From: Halomonas denitrificans
Lineage (GTDB): Bacteria; Pseudomonadota; Gammaproteobacteria; Xanthomonadales; Wenzhouxiangellaceae
Assembly: GCA_019800895.1 (NCBI GenBank)
Contig: JAHVKF010000001.1
Span: 930,001 to 994,000, forward strand
DNA length: 64,000 nucleotides
Reading direction: 5' to 3'
The translations under genes were made by a program, and so were the position numbers. Position 1 is the stretch's first letter; the number at the start of each line of letters is the position of its first letter. A model generated the notes under the pieces. It did not search any database and had not been told where the DNA came from. It saw only the letters and a program-made list of their open reading frames with translations. This document shows, one piece after another, positions 1-64,000 of the stretch.

Positions 1-125
1 GGCAAGCCCGCCAGCGCCCGACCGAGCTCGCGCAGCTCGAGGGCCTCGTTCTTGCGCTGGGTCTTGCTGGGCTCGCCGCTGCGCTCGTCGCCCGGTTCCG
101 GGGCGTCGGTCCGATGGTCGCTCAT
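1..125 (-). CDS. darP: DarP/YjgA-family ribosome-associated protein, N-terminal part
   Basis: Only the first 41 codons lie in the window; the gene continues past the left edge. The visible protein starts with an acidic, disordered stretch followed by SKTQRKNEALELRELGRALA. This matches the start of the DUF615 (YjgA/DarP) family, where an SKTQ-type motif is followed by an E-L-x-x-L-G helix. DarP binds 50S precursors and helps late large-subunit assembly (family knowledge). Its ATG overlaps the TGA of the upstream crotonase gene (ATGA), so the two are probably translated as a coupled pair. With so little sequence the call rests on this one motif. Confidence 0.7.
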   Translation of the reverse strand, partial: MSDHRTDAPEPGDERSGEPSKTQRKNEALELRELGRALAGL

Positions 126-952
126 CGGCCCTTGAACTCCGGCGCGCGTTTTTCCATGAAGGCCTTCATCGCCTCGGCGAAATCCTCGGACTGCATCAGC
201 ATGCCGTTGAGCGTTGCCGCCTCGCGGTTGGCGGACCTCACCGAGCCCGCGATCCGCCCGTCGAGTACCTGGCGGATTCCGGCCACGACCAGCGGCGGGT
301 TGGCCGCGATCCGCTCGGCCCGGGCCAGCGCCTCGGCGCGCAGCGTGTCGCGGTCGCCGTAGACATGATTGACCAGCCCGATCTCGCGCGCGGTGCCTGC
401 ATCGATCGGCTCGCCGGTCAGCGCCAGCTCGCGGGTCCAGCCCTCGCCGACCAGGAACGGCAAGCGGCCCAGCCCGCCGAGGTCCGCGACCATGCCGACC
501 TGGACTTCCTTCAGCGCGAAGCGCGCATCGTTCGTCGCCAGACGGATGTCGCACGCAGAGATCAACTCGATGCCGGCGCCGATGCACCAGCCGTCGATCG
601 CGGCCACGACCGGCAAGCGACCCGCAGCCAGCGCATCGAAGCCGCGCACCATGGTGGCCGCCTGATCGGCGATCGCCGACCTGCCCGCCGCCCCGCCCTC
701 GAGCATCGGCCCGATCCCGGCGGCCATGCCCTGCAGGTCCAGGCCGTAGCAGAAGTGCTCGCCGTCGCCGGTCAGCAGCAGGCAGCGCACGGAGCGATCG
801 GCCTGCAGTTCGGCCACGACCTCGGGAAACTCGCGCCAGAAGTCCGGGCCCATCGCATTCCCGTGCCCCGGACCCGTCAGGGCGATCTCGGCGACATGGA
901 CCGCGGGCCGCTCGATGCGGACGGAGCGGTGCTCGGTGCTGGAGGAACTCAT
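122..952 (-). CDS. Crotonase-family enoyl-CoA hydratase / dienoyl-CoA isomerase-like protein
   Basis: A 276-residue protein with the crotonase fold. The oxyanion-hole segment HFCYGLDL and the second conserved block GWCIGAGIELISACDIRLA are present, followed by FALKEVQVGMVADLGGLGRLP. The Glu and Asp in that last block sit where the catalytic acids of ECH1-type delta3,5-delta2,4-dienoyl-CoA isomerases lie, so it may be an isomerase and not a plain hydratase. Either role belongs to cytoplasmic beta-oxidation of fatty acyl-CoA. The ATG at 952 is chosen because GGAGAC lies 8 bases upstream; the open frame extends further up without a better start. A strong hairpin covers that ribosome-binding site. 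Confidence 0.85.
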   Translation of the reverse strand: MSSSSTEHRSVRIERPAVHVAEIALTGPGHGNAMGPDFWREFPEVVAELQADRSVRCLLLTGDGEHFCYGLDLQGMAAGIGPMLEGGAAGRSAIADQAATMVRGFDALAAGRLPVVAAIDGWCIGAGIELISACDIRLATNDARFALKEVQVGMVADLGGLGRLPFLVGEGWTRELALTGEPIDAGTAREIGLVNHVYGDRDTLRAEALARAERIAANPPLVVAGIRQVLDGRIAGSVRSANREAATLNGMLMQSEDFAEAMKAFMEKRAPEFKGR

Positions 953-958
953 CGGAAA

Positions 959-981
959 CGGTCTCCGGGGGCCGGAGACCG
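959..981 (-). promoter_or_regulatory. Perfect hairpin covering the crotonase ribosome-binding site
   Basis: A 10-bp perfect inverted repeat with a 3-base loop occupies 959-968 and 972-981. On the transcribed strand its 3' arm contains the GGAGAC that serves as the Shine-Dalgarno of the crotonase gene, and it ends 6 bases before the ATG. Folding of this GC-rich stem would hide the site. It could act as a translational attenuator, or simply be a structured leader. Confidence 0.5.
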
Positions 982-1109
982 AGTGTACCGGGTTCTCAGG
1001 GGGACTCGAAGCCGTCAAGGAACAACGTGCCAGCAGGATTGCGGGCCCTTGCCGGAAACCCTCCGATCGTTTGTTAACGTAGGAACGCACACACAGCGAA
1101 GAGGCCATC

Positions 1110-1544
1110 ATGAGCAAGCAGTGGATTCTGGTCGCCGAATCGGCACGCGCGCGCCTGTTCGTCCGCGCAGCACCGCGCGGGGCGCTTCGGGAAATCGAGG
1201 ACTTCGATCACCCCGATTCGCGGAAGAAGGGCCATGAACTGGAAACCGATCGCAGCGGCGCGGTGGACCAGTCCCACGGTCATGCGCTGTCGGATTCGCG
1301 CGAAAAGGGCGCCGCGCAGCGCATCGAGGCCGAGACCTTCGCGCGGCAATTGGCCGACCACCTGAGAACGGCGCGCGGCCGCAACGAGTTCGAGCAACTC
1401 GTGCTGATCGCGGACCCCCGCTTCCTCGGCATGCTTCGCGACCACCTCGACGACGCCACGCGCGATTGCGTGGTGGCGAGCATCGACAAGAACCTGGTCG
1501 GCGAATCGGTCGAGCGCATCAAGGACGAGATCGACGACATCTGA
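1110..1544 (+). CDS. Host-attachment-family protein (PF10116 type)
   Basis: A 144-residue soluble protein starting MSKQWILVAESARARLF. This is the typical opening of the family annotated as 'protein required for attachment to host cells', first named in plant-associated bacteria. The C-terminal half (LVLIADPRFLGMLRDHL and a final basic/acidic helix) also fits the family, whose fold resembles eRF1 domain 2/3-like or Rossmann-type modules. No signal peptide or membrane segment is visible, so it is likely cytoplasmic, and the family name should not be taken as proof of a role in host contact. It is divergent from the crotonase gene and stands alone. Confidence 0.8.
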   Translation: MSKQWILVAESARARLFVRAAPRGALREIEDFDHPDSRKKGHELETDRSGAVDQSHGHALSDSREKGAAQRIEAETFARQLADHLRTARGRNEFEQLVLIADPRFLGMLRDHLDDATRDCVVASIDKNLVGESVERIKDEIDDI

Positions 1545-1596
1545 CGAGCGCGCGCCTGCTCGGCCTCGATGCAGCGAGGCGGCAAGGCGACCCCGT

Positions 1597-2139
1597 TCAG
1601 TCGCCCTCGGCCCGCTTGATCCACTCGAGCGGCAGTTCGTGCTGGCCGGCCGCGTCACCGACGTACAGCACGTCGTCGGCGATCATCAGCGACCAGTCGA
1701 TCTTGCGCGGCAGGTCAGCGGCCAGCGTCCCGACCTCCGGCGGCAGCGCCGCGATCTCCAGGCCGGGCAGCTGCGCCACCCGCGGCACGACCGATTCGCG
1801 CCAGACTTCGACCGGGCCGTAGGCCAGCACCGACGCCCGCGGATGGTGACGCGCGCTGCGCGTCATGCGGTCGGCGTCGGGACGGCCGACGTCGATCCAG
1901 TGCTCGACCTGTCCGTCGAGTGAATGCCGCCACAAGGCCGGCTCGTCGACCTCCGACAGACCGCGGCCGAAGGCCAGGCGCTCGTCCCACCACAGGCCCC
2001 AGGCCAGCAGGCGGGCCGTCATGCGCAGTTCGGTCTCCGAGGGATGACGTGCCACGGTGAACGAATGCTCGCCATAGTTCCCGCGATCCGTGTCGCTCAG
2101 CGAAATCCGGACCCGGTACGGCGTCGAACTCAGGGCCAT
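1597..2139 (-). CDS. yaeQ: YaeQ family protein
   Basis: A 180-residue protein. The motifs ARHPSETELRMTARLLAW, DERLAFGRGLSEVDEPALW and the near-terminal IDWSLMIADDVLYVGD are diagnostic of YaeQ, a PD-(D/E)XK-like fold protein of unknown activity that in E. coli was linked to RfaH suppression. The ATG at 2139 gives the usual family length and has GGAG 8 bases upstream; a TTG two codons earlier is possible. It lies convergent with the host-attachment-family gene, so it is probably monocistronic. Confidence 0.88.
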   Translation of the reverse strand: MALSSTPYRVRISLSDTDRGNYGEHSFTVARHPSETELRMTARLLAWGLWWDERLAFGRGLSEVDEPALWRHSLDGQVEHWIDVGRPDADRMTRSARHHPRASVLAYGPVEVWRESVVPRVAQLPGLEIAALPPEVGTLAADLPRKIDWSLMIADDVLYVGDAAGQHELPLEWIKRAEGD

Positions 2140-2182
2140 GAGCAAGGCTCCGACGCCGATTCACGGCGGTGTTGAAGAACGA

Positions 2183-2210
2183 GCGGGCGCCCGGCTGGCC
2201 GGGCGCCCGC
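2183..2210 (-). terminator. GC hairpin, possible terminator of the secreted-protein gene
   Basis: A perfect 12-bp inverted repeat (2183-2194 and 2199-2210) with a 4-base loop follows the stop codon of the gene at 2250. On the minus strand it is followed by a weak T-rich stretch (TCGTTCTTC), so termination efficiency is uncertain. Confidence 0.5.
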
Positions 2211-2249
2211 AGGATGAGGGGCAACGCCTCCGCGTCGAAGCACGCCCCC

Positions 2250-3767
2250 TCAGCGGCAGAAATCGTCCTCGGTCTCGTAGATTCGCTCGATCTGGAACTC
2301 GCCGGAGCCGAAGCCGGTGGTCGACGTGAACGTCACCGTCGCCTCGTTGCACGAATCGAAGCGGATGTACATCCGGCCCCAGGGCTCGATATTGATCGTG
2401 CCGTTGTTGAACCCGGTCTGGCGGATCTGCTCGAAGGTCGGCCCATCGGTCTTGAACAGGTCCATGCCGACGTCGTTGTCGGGGAAGTCCTGTGCCGTGC
2501 CGATCATCCACTGCTGCGTGCCATCGTCATCGTAGGTGAACCAGATCGCGACCAGCTGGTTCCGATCGGTGACGTCGATCATGAAGCCTTCCGCGGCGCG
2601 GTTCACGACCGTCCAGTTGCCGCCGAGTCCGCGGCGACGGACGTTGCTGTCCGACGGCGTGGCCAGGATGGCAACGCGGTCACGACGGAAGGTGTCGACC
2701 GGAGGCGTCGTTCCGTTCGTCTGCGTAATGTCCGAGCAGCTGCCGGTTCCGATGTCGTAGAACAGCGTACTGCCGGCCGGCTGCTCGCGAATCCGGTGGG
2801 TGAAGGTCACGTCCGTGCCGACGCCGACCGGCGCGTTGCGGAAATCGAAGGTCTGCGGTAGCTCGTCGGAGGGGTCCTCGATCGTGAAGGCCGCCGCCTC
2901 GGCACCGATGATCGCGCCGTCGTACTGGTCCTGGCGGGCGATCAGCTCGACCACGTAGAAGCCCGGCGTGCTGGCCGAGTAGGTCAGCGTGACGCGGCCC
3001 AGGCCGTCGCTCGGATAGTTCTCGAGAATGATGCCCCGGGTCACCGCATCGCCTCCACCACCGGCCGGGCAGTCGTAGAGCGGCGGCACGGGCGGCGGCG
3101 TCGAGGCAACGATTTCGGCGACCAGGCCATCGGCGAACGTGCCGCTGGTCGCGTCGCGATCACCGGCAAACAGGCCCTTGGTGTCCGCGTCGCCGGCCAC
3201 GGCATCGGTCTCGAAGGACGCGCCCAGCGGACAGCCCTCCACGGTGATGTCCAGCAACAGGTTGTCGCCCTCGTCGCCGAAGTCGAAGCCACCGCCGTCG
3301 ACGACCAGCAGGTCGAAGGGATTCGGTCCCGTACCGCTGGTTCCGGCGAACAGTTCGAGGTCGGCGTTCCAGACCACGCGCCGGTCGAGGCCGACGTTTT
3401 CGTCGAAGTCCGTGCTCATGGTCCCGGCCGTACGGTTCGTCGACGAGAGGGTGATGACCGCATTCTGCAGCGTCAGCGGCCCGACCGGCGATTCCGCCCC
3501 GTCGAGGCGGAACGCGATCGAACCGATGGTGCCGAAGAGTCCCTGGTCACCGTTGAAGATCTGCTGGTACCGGAACCCGTTGGCGCAGGCCGTGGCGTCT
3601 CCGAACGGCAGCGCGCTGCTCGAATCGCCCTCGGTGTCCTCGAGGCCGTTCGGCACGGTGAACACGGCGACGGCGGCGAACGCCGGCGCCTGCAATGCGA
3701 CAAGCAGCGTCCCGAGCCCGAAACGGACGGGACGACTCGATCTGCTGGAACGAGTGGTGGCTCCCAT
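2250..3767 (-). CDS. Secreted protein with C-terminal beta-sandwich-like domain, unknown function
   Basis: A 505-residue protein with a Sec signal peptide (basic residues 6-15, hydrophobic 17-30, cleavage expected after AFA at 29-31). Residues ~36-215 are rich in Asp, Gly and Asn, as in secreted beta proteins of the Xanthomonadales, and begin VPNGLEDTEGDSSSALPFG. After a proline-rich linker (TPPPVPPLYDCP), residues ~240-340 look like an Ig-like beta domain. The last ~110 residues contain AAEGFMIDV, WFTYDDDGTQQWMIG and a terminal EDDFCR, a repeat-like module common at the end of extracellular proteins in this lineage. No catalytic motif was recognised. The gene is divergent from the DUF2333 gene and is followed by a hairpin. 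Confidence 0.75.
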   Translation of the reverse strand: MGATTRSSRSSRPVRFGLGTLLVALQAPAFAAVAVFTVPNGLEDTEGDSSSALPFGDATACANGFRYQQIFNGDQGLFGTIGSIAFRLDGAESPVGPLTLQNAVITLSSTNRTAGTMSTDFDENVGLDRRVVWNADLELFAGTSGTGPNPFDLLVVDGGGFDFGDEGDNLLLDITVEGCPLGASFETDAVAGDADTKGLFAGDRDATSGTFADGLVAEIVASTPPPVPPLYDCPAGGGGDAVTRGIILENYPSDGLGRVTLTYSASTPGFYVVELIARQDQYDGAIIGAEAAAFTIEDPSDELPQTFDFRNAPVGVGTDVTFTHRIREQPAGSTLFYDIGTGSCSDITQTNGTTPPVDTFRRDRVAILATPSDSNVRRRGLGGNWTVVNRAAEGFMIDVTDRNQLVAIWFTYDDDGTQQWMIGTAQDFPDNDVGMDLFKTDGPTFEQIRQTGFNNGTINIEPWGRMYIRFDSCNEATVTFTSTTGFGSGEFQIERIYETEDDFCR

Positions 3768-4014
3768 GATTCGATTCTCCTGTTCGACTCCACGCTAGGG
3801 TCCGGACACTCCGTACCGGACGTGCACCGGGCGGCGGGCGCGGTCACCGTCGCCAACGCTCCCCCGGACGCGCAAAGGTAGCACCGGCGGAACCGATCCG
3901 CCAGACATTCGCGCGCCGCCGGAGCGAACGAGGGCGGTGAAATCGGGACTTCCGGCACTTGCCCTTCCCCCCCGTTGCCCGTCAATGTGGAGGGCTATCG
4001 CCCGGGAAACGCCC

Positions 4015-5022
4015 ATGCCCCTGATGCAGACCCTGATCGGAACCGGCCGGCGGCGCTGGATCACGCTCGCCGCCGCCGCCGTGCTGGCGCTGTGCGCCGT
4101 GTACCTGTTCTGGCTGGATCACGAACCGGATCCGTTCGACCCGCTGGTCCGCGCCGAGGCCCGGGCCGAGCGCGCCGGTCATGACGTGGTCACCGGCTAC
4201 GTGACCACCAGCGCGCTGATCGATGTGATGGACACGCTGCTGAACAAGCGAGGCGGCTACCTGAACAACGACCTCATGCCGCCGTGGATCGTTCTCGACA
4301 ACATGCCGTCCTGGGAGATCGGGGTGATCTACCAGGCCCGGGACCTCGCCCGGACGCTCCGCAACGACTTCAGCCGCTCGCAGACCCAGTCGGCCGAGGA
4401 CCGGGCGCTGGCGATTGCCGATCCGCAGTTCAGCTTCGACTACGGCTCCTGGTGGCTGCCTTCGACCGAGGGCGAATATCGCGAGGGCATCGAGCAGCTG
4501 GAAGACTACCTGGATCGCCTGGGCTCCCCCGACGGCGAGGCGCGCTTCTACGATCGAGCGGACAACCTGCGCGAGTACCTGGCGCTGGTGGAGAAACGGC
4601 TGGGCAACATGGGCCAGCAGCTGTCGGCCAGCGTGGGCGACCGTCGACGCAATACGGACCTTTCCGGCGACGCCGCCGCGCGCCCTTCCAGCGACCTGGG
4701 GCGGGAAGTCCGGGTCAAGACGCCGTGGTTGCGAATCGACAACGTGTTCTACGAGGCGCGTGGGACGACCTGGGCGCTGATCCACTTCCTCAAGGCGCTG
4801 GACCACGATTTCGCGGCCGTGCTTCGCGACAAGAATGCCGAGGCCAGCCTCGACCAGATCATCCGGGAACTCGAAGCCAGCCAGCGGCCGGTCCGGAGTC
4901 CGGTCATCCTCAATGGTGGCGGCTTCGGCATGTTCGCGAACCACTCGCTGGTCATGGCCAATTACATTGCCCGCGCCAACGCGGCGGTCATCGACCTGCG
5001 GCGGCTGCTCGAGCAGGGCTGA
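4015..5022 (+). CDS. DUF2333 family inner-membrane protein
   Basis: A 335-residue protein with one N-terminal membrane segment (about residues 15-34) and a large region that should face the periplasm. The blocks NKRGGYLNNDLMPPWIVLDN, WEIGVIYQARDLARTLRNDF and RFYDRADNLREYL are characteristic of DUF2333, a family of unknown function found in gammaproteobacteria. The start at ATG 4015 (MPLMQTL) is preferred over two upstream in-frame ATGs (3937, 3985) because it places the membrane helix near the N-terminus and has GGGAAA upstream; this choice is moderate. It precedes the substrate-binding lipoprotein by 114 bases. Confidence 0.85.
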   Translation: MPLMQTLIGTGRRRWITLAAAAVLALCAVYLFWLDHEPDPFDPLVRAEARAERAGHDVVTGYVTTSALIDVMDTLLNKRGGYLNNDLMPPWIVLDNMPSWEIGVIYQARDLARTLRNDFSRSQTQSAEDRALAIADPQFSFDYGSWWLPSTEGEYREGIEQLEDYLDRLGSPDGEARFYDRADNLREYLALVEKRLGNMGQQLSASVGDRRRNTDLSGDAAARPSSDLGREVRVKTPWLRIDNVFYEARGTTWALIHFLKALDHDFAAVLRDKNAEASLDQIIRELEASQRPVRSPVILNGGGFGMFANHSLVMANYIARANAAVIDLRRLLEQG

Positions 5023-5136
5023 CGCGGCGGGGGCAGGAAGGGTCGGGCCGCAGGAATGCACTCCGGCGGTCTGATAGGCTGGCTACAGCGAAGATCGTGC
5101 CCGTTCGCGGAATGCCGGCACGCAGGGGAGGAACGA

Positions 5137-6123
5137 ATGGATCGACCGTCCACCAGGGCCTGGCGCAAACCGGTCGGCGTGCTTGCCGTGTGGTTTCTAG
5201 CCGCCTTCCTCGCGGCCTGCGGGTCGCCCGAGCCCCCGATCCGCGTCGCGACCCTGCCGTGGCCGCCCTACGACCTCGTGCATCTTGCGGCAACTCTCGA
5301 CCGGCTCGACCCGGGGCAGGTCGAACTGGTCGAATTCCAGACCCCGGCCGAGGCCGTCCGTGCCTTCCGCTACGACCTCGTCGACGCCATGCTGGTCACC
5401 AGTCACTTCGCGCTCAGCACCGCCGCCGAGCGGCCGGACAGCCGCATCGTCTATTTCATCGACGTCAGCCTGGGCGGCGATGCGCTCCTTGCACGGCCGG
5501 CGATCGAGTCCGGCGACGAGCTCCGGGGCGGACGGATCGGCGTCGAGGCCGCGCCGCTCGGCACCTATACGCTGATCCGGGCGCTCGACCACCTGGCGAT
5601 CGGCCGGGACGAAGTGGAGATCGTCCAGATCGACACCCCCGACCAGGCCGAAGCGTTCCTGGCCGCCGAAGTCGACGCGGTCGTGACCTACGAACCGACT
5701 CGTTCGCTGCTGCTCGCAGAAGGCGCGAACTCCCTGTTCGACAGCGAGCAGATTCCCTTCGAGATCATCGACGTCGTGGTGACCCGCGAGTCGGTCATCG
5801 ATGAACGAAGCGATGCGCTCGCGGAGCTGGTCCGGGCATTCGACCGCGGCCTGGCCACCTGGCGCGAGCGACCGCAATTCACCGCCGAGGAACTCGCGCG
5901 GCGATACGCACTGGACCCCGATGAAATCCGGTTCGGCCTGGACTCGGTCGCCCTGTACGGCCTGGCGGAGAACCGGGGCATCTTCGACGACCCGGACGGT
6001 GCCGTCCTGCGCGGCCTGACCGAGCAATGCCGCGTCATGCTGCGCGAGGGCCTGCTGGCCTCCCAGCCCTCGACCGAGCGACTCCTGGACCGTCGCATCG
6101 TCGACCGGGCCCTGGCGCAATGA
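5137..6123 (+). CDS. Substrate-binding lipoprotein (NMT1/SsuA-like), paired with a GGDEF-EAL protein
   Basis: A 328-residue lipoprotein with lipobox LAAC, lipidated Cys28. The mature part has a type-2 periplasmic-binding-protein layout: an IRVATLPWPPYDL start, a first lobe to about residue 120, a DALLARPAIESGDELRGGRIGVE crossover (split here in description only) and a second lobe with VVTYEPTRSLLL. This resembles ThiY/SsuA/NMT1-type binding proteins. No permease or ATPase gene is nearby. Its TGA overlaps the ATG of the GGDEF-EAL gene (ATGA), so ligand binding probably feeds c-di-GMP signalling and not transport. The ATG at 5137 has GGGGAGG 5 bases upstream. The ligand cannot be told from sequence. 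Confidence 0.85.
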   Translation: MDRPSTRAWRKPVGVLAVWFLAAFLAACGSPEPPIRVATLPWPPYDLVHLAATLDRLDPGQVELVEFQTPAEAVRAFRYDLVDAMLVTSHFALSTAAERPDSRIVYFIDVSLGGDALLARPAIESGDELRGGRIGVEAAPLGTYTLIRALDHLAIGRDEVEIVQIDTPDQAEAFLAAEVDAVVTYEPTRSLLLAEGANSLFDSEQIPFEIIDVVVTRESVIDERSDALAELVRAFDRGLATWRERPQFTAEELARRYALDPDEIRFGLDSVALYGLAENRGIFDDPDGAVLRGLTEQCRVMLREGLLASQPSTERLLDRRIVDRALAQ

Positions 6124-8225
6124 CGCTTCGCCTGCCGCTTCGCTTCGTCGTCCCGCTGCTGATCCTGGCCGTGGGGGCGATGATCCTGACCTCGGCCTGG
6201 ACCTTCGAGCTGCGAGCGATGAACCAGAGCCTGCTGGCCGTCTCCGACCAGCAGCTCCGGTCGAATGCGTCCTTCATCGCTGCAGAGGTCGAAGCGGCCG
6301 TTCGCAATCGTAACTTCGGTGAAGCACGCGCGGCACTGGAGCGGGCCATCGCGATTCCCAGCCTGCGGTCGATCCACCTGGTCGACCCCGACGGCACGAT
6401 CCGCTTTTCGTCGATGCGGGCCCTGGCCGGGAAGACCTTTACGGAGGAACCGGAGACGCGCCAACTCCATCTCGAGGTTCCGTTCGGTCCAGGCAACAGC
6501 GTGACCGTCCACACCGACCCGGATCGTGCACGGCTGGTCGGGCGTTTCCCGGTGCAGATGCGCGCCGAGCCGGGCGAGCTGATGCCGGTGCGCTCCGGCG
6601 CGCTCTATCTCGTCCACGACCTATCGGACATGCTGGCCGAGCACCGGGCCGCACTGAATCTCCGGATGGTTCGGCGCACGGTGCTGCTGGTGACCATCGC
6701 GATCGGGTTCTGGCTGCTGCTTCGCCGGCTGCTGCTGACCCGCATCGACCGCCTGATCCGCACCACGCGCGAGGTTGCCCAGGGGAAATTCGATGTCAAG
6801 TTCGACGACCGGGGACGCGACGAGCTCAGCGACCTGGCGCGCGAACTCGACCGCATGACCGCCGGACTCCGCGACCAGGCGGAGCATCTGAGCTACCTGG
6901 CCGATCACGACGCGGTGACCGGACTGCTGAATCGCGTCGGATTCGAAGCCGCGACCGAAGTGGCGCTCGCCGATGCGCGTACGCGGCGAAGCCACTTCGC
7001 CATCTGCCTGCTCGACATCGACAGTCTTCGCGTGATCAACGACACCCAGGGCCACCTTGCCGGCGACGAGCTGCTGCGGGACTTCGCCGGCCTGCTCGAA
7101 GACGCGCTTCCCGACGCGCTGGCCATCGCCCGCGTCGGCGGCGACGAATTCGCGGCCCTGATCGACGTCGACCACGGCGAACCGCTGGACACGGTCGGCC
7201 GTCACATCGCCGAGCACATCCGCGCGTTCCGTTTCGAGCGCAAGGGCGAACGATTCGGAATCCAGGCCTCGACCGGGATCATCGCTCTGACGCCGGAGAT
7301 CCGCGACTCCGGAGAAGCCCTTAGCGCAGCCGATGCGGCTTGCTACCGGGCCAAGGAAAAGCAACGGGGCAGCATTCACATCGGTTCCGCCGACGCCATG
7401 CGCAGCGACCTCATGGAAGGCAGCATGCGCTGGGTCAGCCGGATTCACGAGGCGCTCGACGAGGACCGCCTGGAGCTCCATGCCCAGCGAATCGAAGCGA
7501 TCGGCGATGGCGATCACTCCCTGCATTTCGAGGTGCTGGTACGGATGCGCGACCGCGATGGTTCGCTGATCGAGCCGAGCCAGTTTCTGAGCTCGGCGGA
7601 ACGCTACAACCTCGTTGGCCGGATCGACCGCTGGGTGATCGCCAGAACGCTCGAATGGCTCGACCGGAATCACGACGCACTGGAGCGCATCGCGACCTGT
7701 TCGATCAACCTGTCGGGACTCAGCCTCGCCGACCCCGGCCTGTTGTCCGAGGTTTCCGATCGCCTGGCCCGTCACCCGCGGATCGACCCGGCCATCCTGT
7801 GCTTCGAAGTGACCGAGACCGCCGCGATCCGGAATCTCGACCAGGCCAACGGTTTCATCGTCCGCATGCGCAGAATCGGCTGCCGATTCGCTCTCGACGA
7901 TTTCGGTACCGGCCTGTCGTCGTTCGAGTACATCAAGCGCCTGCCCGTCGACATGATCAAGATCGACGGCATGTTCGTGCGCGACATCGTCACGGATCCG
8001 GTCGATCGCGCCATTGTCAAGGCGATCCATGAAATCGCCAGCGAAGTCGGTATGTGGACCATCGCCGAGTTCGTCGAAAGCGACGAGATCCTCGAAGCCC
8101 TCCGCTCGATCGGCGTGCATTTCGTCCAGGGGTTCGGCATCGCGCGTCCCGTACCCATCGACGACGTCCTCGTGGCGACCGCGAACGGCGACGATGCTGC
8201 GCCGCAGCGTCGCTCGGCCGACTGA
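6120..8225 (+). CDS. Membrane GGDEF-EAL protein (c-di-GMP cyclase/phosphodiesterase)
   Basis: A 701-residue protein. Order: membrane helix 1 (~6-26), periplasmic sensor region (~27-180), helix 2 (~186-205), HAMP (~206-258), GGDEF domain (~265-430) and EAL domain (~440-690). The GGDEF signature is intact at 340-344 (RVGGDEF), but the position of the inhibitory RxxD site reads PDAL, so product feedback is unlikely. In the EAL domain the signature is EVL (E471), a common functional variant, and DDFGTG is intact at 593-598. It may therefore make and break c-di-GMP. It is translationally coupled to the upstream binding lipoprotein, which likely contacts its periplasmic region. Confidence 0.93.
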   Translation: MTLRLPLRFVVPLLILAVGAMILTSAWTFELRAMNQSLLAVSDQQLRSNASFIAAEVEAAVRNRNFGEARAALERAIAIPSLRSIHLVDPDGTIRFSSMRALAGKTFTEEPETRQLHLEVPFGPGNSVTVHTDPDRARLVGRFPVQMRAEPGELMPVRSGALYLVHDLSDMLAEHRAALNLRMVRRTVLLVTIAIGFWLLLRRLLLTRIDRLIRTTREVAQGKFDVKFDDRGRDELSDLARELDRMTAGLRDQAEHLSYLADHDAVTGLLNRVGFEAATEVALADARTRRSHFAICLLDIDSLRVINDTQGHLAGDELLRDFAGLLEDALPDALAIARVGGDEFAALIDVDHGEPLDTVGRHIAEHIRAFRFERKGERFGIQASTGIIALTPEIRDSGEALSAADAACYRAKEKQRGSIHIGSADAMRSDLMEGSMRWVSRIHEALDEDRLELHAQRIEAIGDGDHSLHFEVLVRMRDRDGSLIEPSQFLSSAERYNLVGRIDRWVIARTLEWLDRNHDALERIATCSINLSGLSLADPGLLSEVSDRLARHPRIDPAILCFEVTETAAIRNLDQANGFIVRMRRIGCRFALDDFGTGLSSFEYIKRLPVDMIKIDGMFVRDIVTDPVDRAIVKAIHEIASEVGMWTIAEFVESDEILEALRSIGVHFVQGFGIARPVPIDDVLVATANGDDAAPQRRSAD

Positions 8226-8350
8226 GCGCCCATTCCGTCGCGGACTGCAAACCGGGAGCTCGGTGCAATGTGCTGCGTCCCGCTTTCGCCGGACGGGTTC
8301 ACACGCGATCGGCATGCTGGGGTTCCCTCGACGGCTGCACCGGACGACCC

Positions 8351-9133
8351 ATGACGAACGCGGAACTGATCTGGCTGGGTTTCATCGCCAGCCTGCTGGC
8401 CGGGCTGGGCACGGCCGTCGGCGCCCTGGGCGTGGTCGCGGTCCGACGGCTGTCGCCGAAGCTCGAGGATGCGCTGCTCAGCGCGGCCGCGGGCATCATG
8501 CTGGCGGCGTCCTTCTTTTCGCTGCTGCTGCCGGCGATCGGCTACGGCGAGCAGTATTTCGGCGGCACCCAGCGTGCGGTACTGGTGGTGACCGCCGGCC
8601 TGCTTGCCGGCGCCATCGCGCTGCACCTCGTTCATCGCTTCGTTCCGCACGAACACTTCGTCATCGGCCGCGAGGGCCCGGACGTCGACACGGTGAGCCG
8701 GATCTGGTTGTTCATCATCGCCATCACCCTGCACAACTTTCCCGAGGGCATGGCGGTGGGCGTCGGCTTTGCCGGCAACGACATCGACAACGGCATCTCG
8801 CTGGCCACCGGCATCGGGCTGCAGAACATTCCCGAAGGTCTGGCGGTCGCCGTTTCATTGCTGGCCGTCGGATACTCGCGGCTCGCGGCGTTCTCGGTCG
8901 GGGCGCTGACCGGCCTGGCCGAGCCCATCGGCGGCCTGTTCGGTGCCGCCGCGGTCTCCCTGGCCGGCCCGATGATGCCGTTCACCCTCGGCTTCGCCGC
9001 CGGTGCGATGCTGTTCATCATCTCCGACGAGATCATCCCCGAGACCCACCGCCGGGGCTACGAGACCATCGCCACCTTCTCCCTGCTCGGCGGCTTCGCG
9101 GTGATGATGTTCCTGGACGCCACCTTGGGGTAG
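8351..9133 (+). CDS. ZIP family divalent metal transporter
   Basis: A 260-residue polytopic protein with about eight hydrophobic segments. The two metal-site helices are clear: HNFPEG starting at residue 128 and QNIPEG starting at residue 158, the paired motifs of ZIP permeases of the ZupT/GufA group. Such proteins import zinc and related divalent cations through the inner membrane. A His-rich loop (HLVHRFVPHEHF, ~90-103) precedes the metal helices. The start at 8351 lacks a clear Shine-Dalgarno but matches the first membrane helix. The gene stands alone, followed at once by a repeat element. Confidence 0.9.
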   Translation: MTNAELIWLGFIASLLAGLGTAVGALGVVAVRRLSPKLEDALLSAAAGIMLAASFFSLLLPAIGYGEQYFGGTQRAVLVVTAGLLAGAIALHLVHRFVPHEHFVIGREGPDVDTVSRIWLFIIAITLHNFPEGMAVGVGFAGNDIDNGISLATGIGLQNIPEGLAVAVSLLAVGYSRLAAFSVGALTGLAEPIGGLFGAAAVSLAGPMMPFTLGFAAGAMLFIISDEIIPETHRRGYETIATFSLLGGFAVMMFLDATLG

Positions 9134-9143
9134 AAAAACTCGA

Positions 9144-9377
9144 TTGACCGCAGATGAACGCAGATGAACGCGGATCTGGAACAGCAGCCCATGGATAGAA
9201 ACAGCTTTGGCCTCAGGCGACGGTAAGAGCAGGTCGAAATAGACAGAAAAAATTCAACCGCAGATTACGCAGATAAACGCAGATAAGGAAAAGAAACCCC
9301 GAAACCTTGGAGCCGGGGGCAGACTCGACCGTGGTTGCAAGTTTTCATCCGCGTCCATCTGCGTTCATCTGCGGTAG
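9144..9377. repeat. Type A inverted-repeat element, copy 1 (degenerate)
   Basis: The left end has two and a half units of CGCAGATGAA (9147-9174) and the right end carries the reverse complement (TTCATCCGCG, CCATCTGCG, TTCATCTGCGG; about 9346-9374). A third, weaker unit block lies inside at 9257-9282. The rest has no open reading frame. Two cleaner copies occur in the pyruvate dehydrogenase operon. Ends like these resemble terminal inverted repeats of a non-autonomous element. Confidence 0.75.
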
Positions 9378-9523
9378 AAGTCGTTCCTGCGTCGACGCGC
9401 GCTGAGCGCTCAATCATTGCCGGCACCGAGCTCGCACCCTTCACTGGTGGAAGGTTTTCATCTGCGGTAGAAGTCGTTCTTGATTCGACACGCACTGAGC
9501 GCTCAATCGCTGCGAGCACCGAA
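9368..9523. repeat. Tandem repeat of the gtrA 3' end and repeat-element junction
   Basis: A 63-base block at 9368-9430 recurs at 9461-9523, offset 93 bases, with scattered differences. Both copies begin TCTGCGGTAGAAGTCGTTC and contain GAGCGCTCAAT. The second copy carries the last codons and stop of gtrA; the first is a non-functional duplicate whose equivalent codons would read G-A-G-N-D-stop against G-A-R-S-D-stop in gtrA. Confidence 0.8.
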
Positions 9524-10009
9524 GACGTGTTTCTTCGACATCCAGAAGTTGAAGCACATGCCGACCACCCCGCCGACCCACACCCCGAGCAGCGGCGCGA
9601 TCGCGGCGGCAAGGCCGCGGACCTCCAGCCGGTCGGCCAGGGTGACGATCAACGCATAGACGGCCAGGTTGAGCGCGCCGCCGAACGCGTGGACGCTGAA
9701 GAAGCGGAGCAGCTCGTCCCACAGCACCCGGCCGCGCTCCAGGTGGTGGAACGTGAAATAGCGATTGAGGATATAGCCGGCGCACATCGCGGCGAAGTAG
9801 GAGATCAGCCGCGCCGTATAGACGTTGAACGGCGGCAGGTCCTTGAGCAGGTACAACAGGCCGGCGTCGAGAATCGCGATGGTTCCACCCACGCAGGCGA
9901 AACGCACGAAGGTCGCCCGGGAACTCGAGGACTTCGCAACGCGCAGGAGCAGATTGGATTCGTCGGAAGAAGCGATCGGGATGCTCGACATGGACCGGAC
10001 AGCGCGCAT
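9503..10009 (-). CDS. GtrA-like family membrane protein
   Basis: A 168-residue protein with four predicted membrane helices and the GtrA signatures FACVGGTIAILDAGLLYLL, YILNRYFTFHH and a final FNFWMSKKHVFG. GtrA-type proteins are thought to move undecaprenyl-linked sugars across the inner membrane for O-antigen or cell-wall glycosylation. No glycosyltransferase gene lies next to it, so the substrate is unknown. Two starts are possible, ATG 10009 and ATG 9991 (MSSIPIAS); neither has a clear Shine-Dalgarno. Its 3' end is tandemly duplicated downstream beside a type A repeat. Confidence 0.85.
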   Translation of the reverse strand: MRAVRSMSSIPIASSDESNLLLRVAKSSSSRATFVRFACVGGTIAILDAGLLYLLKDLPPFNVYTARLISYFAAMCAGYILNRYFTFHHLERGRVLWDELLRFFSVHAFGGALNLAVYALIVTLADRLEVRGLAAAIAPLLGVWVGGVVGMCFNFWMSKKHVFGARSD

Positions 10010-10081
10010 TCTAATCGACTCGGAGTTGACCGATTCGGACGCGCGGCATTCATATCGGTCGGACCGGTGCTACGTTCGGTC

Positions 10082-10299
10082 GGATGATGAGCGCAAAGAC
10101 GCGAAGGCCCGAAGAGAAAGGCGGATGCGTGGAACCCCCCCTCGGCCAGACATCCAACGAATCGATTCCTGAATCGACTGCGTACTCTGGAAATCGGATC
10201 AACCTGGAAATGCTTGCCGGCCGCGGCTCTTTCCAGGAATGACCTTTCTCTTCGCGCCCTTGCGTCTTCGCATCTTCGCGTCCTTGCGATCATCATCTA
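10082..10299. repeat. Type B inverted-repeat element, copy 1
   Basis: The left end reads GGATGATGAGCGCAAAGACG and the right end is the imperfect reverse complement (…TCCTTGCGATCATCATCTA). The matching arms run roughly 40-55 bases, the right arm having one extra 12-base unit. The remainder of the gap 10010-10357 holds no gene. This copy lies just upstream of the subtilase; copy 2 lies at its stop codon. Confidence 0.75.
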
Positions 10300-10357
10300 C
10301 CGGACGCGATCGAAACCCGGGCTTTACGCTGATGCCGGAGCAAGCGATGATGCGCGG

Positions 10358-11854
10358 ATGCCGCATTTCATCCTGACCCACCGCCGCGCTGGCAAGCGCG
10401 CGGATCATCAGCATCACGCCGGGCGGGCCGCGATGGCCGATGCGATGGACAAGCACGTGGACCGCCTGGCCTCGGACGTCCGTACGCACGAGCCGCACCA
10501 CGATACCGCTCGCCACGTCGCCCGCTTCGAGGCCGACCATGACGATGTCCGGGCGATCGACTGGCATCCGGCATTGATCTGCGAACCCCTGGTCCCGCAC
10601 TTCATCCGCTCCCGGCACGCCAGCGACACGGGCCGGGCCTTGCCGCACGAGCTGTCGATTCCGCTTCGACGGGAAGGGGACGATCGACTGCTGGTGCGAG
10701 TCGTCGACGAAGCGGGCGTGCCGGTGGCCGACGTGGATGTCTTCGCCTACTTCGGCTCTGCGTCGAACCGTGTCCAGGCCGCGACCCGGACCGACGCGGA
10801 CGGCGTCGCGACGCTCGACCACGATCCCGAACGCCCGCTGCTGGAGCTCGCCGTTGCACCCGCATCGCACTGGTGGCCGCAGGTCATCGAGCACCGGAGT
10901 GGCGCAGAACCGGAGATCCGAGTCGATGTCCGGCTCCAGCCCCTGCCCCCTTCGGAACGGGGCCTCGGTTGGTGGCACCGGGAAGCCGGCCTGGACGCCG
11001 TCGACCTGCAGCGCGGAACGGGGATCGCGGTCGGCGTGGTCGACTCGGGGCTGGGCCACCACCCCGCTCTCGCCCACGTCCACAATCTCGGCGCCTTTCT
11101 CGACGGCGCCCATCTCGCCGACGGCGGCGACGACCGCGGCCACGGCACGCACGTGGCCGGTGCGATCGGTGCCCGACCGACGGCGAGCAGCGACTACGCG
11201 GGGCTGGCACCGGGCGCCCGGCTCGATGCGTTCCGGGTCTTCGGCCCCGATGGCAGCGCCCACCAGGGCGATATCGCGCGGGCGCTGGACGTGCTGGTCC
11301 ACGACCGGGACTGCCACCTGGTCAACCTGAGTCTGGGAACGGTCCACCGCTCGGAGATCGTCGCCGACGCGCTGCTCGACGCCGTGGAAACGGGAACCCT
11401 GGTGATCTGCGCGGCCGGCAACAGCGCGGGCCCGGTGGAATTTCCCGCCGCGCTCGACGAGGCGGTCGCCGTCACGGCGTTGGGCCGGATCGACCAGGCA
11501 CCGGCCGGAACCCTGTCGGCGCACCGGGTTCCGGACGATGCCCGGCTTCGCGCCGATCCGGTGTTCATTGCCAATTTCAGCTGCAGAGGCGAATCCGTCG
11601 ACGTCGCCGGACCCGGCGTCGGAATCATCTCGACGGTACCCGGCGGCGGCTGGGCGGCCTACGGCGGGACGTCGATGGCCGCGCCCCAGGTCACGGGCGC
11701 TCTGGCCGTCCTGCTGGCGGAAGACCCCGACTACCTCGCCCTCCCCGCCGGCCCCGACCGCAGCGCCCGCGCCCGCGCCATGCTTCGCGCGCACAGCCAG
11801 GACCTCGGCCTCGACCGTCGCTACCAGGGCCACGGCCGGATACGGAAAGGCTAG
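10358..11854 (+). CDS. S8 subtilisin-like serine protease without signal peptide
   Basis: A 498-residue protein. The first ~90 residues are unusually His-rich (14 His). Residues ~95-175 look like a small beta-sandwich of the carboxypeptidase-regulatory type (VRVVDEAGVPVADVDVFAYF). The subtilase domain starts near 220 with the triad Asp229 (GVVDSG), His262 (RGHGTHVAG) and Ser439 (GGTSMAAPQ), plus the oxyanion Asn in AAGNSAG; all are intact. No signal peptide is visible from ATG 10358, so it may work in the cytoplasm. The C-terminus YQGHGRIRKG stops abruptly where the family usually continues GxGxxDA, and its TAG lies in the end of repeat copy B2. It is convergent with the borosin methyltransferase gene; a role in leader cleavage is only a hypothesis. 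Confidence 0.88.
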   Translation: MPHFILTHRRAGKRADHQHHAGRAAMADAMDKHVDRLASDVRTHEPHHDTARHVARFEADHDDVRAIDWHPALICEPLVPHFIRSRHASDTGRALPHELSIPLRREGDDRLLVRVVDEAGVPVADVDVFAYFGSASNRVQAATRTDADGVATLDHDPERPLLELAVAPASHWWPQVIEHRSGAEPEIRVDVRLQPLPPSERGLGWWHREAGLDAVDLQRGTGIAVGVVDSGLGHHPALAHVHNLGAFLDGAHLADGGDDRGHGTHVAGAIGARPTASSDYAGLAPGARLDAFRVFGPDGSAHQGDIARALDVLVHDRDCHLVNLSLGTVHRSEIVADALLDAVETGTLVICAAGNSAGPVEFPAALDEAVAVTALGRIDQAPAGTLSAHRVPDDARLRADPVFIANFSCRGESVDVAGPGVGIISTVPGGGWAAYGGTSMAAPQVTGALAVLLAEDPDYLALPAGPDRSARARAMLRAHSQDLGLDRRYQGHGRIRKG

Positions 11855-12131
11855 AGGATGGACGCAAAGGCGCGAAGGTGCAAAGGAACGCGAAGGGACT
11901 ACGTTCGGGATTTCGAGTCGGGCGTTCAGACCCATTCAGCACTGTGCTGACAATCGCGACCGGAGCAGCGTCGATAACGAGCTTCGCGGAGCGGAGGCGG
12001 AGATGCAGCTGGCAAACATTCGCATTGCATCGTCCCGGCATTCGATGGCTCGAATCGAACGGACCGTTCGTCCTGCTTCAGGCCCCTCTGTGCGTTTCTT
12101 CGCTCCGTCGCGCCTTCGCGTCTATCCTCTA
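11852..12131. repeat. Type B inverted-repeat element, copy 2 (supplies subtilase stop codon)
   Basis: A 280-base element. It starts TAGAGGATGGACGCAAAGGC and ends with the imperfect reverse complement (…GCCTTCGCGTCTATCCTCTA). Its first three bases are the stop codon of the subtilase gene. The interior (about 11900-12080) shows no open frame I can support. It fills the gap between the convergent subtilase and methyltransferase genes. Confidence 0.8.
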
Positions 12132-12179
12132 GAACCGCAGCCCTGATGCCGGCCAGTCATTCCAGTCGAGCGAGGGCGA

Positions 12180-13007
12180 TCAGCTCGTGCGGCGGTGTTT
12201 CTGGAAGGCGGCTTCGGCGCGGCCGGTGGGGTCGAGGCCGAGGCGGCGGAGGCGGTTTTCGTCGGCTTCGGGGACGCCGATCGGTGGAACGTAAAGTGTA
12301 GAGGCCTGGGTGAATTCGAGGTCATGCAGCTGATCGAGCGGAACCTCGTCGGCGCGCGTTCGATCGAAGGGGCCCACCGCGGCTTCGTAGACGATGACGC
12401 GGTGATCGGCCGGGTACGACTCGGCCAGCACGAGGGCCAGCGCACGAACCCAGGCCGGGTCGGTTTCGAAGGTCGAGCGCGACAGGTCGCCGAGCACGGC
12501 CAGCTGCCACAGCACCAGCGGCGTCCGCGCATCGATCGTGCGCGGGTGGACGAGAAAGTCGGCGGCCTCGTAGGTCTGCAGGCCGGAGACGCCCGGATCG
12601 ATGCCCAGATCCGCAATCAGGCAGTCCTCGGCCGATACGCCCGGATACATCGTGGCCTCGAAGCCTTCGGCTCGGGCGCGCCGGATCGCCTCGTGGGCGG
12701 GCCAGACGAACACACCCGGATGGCCGTAGAACGCGGCGCACACGTGCTCGCCCTTGCGCACCGGCTCGAGCATCGCGTCGACCATGCGCTCGTAGCTCTC
12801 GTCGCGCGGCCGGCCCTTCGAGTAGTGGACCTGCAGCGACGCGATATTGGCGTTCAGATCACGCAGCACGCCGAGCGAGAACGGATCGGCCATGACCGCG
12901 AACACCCGGTGCGCCTGGCGCACCAGGTGGCGTGTCTCGACGGTCAACTGGCCGGCCAGGCGAATGCCCGTTCCGACCACGCTGAGCCGACCGCCGGAAC
13001 CCGACAT
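12180..13007 (-). CDS. Split-borosin peptide backbone alpha-N-methyltransferase (SonM type)
   Basis: A 275-residue SAM-dependent enzyme of the tetrapyrrole-methylase fold. The arrangement LSVVGTGIRLAGQLTVETR, Tyr62, Arg68-x3-Tyr72, FYGHPGVF (93-100), GVSAEDCLIADLGIDPG (123-139) and VIVYEAAV matches SonM of Shewanella and the methyltransferase half of fungal OphMA closely (from memory). Those enzymes methylate backbone amides of a precursor peptide. The Arg/Tyr pair corresponds to the residues implicated in amide activation. Unlike OphMA, no core peptide is fused to its C-terminus; the substrate is encoded just upstream, 6 bases away. Its own ribosome-binding site is weak, so it probably depends on translation of the precursor. 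An ordinary cobalamin or siroheme methylase is unlikely because the YGHPGVF/SAEDCLIADLGIDPG set is borosin-specific. Confidence 0.92.
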   Translation of the reverse strand: MSGSGGRLSVVGTGIRLAGQLTVETRHLVRQAHRVFAVMADPFSLGVLRDLNANIASLQVHYSKGRPRDESYERMVDAMLEPVRKGEHVCAAFYGHPGVFVWPAHEAIRRARAEGFEATMYPGVSAEDCLIADLGIDPGVSGLQTYEAADFLVHPRTIDARTPLVLWQLAVLGDLSRSTFETDPAWVRALALVLAESYPADHRVIVYEAAVGPFDRTRADEVPLDQLHDLEFTQASTLYVPPIGVPEADENRLRRLGLDPTGRAEAAFQKHRRTS

Positions 13008-13013
13008 CGCTTG

Positions 13014-13220
13014 CTAAAGAACGATGAAGTTCATGTGCGCGTCTTCGGCGCCGGCTTCCTTCTGCAAGGCATCCTTGTCACCGTCGCGCACCATCTTGCG
13101 GTGTTCTTCGGCCAGGTCGTGCTTCTCCATGACCGCCTCGGGGTCGTCCTGGAACTGCTTGCGCGTTTCCGGGTCTTCGGCCATCGTGCGGATGAACTTG
13201 CTCAGGTTTTCCTTCGACAT
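13014..13220 (-). CDS. Split-borosin precursor peptide with BBD leader and C-terminal hydrophobic core
   Basis: A 68-residue peptide. Residues 8-52 form the helical borosin-binding domain, distantly like LigA-type helical bundles: FIRTMAEDPETRKQF, DPEAVMEKHDL and a DGDKDAL helix. It aligns without gaps to SonA of Shewanella over this whole span (from memory), including the DPEAVM/NPEAVM motif. A short linker EAGAEDAHM leads to the core NFIVL, placed where SonA has YLVIS, and the protein ends there with no follower residues. Likely methylation sites are residues in I66-L68 by analogy. It has a strong Shine-Dalgarno (AGAGGAGAA), consistent with high expression relative to the enzyme. It lies between the amine oxidase and methyltransferase genes. 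Confidence 0.88.
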   Translation of the reverse strand: MSKENLSKFIRTMAEDPETRKQFQDDPEAVMEKHDLAEEHRKMVRDGDKDALQKEAGAEDAHMNFIVL

Positions 13221-13268
13221 CGTGCTTCTCCTCTCGGTGGTGGGGAATTCGAATCGGTCGATTCGAGG

Positions 13269-14795
13269 TCAAGCGGAATACGGGGCCAGGCAGTCGGTGT
13301 TGCCGAGCCAGTCCGGCGCATCGAGCCCGAAGGCCTGCTGCAGCATCACCTCGGCCGAGGTCAACGCACCCTGGACCCAGCCCTGGTAAGCGCTGTAGGC
13401 CTCGCCGCAGACGTGGATGCCGGCATGCCCGCGCAGCGTGGCGGCCGCCTCCCAGCTCTTCCAGCCCGGAGACCAGGCATGCCACCCGGCGTAGTACGGC
13501 GGGGCGGCCCAGTCGACGAAGATCCCGTCGACGGGCTTCGGCACATCGACGCCGTGCATCTCGGAAAGCTGCCGGCACAACTCCGTGGCAGCGCGCTCGG
13601 GAAGCGGAGTCGTCAGTTCGACGCCGCGGCCGTCCTCGCGCATCAGCGGGGGCCAGAACGACACGGCGCGCTCGTCGCCGAAGGCGCCGAGCAGAAGGCC
13701 GTCGCCCGTCGCAGGGTCCTGGCCCAGATAGAAACACTGGCGCAGCGGCAGATCCGTGTGCGAGGCCGAGAAATGGCCCAGCTCGATGTGACCCGGCCCG
13801 TCCGGCACCCGCTCCCACCACGGCTCGTCGAACACCATGAAGATCTTGCACGCCGACGTTCCGAAGGACGAGGCGAGGGCCTCGTGCATGGCGGGTTCGG
13901 CGTCGAACTCCAGGCGCTCGAGGGCACCGGTCGGCAGCGCCAGGATCACACGCCGGGCCAGGACCGGAGGGCGACCGTCGGCGAACTCGATGCGCTTCGA
14001 GCCGTCCCCCTGGTCGCGGACCCGCGTGGCGAACGCACCGGTCTCGACCCGGACTCCCGCGTCCTCGGCGCGGGCCCGCAGGCGCTCGGGCAGCCGCTCG
14101 TATCCCTCGGCCAGCCGGTACCAGTTGCCGACGAGGTCGGCCAGGGTCGAGAACACCGCGTCCAGGGCGTTCCAGTTCGAGAACAGGGCATAGGTGCCCT
14201 CGACGTCGGCCAGGGCGAGGCGCGCCTCGTTGCTGACCACGCGGGAGACCAGGTTCCAGAACCCCCAGGCGTGAAGCGGCCGGCCGTCGAACTCCACGGT
14301 CCGCAGGTAGGCCACCGTATCGGCCATCGTTGCCTTCTTGTCGAAGGGCCAGACGCGGTCGATCTCCGGCGCGATGCGGCGGACGATCAGGAGCAGGAGT
14401 TCATGCGGCTGAAGGCCCTTCTCGTCGTCGGCCAGCCGATAGGGAAGCTCGCCCGGCTCGGCGAAGTCCGCCATCCGGAAGCGCGTCGCACGCAGCCAGG
14501 CGAAGTCGGCCTCGGGCGTCACGGCCTGGACCTCGAAGCCGAGCTCGTCCTTGCAGAGACGATAGACCAGGTCCTGGGCATCGCTGAAGAACATGCCGCC
14601 GAGCTCCGCCGGAATCGAGTGTTCGTCCTTGAGGCAGACCGAGTACAGCCGTCCGCCGGTGCGCTCGCTGCCTTCGAACACCGAAATGGCCGCGCCGTCG
14701 ACGCCGCTGGCAGCCAGTCGCCAGGCGCTGTAGAGGCCGCTGACGCCGCCCCCGATGATGGCCGTGTCGAGCACGGCGTGCTGCTGTCCGCTCAT
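13269..14795 (-). CDS. FAD-dependent amine oxidase in the borosin operon
   Basis: A 508-residue flavin amine oxidase. The N-terminal dinucleotide motif AIIGGGVSGLYSAW (~12-25), ERTGGRLYS (Arg contact to flavin) and the C-terminal block HVCGEAYSAYQGWVQGA (starting at His461) define the monoamine oxidase/L-amino-acid oxidase superfamily. The interior segment PYYAGWHAWSPGW contains aromatic residues that often line the substrate cage. Such enzymes oxidise amines or amino acids to imines with release of hydrogen peroxide. The gene is first of a three-gene unit, 48 bases upstream of the precursor gene, so it may modify the methylated peptide or a released amino acid; this is inference from position. 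No signal peptide is seen. Confidence 0.85.
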   Translation of the reverse strand: MSGQQHAVLDTAIIGGGVSGLYSAWRLAASGVDGAAISVFEGSERTGGRLYSVCLKDEHSIPAELGGMFFSDAQDLVYRLCKDELGFEVQAVTPEADFAWLRATRFRMADFAEPGELPYRLADDEKGLQPHELLLLIVRRIAPEIDRVWPFDKKATMADTVAYLRTVEFDGRPLHAWGFWNLVSRVVSNEARLALADVEGTYALFSNWNALDAVFSTLADLVGNWYRLAEGYERLPERLRARAEDAGVRVETGAFATRVRDQGDGSKRIEFADGRPPVLARRVILALPTGALERLEFDAEPAMHEALASSFGTSACKIFMVFDEPWWERVPDGPGHIELGHFSASHTDLPLRQCFYLGQDPATGDGLLLGAFGDERAVSFWPPLMREDGRGVELTTPLPERAATELCRQLSEMHGVDVPKPVDGIFVDWAAPPYYAGWHAWSPGWKSWEAAATLRGHAGIHVCGEAYSAYQGWVQGALTSAEVMLQQAFGLDAPDWLGNTDCLAPYSA

Positions 14796-14838
14796 GAAGT
14801 CTCCCCTGCGTTGCTATCGACCGCTGCGCGCACTCGCG

Positions 14839-16620
14839 CTACTCGTCTTCGTGTCGCACGACCCGGTTGCGGCCCTCGTCCTTGGCACGATACAGCGCGC
14901 GGTCCGCGCGCCGTAGCGCCTCGGACCGGTCCAGTCCTTGCTCCAGCTCGGCCAGCACGCCGATCGAGACCGCCATCTCGATCCGGACTCCATCGTAATC
15001 GACGGGCCGCTCCGTCGCCGCACGATGGATCCGCCGCGCGACCTCGACGGCGGCAGAGCCGCTGAGCGAGCGCAGCACGATCGCGAACTCGTCGCCACCG
15101 AGCCGGCACAGCACGTCACCGTCGCGCAATTCGCGCAGGCATCGGCGGGTCAGCGAACGCAGCATCATGTCGCCGGCTTCGTGTCCGTGCGTGTCGTTGA
15201 TCTGCTTGAAATGATCCATGTCCAGCAACAGCAACGCGCCCTCGATACCGGAGTGCCGGGCGTCGTCCATCATCGCGCCGAGATAGCTCTCGAAGAAGCG
15301 TCGGTTGTAGGCGCCGGTCAGGGAGTCCTGGTTGGCCAGCGTCATCGCCCGGTGCTGCTCGTGCTCGGCGCGGATGCGCTGCTCACGCAACTGGCCGACC
15401 CGGTAGGAAAGCCCGAGCGCGAGAATCATCGCCTCGAGCACACTGCCGACGTAGAGCGCGTACTCGGCGATCGGTGTACGAGGGATCGCCTCGACGCCGA
15501 TCAACGAACGGATGAAGCCTCCGCCCAGGAACGCTCCCCAGGCGGCGAGAAAGATCCACGCGGCACTGGAACCTCGTCGTCCGGCCAGCAGGGCGGCGCC
15601 GATCAACGCGAACACGGTCACCGAGCTCAGCAGCTGCGAGGCGGGACCGAACACGGCGGCCGCCTTCAACGGCACGAAGGCGGACACCACCGCAAGAGCG
15701 AGGAAGACCAGGGCGATCGCGGACAGGGCCCTGCTGTACTTCGGAATCCGATCCTCGGCACCGGCGAAGACCTGGAAGAACCGGATGGTCGCCGCCATCA
15801 TCAGGCAGCTCAGGACGACGATGACCAGCAGCTCGCGCTCGCGAAGCCCATCGGGCAGGAGCGGCTGGAGCAGCCCGGCGTCCATGCCCATGAACAGCAG
15901 CACTGCAGTCATGGCCAGGACGTACATCCGGTGCCCGGGCGTGCGCAGGTTCAGGTAGAGCACGAGGTTGTAGAAGACCAGCGCGAACATCGCGCCGAAG
16001 TACAGACCGAAGGCCCACATCGCGGTCGAACGATCGGCCAGGTATCCGGTCACGGGCTGCACCGATACGTCGAGCGGCCCCAGCGAGCCCTGCAGCGTCT
16101 CGGCACGAATCAGGAGTTCGGCCCGCTGCCCCGGCGCAAGTTCCAGCGGGTAGACGAGATGCCAGGCGAGAATCTCCGTCGGGCGGTAGTCCGCAAGGCC
16201 GTTGCTGTAGGTGGCATGACCGCCGTCGGCCGTCGGCACGTACAGCTCGAGGACGCGGAAGTACCGTCGCTTGACCTCGAGAACCCAGGAGCCGCTCGCG
16301 GATGCATTGGCCTGCAGCGGAATCCGCAGCCAGACCCGCCCCTCGGGCGGCGTCTCGAACTCGCCGAGCGGGCGGAACCCGTCGGCGGCCAGCACATCGG
16401 CGGCGGAACGCAGCGTTCCGTCGTCGACGCGGACCAGCGCCTCGTCCTGGAGCCGAAGCGTCTTCCCGTCCATGGGCAGAGTGACGACGGTCTGCGCGAA
16501 CGCGTTCCCGGCCGCCACCAGCAGGACGGCGAGCAGCACCATCCTGCAGTTGAACGCTGCGTGCCTCAAGATGTCGCCTCTTCCTCCGGGGTCGGTGTCC
16601 GGACGACCGCTGCCGCCCAT
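14839..16620 (-). CDS. 7TM-DISM diguanylate cyclase
   Basis: A 593-residue protein. A signal sequence (MVLLAVLLVAAGNAFA) is followed by a 7TMR-DISM extracellular sensor domain (~45-180), seven membrane helices (~200-400), a short coiled linker and a GGDEF domain. GGDEF is intact at 508-512 and the inhibitory RxxD site is present (RDGD, 499-502), so it should make c-di-GMP with product feedback. DISM domains often bind carbohydrate-like ligands. The ATG at 16620 gives an N-terminal extension; the signal peptide suggests a real start near 16542 or a TTG in between. It is 43 bases upstream of the amine oxidase gene and could share its transcript, but functional linkage is not shown. Confidence 0.9.
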   Translation of the reverse strand: MGGSGRPDTDPGGRGDILRHAAFNCRMVLLAVLLVAAGNAFAQTVVTLPMDGKTLRLQDEALVRVDDGTLRSAADVLAADGFRPLGEFETPPEGRVWLRIPLQANASASGSWVLEVKRRYFRVLELYVPTADGGHATYSNGLADYRPTEILAWHLVYPLELAPGQRAELLIRAETLQGSLGPLDVSVQPVTGYLADRSTAMWAFGLYFGAMFALVFYNLVLYLNLRTPGHRMYVLAMTAVLLFMGMDAGLLQPLLPDGLRERELLVIVVLSCLMMAATIRFFQVFAGAEDRIPKYSRALSAIALVFLALAVVSAFVPLKAAAVFGPASQLLSSVTVFALIGAALLAGRRGSSAAWIFLAAWGAFLGGGFIRSLIGVEAIPRTPIAEYALYVGSVLEAMILALGLSYRVGQLREQRIRAEHEQHRAMTLANQDSLTGAYNRRFFESYLGAMMDDARHSGIEGALLLLDMDHFKQINDTHGHEAGDMMLRSLTRRCLRELRDGDVLCRLGGDEFAIVLRSLSGSAAVEVARRIHRAATERPVDYDGVRIEMAVSIGVLAELEQGLDRSEALRRADRALYRAKDEGRNRVVRHEDE

Positions 16621-16736
16621 GCCGGCCGTTCAGGCTGCGGCTCCGCAACCGGCCTGCGTTTCGATCAACCGGACCGATGGAAGTCTACTGGAACGCTTCG
16701 CCTCCCGCGACCCGGGTCTGCCCGCGGCGGGCCGGC

Positions 16737-17318
16737 TCAGAGGGACGACGCCGGCACGCCGTCGCAGCGCTCGACTTCGCGCTGCCCGACCTCGCGGTCG
16801 CCGCCGACCCAGCACTGATCGAGCACGGAGCAGTAGCAGACTTCCGTTGCCCAGTCTTCGCTCAGCGAGCGCATCAGGTCGACGGCGTCGACCTCGCTCA
16901 GGGCCGAGTCGGCCGGGTAGCGAAGCTCGAAGGGATTCAGGGTTTCACCGGCCGCCATGATTCGCCCGGTCGAGTACTGCACCGAACGATCCGCGCCGTC
17001 GGGCATACGCTGGAGGAGATCGCTGATGTCGTCCACGATCTCGTCGCCGCTGCGCAGGGTCAGGCGCTCGATCCTTGCAGGACCGACACCGGCGTTGTGC
17101 AGCTTCAGGCCGATCACGAGATCGCCTGAACTTCGGTCGACATAGCCTTCGGTCTGAACGGCCGGCCAGACGGATGCACGCACTTCCTGCCGCATCACCC
17201 GGCCCTGGTCCCAGCTCACGTAGAGCGCCGCGACGCCGACCACGATCGCAACGATCGAGCCGACGGTCTCGAAGTGCCGATGCCACGGCTTGCGGTCCTG
17301 CCCGGTGTTCGTCCCCAT
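16737..17318 (-). CDS. Hypothetical single-pass membrane protein
   Basis: A 193-residue protein that I do not recognise. One hydrophobic segment (about 17-36, ETVGSIVAIVVGVAALYVSW) is followed by a coiled stretch and a domain with beta character (DLVIGLKLHNAGVGPARIERL). The C-terminal part has three Cys (EVCYCSVLDQCW), which could form a disulfide or bind metal if it faces the periplasm. HNAGVGPA is seen in several uncharacterised membrane-anchored proteins of proteobacteria. It lies between the lpdA and DISM-cyclase genes on the same strand, 116 bases upstream of the cyclase. Confidence 0.7.
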   Translation of the reverse strand: MGTNTGQDRKPWHRHFETVGSIVAIVVGVAALYVSWDQGRVMRQEVRASVWPAVQTEGYVDRSSGDLVIGLKLHNAGVGPARIERLTLRSGDEIVDDISDLLQRMPDGADRSVQYSTGRIMAAGETLNPFELRYPADSALSEVDAVDLMRSLSEDWATEVCYCSVLDQCWVGGDREVGQREVERCDGVPASSL

Positions 17319-17385
17319 CTCCGCCTCTCCCTGGCAATCCCGCCACTCCCGGACAATCTTCTGCCCTGCGCCGCGCGTGCCGGAC

Positions 17386-19230
17386 CTACTTCTTCTTCGG
17401 CGCGTACAGGTCCGTGATCGTGCCTTCGAACATCTCCGCGGCCATCATCACCGATTCGCTCAGGGTCGGGTGCGGATGGATCGTCAATCCGATGTCTTCG
17501 GCCGTGGCGCCCATCTCGATCGCCAATCCGATTTCGGCGATCAGGTCGCCGGCGTGCAAACCGACCACGCCGCCGCCGATCACCCGGCCGCTCTTCTCGT
17601 CGAACAACAGCTTGGTGAAGCCCTCGGACCGGTCCATGCCCAGCGCGCGGCCGCTGGCCGCCCACGGGAACTTGCCGACGCCGAAGTCCAGGCCCTGCTC
17701 CTTCGCCTGGTTTTCGGTCACGCCGACCCAGGCGACTTCCGGATCGGTGTAGGCCACCGATGGGATGGTCCGGGCGTCGGCGGCGCGCTTGTGGCCGGCG
17801 GCGACTTCGGCCGCGACCTTGCCCTCGTAGCTGGCCTTGTGGGCCAGCATCGGCTGGCCGACCAGGTCGCCGATGGCGAAGATGTGCCGCTGGTTCGTGC
17901 GCATCTGGCCGTCGACCTCGATGAAGCCGCGATCGGTGACGGTCACACCGGCCTCGTCGGCGCCGATCGAATCGCCGTTCGGGCGGCGGCCGACGCAGAC
18001 CAGCACGCGGTCGAAGTCGGCGGTCGATGGCGCGTCCTCGCCATCGAAGGTCGCGGTCAGCGCCGAATCGCCGGCATCGACCCCCTCGACCTTGGTCTCG
18101 AGGTGGAACTGCACGCCCTGCTTCTCGAGATGCTGCTTCAGGGGCTTGACCAGGTCCGGGTCGGCACCCGGCATCAGCTGGTCCATCATCTCGACCACCG
18201 TGATCGTCGACCCCAGCGCGCGGTAGACGCAGGCCATTTCAAGCCCGATGATGCCGCCGCCGATGATCAGCAGGCGCTCCGGCACATCGGTCAGCTCGAG
18301 CGCACCGGTGGAGTCCATCACCCGCTCGTCGTCCCAGGGAATGCCGGGAATCTGCATCACGCGCGACCCGGCCGCGATGATGCATTGCGCGAAGGACACC
18401 GTCCTCGATTCACCGTCGTGCTCGACGGCGATCTCGTGCGACGAGGTGAACGCGCCTCTGCCCGTGATCACCTCGACCTTGCGCTTCTTCGCCATGCCGG
18501 CCAGGCCGCCGGTCAGCTTGTCGACGGTGGCCTGCTTGAAATTCCGCAGCTTGTCGAGTTCGATCTCCGGCTCGCCGAAGGACACGCCGTGCTCGGCCAG
18601 GTGCGCCGCCGAGTCGATGACCTGGCCGACGTGCAGCAGCGCCTTCGACGGAATGCAGCCCACGTTCAGGCAGACCCCGCCCAGGGACTCGTAGCGCTCG
18701 ATCAGCGCAACCTTGAGGCCAAGGTCGGCGGCGCGGAACGCGGCCGTGTAACCCCCGGGGCCGGCGCCGAGCACCACCAGGTCGAAGTCGGCATCGGTCG
18801 GCGCGTCGCTCGACCGGGGAGCGGCGGAAGACTTCCTGGCCGGGGTCGCTGAGGGCGACGAGCCCTTCGATTCGGATTCCGGGTCGCCGGTCTCGTTGTT
18901 CGGCGAGGCCGATTCTTCTTCCGACGTCGCGTCGGCCTTCGCGCCCTCGCGGCCCGAGTCGGAATCGTCGCCTTCCCCGCCCGCGGCCTCTTCGACCTCG
19001 AGGACGCCGATCACGTCGCCTTCGGAAACCTCGTCGCCTTCACTCACCTTCAGCTCGACCAGCCTGCCGGCTGCCGGAGAGGGCAGGTCCATCGTCGCCT
19101 TGTCCGACTCCATCGTCAGCAGCGACTGCTCGGCCTCGACCGTGTCGCCCTCGGACACCAGCACCTCGATCACCGGCACCTTGTCGAAGTCGCCGATATC
19201 GGGGACGCGGATTTCAGTTCGTTTGCTCAT
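17386..19230 (-). CDS. lpdA: Dihydrolipoyl dehydrogenase (E3) with N-terminal lipoyl domain
   Basis: A 614-residue protein. Residues 1-80 form a lipoyl domain with the lipoylated Lys44 (ESDKATMD); an acidic, disordered linker runs to ~145. The E3 part follows: FAD motif VVLGAGPGGYTAAF, redox pair Cys187/Cys192 (GGVCLNVGCIPSK), an NAD-binding GGGIIGLE, and the dimer-interface HPHPTLSES with the catalytic His. It reoxidises dihydrolipoamide of the pyruvate dehydrogenase complex with NAD. A lipoyl-fused E3 is typical of several beta- and gammaproteobacteria. It is the last gene of the aceE-aceF-lpdA operon, separated from aceF by a repeat element. Confidence 0.96.
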   Translation of the reverse strand: MSKRTEIRVPDIGDFDKVPVIEVLVSEGDTVEAEQSLLTMESDKATMDLPSPAAGRLVELKVSEGDEVSEGDVIGVLEVEEAAGGEGDDSDSGREGAKADATSEEESASPNNETGDPESESKGSSPSATPARKSSAAPRSSDAPTDADFDLVVLGAGPGGYTAAFRAADLGLKVALIERYESLGGVCLNVGCIPSKALLHVGQVIDSAAHLAEHGVSFGEPEIELDKLRNFKQATVDKLTGGLAGMAKKRKVEVITGRGAFTSSHEIAVEHDGESRTVSFAQCIIAAGSRVMQIPGIPWDDERVMDSTGALELTDVPERLLIIGGGIIGLEMACVYRALGSTITVVEMMDQLMPGADPDLVKPLKQHLEKQGVQFHLETKVEGVDAGDSALTATFDGEDAPSTADFDRVLVCVGRRPNGDSIGADEAGVTVTDRGFIEVDGQMRTNQRHIFAIGDLVGQPMLAHKASYEGKVAAEVAAGHKRAADARTIPSVAYTDPEVAWVGVTENQAKEQGLDFGVGKFPWAASGRALGMDRSEGFTKLLFDEKSGRVIGGGVVGLHAGDLIAEIGLAIEMGATAEDIGLTIHPHPTLSESVMMAAEMFEGTITDLYAPKKK

Positions 19231-19255
19231 GACTCACTCAGATTCAAAGGCTGGC

Positions 19256-19424
19256 TTTACCGCAGTTGAACGCGGATGAACGCAGATTGAAGATCAAAAA
19301 CAAATCGCCGGACCCCTTGCAGTCCAGTGCTTGCCCACGCCTTCGATTCGTGCAGTCGATGCTGACATTGGGCGGTTGTGCTCTTGCCTTTCATCCGCGT
19401 TCATCTGCGTCCATCTGCGGTAAA
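19256..19424. repeat. Type A inverted-repeat element, copy 2, between aceF and lpdA
   Basis: A 169-base element bounded by TTTACCGCAGTTGAACGCGG on the left and its imperfect reverse complement (…CCATCTGCGGTAAA) on the right. The arms are about 36 bases with a few mismatches. It fills most of the 203-base gap between the aceF stop and lpdA start. The interior has no supportable gene. An RNA copy would form a long hairpin between the two cistrons. Confidence 0.85.
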
Positions 19425-19433
19425 AATCGATTT

Positions 19434-21227
19434 CTAAAGAATCAAACGACGGATATCGCCGAGGACGTGGGCCAGGTACTGGGTGAAGCGGGCCGCGTCG
19501 GCGCCGTCGATGACCCGGTGGTCGTAGGACAGGGACAGCGGCAGCATCAGGCGCGGCTCGAAGGTCTCGCCGTTCCAGACCGGCTTCGTCTCGGCCTTCG
19601 AAACCCCGAGGATCGCGACTTCCGGCGCGTTGATGATCGGCGTGAATGCCGTCCCACCGATGCCGCCGAGGCTGGAGATCGAGAAGCAACCGCCGGTCAT
19701 TTCGTCTCGAGACAGCTTGCCGTCGCGCGCCTTGCCCGACAGCTCGGTCAGGTCGTGCGCCAGGTCCAGCAGGGATTTAGAGTCCGCGTCGCGGATCACC
19801 GGAACCATCAGGCCGTTCGGCGTATCGACGGCGACGCCGACATGGAAGTACTTCTTCCAGACCAGCGACTGGCCGTCGGCCGACAGCGAGGTGTTGAATT
19901 TCGGATACTTCTTCAGGCCGGCCACCACGGCCTTGATCAGGAACACCAGCGGGGTCATCTTCGTGCCCGCCGCTTCCGCGTCGGCCTTGCTGGCCTTGCG
20001 GAACGCGTCCATCTCGGTGATGTCCGCCTCGTCGAACTGGGTCACGTGCGGAATCGACACCCAGTTGCGATGGAGATTGGGGCCGGAAATCTTCTGGATC
20101 CGCGACAGCGGCTTTTCCTCGATCTCGCCGAACTTCGCGAAGTCGACCTTTGGCGCGTCCGCGACCGCCAGGCCGCTGCCCGACGACGCCGTGCCGCGGC
20201 CGCCGTCTCCCTGCATCGTGGCCTTGACGTGTTGCTTCAGGTCCGACTCGGTGATCCGGCCGTGGGCGCCGCTGCCCTTCACGCCGGCGAGGTCGACCCC
20301 CAGTTCGCGCGCCAGCTTGCGGACCGCCGGCGAGGCGTGCGGGATCGACGACGGGTCGCGACCCATCTCCGCGAAGGGCACCGGCGGCGGCTTGAGCTCG
20401 CCGTCGCCGGACGATCCGGCCGCCGAGCCTTCGCTCGAGGCGTCGGATCCGGACGACTTCGGTGCGTGCGATTCCTTCGGCGCCGATTCGTCCGAACGCG
20501 ACCCTTCCGACCTGGAAGAACCGTCCGATGCTTCGTCGCGTTCGGACCCGGTGTCCTCCCCGGCGCCGCTCGACTTCGAAACCTTCATCCGGCCGATCAC
20601 ATCGCCCTCGGACACCTCGTCGCCGACCCCGACCTCCAGCTCCAGGATCGTGCCCGACTCGGGCGCCGGGATGTCCATGGTCGCCTTGTCGGATTCCAGC
20701 GTCAGCAGCGACTGCTCGGCCTCGACCGTCTCGCCCTTCTCGACCAGCACCTCGATCACCGGCACCTTGTCGAAGTCGCCGATATCGGGTACGCGGATCT
20801 CGATCGTTTCCGACCCGCCGTCGCCGGCGCCATCGTCGCCGCCGGTCGATCCGTCGTCCGATCCGCCGTCGGGGCCCGCCGCCGGCGCGCTGCCCGAATC
20901 GTCGGCCTCGCGCTCCTCGGAGGTCGATCCGGAGCGCTCGTCGTTGCCGCCGTCGTTCGATCCCGCGCCTTCGTCCGCGGCATCGTCATCGAGCTCCATT
21001 TCGCCGATCACGTCGCCTTCGGACACCTCGTCGCCTTCCTTGACCGACAGCTTGACCAGCTTGCCCGCCGCCGGCGACGGCACTTCCATCGTCGCCTTGT
21101 CCGATTCCAGCGTGACCAGCGACTGCTCGGCCTCGATGGCGTCGCCCTCGGCGACCAGCACTTCGATCACCGGCACCTTGTCGAAGTCGCCGATGTCGGG
21201 GACGCGAATTTCGGTTCGTTTGCTCAT
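19434..21227 (-). CDS. aceF: Dihydrolipoyllysine-residue acetyltransferase (E2)
   Basis: A 597-residue protein. Two lipoyl domains (Lys44, and Lys181 in LESDKATMDIP) are joined by long acidic Gly/Ser/Asp linkers. A peripheral-subunit-binding domain follows (~275-330: ASPAVRKLARELGVDL, GRITESDL), then the catalytic domain with His570 and Asp574 in DHRVIDGADAARF. It transfers acetyl groups from lipoyl to CoA and forms the core of the pyruvate dehydrogenase complex. Its first 26 residues are almost identical to those of Lpd. It lies downstream of aceE with a repeat element between. Confidence 0.96.
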   Translation of the reverse strand: MSKRTEIRVPDIGDFDKVPVIEVLVAEGDAIEAEQSLVTLESDKATMEVPSPAAGKLVKLSVKEGDEVSEGDVIGEMELDDDAADEGAGSNDGGNDERSGSTSEEREADDSGSAPAAGPDGGSDDGSTGGDDGAGDGGSETIEIRVPDIGDFDKVPVIEVLVEKGETVEAEQSLLTLESDKATMDIPAPESGTILELEVGVGDEVSEGDVIGRMKVSKSSGAGEDTGSERDEASDGSSRSEGSRSDESAPKESHAPKSSGSDASSEGSAAGSSGDGELKPPPVPFAEMGRDPSSIPHASPAVRKLARELGVDLAGVKGSGAHGRITESDLKQHVKATMQGDGGRGTASSGSGLAVADAPKVDFAKFGEIEEKPLSRIQKISGPNLHRNWVSIPHVTQFDEADITEMDAFRKASKADAEAAGTKMTPLVFLIKAVVAGLKKYPKFNTSLSADGQSLVWKKYFHVGVAVDTPNGLMVPVIRDADSKSLLDLAHDLTELSGKARDGKLSRDEMTGGCFSISSLGGIGGTAFTPIINAPEVAILGVSKAETKPVWNGETFEPRLMLPLSLSYDHRVIDGADAARFTQYLAHVLGDIRRLIL

Positions 21228-21252
21228 GGTCTACTCGAATTCAAGAACTGGA

Positions 21253-21405
21253 TTTACCGCGGATGGACGCAGATGAACGCAGATGAAACCCAAACAAGGA
21301 CCCGCCGATCCGTTCATGCGCTCTTGATCGACAGATTCGCCGTTCGTTGACTACACCTTGACTCTCGCCTTTCATCCGCGTCCATCCGCGTTCATCTGCG
21401 GCAAA
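21253..21405. repeat. Type A inverted-repeat element, copy 3, between aceE and aceF
   Basis: A 153-base element bounded by TTTACCGCGGATGGACGCAG and the imperfect reverse complement (…TTCATCTGCGGCAAAA). It ends 5 bases short of the aceE stop codon and takes up most of the 183-base aceE-aceF gap. No gene is seen inside it. Confidence 0.85.
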
Positions 21406-21410
21406 AATTG

Positions 21411-24098
21411 TCAAACCGACGTCGGCAGCGGCTTTTCCGGGTCGATGCCGAGCTTGTCGCGGGCGGCGAAGAGCTCGGAGCGGCTGATTTCCTCGCGCTG
21501 GTACAGGCCCGCAAGTGCTGCGTAGGCGATGTGGTAGCGATCGACCTCGAAGAACTTCCTCAGGTTCTCGCGCGTATCCGACCGGCCGAAACCGTCGGTG
21601 CCCAGCACCAGGTAGTCGCGGTGCGGAATGAACGCCCGGACCTGGTCGGCGTAGCCGCGGATGTAGTCCGTGGCCGCGATCACCGGCCCCTCGCGGTCGA
21701 TGAGCAGCTGGCTGATGTACGGCAGCTCGCCCTGCTCCTCCGGCCGCAGGCGATTGGATCGGTTGACCGCAACCGCCTCCTTGCGCAGCTCGTTGAAGCT
21801 GGTGACCGACCAGATATCGCTCGCGACCTTGAACTGCTCTTCCAGGATCTCGGCCGCGGCGATCACCTCGTTGAGGATGGCGCCGGAGCCCATCAGCTGG
21901 ACCACCGCGCGACGTTCACGATCGCCCTTCTCCCAGCCGGCGTCCCTGAACAGGTACATGCCTTTCCGGATGCCGTCCTCGCAACCCTCCGGCATCGGCG
22001 GGTGCTTGTAGTTCTCGTTCAGCGTGGTGATGTAGTAGTAGACGTCTTCCTGGTCCACGTACATGCGGCGCAGGCCGTCGTGCAGGATCACGGCCAGCTC
22101 GTAGCCGAAGGTCGGGTCGTAGGTCACGCAGTTCGGAATGGTGCCGGCCAGCACGTGGCTGTGTCCGTCCTCGTGCTGCAGGCCTTCGCCGTTGAGCGTG
22201 GTTCGGCCCGAGGTGCCGCCGATCAGGAAGCCGCGGGCGCGCATGTCGCCGGCCGCCCAGGCCAGGTCGCCCACCCGCTGGAAGCCGAACATCGAATAGA
22301 ACGCGTAGAACGGAATCATCGGCAGGCCGTTCGACGCATAGCTGGTCGCGGCTGCGATCCAGGAGCTCATCGAACCGGCCTCCGTGATGCCTTCCTGCAG
22401 CACCTGCCCGGCCTTGTCTTCCTTGTAGAACGCCAGCTGGTCCGAGTCGACCGGCTCGTAGAGCTGGCCGAAGGGCGCGTAGATTCCGATCTGGCGGAAC
22501 AGGCCTTCCATGCCGAAGGTCCGGCCCTCGTCGCAGATGATCGGCACGACGTTGTCCTTCAGGTTCTTGTCGCGCAGCAGCACGGCCAGGACCCGCACGA
22601 AGGCCATGGTGGTGGAGATCTCGCGATCGCCCGATCCCTTGAGCACGGTCTCGAAGGCCTCGAGGTCGGGAATCTCCAGCTTCGGCGCCTCGCTGGAGCG
22701 CTGCGGCAGGAACCCGCCCAGCTTGCTCCTGCGCTCCTTCATGTAGCGGACTTCGTCGGAGTCGGCACCGGGATGGTAGTACGGCACGTCGGCCAGGTCC
22801 TCGTCGCGGACCGGCACGTTGAAGCGGTCGCGGAAGTACTTCACCCCCTCGTCGTCGAGCTTCTTCTGCTGGTGCGAGATGTTCATGCCCTCGCCCGACT
22901 GGCCCAGGCCGTAGCCCTTGATGGTCTTGGCGAGGATGACCGTCGGCGCGCCTTCGTGATGGGTGGCGGCGTGATAGGCCGCGTGGATCTTGTACGGGTC
23001 GTGGCCGCCGCGGTTCAGGCGCCAGATGTCCTCGTCGCTCATGTCGGCGACCAATTCCTTCAGCTCGTCGTACGCGCCGAAGAAGTGCTCGCGGACGTAG
23101 CCGCCGTCCATGGCCTTGTACTTCTGGTACTCGCCGTCGATCGCCTCTTCCATTCGCTTGCGCAGCAGGCCCTTCGTGTCGCGGGCCAGCAGCGGGTCCC
23201 AGTACGACCCCCAGATCACCTTGATCACGTTCCAGCCGGCCCCGCGGAACACGCCTTCGAGCTCCTGGATGATCTTGCCGTTGCCCCGGACCGGACCGTC
23301 GAGACGCTGCAGGTTGCAGTTGACGACGAAGATCAGGTTGTCGAGCTTCTCGCGCCCGGCCAGCGAGATCGCCCCCAGGGACTCGGGCTCGTCGCATTCG
23401 CCGTCGCCCATGAAGCACCAGACCTTGCGCTTGCCGGCATCGGTCAGCTGCCGGTTGGTCAGGTACTTGAGGAACCGGGCCTGGTAGATCGCCATGATCG
23501 GCCCCAGGCCCATCGAGACCGTCGGAAGCTGCCAGAAGTCCGGCATCAACCACGGGTGCGGATAGGAACTCAGGCCCTCGCCGTCGACCTCCTGGCGGAA
23601 GCCGTCGAGCTGCTCCTTGCTCAAGCGGCCCTCGAGGAACGCGCGCGCGTAGATGCCCGGCGAAGAATGGCCCTGGATGTAGACCAGGTCGGATCCGTCC
23701 GGATGGTCGGGTCCCTTGAAGAAATGGTTGAAGCCCACGTCGTAGAGCGTGGCTGCCGAGGCGAAGCTGGCGATGTGGCCGCCGAGCTCACCGCCGCGCC
23801 GTGCCGCGCGCACGACCATGGCCATGGCGTTCCAGCGGATGATCGACCGGATCCGCCGCTCCAGCGCGCCGTCTCCGGGCATGTTGGGCTCGCGCGCCGG
23901 CGGGATCGTGTTGATGTAGGCGGTGGTCAGGTCGAACGGCAGGTGGGCACCGGAGCGGCGCGCCAGTTCGACCAGCTTGTCGAGCAGGAAGTGGGCGCGC
24001 TCGGCGCCCTCGCGGTCGATCACCGCTTCCAGCGATTCCAGCCACTCGCGGGTTTCTTCCGGGTACTGGTCCTTCGGATCGGAATACTGGTCTACCAT
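21411..24098 (-). CDS. aceE: Pyruvate dehydrogenase E1 component, homodimeric
   Basis: An 895-residue protein of the usual homodimeric E1 length. The thiamine diphosphate motif is present as MGDGECDEPES followed by the NLIFVVNCNLQRLDGPV block; YIQGHSSPGIYARAFLEGRL, RGGHDPYKIHAAYHAA and the transketolase-like middle and C-terminal domains are also typical of AceE. It decarboxylates pyruvate and acetylates the lipoyl groups of AceF. The start ATG 24098 is the first of the frame. A TACAAT hexamer (24145-24140, minus strand) lies 42 bases upstream and could be the operon -10 box, though no good -35 is visible. An SDR gene runs divergently. Confidence 0.97.
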   Translation of the reverse strand: MVDQYSDPKDQYPEETREWLESLEAVIDREGAERAHFLLDKLVELARRSGAHLPFDLTTAYINTIPPAREPNMPGDGALERRIRSIIRWNAMAMVVRAARRGGELGGHIASFASAATLYDVGFNHFFKGPDHPDGSDLVYIQGHSSPGIYARAFLEGRLSKEQLDGFRQEVDGEGLSSYPHPWLMPDFWQLPTVSMGLGPIMAIYQARFLKYLTNRQLTDAGKRKVWCFMGDGECDEPESLGAISLAGREKLDNLIFVVNCNLQRLDGPVRGNGKIIQELEGVFRGAGWNVIKVIWGSYWDPLLARDTKGLLRKRMEEAIDGEYQKYKAMDGGYVREHFFGAYDELKELVADMSDEDIWRLNRGGHDPYKIHAAYHAATHHEGAPTVILAKTIKGYGLGQSGEGMNISHQQKKLDDEGVKYFRDRFNVPVRDEDLADVPYYHPGADSDEVRYMKERRSKLGGFLPQRSSEAPKLEIPDLEAFETVLKGSGDREISTTMAFVRVLAVLLRDKNLKDNVVPIICDEGRTFGMEGLFRQIGIYAPFGQLYEPVDSDQLAFYKEDKAGQVLQEGITEAGSMSSWIAAATSYASNGLPMIPFYAFYSMFGFQRVGDLAWAAGDMRARGFLIGGTSGRTTLNGEGLQHEDGHSHVLAGTIPNCVTYDPTFGYELAVILHDGLRRMYVDQEDVYYYITTLNENYKHPPMPEGCEDGIRKGMYLFRDAGWEKGDRERRAVVQLMGSGAILNEVIAAAEILEEQFKVASDIWSVTSFNELRKEAVAVNRSNRLRPEEQGELPYISQLLIDREGPVIAATDYIRGYADQVRAFIPHRDYLVLGTDGFGRSDTRENLRKFFEVDRYHIAYAALAGLYQREEISRSELFAARDKLGIDPEKPLPTSV

Positions 24099-24202
24099 GA
24101 TGCTGTGTCTACCCTGCCCGGTTCTGGTTCGGACTGCACATTGTACGGGTTCGCCGTCCGTGTCGCGCCCGAAGCGGCCGGGTCGCCCGCAGCGAGGATG
24201 CG

Positions 24203-24979
24203 ATGACCATGCAAGCGACCGGATGGCGACTGGACGGCCGCCGCGCCCTGATCACCGGCGGAGGCCGCGGGATCGGCTGGGCCACCGCGCGGACGCTGGC
24301 CGAGCGCGGCGCGGAGGTCTGGTTGATGGCCCGCAGCGAGGCCGAACTCGACGAACGGGTCGACGAGCTGCGCTCGCGCGGCGCCCGGGCCCACGCGCTT
24401 CCCGGGGACGTGTCCGACCCGGAACGCCGCCGGCACGCCCTGGACCGCCTGCTCGACGCCACCGAAACGCTCGACATCCTGGTCAACAATGCCGGGTTCA
24501 ACATCCGCAAGGCGGCCATCGACCTGGCGTCCGAGGATGTGCGCTCGGTGCTGGAGACCAACCTGCTCGGCGCCTTCGAGCTGACCCGCGCGCTGTACGG
24601 CCCGCTGCGTCACGCCGATGCCGGCTGCGTGGTCAACGTCTCCTCGGTTGCCGGCCACACGCACCTGCGCACCGGCGCCGCCTACGCCATGAGCAAGGCC
24701 GCGCTCGACCAGCTGACCCGCAACCTGGCCTGCGAATGGGCTGCCGACGGCATCCGGGTCAATGCAGTGGCGCCCTGGTACATCGAGACCCCACTGGCCG
24801 GGCAGGTGCTCTCCGACCCGGACTACCTCGCCGAAGTGCTCGCCCGGACCCCGCTGAAACGCATCGGCCGCCCCGAAGAAGTCGCCGCGACCATCGCCTT
24901 CCTGTGCATGCCCGGCGCCGCCTACATCACCGGCCAGGTCCTCTCCGTCGACGGCGGCTTCAGCGTCTACGGCTTCTGA
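24203..24979 (+). CDS. SDR family oxidoreductase (tropinone-reductase-like)
   Basis: A 258-residue classical short-chain dehydrogenase. The cofactor motif TGGGRGIG is at 18-25, NNAG at ~95, and the catalytic Tyr161 and Lys165 lie in YAMSK, with a Ser in NVSSVAGH before them. The sequence [10 protein letters not shown] and ending FSVYGF are common in tropinone-reductase-like SDRs of bacteria, which reduce unknown ketones with NADPH. An Arg in the loop after the second strand (MARSEAEL) agrees with NADPH use. The 3' end of this gene is duplicated as a relic at 27500-27574. Confidence 0.88.
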
Positions 24980-25013
24980 TTCGGGCCTCGCTCGGCTCCG
25001 TTGGCCCGGCCGC

Positions 25014-25195
25014 TAGATGATGGACGCAAAGGCGCAAAGGAGCGAAGAGCACGAAGAAGTGCTGATTTGAAGGAAGGAAACCGAGGATGCGCCGGCTCTC
25101 GATCACCGCGTTTTGCCACACACTCAGAATTGCACTTCTCAATTTCTTTCCCTTTGCGTTCCTTCGCTCCTTCGCGCCTTTGCGTCCATCCTCTA
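25014..25195. repeat. Type B inverted-repeat element, copy 3
   Basis: A 182-base element starting TAGATGATGGACGCAAAGGC and ending with its imperfect reverse complement (…CGCCTTTGCGTCCATCCTCTA). The arms extend over about 45 bases with few mismatches. It sits 35 bases after the SDR stop codon. Copy 4 at 27610 has the same length and similar flanks. Confidence 0.88.
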
Positions 25196-25227
25196 GAAGA
25201 AGGTGCCACCGCCCCGAACGAAGGCAC

Positions 25228-25259
25228 AAAAAAGGCCGCGGGCGGGGCCGCGGCCTTTT
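25228..25259. terminator. Bidirectional intrinsic terminator between SDR and M13 peptidase genes
   Basis: A perfect 12-bp stem (25230-25241 with 25248-25259) and a 6-base loop, with A6 on the left and T4 on the right. On the minus strand the hairpin is followed by six T, which fits a rho-independent terminator for the M13 peptidase gene; it may also stop the SDR transcript. Confidence 0.88.
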
Positions 25260-25280
25260 GACTGGAGAGGCGGGTTCGCC

Positions 25281-27407
25281 TTACCAGATGCTCAGGCGCT
25301 CTTCCGGCGGGAGGTAGAGCTCGGCGTCCTCGCCGATGTCGAAGGCGTCGTACCAGGCGTCCATATTGCGGACGATGCCGTTGACGCGGTACTCGGGCGG
25401 GCTGTGGGAATCGTTGATCAGGCGCGAACGGCGCGACTCGTCGGTCTGCAGGTTCCGCCAGACCTGGGCCCAGGCCATGAAGAAGCGCTGGTCGCCGGTG
25501 TAGCCGTCCAGCACCGGCGCGTCGCCGCCCTGGTGTTCGTCGACGTACATCCGGTAGGCGTGGTAGGCAATCGCCAGGCCGCCGAGATCGCCGATGTTCT
25601 CGCCCAGCGTCAGGCGGCCGTTGATGGTCATGCCCTCGACCGGTTCGTACTGCTCGTACTGGGCGACCAGCCGATCGGCCAGCTGCTCGAAGCGCTCGCG
25701 CGACTCGCCGGTCCACCAGTTGCGCAGCACACCGTCGGCGTCGGACTTCGAGCCCTGGTCGTCGAAGCCGTGGCCCATCTCGTGACCGATCACCGCGCCG
25801 ATGCCGCCGAAGTTGACCGCCGGATCGGCGTTCGGATCGAAGAACGGCGGCTGCAGGATGCCGGCCGGAAAGACGATCTCGTTGCGCGACGAAGAGTAGT
25901 AGGCATTGACCGTCTGCGGGCTCATGAACCACTCCCAGTGGCGGGTCGGCTCGTCGAGCTTCTCCACGGCATCCGCCCGGTACCACTCGCCGAGCCTCCG
26001 CGCGTTGCCCACCAGGTCGTCGGGGCGGATCTCGACCGAGCTGTAGTCGTGCCAGCGATCCGGGTAGCCGATCTTCGGTGTGAACGCCGCCAGCTTCGCC
26101 AGCGCCTCTTCGCGGGTCTCGGCGTCCATCCAGTCGAGCGAATTCAGGCGCTCGTCGAAGGCCCGGCGGAGATAGCCGACCAGCTCAAGCATCTGGTCGC
26201 GGGAGGCCGGCGGAAAGTGTCGTGCCACATAGACCTCGCCGACCTGCTCACCCATCCTGTCGCTGACGAACTGGATCGCCCGCTTCTCGCGTGGACGCTG
26301 CTCCTCGACGCCGTTGAGGCGCTTCTGGTACAGCTCGAAGGCGGCATCGGCGAAGTCATCACCGAGCAGCGGTGCGGTGTTGTTCAGGAAATGGAAGGCG
26401 TGCCACGACGCCCAGGTCTCGGCCGGAGTCACGGCGAACAGTGCCGACAGCGCCTGGATCGCCGTGTCGGTCCCGACGACGACTTCCTCGATCGCATCGA
26501 AGCCCTGCTCGGCCAGGAACGCCTCCCAGGCGAAGCCCGGGGCGAAGGCCTCGAGCTCGTCGACGCGCATCAGGTTGTAGTTGGCCTCGCGATCGCGACG
26601 CTGGGTGCGGGTCCAGTGCGCGTCGGCGATCGACGTCTCCAGTGCCATCACCGCCTCGGCGCGCTCGCGCGGACGGTCGATGCCGGCCCGCTCGAAGGTG
26701 CCGGCGATGTAGTCGACGTAGGCCTCGCGGTGGCCCGGGAACGGCTCGTCGTCGCGCTCGTAGTAGTCCTTGTCGGGCAGGCCGAGCCCGCTCTGGGTCA
26801 GATGGACCAGGTAGCGCTCCGGGTTGCCCGAATCCAGCGTGACGTAGGCGCCCACGATCGAAGCGGTGCCGAGCCGACCCATCCAGCGGGCCACGGCCTC
26901 GTGGTCGTCGAGTGCGAGCAGCCGGTCGAGCTCGTCGCGGATCGGGTCCAGTCCGAGCTCCTCGATCCGGTCCGTGTTCATGTAGGCGGCATGCATGGCG
27001 CCGATCTGCTGCAGCGGCGAGCCGGGGTCGGCGTCGGCCTCGGCAGCCTCGGCGATGATCTCCGCGACCCGCTCTTCCGATTCGAGCGACAGTTCGGCAA
27101 AGGCACCGTAGCGCGAGAACCCGGCCGGAATCTCGTTGTTCTCGAGCCACGCTGCGTTGACGTAGGCGAAGAAGTCGTCGCCCGGGGCCACGGAATCGCT
27201 GATGCCCTCGACATCGATGCCCCAGGTGCCGATCCGGGCCGATGCATCGGCCTGCGGCTGGGAAGCTGACTCCGCTGCAGGCTCGATGGCAGCGACCGGC
27301 TCGCTCACCTCGGGGGCCGCAGACGGCTCGGGATCGGATGAACAGCCGGCCAGAACTGCGGCCGAAAGAGCCACAGCCAGGGCGGCGGCAAGGGGGTGCT
27401 TGCGCAT
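25281..27407 (-). CDS. M13 family metallopeptidase lipoprotein (neprilysin/PepO-like)
   Basis: A 708-residue lipoprotein with lipobox LAGC at its N-terminus. The zinc motif HEMGH is at 542-546, followed by ENIGDLGGLAIAYHAY with the third ligand Glu and by the substrate-binding NAYYSSSRNEIVFPAGILQPP upstream. The N-terminal half (PGDDFFAYVNAAWLENNEIP) is the standard M13 cap region. The protein should cut peptides in the periplasm or at the outer membrane. The C-terminal YLPPEERLSIW is intact. The gene is bracketed by type B elements, and a decayed copy of its last 15 codons lies at 27877-27921, showing that a second copy once existed. Confidence 0.95.
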   Translation of the reverse strand: MRKHPLAAALAVALSAAVLAGCSSDPEPSAAPEVSEPVAAIEPAAESASQPQADASARIGTWGIDVEGISDSVAPGDDFFAYVNAAWLENNEIPAGFSRYGAFAELSLESEERVAEIIAEAAEADADPGSPLQQIGAMHAAYMNTDRIEELGLDPIRDELDRLLALDDHEAVARWMGRLGTASIVGAYVTLDSGNPERYLVHLTQSGLGLPDKDYYERDDEPFPGHREAYVDYIAGTFERAGIDRPRERAEAVMALETSIADAHWTRTQRRDREANYNLMRVDELEAFAPGFAWEAFLAEQGFDAIEEVVVGTDTAIQALSALFAVTPAETWASWHAFHFLNNTAPLLGDDFADAAFELYQKRLNGVEEQRPREKRAIQFVSDRMGEQVGEVYVARHFPPASRDQMLELVGYLRRAFDERLNSLDWMDAETREEALAKLAAFTPKIGYPDRWHDYSSVEIRPDDLVGNARRLGEWYRADAVEKLDEPTRHWEWFMSPQTVNAYYSSSRNEIVFPAGILQPPFFDPNADPAVNFGGIGAVIGHEMGHGFDDQGSKSDADGVLRNWWTGESRERFEQLADRLVAQYEQYEPVEGMTINGRLTLGENIGDLGGLAIAYHAYRMYVDEHQGGDAPVLDGYTGDQRFFMAWAQVWRNLQTDESRRSRLINDSHSPPEYRVNGIVRNMDAWYDAFDIGEDAELYLPPEERLSIW

Positions 27408-27499
27408 GGGGTCACTCCTGAGATTTCGTTCAGCGGCAGAAGCGCCGCAGGTGGACGAAAATTACCCCATCGACGTGAATCCGGCTTGTGCCGATGGTC

Positions 27500-27574
27500 A
27501 TGCAGCGCGCCGCCAGCTACATCACTGGCCAGATCCTCCCCGCCGACGACGGCTTCAGCGTCCACGGTTTCTGA
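27500..27574 (+). pseudogene. Relic of the SDR gene 3' end
   Basis: Twenty-four codons ending in TGA read MQRAASYITGQILPADDGF then SVHGF. The intact SDR ends [18 protein letters not shown] then SVYGF. The similarity continues past the stop for about 35 bases into the next type B element. No upstream part of the SDR gene is present, so this is a fragment and not a small gene. Confidence 0.88.
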
Positions 27575-27609
27575 CGTCGGCCTCGCTCGGCGGACTTGCC
27601 AGCGGCCTT

Positions 27610-27791
27610 TAGATGATGAACGCAAAGGCGCAAAGCAGCGAAGAAACGCAAAGGGATGAAGTTTTGAAGGAATGATTCGGAGTGCTCAATCATGAGCATT
27701 GCTCGTCGTATGGCGCATAAACGGTTCTGACTTTTTCATGCAGATCTTCTTCGCGCCCTTCGCTCCTTTGCGCCTTTGCGTCCATCATCTA
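27610..27791. repeat. Type B inverted-repeat element, copy 4 (in duplicated segment)
   Basis: A 182-base element starting TAGATGATGAACGCAAAGGC and ending with the near-exact reverse complement (…CTTTGCGTCCATCATCTA). It is the same length as copy 3 and occupies the same place relative to the SDR tail and terminator, so it was duplicated with its flanks. Confidence 0.88.
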
Positions 27792-27827
27792 GGGGAATGG
27801 GCCAACGACCCCGAACGACAGCCCCAT

Positions 27828-27854
27828 AAAGGCCGAGGGCGGGGCCGCGGCCTT
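27828..27854. terminator. Decayed copy of the SDR/M13 terminator
   Basis: The hairpin AAAGGCCGAGG with CCGCGGCCTT matches the terminator at 25228-25259 but has one stem mismatch and has lost the T-run. It marks the right part of the duplicated segment. Confidence 0.7.
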
Positions 27855-27876
27855 GGGAGCTGCAAGCTTTGAAGGC

Positions 27877-27921
27877 TCACCAGGTGCTCAGGCGGTCTTT
27901 CGGCGGGATGTAGAGGCCGGT
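27877..27921 (-). pseudogene. Relic of an M13 peptidase 3' end
   Basis: Fourteen codons and a TGA read TGLYIPPKDRLSTW, against AELYLPPEERLSIW at the end of the intact M13 gene. Similarity stops at about 27921, five bases before the stop of the TIGR03032 gene. The rest of this second peptidase copy has been deleted. Confidence 0.85.
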
Positions 27922-27925
27922 GGGT

Positions 27926-29095
27926 CTAGGCGGTCGGCTGCGCGACTTCTCTCAAGGCCTCGTCCGGCAGCACATAGGAGCTGCCGATCAGCGGGTGACC
28001 GGGCTCGAGCAGGCTGGGGAAGGTCAGCCCCGGCAGCACCTTGACCGCGAAGATTTCCTCGACCGCGTCGCTGAATCGCAACAGGCCGACCGTCTCGCCG
28101 GTGTCAAGATCGATGATCCAGACTCCGCTGCGCCGGTCCGAGCCGTCGGAGGTGATCGGGATTCCTTCGAAGGTATTCGTCTCGCGGACCTGGGAAAGGC
28201 CGACGATCGCGTACTTGTCGACGAAGTCCAGCCCGCGGGTGAAGCCGGGCATCTGCGCCAGGCGCTCGGTCTTCGTCGTCTTCGGGTCGTACCACGACAG
28301 CGCGCCGTAGCCCGACTCGAGAAACCACACGCGGTCGCGATACCAGCGAGGCGAATGGGGCATCGAGAGCCCCTCGACCAGCACCTTGTCGCGGACGATG
28401 TCGTAGAGCAGCCCACCGGCGTTCTTGTTCTCGCGCCAGCCGCCGGCGGTGTCCGTGCGGCCGAGCGCGGTCACGTACCGTGGCCGGTCGTCGACGACGC
28501 AGAGGCCGTTGAGGTGGCAGCGGTCCTCGATCGCGTAGGCCGAGACCCACGGCGGACGCCAGCGCGGGACGAAGCTGTGGTCGAGGTCCAGCGTCGACAG
28601 GCAGGAGAAGCGCGTGTTGACGATCCAGAGCTCATCGCCGGCGAAGTCCAGTTCGTGGATGTCGATGTTGCCCGTGTAGTGGATCGAGCGCGGAATGAAA
28701 CAGGCATCGTGCCTGCCCTTCGGCTCGACCTTGGGCGCGACCGCCGGCGTGTTGCGGAATTCGTGGACTTCGTTGTTGGTGCCGATGACCAGCCGATTGT
28801 CCTTTGCCGCGATGCCCATCGGGCGATTGAAGGAGCAGAAGTGGGTGTTGAGCTTGCCCTGGTCGGCGCGCAGCAGGACCACCTGGCCCGCCTGGTAGGT
28901 CGACACGGCGATGCTCAACCGACCCTTGTCCAGCAGGGTCAGGAAGCTGGCCGAGAATTCGCTCTTCAGCGCCTCACCCGGGTTCTCGCGGATGCGCTGC
29001 GCGAGCGCTTCCCGTCGCTTCTGCTCGGCCTCCGCCTTCGCCTTCCTCGCCTGCTGCTCTGGCGTCAGTTCGTCATCCGTGCTCGATTCGCTCAC
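27926..29095 (-). CDS. TIGR03032 family protein
   Basis: A 389-residue protein. After a charged coiled N-terminus (~1-45) it has a beta-propeller-like region with SFNRPMGIAAKDNRLVIGTN, HDACFIPRSIHYTGNIDIHEL, CHLNGLCVVDDRPRYVTALG and SPRWYRDRVWFLESGYGAL. These blocks define TIGR03032, a family of unknown function often found near secreted or surface proteins. No signal peptide is visible. The C-terminus abuts the decayed M13 segment, so the deletion that removed the second peptidase ended at this gene. The divergent gene at 29161 starts 65 bases away. Confidence 0.88.
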   Translation of the reverse strand: MSESSTDDELTPEQQARKAKAEAEQKRREALAQRIRENPGEALKSEFSASFLTLLDKGRLSIAVSTYQAGQVVLLRADQGKLNTHFCSFNRPMGIAAKDNRLVIGTNNEVHEFRNTPAVAPKVEPKGRHDACFIPRSIHYTGNIDIHELDFAGDELWIVNTRFSCLSTLDLDHSFVPRWRPPWVSAYAIEDRCHLNGLCVVDDRPRYVTALGRTDTAGGWRENKNAGGLLYDIVRDKVLVEGLSMPHSPRWYRDRVWFLESGYGALSWYDPKTTKTERLAQMPGFTRGLDFVDKYAIVGLSQVRETNTFEGIPITSDGSDRRSGVWIIDLDTGETVGLLRFSDAVEEIFAVKVLPGLTFPSLLEPGHPLIGSSYVLPDEALREVAQPTA

Positions 29096-29160
29096 CGCGC
29101 ATGTCCAATCAATGACCGGGGCGCTACCATACCGGTTTCCCGAGACCGGGCCAACACGCC

Positions 29161-29682
29161 ATGCCCTCCTTCGATTACGACATCGTCTGGCGGACGCTCG
29201 ACGACGCGACCCGCGATCGCATCGTCGCGTTCTGGCAGACCCACGGCGCGATCCGCGACGAACAGGCGGCCCGGGCCCGGGTGGACCAGGTCGTGGCCGT
29301 GGCCCGAAGCGAAGGCGGCGAGATCGCCGGCGTCTGCACGGCGATCGACCTGGTCGTTCCGGATATCGGCGAACCCCTGTACTACTACCGGACCTTCATC
29401 GCGCCCCCCTTCCGCACCGGCTTCGTCGTTCGCCGACTTCTGTTCCTGGCCGTGCAAGCCCTGGAGGAGCATGCCCGCCGGGATCCGGAATCGAGCGCGA
29501 AAGGCGTCTATCTCGAGCTCGAGAACCCCTCCTTCGCACGCCATCTTCGCCAGGCGGTCTGGCCGCGGCGAGGGCTGGAATTCGTATTTATCGGCCGCAG
29601 TGCCCGAGGCCTGGAGCGGCGGGTCCGCTGGTTCGAGCACGCCCGCATCGGCGATCGCTCCGGAGATCGCTCGACCGGCTGA
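29161..29682 (+). CDS. Hypothetical protein, possibly GNAT-like
   Basis: A 173-residue soluble protein that I do not place firmly. It contains GGEIAGVCTAIDLVVPDIGE, YYYRTFIAPPFRTGFVVRRLL and a long helix LFLAVQALEEHA. The order of beta strands and helices, with PPFRTGFVVRRLL where a GNAT enzyme binds the CoA pyrophosphate, suggests an acyltransferase fold, but the usual R/QxxGxG/A motif is not clear. It is divergent from the TIGR03032 gene and followed by a hairpin shared with the convergent beta-helix gene. Confidence 0.65.
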   Translation: MPSFDYDIVWRTLDDATRDRIVAFWQTHGAIRDEQAARARVDQVVAVARSEGGEIAGVCTAIDLVVPDIGEPLYYYRTFIAPPFRTGFVVRRLLFLAVQALEEHARRDPESSAKGVYLELENPSFARHLRQAVWPRRGLEFVFIGRSARGLERRVRWFEHARIGDRSGDRSTG

Positions 29683-29740
29683 TCGGGTCCGATCCTGGCC
29701 CGGCTCGACCTGCACGGGCCCGCGGCGGCACCCGAAACGA

Positions 29741-29768
29741 CAGCGGCCGGGGAAGGCCCCGGCCGCTG
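29741..29768. terminator. Hairpin between convergent genes
   Basis: A perfect 12-bp stem (29741-29752 and 29757-29768) with a 4-base loop lies between the convergent genes ending at 29682 and 29799. No T-run follows on either strand, so it is only a probable transcription end. Confidence 0.5.
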
Positions 29769-29798
29769 AATCAAGCAATCACGCTCCGTCGAGCGATG

Positions 29799-31358
29799 TC
29801 AGCACTCCCGCCTCGATCGGCTGCGGAAGCCGAAGAAGGCCGCGATGCCCAGCAGGCCCGACATCAACAACAGGCCGATCCGGTCGAGGGTCGGCACCGG
29901 TAGACCGGTCACCCCGAAGATTCCGGCCTCGACCGAGCCGATGTCGCAACCGGAGCCGAAGGGTCGGGCTTCGCCGCGCTGGTCCGTGGTCACGGCTCCA
30001 CCGCAGCCCGCACTGCCGTTCGGCACCGCATCGATCACCGGGCTGCCGGCCTCCGGCAGCCGCGACTGCGTCGGTCCGCCGTTGTCGGCGAGCGGCTCGA
30101 GGTCCGGATCGAGACCGAGAAGGGCCACAGTCGCCGCGTCGGCGTTCAAGGTTCCGTTCGTCGGCGCAACACCGACCAGCGAGAACTCGGCATTGATCGT
30201 CGCCGCCGGATCCATTGCCACGTCCGGCTCGGAGGCCGCCGTGTTGCCCGAGACGATGGTGGCATCGTGCTGCATTCCGGTACCGTACTGCAGGTAGAAG
30301 AACCCGCCGCCGGAGGTTGCCGACGAGTTGCCGGTGATCGTTGAGAACTGGACCGTGGACGAACCGTACGCCGCGATGTAGGCCCCGCCACCGAGGTCGC
30401 CGGCGGCGTTGCCGACGATTGTGGAGTTCGACATCAGCGCGTCGTATTTCTGCGAGTACAGGACCACGCCACCGGCGAATCCGCCTGCGCTATTGCCGGA
30501 AACCGTCGAATCGATCAACGACGACGCCCCGCCCTGCAGGAACAGCCCGCCGGCGACAGAGGTCGCGCTGTTGCCGGAAATCGTGGAGCGCTCGACCGTG
30601 ACGTCGTAGCCCGCGATCAAGCCGCCACCAAGCGATCCGCCGCCGCCGCGCTGCAGCATGCGGGTTTCGAACGGCATCGTGAAGTCGCTGCTCGCTGCAC
30701 GATCGGCCAGGAGGGGCGCGGCGCCCCGCGGCGCGGTGCCCGCCGAGTTACCGGAAATGGTCGCGTCCGACACGGTAATGTTGCCGTAGCCAATCAGGTA
30801 AACCCCACCGACGTCCTGCGCGGCGGTGTTGCCGGAAATCGACGAGTTCGAGACATCGATGTCGCCCAGGGTCAGCGCGGTGACTCCACCGCCGATCACG
30901 GCGGTATTGCCGCTGACCGTACAGTTGTCCATCGAAAGCGTGCCGAGGTAGAGCAGCAGCCCGCCACCGGCATCGGCGAGACCGCCGCCTCCGCCGGTGA
31001 CCACGCCGCCGGTCAGGGTCAGGTCGTTGAGCGTCAGGTCAGTGTAGTAGCCGTACATGACCCGCGACCCGCCTGCCGCGTCGATGGTCACACCTGCGCC
31101 GTCGATGGTGATGCTGTCCGGTCCCGTGCTGGTGACCAGCTGGCCGCTGGACAGGGTGATCGTCTGGCCGGAAATCGCCGACATTTCGATCGTGTCGGCC
31201 TCCATGTTCGCGTTGGCGTCGGCCAGGGCCTGGCGCAGGCTGCCCGGCCCGGCGTCGGCGTTGGTCGTGACGTTGAACGTGGCCGCCTGCGCCGAGGTGC
31301 CGGCGAGTGCGGCACAGATCGACGCTGCCAGCAGCGCCTTGTTGTGCGATATACGCAT
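29799..31358 (-). CDS. Secreted parallel beta-helix protein with IPTL-type C-terminal signal
   Basis: A 519-residue exported protein with a signal peptide (~1-25). Residues ~60-410 carry repeated S-x-I-S-G-N-x-A and TVSGNSAG units, typical of right-handed beta-helix 'choice-of-anchor Q' proteins. A conserved GPTQSRLPEAGSPVIDA / DQRGEARPFGSGCDIGSVE block (described in parts) closes the domain. The last ~30 residues read VPTLDRIGLLLMSGLLG, a helix and then RSRSRREC, which is the tripartite form of IPTL-CTERM sorting signals. It is probably displayed on or released from the cell surface. No sortase-like partner gene is in the window. Confidence 0.88.
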   Translation of the reverse strand: MRISHNKALLAASICAALAGTSAQAATFNVTTNADAGPGSLRQALADANANMEADTIEMSAISGQTITLSSGQLVTSTGPDSITIDGAGVTIDAAGGSRVMYGYYTDLTLNDLTLTGGVVTGGGGGLADAGGGLLLYLGTLSMDNCTVSGNTAVIGGGVTALTLGDIDVSNSSISGNTAAQDVGGVYLIGYGNITVSDATISGNSAGTAPRGAAPLLADRAASSDFTMPFETRMLQRGGGGSLGGGLIAGYDVTVERSTISGNSATSVAGGLFLQGGASSLIDSTVSGNSAGGFAGGVVLYSQKYDALMSNSTIVGNAAGDLGGGAYIAAYGSSTVQFSTITGNSSATSGGGFFYLQYGTGMQHDATIVSGNTAASEPDVAMDPAATINAEFSLVGVAPTNGTLNADAATVALLGLDPDLEPLADNGGPTQSRLPEAGSPVIDAVPNGSAGCGGAVTTDQRGEARPFGSGCDIGSVEAGIFGVTGLPVPTLDRIGLLLMSGLLGIAAFFGFRSRSRREC

Positions 31359-31617
31359 GTTCGAATCTCCCGATGGTCTGCCGTATCGTGGTTTCAGCCC
31401 CTATCCCGATGAAACCTACACAAGCAGCGCGGAGAATTCAATTCCGGTTATATGAAATTCCGGACAACCCGCTCGGTGCGCGCCGGCCCCGGACGGGTCG
31501 GTGGACGGGTCGGCACCAGTCCGAATCGACGCGGAACGCACGGGCAGGCCCTCCTGGTCCCCGGCCCGGTTTCACGTCGTAGGAGACGTACGCGGGGCCC
31601 GTCCGGCAGGACCGGAC

Positions 31618-32010
31618 TCACCGGACGGGAGAGAGCGGCGACCCGGTCAAGCGGACATAGGCCGCTTCGCCCCAGGCGTCGAGGATGCCGTCGACAAAGA
31701 TCACCGGCGTCGTTTCATCGCGCGTGGTCCGTCCGTCACCCTCGACCCGCTGCGTGCGATAGAACAGGACCGTATAGGCCTCGCCATCGATCGGGAACGC
31801 CTCGCTCATCGCCGGGGGGTGCGGCATCCGCGATTCCACCTCGGCGCGCGTCATGCCGATCTCCAGCATCGAAATCGCTTCGCGGTTCTCTCGCTCGAGC
31901 CTGGCCCAGTCGTCGCGTCGGTCGCTGTCGTTGCCGATGGCGACGACACAGCCCGACAGGATGGTCGCTGCCGTCAACAGCACCAGAAGCCGGCTTGCAG
32001 ATTTCATCAT
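31618..32010 (-). CDS. DUF3192 family lipoprotein
   Basis: A 130-residue lipoprotein with lipobox LSGC, lipidated Cys21. The domain begins RENREAISMLEIGMTRAEV, a helix and SmpA/OmlA-like turn, and continues with EAYTVLFYRTQRVEGDGRTT and ETTPVIFVDGILDAWG. These features define DUF3192, a small family related to the BamE-like fold. It should sit on the periplasmic face of a membrane. The gene stands alone with about 250-base gaps on both sides; I see nothing else in the gap 31359-31617 except a short imperfect palindrome around its stop codon. Confidence 0.8.
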   Translation of the reverse strand: MMKSASRLLVLLTAATILSGCVVAIGNDSDRRDDWARLERENREAISMLEIGMTRAEVESRMPHPPAMSEAFPIDGEAYTVLFYRTQRVEGDGRTTRDETTPVIFVDGILDAWGEAAYVRLTGSPLSPVR

Positions 32011-32199
32011 TGGAACTCTCCCTCGATGGTTGTTCCGATCGGATGTCGATCGACGGGCGGTTCGTTGCGTGTCGATCGCCCTTCGATCACGAGCAGTCGA
32101 TTATCCGGAGCGAAGCTGAACCGCGCCTGAGCCGGAAGTCATTGGAGCACGACACATCGACCCGAAGCCGGCCGCGGGCGACGCTGAGCCTTCAAAACA

Positions 32200-32229
32200 G
32201 AACGGGCCGGCGCAAGGGCCGGCCCGTTC
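32200..32229 (-). terminator. Intrinsic terminator of the hemerythrin gene
   Basis: A perfect 12-bp stem (32200-32211 and 32218-32229) with a 6-base loop. On the minus strand it is followed by TGTTTTGA. This fits a rho-independent terminator 35 bases after the stop of the hemerythrin-domain gene. Confidence 0.8.
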
Positions 32230-32264
32230 GACGAGGTCGTCGATGGAGAGGGAGGTGCGGCGAA

Positions 32265-32714
32265 TCAGCCCTCGACGCGCCGCTTCTCGACTTCCTTGCG
32301 GCCCTCGAACTTGGCGCCCAGGGCGACCGCACGGTCGTCGTCGATGACGTCTTCGGACAATTCGAACACGTCGTTTTCCTCTTCCTTCATGTGGTGCTCG
32401 AGCGCGTCTTGGAACTTCTTGAAGGTCATCAACCAGGCCGGATTGCTCATGTCCGTCGACTTGAGCTCCTCGAGATAGTCGCTGGCTTCCTTGTGTTCGG
32501 AGACGCTGTGACGGGTCTGCGGCTGCGACTCGACCGATTCGATCAATTCCGAGTACAGCGTCTGCTCTTCGGCGGCCGCGTGCGATTCGACGTCCCTGGC
32601 CAGGACCTCGAACAGGCGCCGGCGCTCCTCGCTGTCGCCGGATGTATCGACAATCTGCCGCATCAGTTCGCGGTGGCGGTCGTGGTCGGTTTTCAGTTTC
32701 TGATAGATGTTCAT
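32265..32714 (-). CDS. Hemerythrin HHE domain protein
   Basis: A 149-residue all-helical protein with the HHE pattern: KTDHDRHRELM in helix 1, ESHAAAEEQTLY in helix 2, HSVSEHKEASDYLEEL in helix 3 and HHMKEEENDVF in helix 4. The His and Glu/Asp residues needed for a di-iron site are present. Such small cytoplasmic proteins bind oxygen or nitric oxide or store iron; which applies here is unknown. It is monocistronic, with a terminator downstream. Confidence 0.9.
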   Translation of the reverse strand: MNIYQKLKTDHDRHRELMRQIVDTSGDSEERRRLFEVLARDVESHAAAEEQTLYSELIESVESQPQTRHSVSEHKEASDYLEELKSTDMSNPAWLMTFKKFQDALEHHMKEEENDVFELSEDVIDDDRAVALGAKFEGRKEVEKRRVEG

Positions 32715-32812
32715 GCGTTCAACCTCGATCGTTCACGATCGTTCGAGTGTCGTCGGATTCAGGTCGTTGTCTTCAGGGAAACGGGGCGGCGGACCAGGTC
32801 CGGCCCGGCGAC

Positions 32813-32838
32813 GTGCAGGGGCGGTGGCGCCCCTGCAC
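32813..32838. terminator. GC hairpin after the YqaE gene
   Basis: A perfect 10-bp inverted repeat (32813-32822 and 32829-32838) begins 13 bases after the YqaE stop codon. No T-run follows, so it may be a weak terminator or an mRNA-stabilising hairpin. Confidence 0.45.
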
Positions 32839-32850
32839 GCCAGGGGAGCG

Positions 32851-33009
32851 TCAGCGTCTGGCGATGATCCAGACCGCGTGGATGATGCCCGGGATGTAGC
32901 CGAGCAGGGTCAGCAGGATGTTGATCCAGAACTGCGCGCCGATACCCACCTGCAGGAACACGCCGAGTGGCGGCAGGAGTATCGACAGGATGAGCCGGAG
33001 TATGTCCAC
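32851..33009 (-). CDS. YqaE/Pmp3 family small membrane protein
   Basis: A 52-residue protein that begins with GTG and was found by reading the minus strand directly. It has two membrane helices: MDILRLILSILLPPLGVFLQ and NILLTLLGYIPGIIHAVWII. The LPPLGVFLQVG and LLTLLGYIPGIIHA motifs are diagnostic of the Pmp3/YqaE family, small proteolipids induced by salt, cold or envelope stress. GAGG lies 7 bases upstream of the GTG. The gene sits between the hemerythrin and amtB genes. Confidence 0.9.
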   Translation of the reverse strand: MDILRLILSILLPPLGVFLQVGIGAQFWINILLTLLGYIPGIIHAVWIIARR

Positions 33010-33144
33010 GGTGTTTCCTCGGATGAAAGCGTGGAGTGCAGTCTGCCCTGCCGGCCTCCCGACCTCATTAACCTAGGTCAATCGGCGACTGCATTTCACG
33101 CCGGACCCTGCACTTCCGGCGGGTTCCGGCGGGTTCCGGCGACT

Positions 33145-34383
33145 TCAGTCCCCATGCGTGAAGTCGGGATACGCCTCCATCCCGCACTCGGCGAGATCCA
33201 GGCCTTCGCGCTCGTCGTCCGGGTGCACCCGGATGCCGATCGTGGCCTTCAGTGCCGCCCAGACGCCGAGGCTGGACACGAACACGAAACCACCGATCAA
33301 GCCGATCCCGGCCAGCTGATCGATCAGCGTGGCCTCTTCGTCGGACAGGGGAACGAGCAGCAGGCCGAAGATGCCGCAGACGCCGTGGACGGAGATCGCG
33401 CCGACCGGATCATCGACCCCCGATCGATCGAAGGCCACGATCGAGGCCACGACCAGCACGCCGGCCGACGCACCGATCAGCACGGCGAGTCCGGGCTCGG
33501 GCGCCGCCGGTCCCGCGGTGATGGCGACCAGGCCGGCCAGCGCGCCGTTGAGCGCCATCGTGAGATCGGCCTTGCCGAACAGCACGCGCGCCAGCAGCAG
33601 CGCGGCAACCAGGCCGGCGGCGGCGGCGAGGTTGGTATTGACGAAGACTCGGGCGACGTTGTTGGCCGAATCGACGCCGTGGATCGACAGCTCGGAACCG
33701 CCGTTGAAGCCGAACCACCCCATCCACAGGATGAACATGCCGAGCGTGGCCAGCGGCAGGTTGGCGCCTGGAATCGCCCGCGGGCGTCCGTCCGGGCGGT
33801 ACTTCCCGGCGCGCGGCCCGAGCAGCAGCACACCGGCCAGGGCCGCGGAAGCGCCGGCCATGTGCACGATGCCGCCGCCCGCATAGTCCGAGTAGCCGAT
33901 CTCGTCGAGAATGCCGCCGCCCCAGGACCAGTAGCCCTGCCACGGGTAGATGACCCCGGTCATCACCACGGCGAAGGCAAGAAACGCCCACAGCTTCATG
34001 CGCTCGGCGACCGCCCCCGATACGATCGACATCGCGGTGGCGACGAACACCACCTGGAACATGAAGTCGGCCAGGGTCGAGTACGCCGCCTCGCTGCCGG
34101 TAACGACCACGTCAGCAGGCACGTGTTCAGGAGACGTGCCGAAGCCGACGCCGGGCCAGAGCGCGTTGATCCCTTCGCCGGGATACATCAACGAGTAGCC
34201 GATCAGGTAGTACATCAGGCAGGAGATGGCGTAGAGGGCCACGTTCTTGGTCAGGATCTCCACCGTGTTGCGTGCCCGGACCAGGCCCGCCTCGAGCATG
34301 GTGAAGCCGGCGGCCATCCACATCACCAGCGCGGCGCAGACCAGCAGATAGAAGGTATTCAGTGCATATTCCAGTTCGGTCAT
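33145..34383 (-). CDS. amtB: Ammonium transporter
   Basis: A 412-residue polytopic protein with about 11 membrane helices. The conserved AGFTMLEAGLVRARN, the pore twin His pair (His174 in GGGIVHMAG and His333 in ISVHGVCG) and the DDxxGA-type segment are present. It conducts ammonium across the inner membrane and is gated by GlnK. It directly follows glnK with 59 bases between, including a run of nine G. Transcription is expected from the sigma-54 promoter upstream of glnK. Confidence 0.96.
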   Translation of the reverse strand: MTELEYALNTFYLLVCAALVMWMAAGFTMLEAGLVRARNTVEILTKNVALYAISCLMYYLIGYSLMYPGEGINALWPGVGFGTSPEHVPADVVVTGSEAAYSTLADFMFQVVFVATAMSIVSGAVAERMKLWAFLAFAVVMTGVIYPWQGYWSWGGGILDEIGYSDYAGGGIVHMAGASAALAGVLLLGPRAGKYRPDGRPRAIPGANLPLATLGMFILWMGWFGFNGGSELSIHGVDSANNVARVFVNTNLAAAAGLVAALLLARVLFGKADLTMALNGALAGLVAITAGPAAPEPGLAVLIGASAGVLVVASIVAFDRSGVDDPVGAISVHGVCGIFGLLLVPLSDEEATLIDQLAGIGLIGGFVFVSSLGVWAALKATIGIRVHPDDEREGLDLAECGMEAYPDFTHGD

Positions 34384-34442
34384 GGAGGTTTCCTCAACCC
34401 GGGACGACGTGTTCGATGGGGCTCGGGGGGGGGCGGCCGGGC

Positions 34443-36315
<1,873 letters not shown>

Positions 36316-36319
<4 letters not shown>

Positions 36320-37494
36320 GGCGAGGGGCCGGTGCGATCGGACGGTCGCGACCCGGCCTGCACCGGCAGCAGGATGCGGAACACGGTCCGGCCGGCACGT
36401 CGCTCGTGATCGATTTCCCCGCCGTGGCGATCGACGATCTCCTGGGCGATCGAAAGGCCGAGGCCGGTCCCGTCGGGTCGACCGGTGACCAGCGGAAAGA
36501 ACAGCGAGTCGACCAGGTGCTCCGGGACCCCTGGACCGTCGTCCTCGACCTCGATCGCCACTGCCAGGCGGTGGGGCAGGCCCTGCAGCGTGGAGCCGGA
36601 GGCCGCCCGGGTCCGGAAGGTGATCCGGCGCGCCCCTGCCTGGCAGGCGTTGCGCGCGAGATTCAGGACCGCCTGCTGCAGCCCCGGAGCGTCGATCGAC
36701 ACGCGAGGCAGACTCGGATCGAAGTCGCGGAGGAACGTCGGCGCCGCGGATCGACCGCCGCTGCGAACTTCGGGCAGACCCGATTCCCCTCCGGCGGCCA
36801 GCAGGCGCATCACGCGGTCCACCGGCTCGTGCACGTTGCCGGGGCGGGGCTCGACTGCGCGAGACCCACCGAGCAGCTGCTCGACCAGGCGCTCGAGCCG
36901 ATCGGCTTCATCGCAGACGATCGCCGCGAGCTCGCGCTCGTCATCGCCGCGGCACCGGCGCGCCAGCAGTTGGGCCGCTCCCCGGAGACCGGCCAACGGG
37001 TTGCGAACCTCGTGCGCAAGTTGCCGGACGACGCGCCGGGAAAGCGCACGGCGGGCCTGGCGATCGCGATCCTGCATCGCGCGCCTGCGCGGTGCAGCAT
37101 CCTGCAGCTCCAGCAGAATCGCACCGTCCGGCAGCCGGGCGGCGCGTGCATCGAGCCATTCGGCCCCGCCGGGGTGCGACCAGGCGAGATCCTGACTGGC
37201 CATCGGGCGACCGTCGGCGCGAACGCGGCTGATCACGCTCGCCAGCCCGGAGGCCTCGACCGCACCGCGGAACGTCGGGTCCCTGGCGGCCCGGTCGGCC
37301 GACACCGCCAGCAGGTCTTCGGCGGCGGCATTCAATCGGACGACCGCGCCATCGGCACCGAACACGACCAGCGCGGTCTGCAGGTGATCGAGCCATTCCG
37401 GCGCCGTGACCGCTTCCGCGATCGCGCGGACATCCGCCGAGGCGCGCCGGTCCGGCGGGGCCGAGGGCCGGACGGCCGTTCGTTGACGAGTCAT
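36316..37494 (-). CDS. ntrB: Nitrogen-regulation sensor kinase NtrB
   Basis: A 392-residue soluble histidine kinase. A PAS domain (~25-125: LDHLQTALVVFGADGAVVRLN) is followed by a DHp helix with His161 (RQLAHEVRNPLAGLRGAAQL) and a HATPase domain with NACQAGA, DDGPGVP and GTGLGLSIAQEIV boxes. It phosphorylates NtrC in low nitrogen and dephosphorylates it when PII is unmodified. ATG 37494 (MTRQRTAV) is chosen as it starts 30 residues before the PAS domain; the upstream open frame is low-complexity. No glnA lies in the window. Confidence 0.94.
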
Positions 37495-37634
37495 GTCGGC
37501 ATGCTGGATCAGGCGCGCAGCGGGTGGCGGGACGTGGCTCGAGCATAGACGATGGGGGCGGCCGTGGACCAGCCTTCGCTCGCCGCCCACCGCCCACCGG
37601 CCACCCGTCCACGGCAATCTGCGATGATTCGCTC

Positions 37635-37982
37635 ATGGATGAAACGACCCGCAACGACCCTCCCCGCTTTCCCTGGCGCAACTGGGCGATCACCAATTTC
37701 GTATTGATCGTCATCGGCTTCGCCGCCTGGGCCTGGATCGACTGGCGCTACGTCACGGATCTCTGGATGCCCGAGGCCATGATCAAGGCCAACGGCATCC
37801 TCGCCTGGGCCCTGCCGATCGCCGCGCTGTTCCTCCAGTACATCGTCCTGCGCCGGCAGACGCCGGGACGGCAGACCGCCGGGGCCCTGGGCGGCGCCAT
37901 CCTGGTCATCGCGGCGTGGTGGACACTGCTCCTGACCGTCGGCGCCTGGTTCCACGTCGAGATCGGCGGCACGCTGGACTGA
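37635..37982 (+). CDS. Hypothetical small inner-membrane protein
   Basis: A 115-residue protein with three predicted membrane helices (~18-36, ~50-68 and ~84-105). It begins with a short polar tail MDETTRNDPPRFPWRNW. No family is recognised. The position is divergent from ntrB with a 140-base gap, so it may share a control region with it. The ATG 37635 is preferred over an upstream start because the added residues are low-complexity and overlap the ntrB promoter side. Confidence 0.7.
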   Translation: MDETTRNDPPRFPWRNWAITNFVLIVIGFAAWAWIDWRYVTDLWMPEAMIKANGILAWALPIAALFLQYIVLRRQTPGRQTAGALGGAILVIAAWWTLLLTVGAWFHVEIGGTLD

Positions 37983-38222
37983 ACCCGTCGACCGGGATCC
38001 CGGTTCGGGGGCGGGAGGCGTGCCCACCCAGCGCCCGATACACCGAGCCCCACCCGTGCTCGCGGAGGATCGAGTGGATTTCCTGTTGAGGTCGGCAGGG
38101 ACTTTTTAGTACGCTCGGGTCGGCGTTGGTGAACAGGAATTCGTACAAAGCCCCCCGCGAAAATCGCCGGAGCGGCCGTGCGTGGGTTCACTTTCGAACT
38201 GGCAACCGAAGGAATCCCGCTC

Positions 38223-39026
38223 ATGAACTCGATCACGTCCTCTCTCCTGCTGGCTTTCACGCTGGTCACAGCGATCGGAAGTTCGCTCCCGTCGCTCGCC
38301 GGCGAATCCACGCTCGACCTGGCCGAGCGCGCGCTCGACGGCGACCTCGATTCGGCGGCCCGCCTGCTGGAGCGCCACGACAGCAGCGAACCGATGCGGC
38401 TGGTCGCAGCCATCGCGCACCGCAAGACGCGCGACGATGCGCGGGCGCTGGAGCTGATGGAGGAAGCCATGGCGAACGGCTACCTGCCGGCGCTCTGGGT
38501 TCGCGTCGTTCATCACGTCGAGCGTCATGAATGGATCGAGGCCTACGCCTGGGGCCGACTCGCGATGCTGGTCAGGAAGCACGAAGCCGAGGACGAGATC
38601 GATGAGGACGCGTGGCCGATGGAGTGGACCTGGCAGTTCACGCAACAGGCCGCGAGAAACCTCAGGGAAGAGCAGTTCCCGCTGGCCGATCGCCGCACGG
38701 AGGACGTCGTGGCGCGCTGGTACGCCGACCTGACCACGGATCGGGCGGACCGCGAGTATTCCGGCCCGGCGTTCGAAAAGCGACGCGCTCCGACCTACCC
38801 GCGCGACGAAGCGCACTCGAGGGAGACCGGCTGGTCGCTGCTGATGATGCAGTTCGAAGCCGATGGGGACGTCGCGCGGGTTCTACCGATCGCGCAGACG
38901 CATCCTGCGTTCTCGGAACGCGCCGAAGCCGCCCTAGAGCACTGGGTGATCGACAGTTCGACCCTCGACGAGGGCGACCTCGACCGGGGCTTTGTCCAGC
39001 TCGTCGAATTCGGCCTGAGGAATTGA
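38223..39026 (+). CDS. Secreted protein with TonB-C-like end, paralogue 1
   Basis: A 267-residue protein with a signal peptide (~1-27, ending LPSLAGES). Residues ~30-160 form helical repeats of the Sel1/TPR kind (LDLAERALDGDLDSAARLLE, HHVERHEWIEAYAWGRLAM). The C-terminal ~90 residues have a TonB-C-like fold: RRAPTYPRDEAHSRETGWSL, QFEADGDVARVLPIAQTHPAF and a final strand. The TonB-box links are not conserved, so this is a stand-alone periplasmic adaptor rather than a true TonB. It is followed by its paralogue after 2 bases. Confidence 0.75.
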   Translation: MNSITSSLLLAFTLVTAIGSSLPSLAGESTLDLAERALDGDLDSAARLLERHDSSEPMRLVAAIAHRKTRDDARALELMEEAMANGYLPALWVRVVHHVERHEWIEAYAWGRLAMLVRKHEAEDEIDEDAWPMEWTWQFTQQAARNLREEQFPLADRRTEDVVARWYADLTTDRADREYSGPAFEKRRAPTYPRDEAHSRETGWSLLMMQFEADGDVARVLPIAQTHPAFSERAEAALEHWVIDSSTLDEGDLDRGFVQLVEFGLRN

Positions 39027-39028
39027 TC

Positions 39029-39883
39029 GTGCGCAGGAGCTCCGGCGCGGTGGTGGCAATGGTTGTGACGATGGTTGTGACGATAGTCGTGGCAATGGAC
39101 GTCGCCTACGGGTCGCCGGCGGCCGCAAGCGGAAACGACGCCGATGCCCGTACCGTTCCGCCATCGGAGCGGATCGAGCGGATGGGCCGTGCCGTGAGTG
39201 GCGACCTCGCCGAACTGGCCGAATTGCAGGACGAGGACGACGCGAGCCGATGGGCGCAACTCGTTCGAGGCCTGGCCCTCGGTGCAGCGGGCCGGGACCG
39301 GGAGGCGGTCGAGGCGCTGGAGCATGCAGCGCGGTCGGGCCACAATCTTGCGCCACGCGTGCTTGCGCTGCACCACTACGAGCGCAACCAGTGGATCGAC
39401 GCCTACGCGTGGGCCCGCGTCGCGATGGAAGTCGATGCCGCGCTCGGCGACCTGGAGATGGCCGACCTGCAGGGGGGCTGGTCGCTGTACCTGGCCGTAC
39501 AGTCCGCCGAGTCGCTGGACGCGGAACAGCACGGCGACGCGGACCGTCGGGCGCGCGACCTCCTCGCCGAGTTCCTCGATCCGCTCGTGGCCGAAGATCT
39601 CGCAAGAGACGACGCCAAGGGCTTCGAAGGCGAAGACGTCGTCGCTCGCCGACGCCCGGTCTTCCCCCGGTCGATGTGGGAAAACGGGCGGCCCGGATGG
39701 GCCTACGTATACTTCGCGATCAACCGGGACGGAAGCGTCGGGGAAACGCTCGCGCTTGCCGCCTCCCACCCTCGCTTCGGGCGCGCCGCGGCACGGGCGG
39801 TCCGGAAGTGGCGCTTCGACACGGAGGCCTTCGACGACCTGCCGGCCACCGGATTGCAGTTAATCGACTTCGACCTGCGCTGA
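39029..39883 (+). CDS. Secreted protein with TonB-C-like end, paralogue 2
   Basis: A 284-residue paralogue of the previous protein, started by GTG 39029 just 2 bases after its stop, with GAGG 8 bases upstream. The signal peptide (repeated VVTMVVTIVV) is unusual. HHYERNQWIDAYAWARVAM aligns with HHVERHEWIEAYAWGRLAM of paralogue 1, and the C-terminal domain is closer to the TonB-C consensus (AYVYFAINRDGSVGETLALA, AARAVRKWRFDT). The pair arose by tandem duplication and is probably co-translated. The function is unknown. Confidence 0.78.
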   Translation: MRRSSGAVVAMVVTMVVTIVVAMDVAYGSPAAASGNDADARTVPPSERIERMGRAVSGDLAELAELQDEDDASRWAQLVRGLALGAAGRDREAVEALEHAARSGHNLAPRVLALHHYERNQWIDAYAWARVAMEVDAALGDLEMADLQGGWSLYLAVQSAESLDAEQHGDADRRARDLLAEFLDPLVAEDLARDDAKGFEGEDVVARRRPVFPRSMWENGRPGWAYVYFAINRDGSVGETLALAASHPRFGRAAARAVRKWRFDTEAFDDLPATGLQLIDFDLR

Positions 39884-39889
39884 GGCCTG

Positions 39890-42112
39890 TCAGCCCAGCA
39901 ACGCATCCGCCGCGGCGCGGACCCGCCGCTCGTCGGGCAGGACCAGGTTCGCGGCGTCGCCCAGCGGGATGTAGCAATCCACGCCGGTCACGCGCCGGAT
40001 CGGGCGGTCGGCAGCGCCGTGCTCGACCAGGCCCGTGACCAGGCCCTCGCCGATGCCGCCATCCGGGCGGCCCTCGTCGAGCACAAGGACCGCGCCGCAG
40101 GCCTTGGCATGTTCGGCCACGGCGGCCACGTTCAGCGGCTTCAGCCAGCGCAGGTCCAGGACCCGCACGGCCGCACCGCGCTCCTGCTCGATCTCCCGGG
40201 CAACGCGAAGCGCCATCGGCACGCCGTTGCCGAAGGTGGCGATGAGCAGGTCGCACGCGTCCTCGTTGTACACGCGCGGCTCGAAGGGCTCGAGATACTC
40301 GCTCGGCTCCGGGTAGGCGAAGGACCACTGGCCGTCGTCCTTCTCGTACAGGTCCTTGGTCATGTACAGGGCGATCGGCTCGATGATGGCGGTCACCCGG
40401 CCGTCGACGGTGGCCAGGGCGGCCAGCGTGCGAAGCATCCGGGCCGCGTCGTCGCCGCGCGACGGGCAGCCGACCACCAGGCCGGGGATGTCGCGCAGCG
40501 CGGCGACCGAGTTGTCGTTGTGGAAGTGGCCGCCGAAGCCCCGCTGGTAACCCAGGCCGGCGATCCGCGCGACCATCGGATTACGGAAGCGATCGTTGGA
40601 GAAGTACTGCAGGGAGCAGGCCTCGCCGCGAATCTGGTCGCAGGCGTTGTGGAAGTAGGCCAGGTACTGGATCTCGGGAATCGGCAGGTAGTCCATCGTG
40701 CCGTAGCCCTGGGCCAGGCCCAGGATCGTGGTCTCGTCGAGCAGTGTGTTGAAGACCCGGGCCTGACCGAAGCGCTTCCACAGGCCCTTGGTGATCGTGT
40801 ACACCCCACCCTTGCGCGCCACGTCCTCGCCGAACACCAAGGCCTCCGGGCATTTCAGCAGCAGGTCGTGCAGCGCGCGGTTGATCTGGATCGCCATGTG
40901 GCGCGGGGCGTCGTCCTCGGGCAGCCGTCCGCCGAAGCTGTCCAGGCGCTCGGACTGCGGTGCGGTCCGCCCCGCCTCGTTGGCCACCTCGTCCGGCGAG
41001 TACGGCGCCAGCGGTCGCACTACGTCGTCGACCTCGGTCAGGCGCGGCCGCCCGTCGGCCCGGTCGGCTTCGTCGAGGCACTGGCGGCGCAGGGCCTCGT
41101 AGCGGTCGCGGATCCGGGCCGGCGTGGTCAGGCCGCGGGCGACGAGACGCGTGGCCGAGGTCAGCAGCGGATCGAGCCGTTCCTCGCGCTCCAGCTCGTC
41201 CGGTGGCCGGTACTCGATCTCGAAATCGGTGCCGGCATGGCCCATCAGCCGGGTCGTGTTCAGGTGCAGGAACACGGGGCGCCGGCGGCTGCGGCAGAAC
41301 GAAACGGCGTCCTGCACGGGCTGCCACCCGGCGGCCAGGTCCAGGCCGTCGGCGTAGCGGTATTCCATGCCGTAGCGTGCGGCCATCGATCGTGCGATCC
41401 ACTGGGCCGGCGTCGGCACCGAAATACCCACCCGGTTGTCTTCGCAGACGAACAGGATCGGCAGCGGCAGGCTCTGGTGGGCGGTCCACGCGGCGGTGTT
41501 GAAGGCCGCCTGGGCCGTTGCATGGTTCGCGCTTGCATCGCCGAAGCTGCAGACGACGATCGCGTCCTCGGGGACCGGCAGCTCGTGGTCGATGCGGCGA
41601 CCGTGGCTGATCGCCAGGGCGGTACCGACCGCCTTCGGCAGGTGGCTGGCGATCGTCGAGGTCTGCGGCACGATCCACAGCCCGCGGTGCCCCCAGACCT
41701 TGTGCCGACCGCCGGACGCCACGTCGTCGACGGCTGCGGCAAAGGACAGGCAGGTATCGCCGACGAAATCGGCGCCGGGCAGCTTGCGATAGCGCTCGGC
41801 GACAAACGCGCCGGAGCGGTAGTGGAGGAAGGCCGGGTCCGTCGCCCGGGTGGCCCGACCGACCATCGCGTTGCCCTCGTGGCCCGAGGAGCCGATGGTG
41901 TAGAAGACCTTGTTTTCCTGGCGCTTCACCCGCGCCATCAGGTCGAGCTGGCGCGACGTCAGCTGGCTGTCGAACAGCTCCAGCAGGTCCCCGTCGTCGG
42001 CCCCCGGCGGCTCCCGCCGCGGCGGATCGCGCTCGAGCGCATCGAGGTGGTCGAGAAACTGCCGATCGACCACCTCGGCACGGTTCAACTGGCGGGCACG
42101 AGACTGGCTCAT
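39890..42112 (-). CDS. 2-oxoacid dehydrogenase E1, fused alpha and beta subunits
   Basis: A 740-residue protein. The N-terminal ~370 residues are an E1-alpha with GDASANHATAQAAFNTA (thiamine diphosphate motif) and YRSGAFVAERYRKLPGADF. The C-terminal part is an E1-beta with EDVARKGGVYTITKGL, NTLLDETTILGLAQGYG and DLRWLKPLNV. This is a fused branched-chain or related 2-oxoacid dehydrogenase E1, unlike the homodimeric AceE. No E2 or E3 partner is next to it, so the substrate cannot be assigned. ATG 42112 has GGGAG 5 bases upstream. Its stop lies 6 bases from the stop of the convergent paralogue gene. Confidence 0.9.
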   Translation of the reverse strand: MSQSRARQLNRAEVVDRQFLDHLDALERDPPRREPPGADDGDLLELFDSQLTSRQLDLMARVKRQENKVFYTIGSSGHEGNAMVGRATRATDPAFLHYRSGAFVAERYRKLPGADFVGDTCLSFAAAVDDVASGGRHKVWGHRGLWIVPQTSTIASHLPKAVGTALAISHGRRIDHELPVPEDAIVVCSFGDASANHATAQAAFNTAAWTAHQSLPLPILFVCEDNRVGISVPTPAQWIARSMAARYGMEYRYADGLDLAAGWQPVQDAVSFCRSRRRPVFLHLNTTRLMGHAGTDFEIEYRPPDELEREERLDPLLTSATRLVARGLTTPARIRDRYEALRRQCLDEADRADGRPRLTEVDDVVRPLAPYSPDEVANEAGRTAPQSERLDSFGGRLPEDDAPRHMAIQINRALHDLLLKCPEALVFGEDVARKGGVYTITKGLWKRFGQARVFNTLLDETTILGLAQGYGTMDYLPIPEIQYLAYFHNACDQIRGEACSLQYFSNDRFRNPMVARIAGLGYQRGFGGHFHNDNSVAALRDIPGLVVGCPSRGDDAARMLRTLAALATVDGRVTAIIEPIALYMTKDLYEKDDGQWSFAYPEPSEYLEPFEPRVYNEDACDLLIATFGNGVPMALRVAREIEQERGAAVRVLDLRWLKPLNVAAVAEHAKACGAVLVLDEGRPDGGIGEGLVTGLVEHGAADRPIRRVTGVDCYIPLGDAANLVLPDERRVRAAADALLG

Positions 42113-42226
42113 GCGGACTCCCTGGCTCCCAATGGCCGAATTGTACTGGCGGCCTGCGGGAAACTCACGGGATCGACGGCCTGGATTCGCCGCTGACACT
42201 TCACCGCTGGCGGGCGGCGCCGCCGA

Positions 42227-43591
42227 TCAATCGTCGGCGGGCTCCGGCGCGGTTCGCTTGTCGGCGTACATGCGCTGGTCGGCGACGGCGAGCAGCACTT
42301 CGATCCGGTCGCCGTCGTCGGGGTGGAAGGCCACGCCGGCGGCCGCGCCCAGTGGACAGTCCGGGGCCAGGTCCGCACCGGCCGAACCGATGCCTTCCAG
42401 CAGTTCCTCCACGCGGGCGCGAACCGCATCGTCGGACTCCGCGCGCTCGATCAGCATCGCGAACTCGTCGCCGCCGAGCCGGGCGACCAGTTCGCCGTCC
42501 TCGGCGCGTGCCGACAGGCGTCGGCCCACTTCGGCCAGCACCCGGTCGCCGACCGAATGCCCGTGGGTGTCGTTGACGGCCTTGAAGCCGTTCAGGTCGA
42601 TGTAGGCGACCGCCAGCCGGCCGCCGTTGGCCGGGCGCCCGCGCAGGATCTTCTCGATCCGGGTCCGGAACATCCGGCGATTCGGCAGGCGGGTCAGCGG
42701 ATCGTGCAGCGCCTGCCACGCCGCGCGGATGCGCCGGTCGACCAGCAGGAAGGCCAGCACCGCCAGCAGCAGTGCGGTGATCCATCCGGTCACCCGCAGC
42801 AGGGGCGAGCCGGCAGCGAGTTCGGCCGCCGCCTCGACGTTCAGCGAGGCCAGCTCCCAGTTCCCACCGGGCACGGCGATCTGCTGGATCACCGGCGACC
42901 GATCGAACACGTCCGCATCGCCGCGGATGATCGGCGCCTCCGGGTCCGTGGTCGGCGCCCAGCGCAGCGCATGCAGGGTCCCGTCGACGGACTCCGAGAA
43001 ACCCGCCGCGTCGAACAGCGACTCGCTGTCGATGACCAGCGTGAGCACGCCCCAGTAGCGCGAATCCTCGAGGTACACCGGCGTGCGCACGATCAGGCCC
43101 CGCCCGCCCTGGACCAGCCCGATCGGACCGACCATCACCGTGCGTCGTTCCTCCATGGCACGCCGAACGGCCGGCCACTGCTCGGGCACCTCCTCGTAGC
43201 GGAGGCCGATCGCGGCCTCGTTGCCTTCACGGGGGTAGACGTAGCGGAGCACGTTGTCCGGCGCCAGGCCGACGTTGCGCAGGTGCTGACTGTTGCGATA
43301 GATGGCGCGCAGGACGCCCTCGACGCGCTCGCCCTCGAGCAGGTCCTCGTGCGCCGACACGTAGGCCGACAGGCCGTTCATCAGGTACAGCGTGGCGTTG
43401 AGCTCGCGCTCGATGCGCGCCCGCATGGCCGCCGACTTCTGCAGGGTCAGTCCGCGCTCGATCTGCGCCCGCCGGTCCTCCTCGACCTGCTGGAAGCGCT
43501 GCAGGACCAGCACGGTCGCGACAAGCACGAACACTCCCGCCAGGACAGCAGGCCATCGGGACGGGGTGTGGGTCGAGGAATCCGCTCGCAT
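42227..43591 (-). CDS. CHASE-GGDEF diguanylate cyclase
   Basis: A 454-residue protein. Helix 1 (~12-31), a periplasmic CHASE sensor (~50-240: RNSQHLRNVGLAPDNVLRYV, YPREGNEAAIGLRY), helix 2 (~262-282) and a GGDEF domain. GGDEF is intact at 373-377 (ARLGGDEFAML), but the inhibitory RxxD position reads EDGE, so feedback inhibition is not expected. CHASE sensors bind small ligands such as amino acids, peptides or cytokinin-like compounds. ATG 43591 is chosen because it starts just before the first helix; the longer open frame upstream overlaps hrpB antisense. It is divergent from hrpB. Confidence 0.92.
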   Translation of the reverse strand: MRADSSTHTPSRWPAVLAGVFVLVATVLVLQRFQQVEEDRRAQIERGLTLQKSAAMRARIERELNATLYLMNGLSAYVSAHEDLLEGERVEGVLRAIYRNSQHLRNVGLAPDNVLRYVYPREGNEAAIGLRYEEVPEQWPAVRRAMEERRTVMVGPIGLVQGGRGLIVRTPVYLEDSRYWGVLTLVIDSESLFDAAGFSESVDGTLHALRWAPTTDPEAPIIRGDADVFDRSPVIQQIAVPGGNWELASLNVEAAAELAAGSPLLRVTGWITALLLAVLAFLLVDRRIRAAWQALHDPLTRLPNRRMFRTRIEKILRGRPANGGRLAVAYIDLNGFKAVNDTHGHSVGDRVLAEVGRRLSARAEDGELVARLGGDEFAMLIERAESDDAVRARVEELLEGIGSAGADLAPDCPLGAAAGVAFHPDDGDRIEVLLAVADQRMYADKRTAPEPADD

Positions 43592-43661
43592 CGGACCATG
43601 GTAGTGCGCCCGGCGCCCCGCGACCAGCGCTCGTGGCCGATCGGTCGGATATCCTGCCCGA

Positions 43662-46181
43662 ATGGCTCCCGACACCGCGCCCGGCCCGCTGCCGATCGAC
43701 CCCCTGCTCCCGGAGCTCGGACGGGAACTCGAGCGCTCGAACCGCGTGCTGCTGCAGGCACCGCCCGGAGCCGGCAAGACGACCCGGGTGCCGCCGGCGC
43801 TGCTCGACGCGGCCTGGCGGAAGGGACGAACCCTCGTGATGCTCGAACCCCGTCGGCTGGCCGCCCGGTCCGCCGCACGCTTCATGGCCCGGCAGCTGGG
43901 TGAGCCCGTGGGTCGAACGGTCGGCTTCCGCACGCGCTTCGAATCGAAGGTCTCGTCCGGAACGGCGATCGAGGTCGTCACCGAAGGCATCCTGTTGCGT
44001 CGGCTCCAGGCCGACCCCGAACTGGCCGACGTGGCCTGCGTGCTGTTCGACGAGTTCCACGAGCGGTCGCTGAACGCCGACCTCGGCCTGGCCCTGGTGC
44101 GCGAGTCGCAGGCCGCGCTGCGCCCGGACCTGCGGGTCGTCGTGATGTCGGCAACCCTCGACACGGCGCCGCTGGCCCGCCTGCTCGACGATGCACCGGT
44201 ACTGACCAGCGAAGGCCGCGGCTTTCCGGTCGACGTGTCCTATCGGCCGCCGCGCCGCGACCAGCGGATCGAGGACGCGGCCGCGGCGGCCGTGCGCGCA
44301 GCCCTCGAGAACGAGCCGGGTTCCGCGCTGGTCTTCCTTCCCGGCGTCGGCGAGATCAAGCGCGTGGAGCAACGGCTCGCGGGCACCCTGCCGGACGACG
44401 TGGAGCTCTGCCCGCTGTACGGTGCGCTGAACCCGGACCGGCAGGACGCGGCGATCGCGCCCGCCGCCGAAGGCCGGCGCAAGGTGGTGCTGGCCACATC
44501 GATCGCCGAGACCAGCCTGACCATCGAGGGCGTGCGCATCGTGATCGACGCCGGCCTGGAGCGCCGGCCGCGCTTCGATCCGGGATCGGCGATGACCCGG
44601 CTGGTCACCGAGCGGGTGTCGGCGTCGTCGGCCGAACAGCGACGCGGACGCGCCGGCCGGATCGAGCCCGGTCACTGCATTCGCTTGTGGAGCGAGGGCG
44701 AGCAGGCACGACTGCGACCGCACTCCTCACCGGAAATTCTCGACGCCGACCTCGCGCCGACGGTGCTTCAGCTGGCCCAGTGGGGAACGACCGACCCGAC
44801 CGGACTCGACTGGCTCGACCCGCCGCCGCGCGCCCACTGGGACCAGGCCGTCCACCTGCTCCGGACCTTCGGCGCCCTGGACGAGGCCGGACGCATCACG
44901 GTCCACGGTCGCGCCCTGCTCGAGCCGGGACTGGACCCGCGCCTCGCCCAGCTGCTGGTCGGCGGCCGTGAACGGCAGCTCGGCCGGACCGCTGCCGCGC
45001 TGGCCGCGCTGCTGTCCGACCGCGACCCGTTGCCGCGCAGCGCCGGCAGCGACCTCGAGCTCCGCCTCGCGGCCATCGAACCGTCCGACACGGCCGACGC
45101 CCATCGCGGCCGACTGCACCGGGCGAGGCAGCTGATGAAGCGCCTGGCACGCGAGGACGAGCGCGGGCAGGACCGAAGTGGGAAAAGGGAACGGATCGAC
45201 CCGCACGCCGCCGGTCGCCTGCTTGCCCTGGCCTGGCCGGACCGGATCGCCATGCGCCGCCCCGGCGGGCCGGCGCGCTTCCAGCTGGCCAACGGCCGGG
45301 GCGCCTGGCTGCCGGACGACGACCCGCTGGCCGGCTGCGAGTTCCTGGTTGTCGCCGACGTGGACGGCCGGAAGCGCGAGGCGAAGATCTTCCTCGCCGC
45401 GCGGATCACGCGCGACGAGCTCGACGCCGAACCAGCGCTGCCGATCGAGCGGGTGACGGAGTCCGATTGGGACGAGGACCGCGGCACGGTGGTGGTCCGC
45501 AACCAGCGCCGGCTCGGCGCCCTGGTGCTCGACGAAACGGTCGAGGCCGCGAAGGACCCGGAGGCGATCCTCGACGGTCTGCTCCGGGCCGTACGTCAGC
45601 GCGGGCTGCAGGCGCTGGCGAGCGATGCGGCCACCCGGCCCTTCCGCCAGCGGATCGAATGGCTGCGCCGACACGGACGCGAGGACTGGCCGGCCTTCGA
45701 CGACGCAACGCTGCTGGCCGAACTCGAGGACTGGCTCGCCCCGTTCCTGCCCGGCGTCGCGCGTTGGAAGGAGCTGGCCGCGATGGACCTGCGCCCCGCG
45801 CTGGAGCATCGCCTGGGCCCTGCGGAGAAGACCGTCCTCGACCGCGAAGCGCCGGTCGCGCTGGAGGTCCCCGAGGGCTCGCGGATCCGCCTCGACTACG
45901 GCGCGGAGCCGGGACCGGCGCTGGAGGTCAAGCTCCAGGCCGTGTTCGGCTGGACCGAGACGCCGCGCGTCGCCGCCGGTCGCGCCCCGGTCGTCCTGCA
46001 CCTGCTGTCGCCGGCACAGCGCCCCGTGGCCGTGACCGCCGACCTGGCCAGCTTCTGGAAGAACGCCTATCCCGACGTGGTCAAGGAGATGCGCGGCCGC
46101 TACCCGAAGCATCCCTGGCCCGACGACCCGCTCGCCGCCGAGGCCACGATGCGGACCAAGCGCCGGGGCGGCCCACGCTGA
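43662..46181 (+). CDS. hrpB: ATP-dependent helicase HrpB
   Basis: An 839-residue DEAH-type helicase. Walker A PPGAGKTTR (~34-42), Walker B DEFHERS, SATLD, the C-terminal helicase motif SIAETSLTIEGVR and QRRGRAGRIEPG are all present, followed by the HA2/HrpB C-terminal domain (CRLPDDDPLAG-type core, PWPDDPLAAEAT at the end). HrpB is an RNA-helicase-like protein of unclear role. Length and domain order are normal. It is divergent from the CHASE-GGDEF gene. Confidence 0.95.
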   Translation: MAPDTAPGPLPIDPLLPELGRELERSNRVLLQAPPGAGKTTRVPPALLDAAWRKGRTLVMLEPRRLAARSAARFMARQLGEPVGRTVGFRTRFESKVSSGTAIEVVTEGILLRRLQADPELADVACVLFDEFHERSLNADLGLALVRESQAALRPDLRVVVMSATLDTAPLARLLDDAPVLTSEGRGFPVDVSYRPPRRDQRIEDAAAAAVRAALENEPGSALVFLPGVGEIKRVEQRLAGTLPDDVELCPLYGALNPDRQDAAIAPAAEGRRKVVLATSIAETSLTIEGVRIVIDAGLERRPRFDPGSAMTRLVTERVSASSAEQRRGRAGRIEPGHCIRLWSEGEQARLRPHSSPEILDADLAPTVLQLAQWGTTDPTGLDWLDPPPRAHWDQAVHLLRTFGALDEAGRITVHGRALLEPGLDPRLAQLLVGGRERQLGRTAAALAALLSDRDPLPRSAGSDLELRLAAIEPSDTADAHRGRLHRARQLMKRLAREDERGQDRSGKRERIDPHAAGRLLALAWPDRIAMRRPGGPARFQLANGRGAWLPDDDPLAGCEFLVVADVDGRKREAKIFLAARITRDELDAEPALPIERVTESDWDEDRGTVVVRNQRRLGALVLDETVEAAKDPEAILDGLLRAVRQRGLQALASDAATRPFRQRIEWLRRHGREDWPAFDDATLLAELEDWLAPFLPGVARWKELAAMDLRPALEHRLGPAEKTVLDREAPVALEVPEGSRIRLDYGAEPGPALEVKLQAVFGWTETPRVAAGRAPVVLHLLSPAQRPVAVTADLASFWKNAYPDVVKEMRGRYPKHPWPDDPLAAEATMRTKRRGGPR

Positions 46182-46224
46182 CGGCGCGAATCGGCGAAAA
46201 TAGCCGGCCTTCTTCCCAGACGGA

Positions 46225-46719
46225 ATGCCCGTGAAGCTTCTGCAGGTCATCACCACCGGCGGCACGATCGACAAGATCTACTACGACGAGAAGTCGGACT
46301 ACCAGATCGGCGAGCCGGAAATCGCGCGCATCCTCAGCGACATGAAGGTCGCGTTCCGGGTCCAGGTCCAGCCGCTGCTGCGCAAGGACTCGCTCCAGCT
46401 CACCGACGGCGACCGCGACCTGATCCGTCGCGCGGTCGAGGCCAGCGAGGCGAAGCACATCCTCATCACCCACGGCACCGACACGATGACCGACACGGCC
46501 CGGGTGCTCGAGGGCTTCGACGACAAGGTCATCGTGCTGACCGGCGCGCTGAACCCCGCGCGCTTCATCGGCTCCGATGCCGTGTTCAACATCGGCTGCG
46601 CCGTCGGCGCCGTGCAGGCTCTCCCGCCGGGCGTGTGGATCGCGATGAACGGCCGCGTCTGGGACCCGAAGAAGGTCCGCAAGAACCGCGAGGCGAACCG
46701 CTTCGAGGCAGCGGAGTAG
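46225..46719 (+). CDS. Short asparaginase-domain protein
   Basis: A 164-residue protein equal to the N-terminal domain only of type II asparaginases. The first catalytic Thr lies in QVITTGGTIDKIY and the second motif HGTDTMTDTARVL carries Thr, Asp and the dyad region. The C-terminal domain, about 150 residues in full-length enzymes, is missing. Such short forms occur as a separate family in proteobacteria; hydrolytic activity is uncertain. It follows hrpB by 43 bases on the same strand and may be co-transcribed. Confidence 0.85.
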   Translation: MPVKLLQVITTGGTIDKIYYDEKSDYQIGEPEIARILSDMKVAFRVQVQPLLRKDSLQLTDGDRDLIRRAVEASEAKHILITHGTDTMTDTARVLEGFDDKVIVLTGALNPARFIGSDAVFNIGCAVGAVQALPPGVWIAMNGRVWDPKKVRKNREANRFEAAE

Positions 46720-46780
46720 TCATCAGGCTTCACCTGGCCTCGGGGGCCGGCGTTGCCGGGCGATCCCTGGCCTGAACCCC

Positions 46781-46861
46781 TTCGCTCGCGAGCTCACTCC
46801 CACAAGCAGAGGCCTGATTCACCATCTGCGCTCTGTCTGTGGGAGTGAGCTTGCGAGCGAA
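46781..46861. repeat. REPIN-like inverted doublet, copy 1
   Basis: TTCGCTCGCGAGCTCACTCC (extended to 46804) and its reverse complement, ending TTGCGAGCGAA at 46838-46861, form an inverted pair separated by 33 bases. The unit resembles Pseudomonas-type REP sequences. A degenerate third half-unit lies at 46934-46957. The rest of the gap 46720-47018 shows no gene. Confidence 0.85.
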
Positions 46862-47018
46862 CTTCCAGGTAGCCCGGGCCTTCGCCCGCGAGCGGCCGCC
46901 AAGAGGAAACCGCTCCAGTCAGGCGCTCCGGCTAGAGGAGTGAGCCCGCGAGCCAACGCCCAGGGCAGCCCGGCCCGTCGCCGGAGGCTGCCCTACAGGC
47001 GACCGGTTGCCGCAATCC

Positions 47019-48344
47019 TCAGCTCTCGAAGCCGTCGATGAACACGACGTCGCTGACGTCCCCGTTGAAGCGCAGCAGGGTCGAGCCGTCGAAGGCGTAG
47101 ACGTTGCCGTCTTCGTCCTCGCCGAAGGAGCGCAGGCCGAAGCCGATCGTGTCGAAGGTCTCGAAGGCCCAGGAACCGCCGTTGTCGTCGCCGAACCAGA
47201 TCTCGCCGGTGCAGTAGTCGCCGAAGATGTATTCACCGCGCAGGCTGACGACCGGGCCGCGGTAGCGGTACCCGCCGGTCACCGAGCATCCGCCGGTGCC
47301 CGAGTGGCTGTATTCCATCACCGGGAACAGGGTGCCGGGCGTCGGACACGGGCCTGCCGTGGTGTAGGTCGACGTGCCCTCGTAGCAGCGCCAGCCCAGG
47401 TCGACCGCGTTCTGGCCGCGTGCGAGCGGGGCCGGCACAAGGTCGATTTCCTCCCACTGGTTCTGCCCCACGTCGCCGATCCAGACCTCGTCGGTCTGGC
47501 GATCGAAGCTCCAGCGCCAGGGGTTGCGAAGACCGAAGTAGAAGATCTCGCCGCAGTTGGATGCGCCGCCGGCGAAGGGATTGCTGCCGGGCACCGCGTA
47601 TTCCGCCGAACCGTCGCCATTGGCTCCGCACAGGTTGTTCGCCCCGGCCGGCGTCGTGTTGTCGACATCGATCCGCAGCATCTTGCCCAGCAAGGCCAGG
47701 GAATCGTCCAGCGGCGCATTGCTGCCGCAGGACGTGAACAGATCGGCCGGATCCAGCGTCTGGGCCCGGTTGCACGGGTCGCCGCCGCTGCCGCCGTCCC
47801 CGAGGCCGATCCAGAGATAGCCGTCGGGCCCGAAGCGCATCTGGCCCCCGTTGTGATTGGAGAAGTCCTGCGACACGGTGAGGATGATCCGGTCGGGCAC
47901 CGAACTGCCGACGTTCGGGTCGCCGGTCACGCTGAACTCCGCGATGATCGTATCGCCGACCCGCGTTCCGGCCGGGCGCGTCGATCCGGCCGAATAGTGC
48001 ATGTAGAACTTGCCCTCGCCGTCGGCGCCGGAGACCTCGTAGTCCGGATGGAAGGCAAGATCGAGCAGGCCGCGCTCGCCGCCGGAGGTCACGCGCGAGC
48101 CCAGGTCAACGAAGGGCGTCGCCAGTACCGAGCCGCCGGCATCGATGACCCGCACGGTGCCGCCGAGCTCGACCACGAACAGCCGCCCGCTGCCGTCGCC
48201 GGCATGCTTCAAGCCCACGGGCGTGGAGAAGCCGGGCAGGCCCGGTACGGGGTCGAGCGTCACATCGGCGGGAATCTGTGCCGACGCCGGCACGGCATGA
48301 ACTACGGCGATCGCCAGGATCGCCAGCAAGGCCCCTTTCTGCAT
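47019..48344 (-). CDS. Secreted PQQ-type sugar dehydrogenase (glucose/sorbosone family)
   Basis: A 441-residue exported protein with a signal peptide (~1-22, ending VPASA). The soluble quinoprotein beta-propeller is shown by GLKHAGDGSGRLFVVELGG, GGERGLLDLAFHPDY, NHNGGQMRFGPDGYLWIGLGDGG and GLRNPWRWSFDRQTDEVWIGDVGQ (in parts). The family oxidises sugars or sugar alcohols with PQQ, usually in the periplasm or outside. The last residues VVFIDGFES match a C-terminal tail common in secreted proteins of this lineage. ATG 48344 has AGGAGAG upstream; the frame continues upstream only as antisense of the next gene. Confidence 0.9.
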   Translation of the reverse strand: MQKGALLAILAIAVVHAVPASAQIPADVTLDPVPGLPGFSTPVGLKHAGDGSGRLFVVELGGTVRVIDAGGSVLATPFVDLGSRVTSGGERGLLDLAFHPDYEVSGADGEGKFYMHYSAGSTRPAGTRVGDTIIAEFSVTGDPNVGSSVPDRIILTVSQDFSNHNGGQMRFGPDGYLWIGLGDGGSGGDPCNRAQTLDPADLFTSCGSNAPLDDSLALLGKMLRIDVDNTTPAGANNLCGANGDGSAEYAVPGSNPFAGGASNCGEIFYFGLRNPWRWSFDRQTDEVWIGDVGQNQWEEIDLVPAPLARGQNAVDLGWRCYEGTSTYTTAGPCPTPGTLFPVMEYSHSGTGGCSVTGGYRYRGPVVSLRGEYIFGDYCTGEIWFGDDNGGSWAFETFDTIGFGLRSFGEDEDGNVYAFDGSTLLRFNGDVSDVVFIDGFES

Positions 48345-48419
48345 CGCGTCTCTCCTGGCTCGAGTCGATCGTCGAGTATATCGACCGACCGGGCCCGGCG
48401 ATGCGACGCGGTTCACATC

Positions 48420-49982
48420 ATGCCGAGTCCGCGGCAGAATGAGCCGATGCCGAATCCCTCCCTTGCCCGGGTCGCCAGCGGCCATCCCGAGACGACCGCG
48501 GCTGCGCTGGACATCCTGCGCGACGGCGGCAACGCGGTCGATGCGCTGGTCGCCGCGGCCTGGACGGCGTGCGTGGTCGAACCGATCTTCTGCTCGCCGG
48601 GCGGCGGCGGCCACGCGATGATCCGCCTTCCCGGCCGCGCGCCGGTGATCGCCGACTTCTTCGCCCATACCCCTCGTCGGCGGCGGCTCGACGACCTGGA
48701 GTTCTACCCCATCCACGGCAACTTCGGCACCGACGTGCAGGAATTCCACGTGGGCATGGGCGCCGTGGCCACGCCGGGCCTGGTTGCCGGGCTGTTCGCG
48801 TTGGCCGAGCGCTACGGCACGCGGCCGATGTCGGTCCTCGTCCAACCCGCCGTCGGACTGGCAGAAACGGGCTGCTCGCTGAATTCGACCCAGGCCCATG
48901 CGCTGGAGATTCTCGAGCCGATCGTTCGCGCCACGCCGCAGGCCGCCGGAATGTTCGGCCTGGCCGCACAGGACGCTCCGCTCCCCGGTGTCGGTGCGGT
49001 CGTGCGCAATCGGCCGCTGGGCGAATGGATCCGTCAGATCGCCGCCGACGGACCGGACGCCATGCACCACGGCGAGCAGGCCCGGGCGATCGCGGAGGAT
49101 TCGCGCCGCCACGGCGGGCACCTCCGCCTCGCCGACCTGGCCGGCTACCGCGTGCACTGGCGCCGGCCGATGAAATGGACCGCGGGCGAGGCCACGATCT
49201 GGTCGAACCCGCCGCCGGCCTTCGGCGGCCTGATGGTCGCACTGATGACCACGGCACTCGAGCAGCGCCTGCCGCCCGGCACCGCGTTCGGCTCGGCCAC
49301 CCACCTCGACGGCCTGATCGGCGCGATGCGATCGAGCCAGGACGACCGCCGGCGCCTCGAGCAGCCCGAAGCGCTGGCCTGCAGTCGCAGGCTGATGCAG
49401 ACCTGGCGCGCGTTGGACGGCGAACTGCGGGTCGGCCGGGGCACCACCCACATCTCGATCCGCGACGCCGACGGCGGCTTCGCCGGCATGACCGCCTCGA
49501 ACGGCGAAGGCTGCGGGCGCGTCGTCCCGGGCGCCGGCTTCATGCTCAACAACATGCTCGGCGAGGAGGACCTGAACCGGCCGGGCTTCCACAACTGGCC
49601 GCTGAACCGTCGCCTGGCTTCGATGATGGCGCCGACGCTGGTTTCCCATCGCGGTCGACGCATCCTGCTCGGCAGCGGCGGCTCCAACCGCATCCGCACC
49701 GCGATCGCCCAGGTGCTGGCCAACCTGATGCACTTCGGCATGGACCTCGGCGACGCAATCGATGCACCGCGGGTGCACCTCGAGGGCGAGCGCCTGGCGA
49801 TCGAGCACCCTCACGCGTGCTGGCCCGGAGCGGTCGCTCCCTGGCTCGACCGACGGCAGGAGTCGCTCCGTCGCTGGCCGCGGCCCAGCCTCTATTTCGG
49901 CGGCGTTCACGCGGTCGCCGACGACGACGCCGCGGCCGACCCCCGGCGCGGCGGCTGCGCGCGGAGCCTCGAACCGCGCTGA
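48420..49982 (+). CDS. Gamma-glutamyltransferase
   Basis: A 520-residue Ntn-hydrolase. ASGHPETTAAALDILRDGGN is the family start, AVATPGLVAGLFALAERYG the middle, and the autoprocessing site is Thr342 in GRGTTHISI, the N-terminal nucleophile of the small subunit. GGSN..RI near the end fits the small subunit. No signal peptide is seen, so it may be cytoplasmic or misassigned at the start; ATG 48447 is an alternative. It cleaves gamma-glutamyl bonds, for example in glutathione. It is divergent from the sugar dehydrogenase. Confidence 0.9.
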   Translation: MPSPRQNEPMPNPSLARVASGHPETTAAALDILRDGGNAVDALVAAAWTACVVEPIFCSPGGGGHAMIRLPGRAPVIADFFAHTPRRRRLDDLEFYPIHGNFGTDVQEFHVGMGAVATPGLVAGLFALAERYGTRPMSVLVQPAVGLAETGCSLNSTQAHALEILEPIVRATPQAAGMFGLAAQDAPLPGVGAVVRNRPLGEWIRQIAADGPDAMHHGEQARAIAEDSRRHGGHLRLADLAGYRVHWRRPMKWTAGEATIWSNPPPAFGGLMVALMTTALEQRLPPGTAFGSATHLDGLIGAMRSSQDDRRRLEQPEALACSRRLMQTWRALDGELRVGRGTTHISIRDADGGFAGMTASNGEGCGRVVPGAGFMLNNMLGEEDLNRPGFHNWPLNRRLASMMAPTLVSHRGRRILLGSGGSNRIRTAIAQVLANLMHFGMDLGDAIDAPRVHLEGERLAIEHPHACWPGAVAPWLDRRQESLRRWPRPSLYFGGVHAVADDDAAADPRRGGCARSLEPR

Positions 49983-50062
49983 GCCGCACGTTGCGGCCGT
50001 CACGGCGCGGGCGTAGGATGAAAATTCCAGACCGTTTCGCCCCAAGCGGGCAGGAGCATGAC

Positions 50063-50347
50063 ATGACTGGACCCAACCGGAAGCTCACCTCCTCCGCAGC
50101 AGCGGTTTCCATCGGCCTCGTTGCAGCACTTGGCCTCGGCGGCTGCGCCACCACCGCCGGCCACAACGCCACCGCCTCGAGCGAGGGCCCGACCCGCTCG
50201 GACCTGTACGTCTACCAGGTCGACCGGGCGGCCGAACGCAACGGCGTTCGCGTGATCTGGGTGCATCCACCGAAGGGCGGCGAAGCCGTTTCCCTCGGCT
50301 ATTCGCTCGAAGCCACCGTCGGCGACGAAGGCGACAGCGACGGCTGA
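50063..50347 (+). CDS. Small lipoprotein, unknown function
   Basis: A 94-residue lipoprotein with lipobox LGGC (Cys28). The mature part is short: VYQVDRAAERNGVRVIWVHPP and SLEATVGDEGDSDG. No family is recognised. AGGAG lies upstream of ATG 50063, and a strong terminator follows the stop. It stands 80 bases after the gamma-glutamyltransferase gene. Confidence 0.8.
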   Translation: MTGPNRKLTSSAAAVSIGLVAALGLGGCATTAGHNATASSEGPTRSDLYVYQVDRAAERNGVRVIWVHPPKGGEAVSLGYSLEATVGDEGDSDG

Positions 50348-50389
50348 GCGACGACCCGGCGGGTCGCCGTAACCGCCGACCGACAAGAC

Positions 50390-50420
50390 CCGCGCCGGCT
50401 CGTCCGGCGCGGTTTTTTTT
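50390..50420 (+). terminator. Intrinsic terminator of the small lipoprotein gene
   Basis: A perfect 9-bp stem (50390-50398 and 50404-50412) with a 5-base loop, followed by eight T. A clear rho-independent terminator. Confidence 0.93.
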
Positions 50421-50432
50421 GCCTCGAAGCCG

Positions 50433-50534
50433 TTCGCTCGCAAGCTCACTCCCACAGGGATGATTGCCCGGCGGAGCGCAACACCTCCCCGGCCGCTCCA
50501 AGGCGGGCCCCGTGGGAGTGAGCTTGCGAGCGAA
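50433..50534. repeat. REPIN-like inverted doublet, copy 2
   Basis: TTCGCTCGCAAGCTCACTCC (to 50456) and the reverse complement at 50511-50534 form an inverted pair separated by 54 bases. The arms match copy 1 at 46781. Right next to it, 50538-50575 holds three 12-base GAGCCGAGCGGT-like direct repeats. No gene is seen in 50421-50580. Confidence 0.85.
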
Positions 50535-50580
50535 TCAACCGAGCCGAGCGGTGAACCGAGCGGCAAACCGAGCAGCACTG

Positions 50581-52728
<2,148 letters not shown>

Positions 52729-52893
52729 CGTGCCGCGCTCATCGTTCGGCACCCAGGGTCAGGCGAGCATCGAGGCGGCCCCATCGGGCGCGGACTGCGA
52801 GTCGCGACCGCTGGGGCCGGTCTTCGTATCGAGGATATCGGGCCGGCGGACGCCGGCGCCGTTCGGGGAACGCCACGGCAGGAACCGCGGCGT

Positions 52894-55059
52894 TCAGTCC
52901 ATGCCGCCGTCGCCGGGCAGCTGCAGGTCCGTCGCCTGGACCAGCCGGTGCTGGCCCGCATCGAGCTCGATCAGGTCGGCGAGGATACGCACGGACTCGA
53001 GCAGCAGCACGTCGGGCTCCTCGACCGCCTCGGCATCCTCTTCGGCCGCGCCATCGCCGTCCGGGTCGGTCGCAGCGCCGTCATCCGATCCGTCGGCTGA
53101 TCCGTCGATCTCGGCGTCGCCGTCGTCGCCGCCGTGTATCCCGCCGTAGCGCGCCTTGCGGCGGGCTTCGGCTTCCTCGTATTCACGGCGCCGCTCGTCC
53201 TCGAGCAGCGAGACCGAGGTGCGATCGGCCAGGGCTTCGAACTCGCTGAACTCGTCGATCAGGTCGCGCAGGTCCGAGTCGCTTTCGCGGCGCGCCAGGT
53301 GACGCTGCTCGGCCAGGGGCACCAGCGGGGTCAGGTCGGCGACCGGCCGGAAATCGGCCTCGGTGATCTCCGTCCACGGGAGCGCGTGGTCCAGCGCCGA
53401 CTCGCCGTACTCGTCGGGATCGCCGTAGGTCGGCAGGCGGATGTCCGGCAGCACGCCCCGGTTCTGGGTCGAGCCGCCGTTGATGCGGAAGTACTGCGCC
53501 ATGGTCAGCTTGACCTGGCCCAGGCGCATCTCGTCGAGGTTGTTCGAGTAGTCGTCGAGGTTCAGCAGGTTCTGCACCGTGCCCTTGCCGTAGGTCGGCT
53601 CGCCGATGATGATGCCTCGGCCGTAGTCCTGGATCGCCGCGGCGAAGATCTCCGAGGCCGAGGCGCTGGCCCGGTTGACCAGCACCGCCAGCGGACCGTC
53701 CCAGGCCATGCCCGGCTCGCGATCCTCCTCGACCTGCACGCTGCCGCGGCTGTCGCGCACCTGGACCACCGGACCTTCGTCGATGAACAGGCCGGTCATC
53801 GTGGTCGCCTCGATCAGGGCGCCGCCGCCGTTGTTGCGCAGGTCGACGACCAGGCCGTCGATGCCTTCGGCGCGCAGCTCCTGGATCAAGCGTCGCACGT
53901 CGCGGGTCGACGAGCGGTAGTTCGGTTCGTTGCGGGCCCGGCCGCGGAAATCGACGTAGAACACGGGAACGTCGATCACGCCGATGCGTCGGGTTTCGCC
54001 GTCGATCTCCACTTCCTCGATCGACGAGGACGCCGCCTGCTCCTCGAGCTTCACTTCGTTGCGGACGATATCGATGATCTTGGTCGGCCCCTTCAGGCCC
54101 GTGTCGCCGGGCAGCACTTCGAGCCGGACCTCCGTGTCGCGCTCGCCGCGGATCAGGTCGACCACGTCGTCCAGGCGCCAGCCGACCACGTCCTGGAATT
54201 CCTCGTCGCCCTGGGCCACGCCAACGATGCGGTCGCCCGGCTGCAGGCGGCCGTCGAGATCGGCCGGCCCGCCGGGGACGATCTCCTGGATTTCGACGTA
54301 TTCGTTGCTGACGCTGAGCAGCGCACCGATGCCGTCCAGCGACAGCTTCATCGAGATCTCGAAGTTCTCGGCCAGGCGCGGCGACATGTAGGACGAGTGC
54401 GGCTCGATCGCCATCGCGTAGGAATTCATGAAGAACTGGAACACGTCCTGCGCGTTGAAGTCGCGCACGCGACGCTCGATGTTGCCGTAGCGCTCGCCGA
54501 GGGTCTCGCGAATGTCGTCGACCTCGCGCTCGGCCAGCATCAGGCCCAGCCAGTCGTTCTTCACCCGCTTGCGCCAGAGGTCGTCCATCTCGGCCTGCGA
54601 GTCGATCCACGGCGCGTCTTCGCGGTCGTACTCGTAGCGCTCATCGACGGTGAAATCGAATTCGCCCTCGAGCAGGCTCCGGGCGTAGTCGATCCGCTCC
54701 AGCGCGCGTTCCCGGTAGCGATTGAAGATCGCGTAGGCCGGATCGAGATCGCGCATCTTCAGCGCTTCGTCCAGGCCCGTGCGGTAGCGCTCGAACTCCT
54801 CGATGTCGGCCGCCGTGAAGTACATCCGGTTCGGGTCCAGCGACTCGATGTACTGCTCGAACATGCGCTCGGACAGTTCGTTGTCCAGGGCCATCCGGCG
54901 ATAGTGGAAATTGCCCATGAACCGGGTCGTCAACTGGGTCGCGAAGCGGTGCTCGACCGCCGGCGAAAGCGGGTCGGGCAGCGGCTCGATGCTGGCGACC
55001 GAAAGCCCGGCAAGGCCGGCGACGAGTGCGAATGCGAATGCTGCGTTGAGGATCTTCAT
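52894..55059 (-). CDS. prc: Carboxy-terminal processing protease (Prc/Tsp)
   Basis: A 721-residue periplasmic protease. Signal peptide 1-22; a long N-terminal domain; PDZ domain (VSNEYVEIQEIVPGGPADL); catalytic Ser467 in NRASASASEIF and Lys492 in TYGKGTVQ, equivalent to the Ser/Lys dyad of E. coli Prc. The acidic C-terminal tail (~655-700) is rich in Asp and Glu, then QLPGDGGMD. Prc trims the hydrolase regulators and peptidoglycan enzymes and fits the nearby cell-wall gene cluster. Confidence 0.95.
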   Translation of the reverse strand: MKILNAAFAFALVAGLAGLSVASIEPLPDPLSPAVEHRFATQLTTRFMGNFHYRRMALDNELSERMFEQYIESLDPNRMYFTAADIEEFERYRTGLDEALKMRDLDPAYAIFNRYRERALERIDYARSLLEGEFDFTVDERYEYDREDAPWIDSQAEMDDLWRKRVKNDWLGLMLAEREVDDIRETLGERYGNIERRVRDFNAQDVFQFFMNSYAMAIEPHSSYMSPRLAENFEISMKLSLDGIGALLSVSNEYVEIQEIVPGGPADLDGRLQPGDRIVGVAQGDEEFQDVVGWRLDDVVDLIRGERDTEVRLEVLPGDTGLKGPTKIIDIVRNEVKLEEQAASSSIEEVEIDGETRRIGVIDVPVFYVDFRGRARNEPNYRSSTRDVRRLIQELRAEGIDGLVVDLRNNGGGALIEATTMTGLFIDEGPVVQVRDSRGSVQVEEDREPGMAWDGPLAVLVNRASASASEIFAAAIQDYGRGIIIGEPTYGKGTVQNLLNLDDYSNNLDEMRLGQVKLTMAQYFRINGGSTQNRGVLPDIRLPTYGDPDEYGESALDHALPWTEITEADFRPVADLTPLVPLAEQRHLARRESDSDLRDLIDEFSEFEALADRTSVSLLEDERRREYEEAEARRKARYGGIHGGDDGDAEIDGSADGSDDGAATDPDGDGAAEEDAEAVEEPDVLLLESVRILADLIELDAGQHRLVQATDLQLPGDGGMD

Positions 55060-55169
55060 GGATTCTGGGACCGGTGCGGGGCGGTTCGAGTTTCAATTAT
55101 TTCCTGCGTGGATCGACTGCATGAGCGCCGCAGGACGCGGGCGCAGGGCCGATTGCCCGTTGCTACAAG

Positions 55170-55847
55170 CTAGCCCACGTCGGACAAGAGCTTGTGAGAA
55201 CCATCATCAGGCGGCGCTTCGCGGCAGTCAAGCCCCAGCACACGGGCCAGTACGGCGACGAAGTCGGCCCGCGCCCGATTGAAATCGATGCCGCCGGCGC
55301 GGTCGGCCAGCCGGGTCATCGGCTGGCCCGCGTAGCCGCAGGGATTGATCCGGTCGAAGGGCGACAGGTCCATGTCGATGTTGAAGGCCAGGCCGTGGTA
55401 GGTGCAGCCCCGCCGGACCTTCAGGCCGATCGAGGCGATCTTGGCGCCGTCGACGTAGACGCCCGGGGCGCCGTCCTTGCGCGCACCCTCCAGCCCGTAG
55501 GCGGCGAGCTGGCGGATCACGGTCTCCTCCAGGTCGCGGACCAGGCAGCGCACACCCAGCCCCATCCGCTCGAGGTCGAGCAAGGGGTAGGCGACCAGCT
55601 GGCCCGGTCCGTGGTAGGTGACCTGGCCGCCGCGGTCGGTCTGGACCACCGGGATGTCGCCCGGCGCGAGCACGTGCTCGGCCTTGCCGGCCAGTCCCTG
55701 GGTGAACACCGGCGGGTGCTCCAGCAACCAGAGCTCGTCCGGGCTGTCGGGTCCACGCCCGTCCGTGTAGTCGCGCATCGCCTGCCAGGTCGCCTCGTAG
55801 GGCACCCGTCCGAGCCAGCGCACGACCACGGTGCGACGATCGTTCAC
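55170..55847 (-). CDS. lipB: Octanoyl-ACP:protein N-octanoyltransferase
   Basis: A 225-residue protein. [21 protein letters not shown], the Lys136 in GAKIASIGL and the catalytic Cys170 in NPCGYAGQ are intact. LipB transfers octanoyl from ACP to lipoyl-domain lysines, the first step of lipoate synthesis that AceF and Lpd here depend on. The partner lipA, often next to lipB, is not in this window; prc follows instead. Confidence 0.96.
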
Positions 55848-55857
55848 GGTCGATGCC

Positions 55858-56142
55858 TCACAGCGTCATGACCACGATGTCGAGCTCGCGCACGGTGGCG
55901 TAGACCGCCTCCAGTTCGCGCCGCGAGGCCACGTCGACCTCGACCGTGACGCTCTGGAAGCGGCCGTTGCGGCTTGGCCGTACCCGGACCTGCTCGCGGT
56001 CGAAGCCGACCTCGAGCCGGGCGATCGCGGTCAGCACCTGGTCCAGCGCCTGCTCGCGGGTGCGGGTCATGATCTTGACCGGGTAGCGGCACGGGAACTC
56101 CAGCGCGCCTTCGGCATCGAGGCTCAGGTCGTCGTCAGTCAT
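55858..56142 (-). CDS. ybeD: YbeD/DUF493 family protein
   Basis: A 94-residue protein. [36 protein letters not shown] and [14 protein letters not shown] are the DUF493 (YbeD) signatures. The small ACT-like fold is proposed to help lipoate regulation or co-occurs with lipB. Its start overlaps the dacA stop by 8 bases and it lies 10 bases upstream of lipB, so it is co-transcribed. Confidence 0.94.
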
Positions 56143-57298
56143 CGCCGCCGAACAGTCCGCCGAACCACAGGCCGATCCCGTCGGTGGTGCGTCCCCACCA
56201 GCCGGCGCGGGGAACCTCCGTCTGGACCACCAGCGGCTGCTCGTGCTCGAGCTCGCCGTCCAGGGTGATCTGCAGCGAACCGAAGCTCTGGCCCGCCTCG
56301 AACGGCGCGACCGGACGACTCGGCACGACCAGCTCGGCGCTCAGCCGATCCTGTCGGCCGCGCGGGATGGTCACGTAGACGTCCGAGGCCACGCCCAGCG
56401 CCATGTCGTCGACCCGTCCCTTCCAGACCTCGGCCCGGGTCAGTTCGTCGCCGGCCGAGTACAGCTTGAAGGTCTCGAAGAAGCGGAAACCGTAGTTCAG
56501 CAGCGATTGGCTGGCCTCGGCGCGCGCGTTCTCGCTGGCCGTGCCCATCACCACGCTGACCAGGCGCATGCCGTCGCGCACCGCCGAGGTGGCCAGGCAG
56601 TAGCCGGCGGCTTCCGTATGGCCGGTCTTCAGGCCGTCGACCGACGGATCGCGTCTGAGCAGCAGGTTGCGGTTGGGCTGGCGGATGTCGTTGTAGGTGA
56701 AGTCGGCCTGCGAATACCAGCCGTAATACTCGGGAAACTCGGCGATCAGCGCGCGCGACAGCGTGGCGACGTCGGCCGCGGTCGTGTAATGGGCCTCCGA
56801 CGGCAGGCCGGTCGCGTTCTCGTAGTTCGTCCCGCTCATGCCCAGGCGCTGCGCCTCGGCATTCATCATCTGGGCGAACACCGCCTCGGAGCCGGCCACG
56901 TGCTCGGCCAGGGCAACGCTGGCGTCGTTGCCCGACTGGATGATCACGCCCTTGAGCAGGTCCTCGACGCTGACCTCCGTGTCGACCTCGACGAACATCC
57001 GCGAGCCTTCCGTGCGCCATGCCTTCTCGCTGATCCGGACCATCTCGTCGAGGCTCAGGTTGCCGTTGGCGAGCTCGCGGAACACCACGTAGCTGGTCAT
57101 CAGCTTGGTGATGCTGGCCGGCTCGACGCGCATCGCCGGCTCCCGCGCGGCGATGATCTCGCCGGAGTGGAAGTCCTGCAGCACGAAGCTGGTCGCGGCC
57201 AGGTCCGGGGCGGCGGGAATCGGCACCTGGGCGGGCGCGCGCCCGGCCAGCGCCAGCAGCAGTCCGAAGCAGAACAGGAATGTCTTGGTGTGGGTCAT
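56135..57298 (-). CDS. dacA: D-alanyl-D-alanine carboxypeptidase (PBP5/6 type)
   Basis: A 387-residue low-molecular-mass PBP. Signal peptide ~1-23; the active site Ser62-x-x-Lys65 (PASITKLM), the SGN triad in QSGNDASVAL and KTG in GLKTGHTEAAG are all present. The C-terminal beta domain ends in a GGLFGGDD tail that may be the membrane anchor. It trims terminal D-Ala from the stem peptide. ATG 57298 starts the signal peptide. Confidence 0.95.
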   Translation of the reverse strand: MTHTKTFLFCFGLLLALAGRAPAQVPIPAAPDLAATSFVLQDFHSGEIIAAREPAMRVEPASITKLMTSYVVFRELANGNLSLDEMVRISEKAWRTEGSRMFVEVDTEVSVEDLLKGVIIQSGNDASVALAEHVAGSEAVFAQMMNAEAQRLGMSGTNYENATGLPSEAHYTTAADVATLSRALIAEFPEYYGWYSQADFTYNDIRQPNRNLLLRRDPSVDGLKTGHTEAAGYCLATSAVRDGMRLVSVVMGTASENARAEASQSLLNYGFRFFETFKLYSAGDELTRAEVWKGRVDDMALGVASDVYVTIPRGRQDRLSAELVVPSRPVAPFEAGQSFGSLQITLDGELEHEQPLVVQTEVPRAGWWGRTTDGIGLWFGGLFGGDD

Positions 57299-57448
57299 GT
57301 CGCCTTTGTCGGTCGGTTTCGTGTGGGGTTGGAACGTCGACCGGCCCGTCGGTTCGATCGCATCCGCATCGAACGATGGAGTCGGGGCGCCGGTCGGCGG
57401 CTTCAAGTCGGGTCCGGGCCGGATGCCCAGCGGTCTCGAGGCGCGCGC

Positions 57449-58282
57449 CTACGGATAGACGAACACCGGCACCTCCAGGCCCAGCGCGATGATCCGTCGG
57501 GCCAGCGCCTGGGCATGGGCAGCCTCCCAGACCGGGCCGACCCGGACACGCCAGACCCGTCGCCCGCCGGACCAGCCGCGCTCGATCCGCACGTCCTCGA
57601 TCTCGGCCCGGCGCAGCTGGCGGGCCACGTCTTCGGCCGTGCGCTCGCGCGAGAACGCGCCGGCCTGGAGGACCACTGGCAGCTCGCGCGGCGCACTGAC
57701 CGCATCGGCCGGCACCTCCTGCTGCGCGATCGCCCGAACCTCGACCCGCGCGGTCCCGGTCTCGAGCACGCCGAGCAGCACGGCGGCCGCGTACGACAGG
57801 TCGATGATACGGCCCTCCTTGAACGGCCCGCGGTCGTTGACCCGGACCACCAGACTGCGGTCGTTGTCGAGATTCGTGACCTCGACCCAGGTCGGCAGCG
57901 GCAGCGTCTTGTGCGCGGCCGAGACCTGGTACATGTCGAAGGGCTCGCCCGACGAGGTCGGTCGGCCGTGGAACTTGCTGCCGTACCAGGACGCGATGCC
58001 GCGCTCACGGTAGCCGGCTGCCGTCGGCAGCACCTGGTAGGTCCGGCCCAGCACCGTGTACGGCGAGTGGTTGCCGTAGCGCGCCCGCGGCTCGGGGCGC
58101 GGCTGCGGCACTTCGATCCGGCTCGGGTCCAGCGGCCGCCCGGCGCCGTCGGCGGGCTCGCGCAGCTCGCGCCCGCCGCAGCCGACCAGAAGTACGATGG
58201 CCATCAACGCGGCGGCCCGCCGCCAGAGGCTGACGGGTGCCGGTCCGGCATGGCGAGGCGCTGCGACACGGCCCGCGCTCAT
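57449..58282 (-). CDS. rlpA: RlpA-like septal ring lytic transglycosylase (lipoprotein)
   Basis: A 277-residue lipoprotein with lipobox LVGC (Cys35). The double-psi beta-barrel domain is shown by GIASWYGSKFHGRPTSSGE, AHKTLPLPTWVEVTN and RVNDRGPF (catalytic His and Asp region). A C-terminal SPOR domain follows (LQAGAFSRERTAEDVARQL). RlpA cleaves denuded glycan strands at division sites. The start overlaps the mltB stop (ATGA); a shorter start at Met27 would remove the N-terminal extension. Confidence 0.92.
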   Translation of the reverse strand: MSAGRVAAPRHAGPAPVSLWRRAAALMAIVLLVGCGGRELREPADGAGRPLDPSRIEVPQPRPEPRARYGNHSPYTVLGRTYQVLPTAAGYRERGIASWYGSKFHGRPTSSGEPFDMYQVSAAHKTLPLPTWVEVTNLDNDRSLVVRVNDRGPFKEGRIIDLSYAAAVLLGVLETGTARVEVRAIAQQEVPADAVSAPRELPVVLQAGAFSRERTAEDVARQLRRAEIEDVRIERGWSGGRRVWRVRVGPVWEAAHAQALARRIIALGLEVPVFVYP

Positions 58283-59373
58283 CGGCCGGCGGCCCCGGCG
58301 TAGGTGGCCAGGCTCGGGCCCTGCTCGACCCCGGCCTCGCTGGCGATCGCGGCGGCGAGCTGCGACACGGCCATGGCATACAGCGGCGAACGGTTGTAGC
58401 GGGTCATCACGTAGAAGTTGGTCAGGCCGATCCAGTACTCCGGACCGGTCTCGCCTTCCAGTTCGATCAGGGTCGCCGGCGTATCGCCGGCCAGCCCGCC
58501 GGCATCGAACTCGATGCCCAGTGCCGCCAGGCCGTCGAGCGTGTCGGCCGGCTTGATCGGAAACTCGCGGTCCAGGGCGGCCGGAACCGCCTCGACCGGC
58601 AGCGCGGTCGGCTCGTCGGGCCGCCAGCCGTGCACGTGCAGGTAGTTGGCCACGGAGCCGAGCGCATCGGGCAGCGACTGCCACAGGTCGCGCGAGCCGG
58701 ACTCGTCGAAGTCGACCGCGTAGGCCCGGTAGCTCGAGGGAATGAACTGGCCCAGGCCCATGGCCCCGGCGTAGGAGCCGCGCACCTCCTCCAGCGGCAG
58801 GCCCTCTTCCTCGGCCAGGCGGAAGTACTCGCCGAGTTCGCGGGCGAAGAACGCGCCGCGGCGCGGGTAGTAGAAGCCCAGCGTGGCCAGGGCGTCGAGC
58901 ACCCGGTAGCTGCCGGTGATCGTGCCGTAGTTGGTTTCGACCCCGATGATCGCCAGCACGAACGGCGCCGGCACGCCGAAGCGTTCGGCCACGCGATCGA
59001 CCAGCTCGCGATGCTCGTCCCAGTATTCGGCACCGGCGCGGATGCGCGTTTCGCCGAGGAAGATCGGCCGGTACTCGTGCCAGGGCTTGCCCTCGGCCGG
59101 CCGGGTGATCGCATCGATGATCGCCTGCTGGTATTCGGCGCGCCCGAGCACGGCGCGGACGTAGTCGGCGTCGAGACCGTGCTCGGCGACCACGCGATCG
59201 ACGAACGCTTCGGCGCCCGGGTGCGGCTCGGCGCCTCCGCTGTCGGTCGGCTCTGCGGACGCGGGCGCCGCCGTGCTCTGTGCCGACACCGGCGCGCCGA
59301 ACACCCATGGCCCGAGCAGCAGCGCGCCGACCAGCAGTGCCGGCCCAATCATTCGAGAAACCAGGACTCGCAT
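58279..59373 (-). CDS. mltB: Membrane-bound lytic murein transglycosylase B
   Basis: A 364-residue exported protein with a signal peptide (~5-32). The catalytic Glu146 lies in IIGVETNYG, and GSYAGAMGLGQFIPSSYR is the conserved second block. It cleaves glycan strands with 1,6-anhydro-MurNAc products. No Cys lipobox is present, so it may be periplasmic or anchored by its signal sequence. ATG 59373 has GGAG 5 bases upstream; a GTG at 59379 is less likely. Confidence 0.94.
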   Translation of the reverse strand: MRVLVSRMIGPALLVGALLLGPWVFGAPVSAQSTAAPASAEPTDSGGAEPHPGAEAFVDRVVAEHGLDADYVRAVLGRAEYQQAIIDAITRPAEGKPWHEYRPIFLGETRIRAGAEYWDEHRELVDRVAERFGVPAPFVLAIIGVETNYGTITGSYRVLDALATLGFYYPRRGAFFARELGEYFRLAEEEGLPLEEVRGSYAGAMGLGQFIPSSYRAYAVDFDESGSRDLWQSLPDALGSVANYLHVHGWRPDEPTALPVEAVPAALDREFPIKPADTLDGLAALGIEFDAGGLAGDTPATLIELEGETGPEYWIGLTNFYVMTRYNRSPLYAMAVSQLAAAIASEAGVEQGPSLATYAGAAGR

Positions 59374-59461
59374 CGTCACTCCGTCGAAGATTTCGCCCGC
59401 ATTCCGGGCATTGCAGGAAGGGCCCGTCGATTGCCGGCCCGCCCGACCCGCAGGACGCCCG

Positions 59462-60556
59462 TCATCGCATCAGCTTCCGGCGACTGTACAGGCCCATGAT
59501 GATACCGAAGCCGGTCAACAGGGTCGCCGCCGACGTACCGCCGTAGCTGATCAACGGCAGCGGGACGCCGACCACCGGCAGCACGCCGGACACCATGCCG
59601 GCATTGACCAGCAGGTAGACGAAGAACAGGAACACCAGGCTGCCCCCGAGCATCCGACCGAACACCCCGCGGGTCTGGCCGACCAGGTGCATCGCGCGCA
59701 GCAGGATGGCCACGTAGAGCAACAGCACCGCGGCCACGCCCAGGAAGCCGAACTCCTCGGACAGCACCGCGAGGATGAAATCCGTGTGCGGCTCGGGCAG
59801 GAACTCCAGCCGCGACTGGCTGCCCTCCATCCAGCCGCGCCCGGTCAGGCCGCCGGTGCCGACCGCGATCTTGCTCTGGATGATGTTCCAGCCCTCGCCC
59901 AGCGGGTCCGATTCGGGGTTCAGGAAGGTCAGCACGCGGTTCTTCTGGTAGTCGTGCAGCTTGCTCCAGATCAGCGGCATCGCCGCCACCAGCCCGGCCA
60001 GGCCGAGCAGGATCCAGCGCCAGCGCACGCCGGCGAGGAACAGCACCATCACCCCGCCGCCAGCGACCAGCACCGACGTCCCGAGGTCGGGCTGGACCAC
60101 GATCAGGCCGGTCGGCACGCCGATCAGCACAGCGCAGGCGGCGAAGTCCTTCAGCGTCGGCGGCAGCGGCTTCTGGTGCATCCAGGTGGCCACCATCAGC
60201 GGCACCGCGATCTTCATGATTTCCGAGGGCTGGAAGCGCAGCAGGCCGAGGTCCAGCCAGCGCTGCGCACCGCGACCGACGCCGAACAACAGCACGCCGA
60301 TCAGCAGCGTGATGCCGCCCGCGTACAGCCACGGCGCCCAGCGCCGGTACGCGCTGGCCGGAACCTGGGCCGCGATCAGCATCAGGACGCCGCCGATGCC
60401 GAGCCGGACCGCCTGCCGGACCACCAGCGCCATGCTGCCGTCGCTGGCGCTGTAGAGCACCAGCAGACCGAAGGCCATCAGCGCCGCCAGCAGGCCGAGA
60501 AGCCAGCCGTCGAAGCGCAGCAGCCCGGGCCGCAGGTCGATCGGCCCGGTGCTCAC
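59462..60556 (-). CDS. rodA: Rod shape-determining protein RodA
   Basis: A 364-residue SEDS protein with about ten membrane helices. FQPSEIMKIAVPL, VVQPDLGTSVL, KNRVLTFLNPESDPLGEGWN and VPLPLISYGGTSA are the family signatures. RodA polymerises glycan in the elongasome together with PBP2. It begins with GTG overlapping the mrdA stop. Confidence 0.96.
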   Translation of the reverse strand: MSTGPIDLRPGLLRFDGWLLGLLAALMAFGLLVLYSASDGSMALVVRQAVRLGIGGVLMLIAAQVPASAYRRWAPWLYAGGITLLIGVLLFGVGRGAQRWLDLGLLRFQPSEIMKIAVPLMVATWMHQKPLPPTLKDFAACAVLIGVPTGLIVVQPDLGTSVLVAGGGVMVLFLAGVRWRWILLGLAGLVAAMPLIWSKLHDYQKNRVLTFLNPESDPLGEGWNIIQSKIAVGTGGLTGRGWMEGSQSRLEFLPEPHTDFILAVLSEEFGFLGVAAVLLLYVAILLRAMHLVGQTRGVFGRMLGGSLVFLFFVYLLVNAGMVSGVLPVVGVPLPLISYGGTSAATLLTGFGIIMGLYSRRKLMR

Positions 60557-62415
60557 GGGGCACCCCCTCCGACATCGGCCAACCGGTCGGCCGGCGACGG
60601 TTCGTCGGCGCCGTCCTCACCCAGCGCCCGGGCCAGCACCTCGGCCGCGATTGGCGCGGCCACCGTGGCCCCGCCGCCGCCGTGCTCGGCGACCACGGCG
60701 ACCGCGATCTCCGGTGCATCGACCGGGGCGAAGGCGATGAACAGCGCGTGGTTGCGCAGGAACTCCGGGAGATCCTCGCGCTCGTCGGCGTCTTCGTCCT
60801 GGGGCCGGCCGAAGACCTGGGCCGTGCCGGTCTTGCCGGCCATCGGGACCGGCACGCGGTCGGCGACCGCGCGGGCGGTTCCGCGATTGCCGTAGATCAC
60901 CGCCTGCATGCCGTCGAACACGGTCTGCCAGTGGGCGGAGTCATGCTCGATGACCTGGACCGGCTCGGCCGGGTCGACGAGCCGGGGCGGCGCGGTGCGG
61001 CCTCGCCCCGCCAGCGCCGCGGTCATCGCCGCCAGCTGCAGCGGCGTCACCACCGTGAAGCCCTGGCCGATGCCGGTGATCACCGTCTCGCCTGGGAACC
61101 AGGGCTCGTTCAGCGTGCGGCGCTTCCAGCTTCGCCCGGGCAGCACACCGGCGTACTCGCCCGGCAGGTCGATCCCGGTGGGCTGGCCGAGGCCGAACAG
61201 CGCCAGCTCGCGCGAGATGGCGTCGATGCCGAGGTCGGCGGCCAGCTGGTAGAAGTAGACGTTGACCGATTGCTCGAGCGCCGCCTCGAGATCGACCCAG
61301 CCGTGACCGCCGCGGCGCCAGTCCCGGTACTCGCGCGAATGCCCGGGCAGCCGGAACACGCCGCTGGAGAACACCCGCGTGTCGCGGGAGATCAGGCCGG
61401 CGTCGAGACCGGCCAGCGCGATGAACGGCTTGATCGTCGACCCCGGCTCGTAGCCGCCGGACAGGAAGCGATTGAACAGCGGCCGGTACGGGTTGTCGAG
61501 CAGCGCACGGTAATCGGCCGACGAGATCCCGTTGACGAACAGGTTGGGGTCGTAGCCGGGCTTGCTGACCAGCGCGAGCACGTCGCCGCTGGCCACGTCG
61601 AGGGCGACCACCGCACCGGAGGACGTGTCCAGGGCCTGCATCGCCGCGCGCTGCAGGTCGAGATCGATGCTCAGGCGCAGGTCCTCGCCGGGCACGGGGT
61701 CCGTGCGATCCAGCACCCGCACGACCCGGCCCTGGGCGTTGGTCTCGACTCGCTCGATGCCGGACCGCCCGTGCAGGCGCTGTTCGAACTGGCGCTCGAT
61801 GCCGGTCTTGCCCGTGTGGGTGGTGGCGCGGTAGTCGTCCGGGTCGAGTCGCGCCAGGTCGGCGGCATCGAGCCGGGCCACGTAGCCGACCACGTGCGCC
61901 AGCAGTTCGCCGTGCGGGTAATAGCGCGTCAGGTACGGCTCGATCTCCAGGCCGGCGAGCTGGTGACGCTCCAGCGCAAGGGTGGCGACCTGGTCCTCGC
62001 TGAGGTTGGTCTTGAGCGTGACAGGCTGGAACGGACGACTGCGCGTCAGGTCCAGGGCGAAGCGTTCGCGCTCGTCCTCGCTCAGCCCGACCAGCGCATC
62101 GACGCGCGCCAGCGCCTCGGCCCGGTCGTCGACGCGCTCGGGCACCATCACCAACCGGTAGGCGGCCCGGTTCTCGGCCAGCACCCGGCCGTGCCGGTCC
62201 AGGATCAACCCACGGTTCGGCGCCACGGCCTGCAGCCGTACGCGGTTGTTCTCGGCCCGCGCCGCGAACGCATCGTGGCCGGCCAGCTGGAGCTGGGCGA
62301 AGCGGCCGAGGATCGCGAGCAGGGACGCCAGCATCAGCAGCGTGACGATCAGCAGCCGCCGGTCGACCCGGCGCGCGTCCAGCGGGTCGATCGCCCCGGT
62401 CGACCAGCGCTTCAT
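60553..62415 (-). CDS. mrdA: Penicillin-binding protein 2 (elongation transpeptidase)
   Basis: A 620-residue class B PBP. One N-terminal membrane helix (~22-42), a pedestal domain and a transpeptidase with Ser326-x-x-Lys329 (GSTIKPF), the SxN in EQSVNVYFYQ and KTG in AGKTGTAQV. It crosslinks peptidoglycan during side-wall growth. ATG 62415 overlaps the mreD stop. Confidence 0.96.
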   Translation of the reverse strand: MKRWSTGAIDPLDARRVDRRLLIVTLLMLASLLAILGRFAQLQLAGHDAFAARAENNRVRLQAVAPNRGLILDRHGRVLAENRAAYRLVMVPERVDDRAEALARVDALVGLSEDERERFALDLTRSRPFQPVTLKTNLSEDQVATLALERHQLAGLEIEPYLTRYYPHGELLAHVVGYVARLDAADLARLDPDDYRATTHTGKTGIERQFEQRLHGRSGIERVETNAQGRVVRVLDRTDPVPGEDLRLSIDLDLQRAAMQALDTSSGAVVALDVASGDVLALVSKPGYDPNLFVNGISSADYRALLDNPYRPLFNRFLSGGYEPGSTIKPFIALAGLDAGLISRDTRVFSSGVFRLPGHSREYRDWRRGGHGWVDLEAALEQSVNVYFYQLAADLGIDAISRELALFGLGQPTGIDLPGEYAGVLPGRSWKRRTLNEPWFPGETVITGIGQGFTVVTPLQLAAMTAALAGRGRTAPPRLVDPAEPVQVIEHDSAHWQTVFDGMQAVIYGNRGTARAVADRVPVPMAGKTGTAQVFGRPQDEDADEREDLPEFLRNHALFIAFAPVDAPEIAVAVVAEHGGGGATVAAPIAAEVLARALGEDGADEPSPADRLADVGGGAP

Positions 62416-62909
62416 GTTCGGGCCCCCCGTCGATGGGAGCGCAGCGCGTCGAGCAGCAGGAACAGCCAGGGCCACAGGGCCACGCCGACCAGCGGCGGCA
62501 GCCAGAATGCCCAGCCGGGCCAGGTCCGCTCGAGCAGGCCGACGATCCACAGGTGGACGATCCGGTCGTTGAGCAACAGCGCTCCGACCGCCAGCGCCTG
62601 CTGCCAGGGGGGGAAGAAGCGGATCCGGTTGCGGAAGCGGCCGACCAGGAAATTGAGGATGACGAGGCTGAGCGCATGCCGGCCCAGTAGCGTGCCGGTC
62701 AGCACGTCGAGCAGCAGGCCCAGGCCGAAGGCCGCGCCCAGGCCGTGCAGGCGGCCGGACTCGAGATGCCAGTAGATCAGGACCAGCGCGAGCCAGTAGG
62801 GCCGCAGGGGCTCGAGGAGGTCGGGCAGCGGCACCACCGTGAGCACCAGCGCGGCCAGCAGCGAGCCGGCGAACACGAGCGGACCGTCACGCTCCTCGCG
62901 GCGGCTCAC
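62412..62909 (-). CDS. mreD: Rod shape-determining protein MreD
   Basis: A 165-residue polytopic protein with about five membrane helices. RPYWLALVLIYW, GLGLLLDVLTGTLLGRHAL and the C-terminal region fit MreD. It begins with GTG overlapping the mreC stop. Small overlaps of 4 bases join all genes of this cluster. Confidence 0.9.
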   Translation of the reverse strand: MSRREERDGPLVFAGSLLAALVLTVVPLPDLLEPLRPYWLALVLIYWHLESGRLHGLGAAFGLGLLLDVLTGTLLGRHALSLVILNFLVGRFRNRIRFFPPWQQALAVGALLLNDRIVHLWIVGLLERTWPGWAFWLPPLVGVALWPWLFLLLDALRSHRRGART

Positions 62910-63943
62910 GGCCCACCTCCATCGACGTCGCCGGCCGGATCCCCGTTGCCGCTGCCGCCGCCGGCGCGGTCATCGACCTCCGCGGCGCCGGCGTCCGGGG
63001 TCGCGGAAACCTCGTCGGGCGTCGTACCGTCGGGGTCGGACGCCGGGCGCTCTCCGTCCGCGCCAGGGTCCGGCACCCCGGCCGCGTTCGCATCGACCGC
63101 GGACGGCGCCGGTTCCGCGTCGAGGATCAGCACCAGGCGATTGCGGTCCATCGCCGACAGCGGCTCGACCCCGGCGCGGGCGAAGGGCTCGCCGCTGGGC
63201 CGGTCGAGTTCGACCACGCGACCGACCGGCAGCCCGGCCGGAAATCGACCGCCGAGGCCGGACGTGACGACCAGGTCGCCGATCTCCAGTTCCGTGTTCA
63301 TCGGCAGGTCGTTGAGGCGCATCCGGTCGACCTGCCCGGTGCCGTAGGCAATCGTCCGTTCGCCCGAGGGCAAGGCCTGGACCGGCAGCGCATGGTCGGG
63401 ATCGGTCAGCAGGATCACCCGGGCGGTGGCGGCGAAGACGTCCTCGACCTGGCCGAGCACGCCGCGGTCGTCGATCACCGGCATGCCGACCGCGACGCCG
63501 TCGCCGCGGCCGCGCTTGACCAGGATGCGGTGGGCGAAGGGGTCGAGATCGATGCTGACCAGCTCGGCGGCGAGGTACTCGCGATCGATCCGGCGGCCCG
63601 CATCGAGGAGCGAACGCAGGGTCCGGTTCTCGATCGCCAGGTCGGCCAGCTCGCCGAGCGCGGCCTGGCGCTCGACCGCTTCGCGTTCCAGCGTGCGCAC
63701 GCGGTCGACCAGCTCGCCGCGGCGCGACCAGAATTCCTCGAAGCGCTCGGCGCCCCGGAACGGCAGATCGACCAGCAGGACAAGCGGCTCGACCAGCTGG
63801 CCGGCCAGGGAGCGGACGCGGTCGACGTAGCGACCACGGTAATCCAGCGCCATCAGGGTGATCGCGAGCAGCGCGTAGGCCATCAGGCGCGCGGTGCCCC
63901 CGGCGGCGCCCAGCAGCGCGCGGCGGGAATACGGACTATTCAC
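62906..63943 (-). CDS. mreC: Rod shape-determining protein MreC
   Basis: A 345-residue protein. A single membrane helix (~17-34) is followed by a coiled coil (~65-110) and the beta-barrel MreC domain (ENRTLRSLLDAG, GRGDGVAVGMPVIDDRGVLG, VVTSGLGGRFPAGLPVGRV). The last ~75 residues are Asp/Gly-rich, a tail longer than in E. coli. It starts with GTG 63943. MreC recruits PBP2 and RodA. Confidence 0.94.
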   Translation of the reverse strand: MNSPYSRRALLGAAGGTARLMAYALLAITLMALDYRGRYVDRVRSLAGQLVEPLVLLVDLPFRGAERFEEFWSRRGELVDRVRTLEREAVERQAALGELADLAIENRTLRSLLDAGRRIDREYLAAELVSIDLDPFAHRILVKRGRGDGVAVGMPVIDDRGVLGQVEDVFAATARVILLTDPDHALPVQALPSGERTIAYGTGQVDRMRLNDLPMNTELEIGDLVVTSGLGGRFPAGLPVGRVVELDRPSGEPFARAGVEPLSAMDRNRLVLILDAEPAPSAVDANAAGVPDPGADGERPASDPDGTTPDEVSATPDAGAAEVDDRAGGGSGNGDPAGDVDGGGP

Positions 63944-63970
63944 TGCGGTCCCGGTTCACCGCGTCACGGC

Positions 63971-64000
63971 TCAACTGGGAAAGAAGAAGTCGCCGCGATT
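63971..64000 (-). CDS. mreB: MreB, C-terminal residues (partial)
   Basis: Nine codons and a TGA read NRGDFFFPS. MreB proteins end in HGGDLFSEE-like tails, and mreB normally precedes mreC at this position on the same strand. The reading is supported only by the stop codon, position and weak tail similarity. The gene lies outside the window. Confidence 0.45.
   Translation of the reverse strand, partial: NRGDFFFPS

Follow-up and report, generated by a model that had tools for sequence, protein, structure and literature searches.

A putative four-gene split borosin operon that joins a flavin oxidase and a membrane diguanylate cyclase to a precursor–methyltransferase pair

We consider it fairly probable that the window analysed here (64,000 nt; contig JAHVKF010000001.1, forward-strand positions 930,001–994,000; all coordinates below are positions in the window unless a locus is named) carries a four-gene operon for a split borosin, in which a flavin oxidase would act on the modified peptide and a diguanylate cyclase would couple the pathway to c-di-GMP. 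Open reading frame calls and Pfam searches place four codirectional minus-strand genes inside 4.5 kb: a membrane diguanylate cyclase of 593 residues, the first gene of the unit (14839–16620); a flavin amine oxidase of the L-amino acid oxidase branch (508 residues, 13269–14795); a borosin precursor of 68 residues (13014–13220); and a SonM-like borosin peptide backbone α-N-methyltransferase of 275 residues (12180–13007). The gaps between them are, in this order, 43, 48 and 6 bases. The original prediction had proposed a three-gene operon of oxidase, precursor and methyltransferase at 12180–14795; all three reading frames lie where it placed them, on the minus strand, and it overlooked the cyclase as well as a further borosin locus at another place in the genome.

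The arrangement is conserved: in a sample of 43 genomes of the family, with membership of the methyltransferase clade called at E ≤ 1e-70, the clade occurs in nine genomes (that of the window included), and all nine have the order cyclase–oxidase–precursor–methyltransferase. A contig search with the methyltransferase as query returned three loci. In the closest relative, G051, the oxidase, precursor and methyltransferase share 80–84% protein identity with those of the window, and the dN/dS ratios between the two loci are 0.26 for the cyclase, 0.19 for the oxidase, 0.22 for the precursor and 0.25 for the methyltransferase. We considered whether the gene upstream in the relatives is a second oxidase and rejected this; it is the cyclase. 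Further upstream, a minus-strand frame at 17386–19230 resembles the dihydrolipoamide dehydrogenase with an N-terminal lipoyl domain that adjoins the cyclase in locus L038.

The methyltransferase finds its best solved-structure match in SonM (7ltc and relatives; E 1.1e-59 over residues 6–260), followed by the fungal enzymes dbOphMA, OphMA and MroMA (E 4e-51 to 2e-44), in keeping with the predicted likeness to SonM and OphMA. Mutation of Y58, R67, Y71 and Y93 lowered the catalytic parameters of SonM (PMC8429565); by alignment these residues correspond to Y62, R68, Y72 and Y94 of the window enzyme, and all four are kept in all nine aligned orthologues.

The precursor, whose ATG is preceded by GAGGAG, matches the SonA chains among solved structures (best E 2.4e-5, residues 5–67) and scores above the Pfam cut-offs for LigA (31.8 vs. 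25.3 bits) and Nif11 (25.1 vs. 23.8 bits). Its local alignment to the SonA binding domain scores 86, whereas 2000 shuffled sequences averaged 22.8 and never exceeded 45. The gap-free alignment to SonA that had been proposed holds across the binding domain (17 identities in 53 positions) but not beyond it, as a one-residue gap separates domain and core. The peptide consists of an N-terminal borosin-binding (LigA-like) domain, a short linker and a hydrophobic C-terminal core with no follower; extending the SonA alignment puts the predicted core at residues 64–68, Asn-Phe-Ile-Val-Leu (13017–13031, minus strand). The nine precursors of the clade have 67–68 residues, the last of which form a hydrophobic stretch (NFIVL twice, RLIIF twice, and NFIIF, QLLIV, QLIIL, QFIII and QFVIL). 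SonA is methylated at Leu63 and Ile65 (PMC11285071). These residues align with Ile66 and Leu68 of the window precursor, which are thus the most likely methylation sites; Leu68 is the last residue, so that the second methyl group is predicted on the amide of the very end of the chain. More widely, 8 of 59 methyltransferase genes of the order and 5 of 13 of the class gave no match to the precursor profile.

Type IV split borosins are defined on SonM/SonA by a separately encoded α-N-methyltransferase and precursor (PMC8429565), and the window unit very probably encodes a type IV-like split borosin yielding a small backbone-methylated peptide: precursor and enzyme are separate, adjacent reading frames (13220–13014 and 13007–12180) in all nine loci, the enzyme is homologous to SonM with the four tested residues in place, and the peptide combines a SonA-like binding domain with a hydrophobic C-terminus. 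The split-borosin reading of the original prediction is thereby supported. The window system shares with SonM/SonA of Shewanella oneidensis a separate methyltransferase of 263–275 residues, a precursor of about 70 residues with a LigA-like binding domain, the four active-site residues and a hydrophobic core (PMC8429565); it differs in that the window precursor extends no further than the counterpart of SonA Ile65, and in that the unit includes an oxidase gene. Homology to OphMA and dbOphMA (5n0o, 6mjf) extends over residues 5–264 of the methyltransferase domain (E about 1e-50), but those proteins carry precursor and clasp in the same chain, whereas the substrate of the window enzyme is a separate protein.

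The oxidase belongs to the FAD amine oxidase family (PF01593, 137 bits), and among solved structures it comes closest to L-amino acid oxidases; a profile of eight orthologues matches the best of these, 8jhe, at E 7.7e-98. Homology to 8jhe (an ancestral L-amino acid oxidase), 7eih (an L-Lys oxidase) and 8t8a (an amine oxidoreductase) covers most of the chain and takes in the FAD motifs, Lys317, which presumably has a role at the FAD site, and the TDLP..Q..Y stretch. The window enzyme departs from L-amino acid oxidases at their carboxylate-binding Arg, which is replaced by Phe69. We take the Arg of the GGMR motif, found in the L-amino acid oxidase chains with shown alignments, to be Arg90 of the Calloselasma enzyme. 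In that L-amino acid oxidase, Arg90 binds the substrate carboxylate (PMC6149928). The residue after GGM is Phe in all ten oxidases of borosin loci, from ten genomes (nine GGMFF, one GGMFL), so that the Arg expected of an L-amino acid oxidase was found in none of these aligned copies, and two oxidase homologues away from borosin genes (L107 and L108) keep it (GGMRF). Arg and Phe69 stand opposite each other in the alignments to 8t8a and 7eih, and in that to 8jhe the Arg falls into a one-residue gap beside Phe69. An AlphaFold2 model of the oxidase, for which two sequences were used, reached a pLDDT of 34.5, and the proposed replacement of Arg by Phe therefore rests on sequence alignment.

The window-type oxidase was found only in the borosin operon, unlike the L-amino acid oxidases of 8jhe, 7eih and 8t8a. 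A search of 200 genomes of the order at E ≤ 1e-40 recovered it in nine. Eight of these carry this methyltransferase clade; the remaining one (G119, locus L106) has the cyclase upstream, and its contig breaks off just past the oxidase, at the point where precursor and methyltransferase would be expected. Among 274 genomes of the class, E ≤ 1e-60 returned only the window's own copy, and 398 genomes of the phylum added two further homologues at 1e-25 (L107 and L108), with no borosin methyltransferase within about 5.5 kb of either; near the L107 homologue, a GGDEF gene lies on the opposite strand at a distance of about 1.2 kb. The other borosin loci scanned in the order and class yielded no oxidase. 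The predicted pairing of oxidase and split borosin is thus real, being conserved in nine of nine loci of the methyltransferase clade. Loss of the carboxylate Arg, together with strict co-occurrence with the borosin locus, leads us to infer a substrate without the carboxylate of a free amino acid, most simply the peptide; the oxidase is probably a peptide-tailoring enzyme rather than a free amino acid oxidase.

The cyclase comprises a 7TMR-DISMED2 sensor, a 7TM region and a GGDEF domain (141.8 bits, Pfam) with an intact GGDEF signature and an RxxD motif, as expected of a diguanylate cyclase, and a homologue lies directly upstream of the oxidase in the other oxidase-type loci. Linkage was scored where a GGDEF protein of 400 residues or more lay on the same strand within 2.2 kb of a borosin methyltransferase. 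The matches listed in the order make up 125 rows, eight of them the oxidase clade, and the surroundings of 83 of the 117 others, representing 79 genes, were examined. Of these 79 genes, 73 have a cyclase next to them: 59 of 59 in a set that consists mostly of top-scoring or same-family matches and is not random, and 14 of 20 weaker matches. Four of the six misses (L147, L149, L153 and L163) come from contigs no longer than 5.5 kb; the other two (L154 and L158) are not cut short. For comparison, control regions were chosen by shifting coordinates in 20 of the same genomes, one per genome, and a GGDEF protein was present in one of the 20; the window's genome holds 35 GGDEF matches in 3.2 Mb. Linkage was found at both second borosin loci, those of the window's genome and of G051, and at 9 of 13 genes at class level, and at neither of two loci from other phyla. 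The cyclase is a more general partner than the oxidase, although proximity of genes is no proof of a common pathway.

GGDEF and borosin methyltransferase domains are fused in a single open frame in two loci, L157 (locus positions 4186–6765) and L159 (5977–8499); a precursor candidate adjoins each fusion. Of seven cyclases outside the clade (five separate, two fused), four have TPR repeats at E ≤ 1e-4, three of them over the Pfam cut-off, and none has a Pfam-detectable 7TMR-DISM sensor. In L134, where the precursor is SonA-like, the cyclase is a TPR-GGDEF protein and there is no oxidase, whereas the window cyclase carries a 7TMR-DISM sensor and lies upstream. Two further arrangements were seen: the 540-residue reading frames of L153 and L154 apparently hold two tandem borosin methyltransferase domains, with a precursor candidate and no cyclase found, and L064, with four GGDEF genes, three precursor candidates and a single methyltransferase, looks like the result of a duplication of the unit.

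The second split borosin of the window's genome (L037, G000:C4:20228-37009; methyltransferase at locus positions 7976–8797, precursor end at 6204) has the core LTNSTVKAYR, a GGDEF gene that overlaps the methyltransferase and no oxidase; L046 in G051 is its counterpart. Beside the window unit, a plus-strand subtilase gene (10214–11854), convergent with the methyltransferase, has below-cut-off similarity to the mycosin, QhpE and PatA proteases. We rejected it as a dedicated leader protease; it lies beside three of the nine loci, all of the genus (L049 was viewed with 1.5-kb flanks).

Our proposed mechanism runs as follows: the N-terminal helical domain of the precursor would dock on the SonM-like methyltransferase; the enzyme would transfer methyl groups from SAM to backbone amides of the hydrophobic C-terminus, with Ile66 and Leu68 as the likeliest sites by analogy with SonA; the flavin oxidase may then modify the methylated peptide or a fragment of it, not free amino acids; and the membrane cyclase may couple the pathway to c-di-GMP, with the peptide as its cue or with its sensor timing peptide production. 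We propose this last coupling because of the frequent linkage and the two gene fusions.

Other readings can be set against this one. That the methyltransferase is a tetrapyrrole methylase of cobalamin or siroheme synthesis, next to a stray LigA-like protein, could be argued from its Pfam assignment (TP_methylase, 62.5 bits vs. a cut-off of 27.8) and from weak NCBIfam matches to cobalamin methylases; yet the best such equivalog reaches 19.8 bits against a cut-off of 391, borosin enzymes account for 25 of 25 among the solved-structure matches listed at E ≤ 0.001, and the precursor adjoins the methyltransferase in all nine loci. We reject this reading as highly improbable. The original prediction had itself named best hits among cobalamin or siroheme methylases, with no borosin members, as the outcome that would speak against it, and we found the opposite among the matches listed. 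We also regard as unlikely that the locus is an ordinary split borosin with an independent L-amino acid oxidase, which would release H2O2 or keto acids and leave the peptide alone: the L-amino acid oxidases that are its nearest solved relatives, as well as the retained Lys317 and TDLP..Q..Y stretch, fit such an enzyme, but the exchange of the substrate-carboxylate Arg for Phe in 10 of 10 copies does not, and neither does the distribution of the gene, which in 200 genomes of the order (E ≤ 1e-40) was confined to this locus type and in 274 of the class (E ≤ 1e-60) to the window's copy.

Somewhat less unlikely, though still doubtful, is that the methylated precursor stays whole and that its complex with the methyltransferase works as an intracellular switch on the cyclase or the oxidase. 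Clade precursors stop at the core with no follower, no protease or exporter conserved in the unit was seen among the clade loci, and the cyclase–methyltransferase fusions place both activities in one chain, all of which would suit a peptide that is never released; however, the sources covered here describe the release of fungal borosins, omphalotin among them, in the form of cyclic peptides. In other RiPP pathways, moreover, the protease may be encoded elsewhere. We prefer the four-gene operon in which a methylated peptide would be further oxidised. A broader proposal, that gammaproteobacterial split borosins form a c-di-GMP module in which an N-methylated peptide, or the precursor–methyltransferase complex, serves the neighbouring membrane cyclase as its dedicated cue or regulator, joined in this clade by a repurposed, Arg-less amino acid oxidase that would bring a novel oxidative modification to the methylated peptide, is offered tentatively, as a possibility to which we give rather less than even weight.

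The precursor–methyltransferase pair belongs to a known kind, and what sets the window system apart as a variant is its cyclase partner, together with an oxidase that has Phe where Arg would be expected. Literature searches that paired borosin with amine oxidase retrieved only unrelated work, so that the oxidase-containing cluster, put forward earlier as a new composition, looks new within the literature searched; an earlier description in a borosin survey (Lee et al. 2024) is possible. Nothing was found in the same literature for borosin with diguanylate, nor for 7TMR-DISM with RiPP. A list of borosin types 0–X does name a GGDEF domain in the legend of its Figure 1 (PMC11395268); as given in that legend, this architecture is perhaps like the fused L157 and L159, whereas the window cyclase is a separate membrane protein. 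Since a GGDEF-containing borosin architecture is in print, the cyclase linkage is partly known, and partly new at best.

No biological role of a bacterial borosin is given in the portions of the literature covered here, and the frequent, sometimes fused, cyclase partner hints at what these peptides may be for and makes a role in c-di-GMP signalling testable. The oxidase, for its part, would be a borosin tailoring step not met in the literature searched, and is a candidate for an enzyme that acts on an N-methylated peptide.
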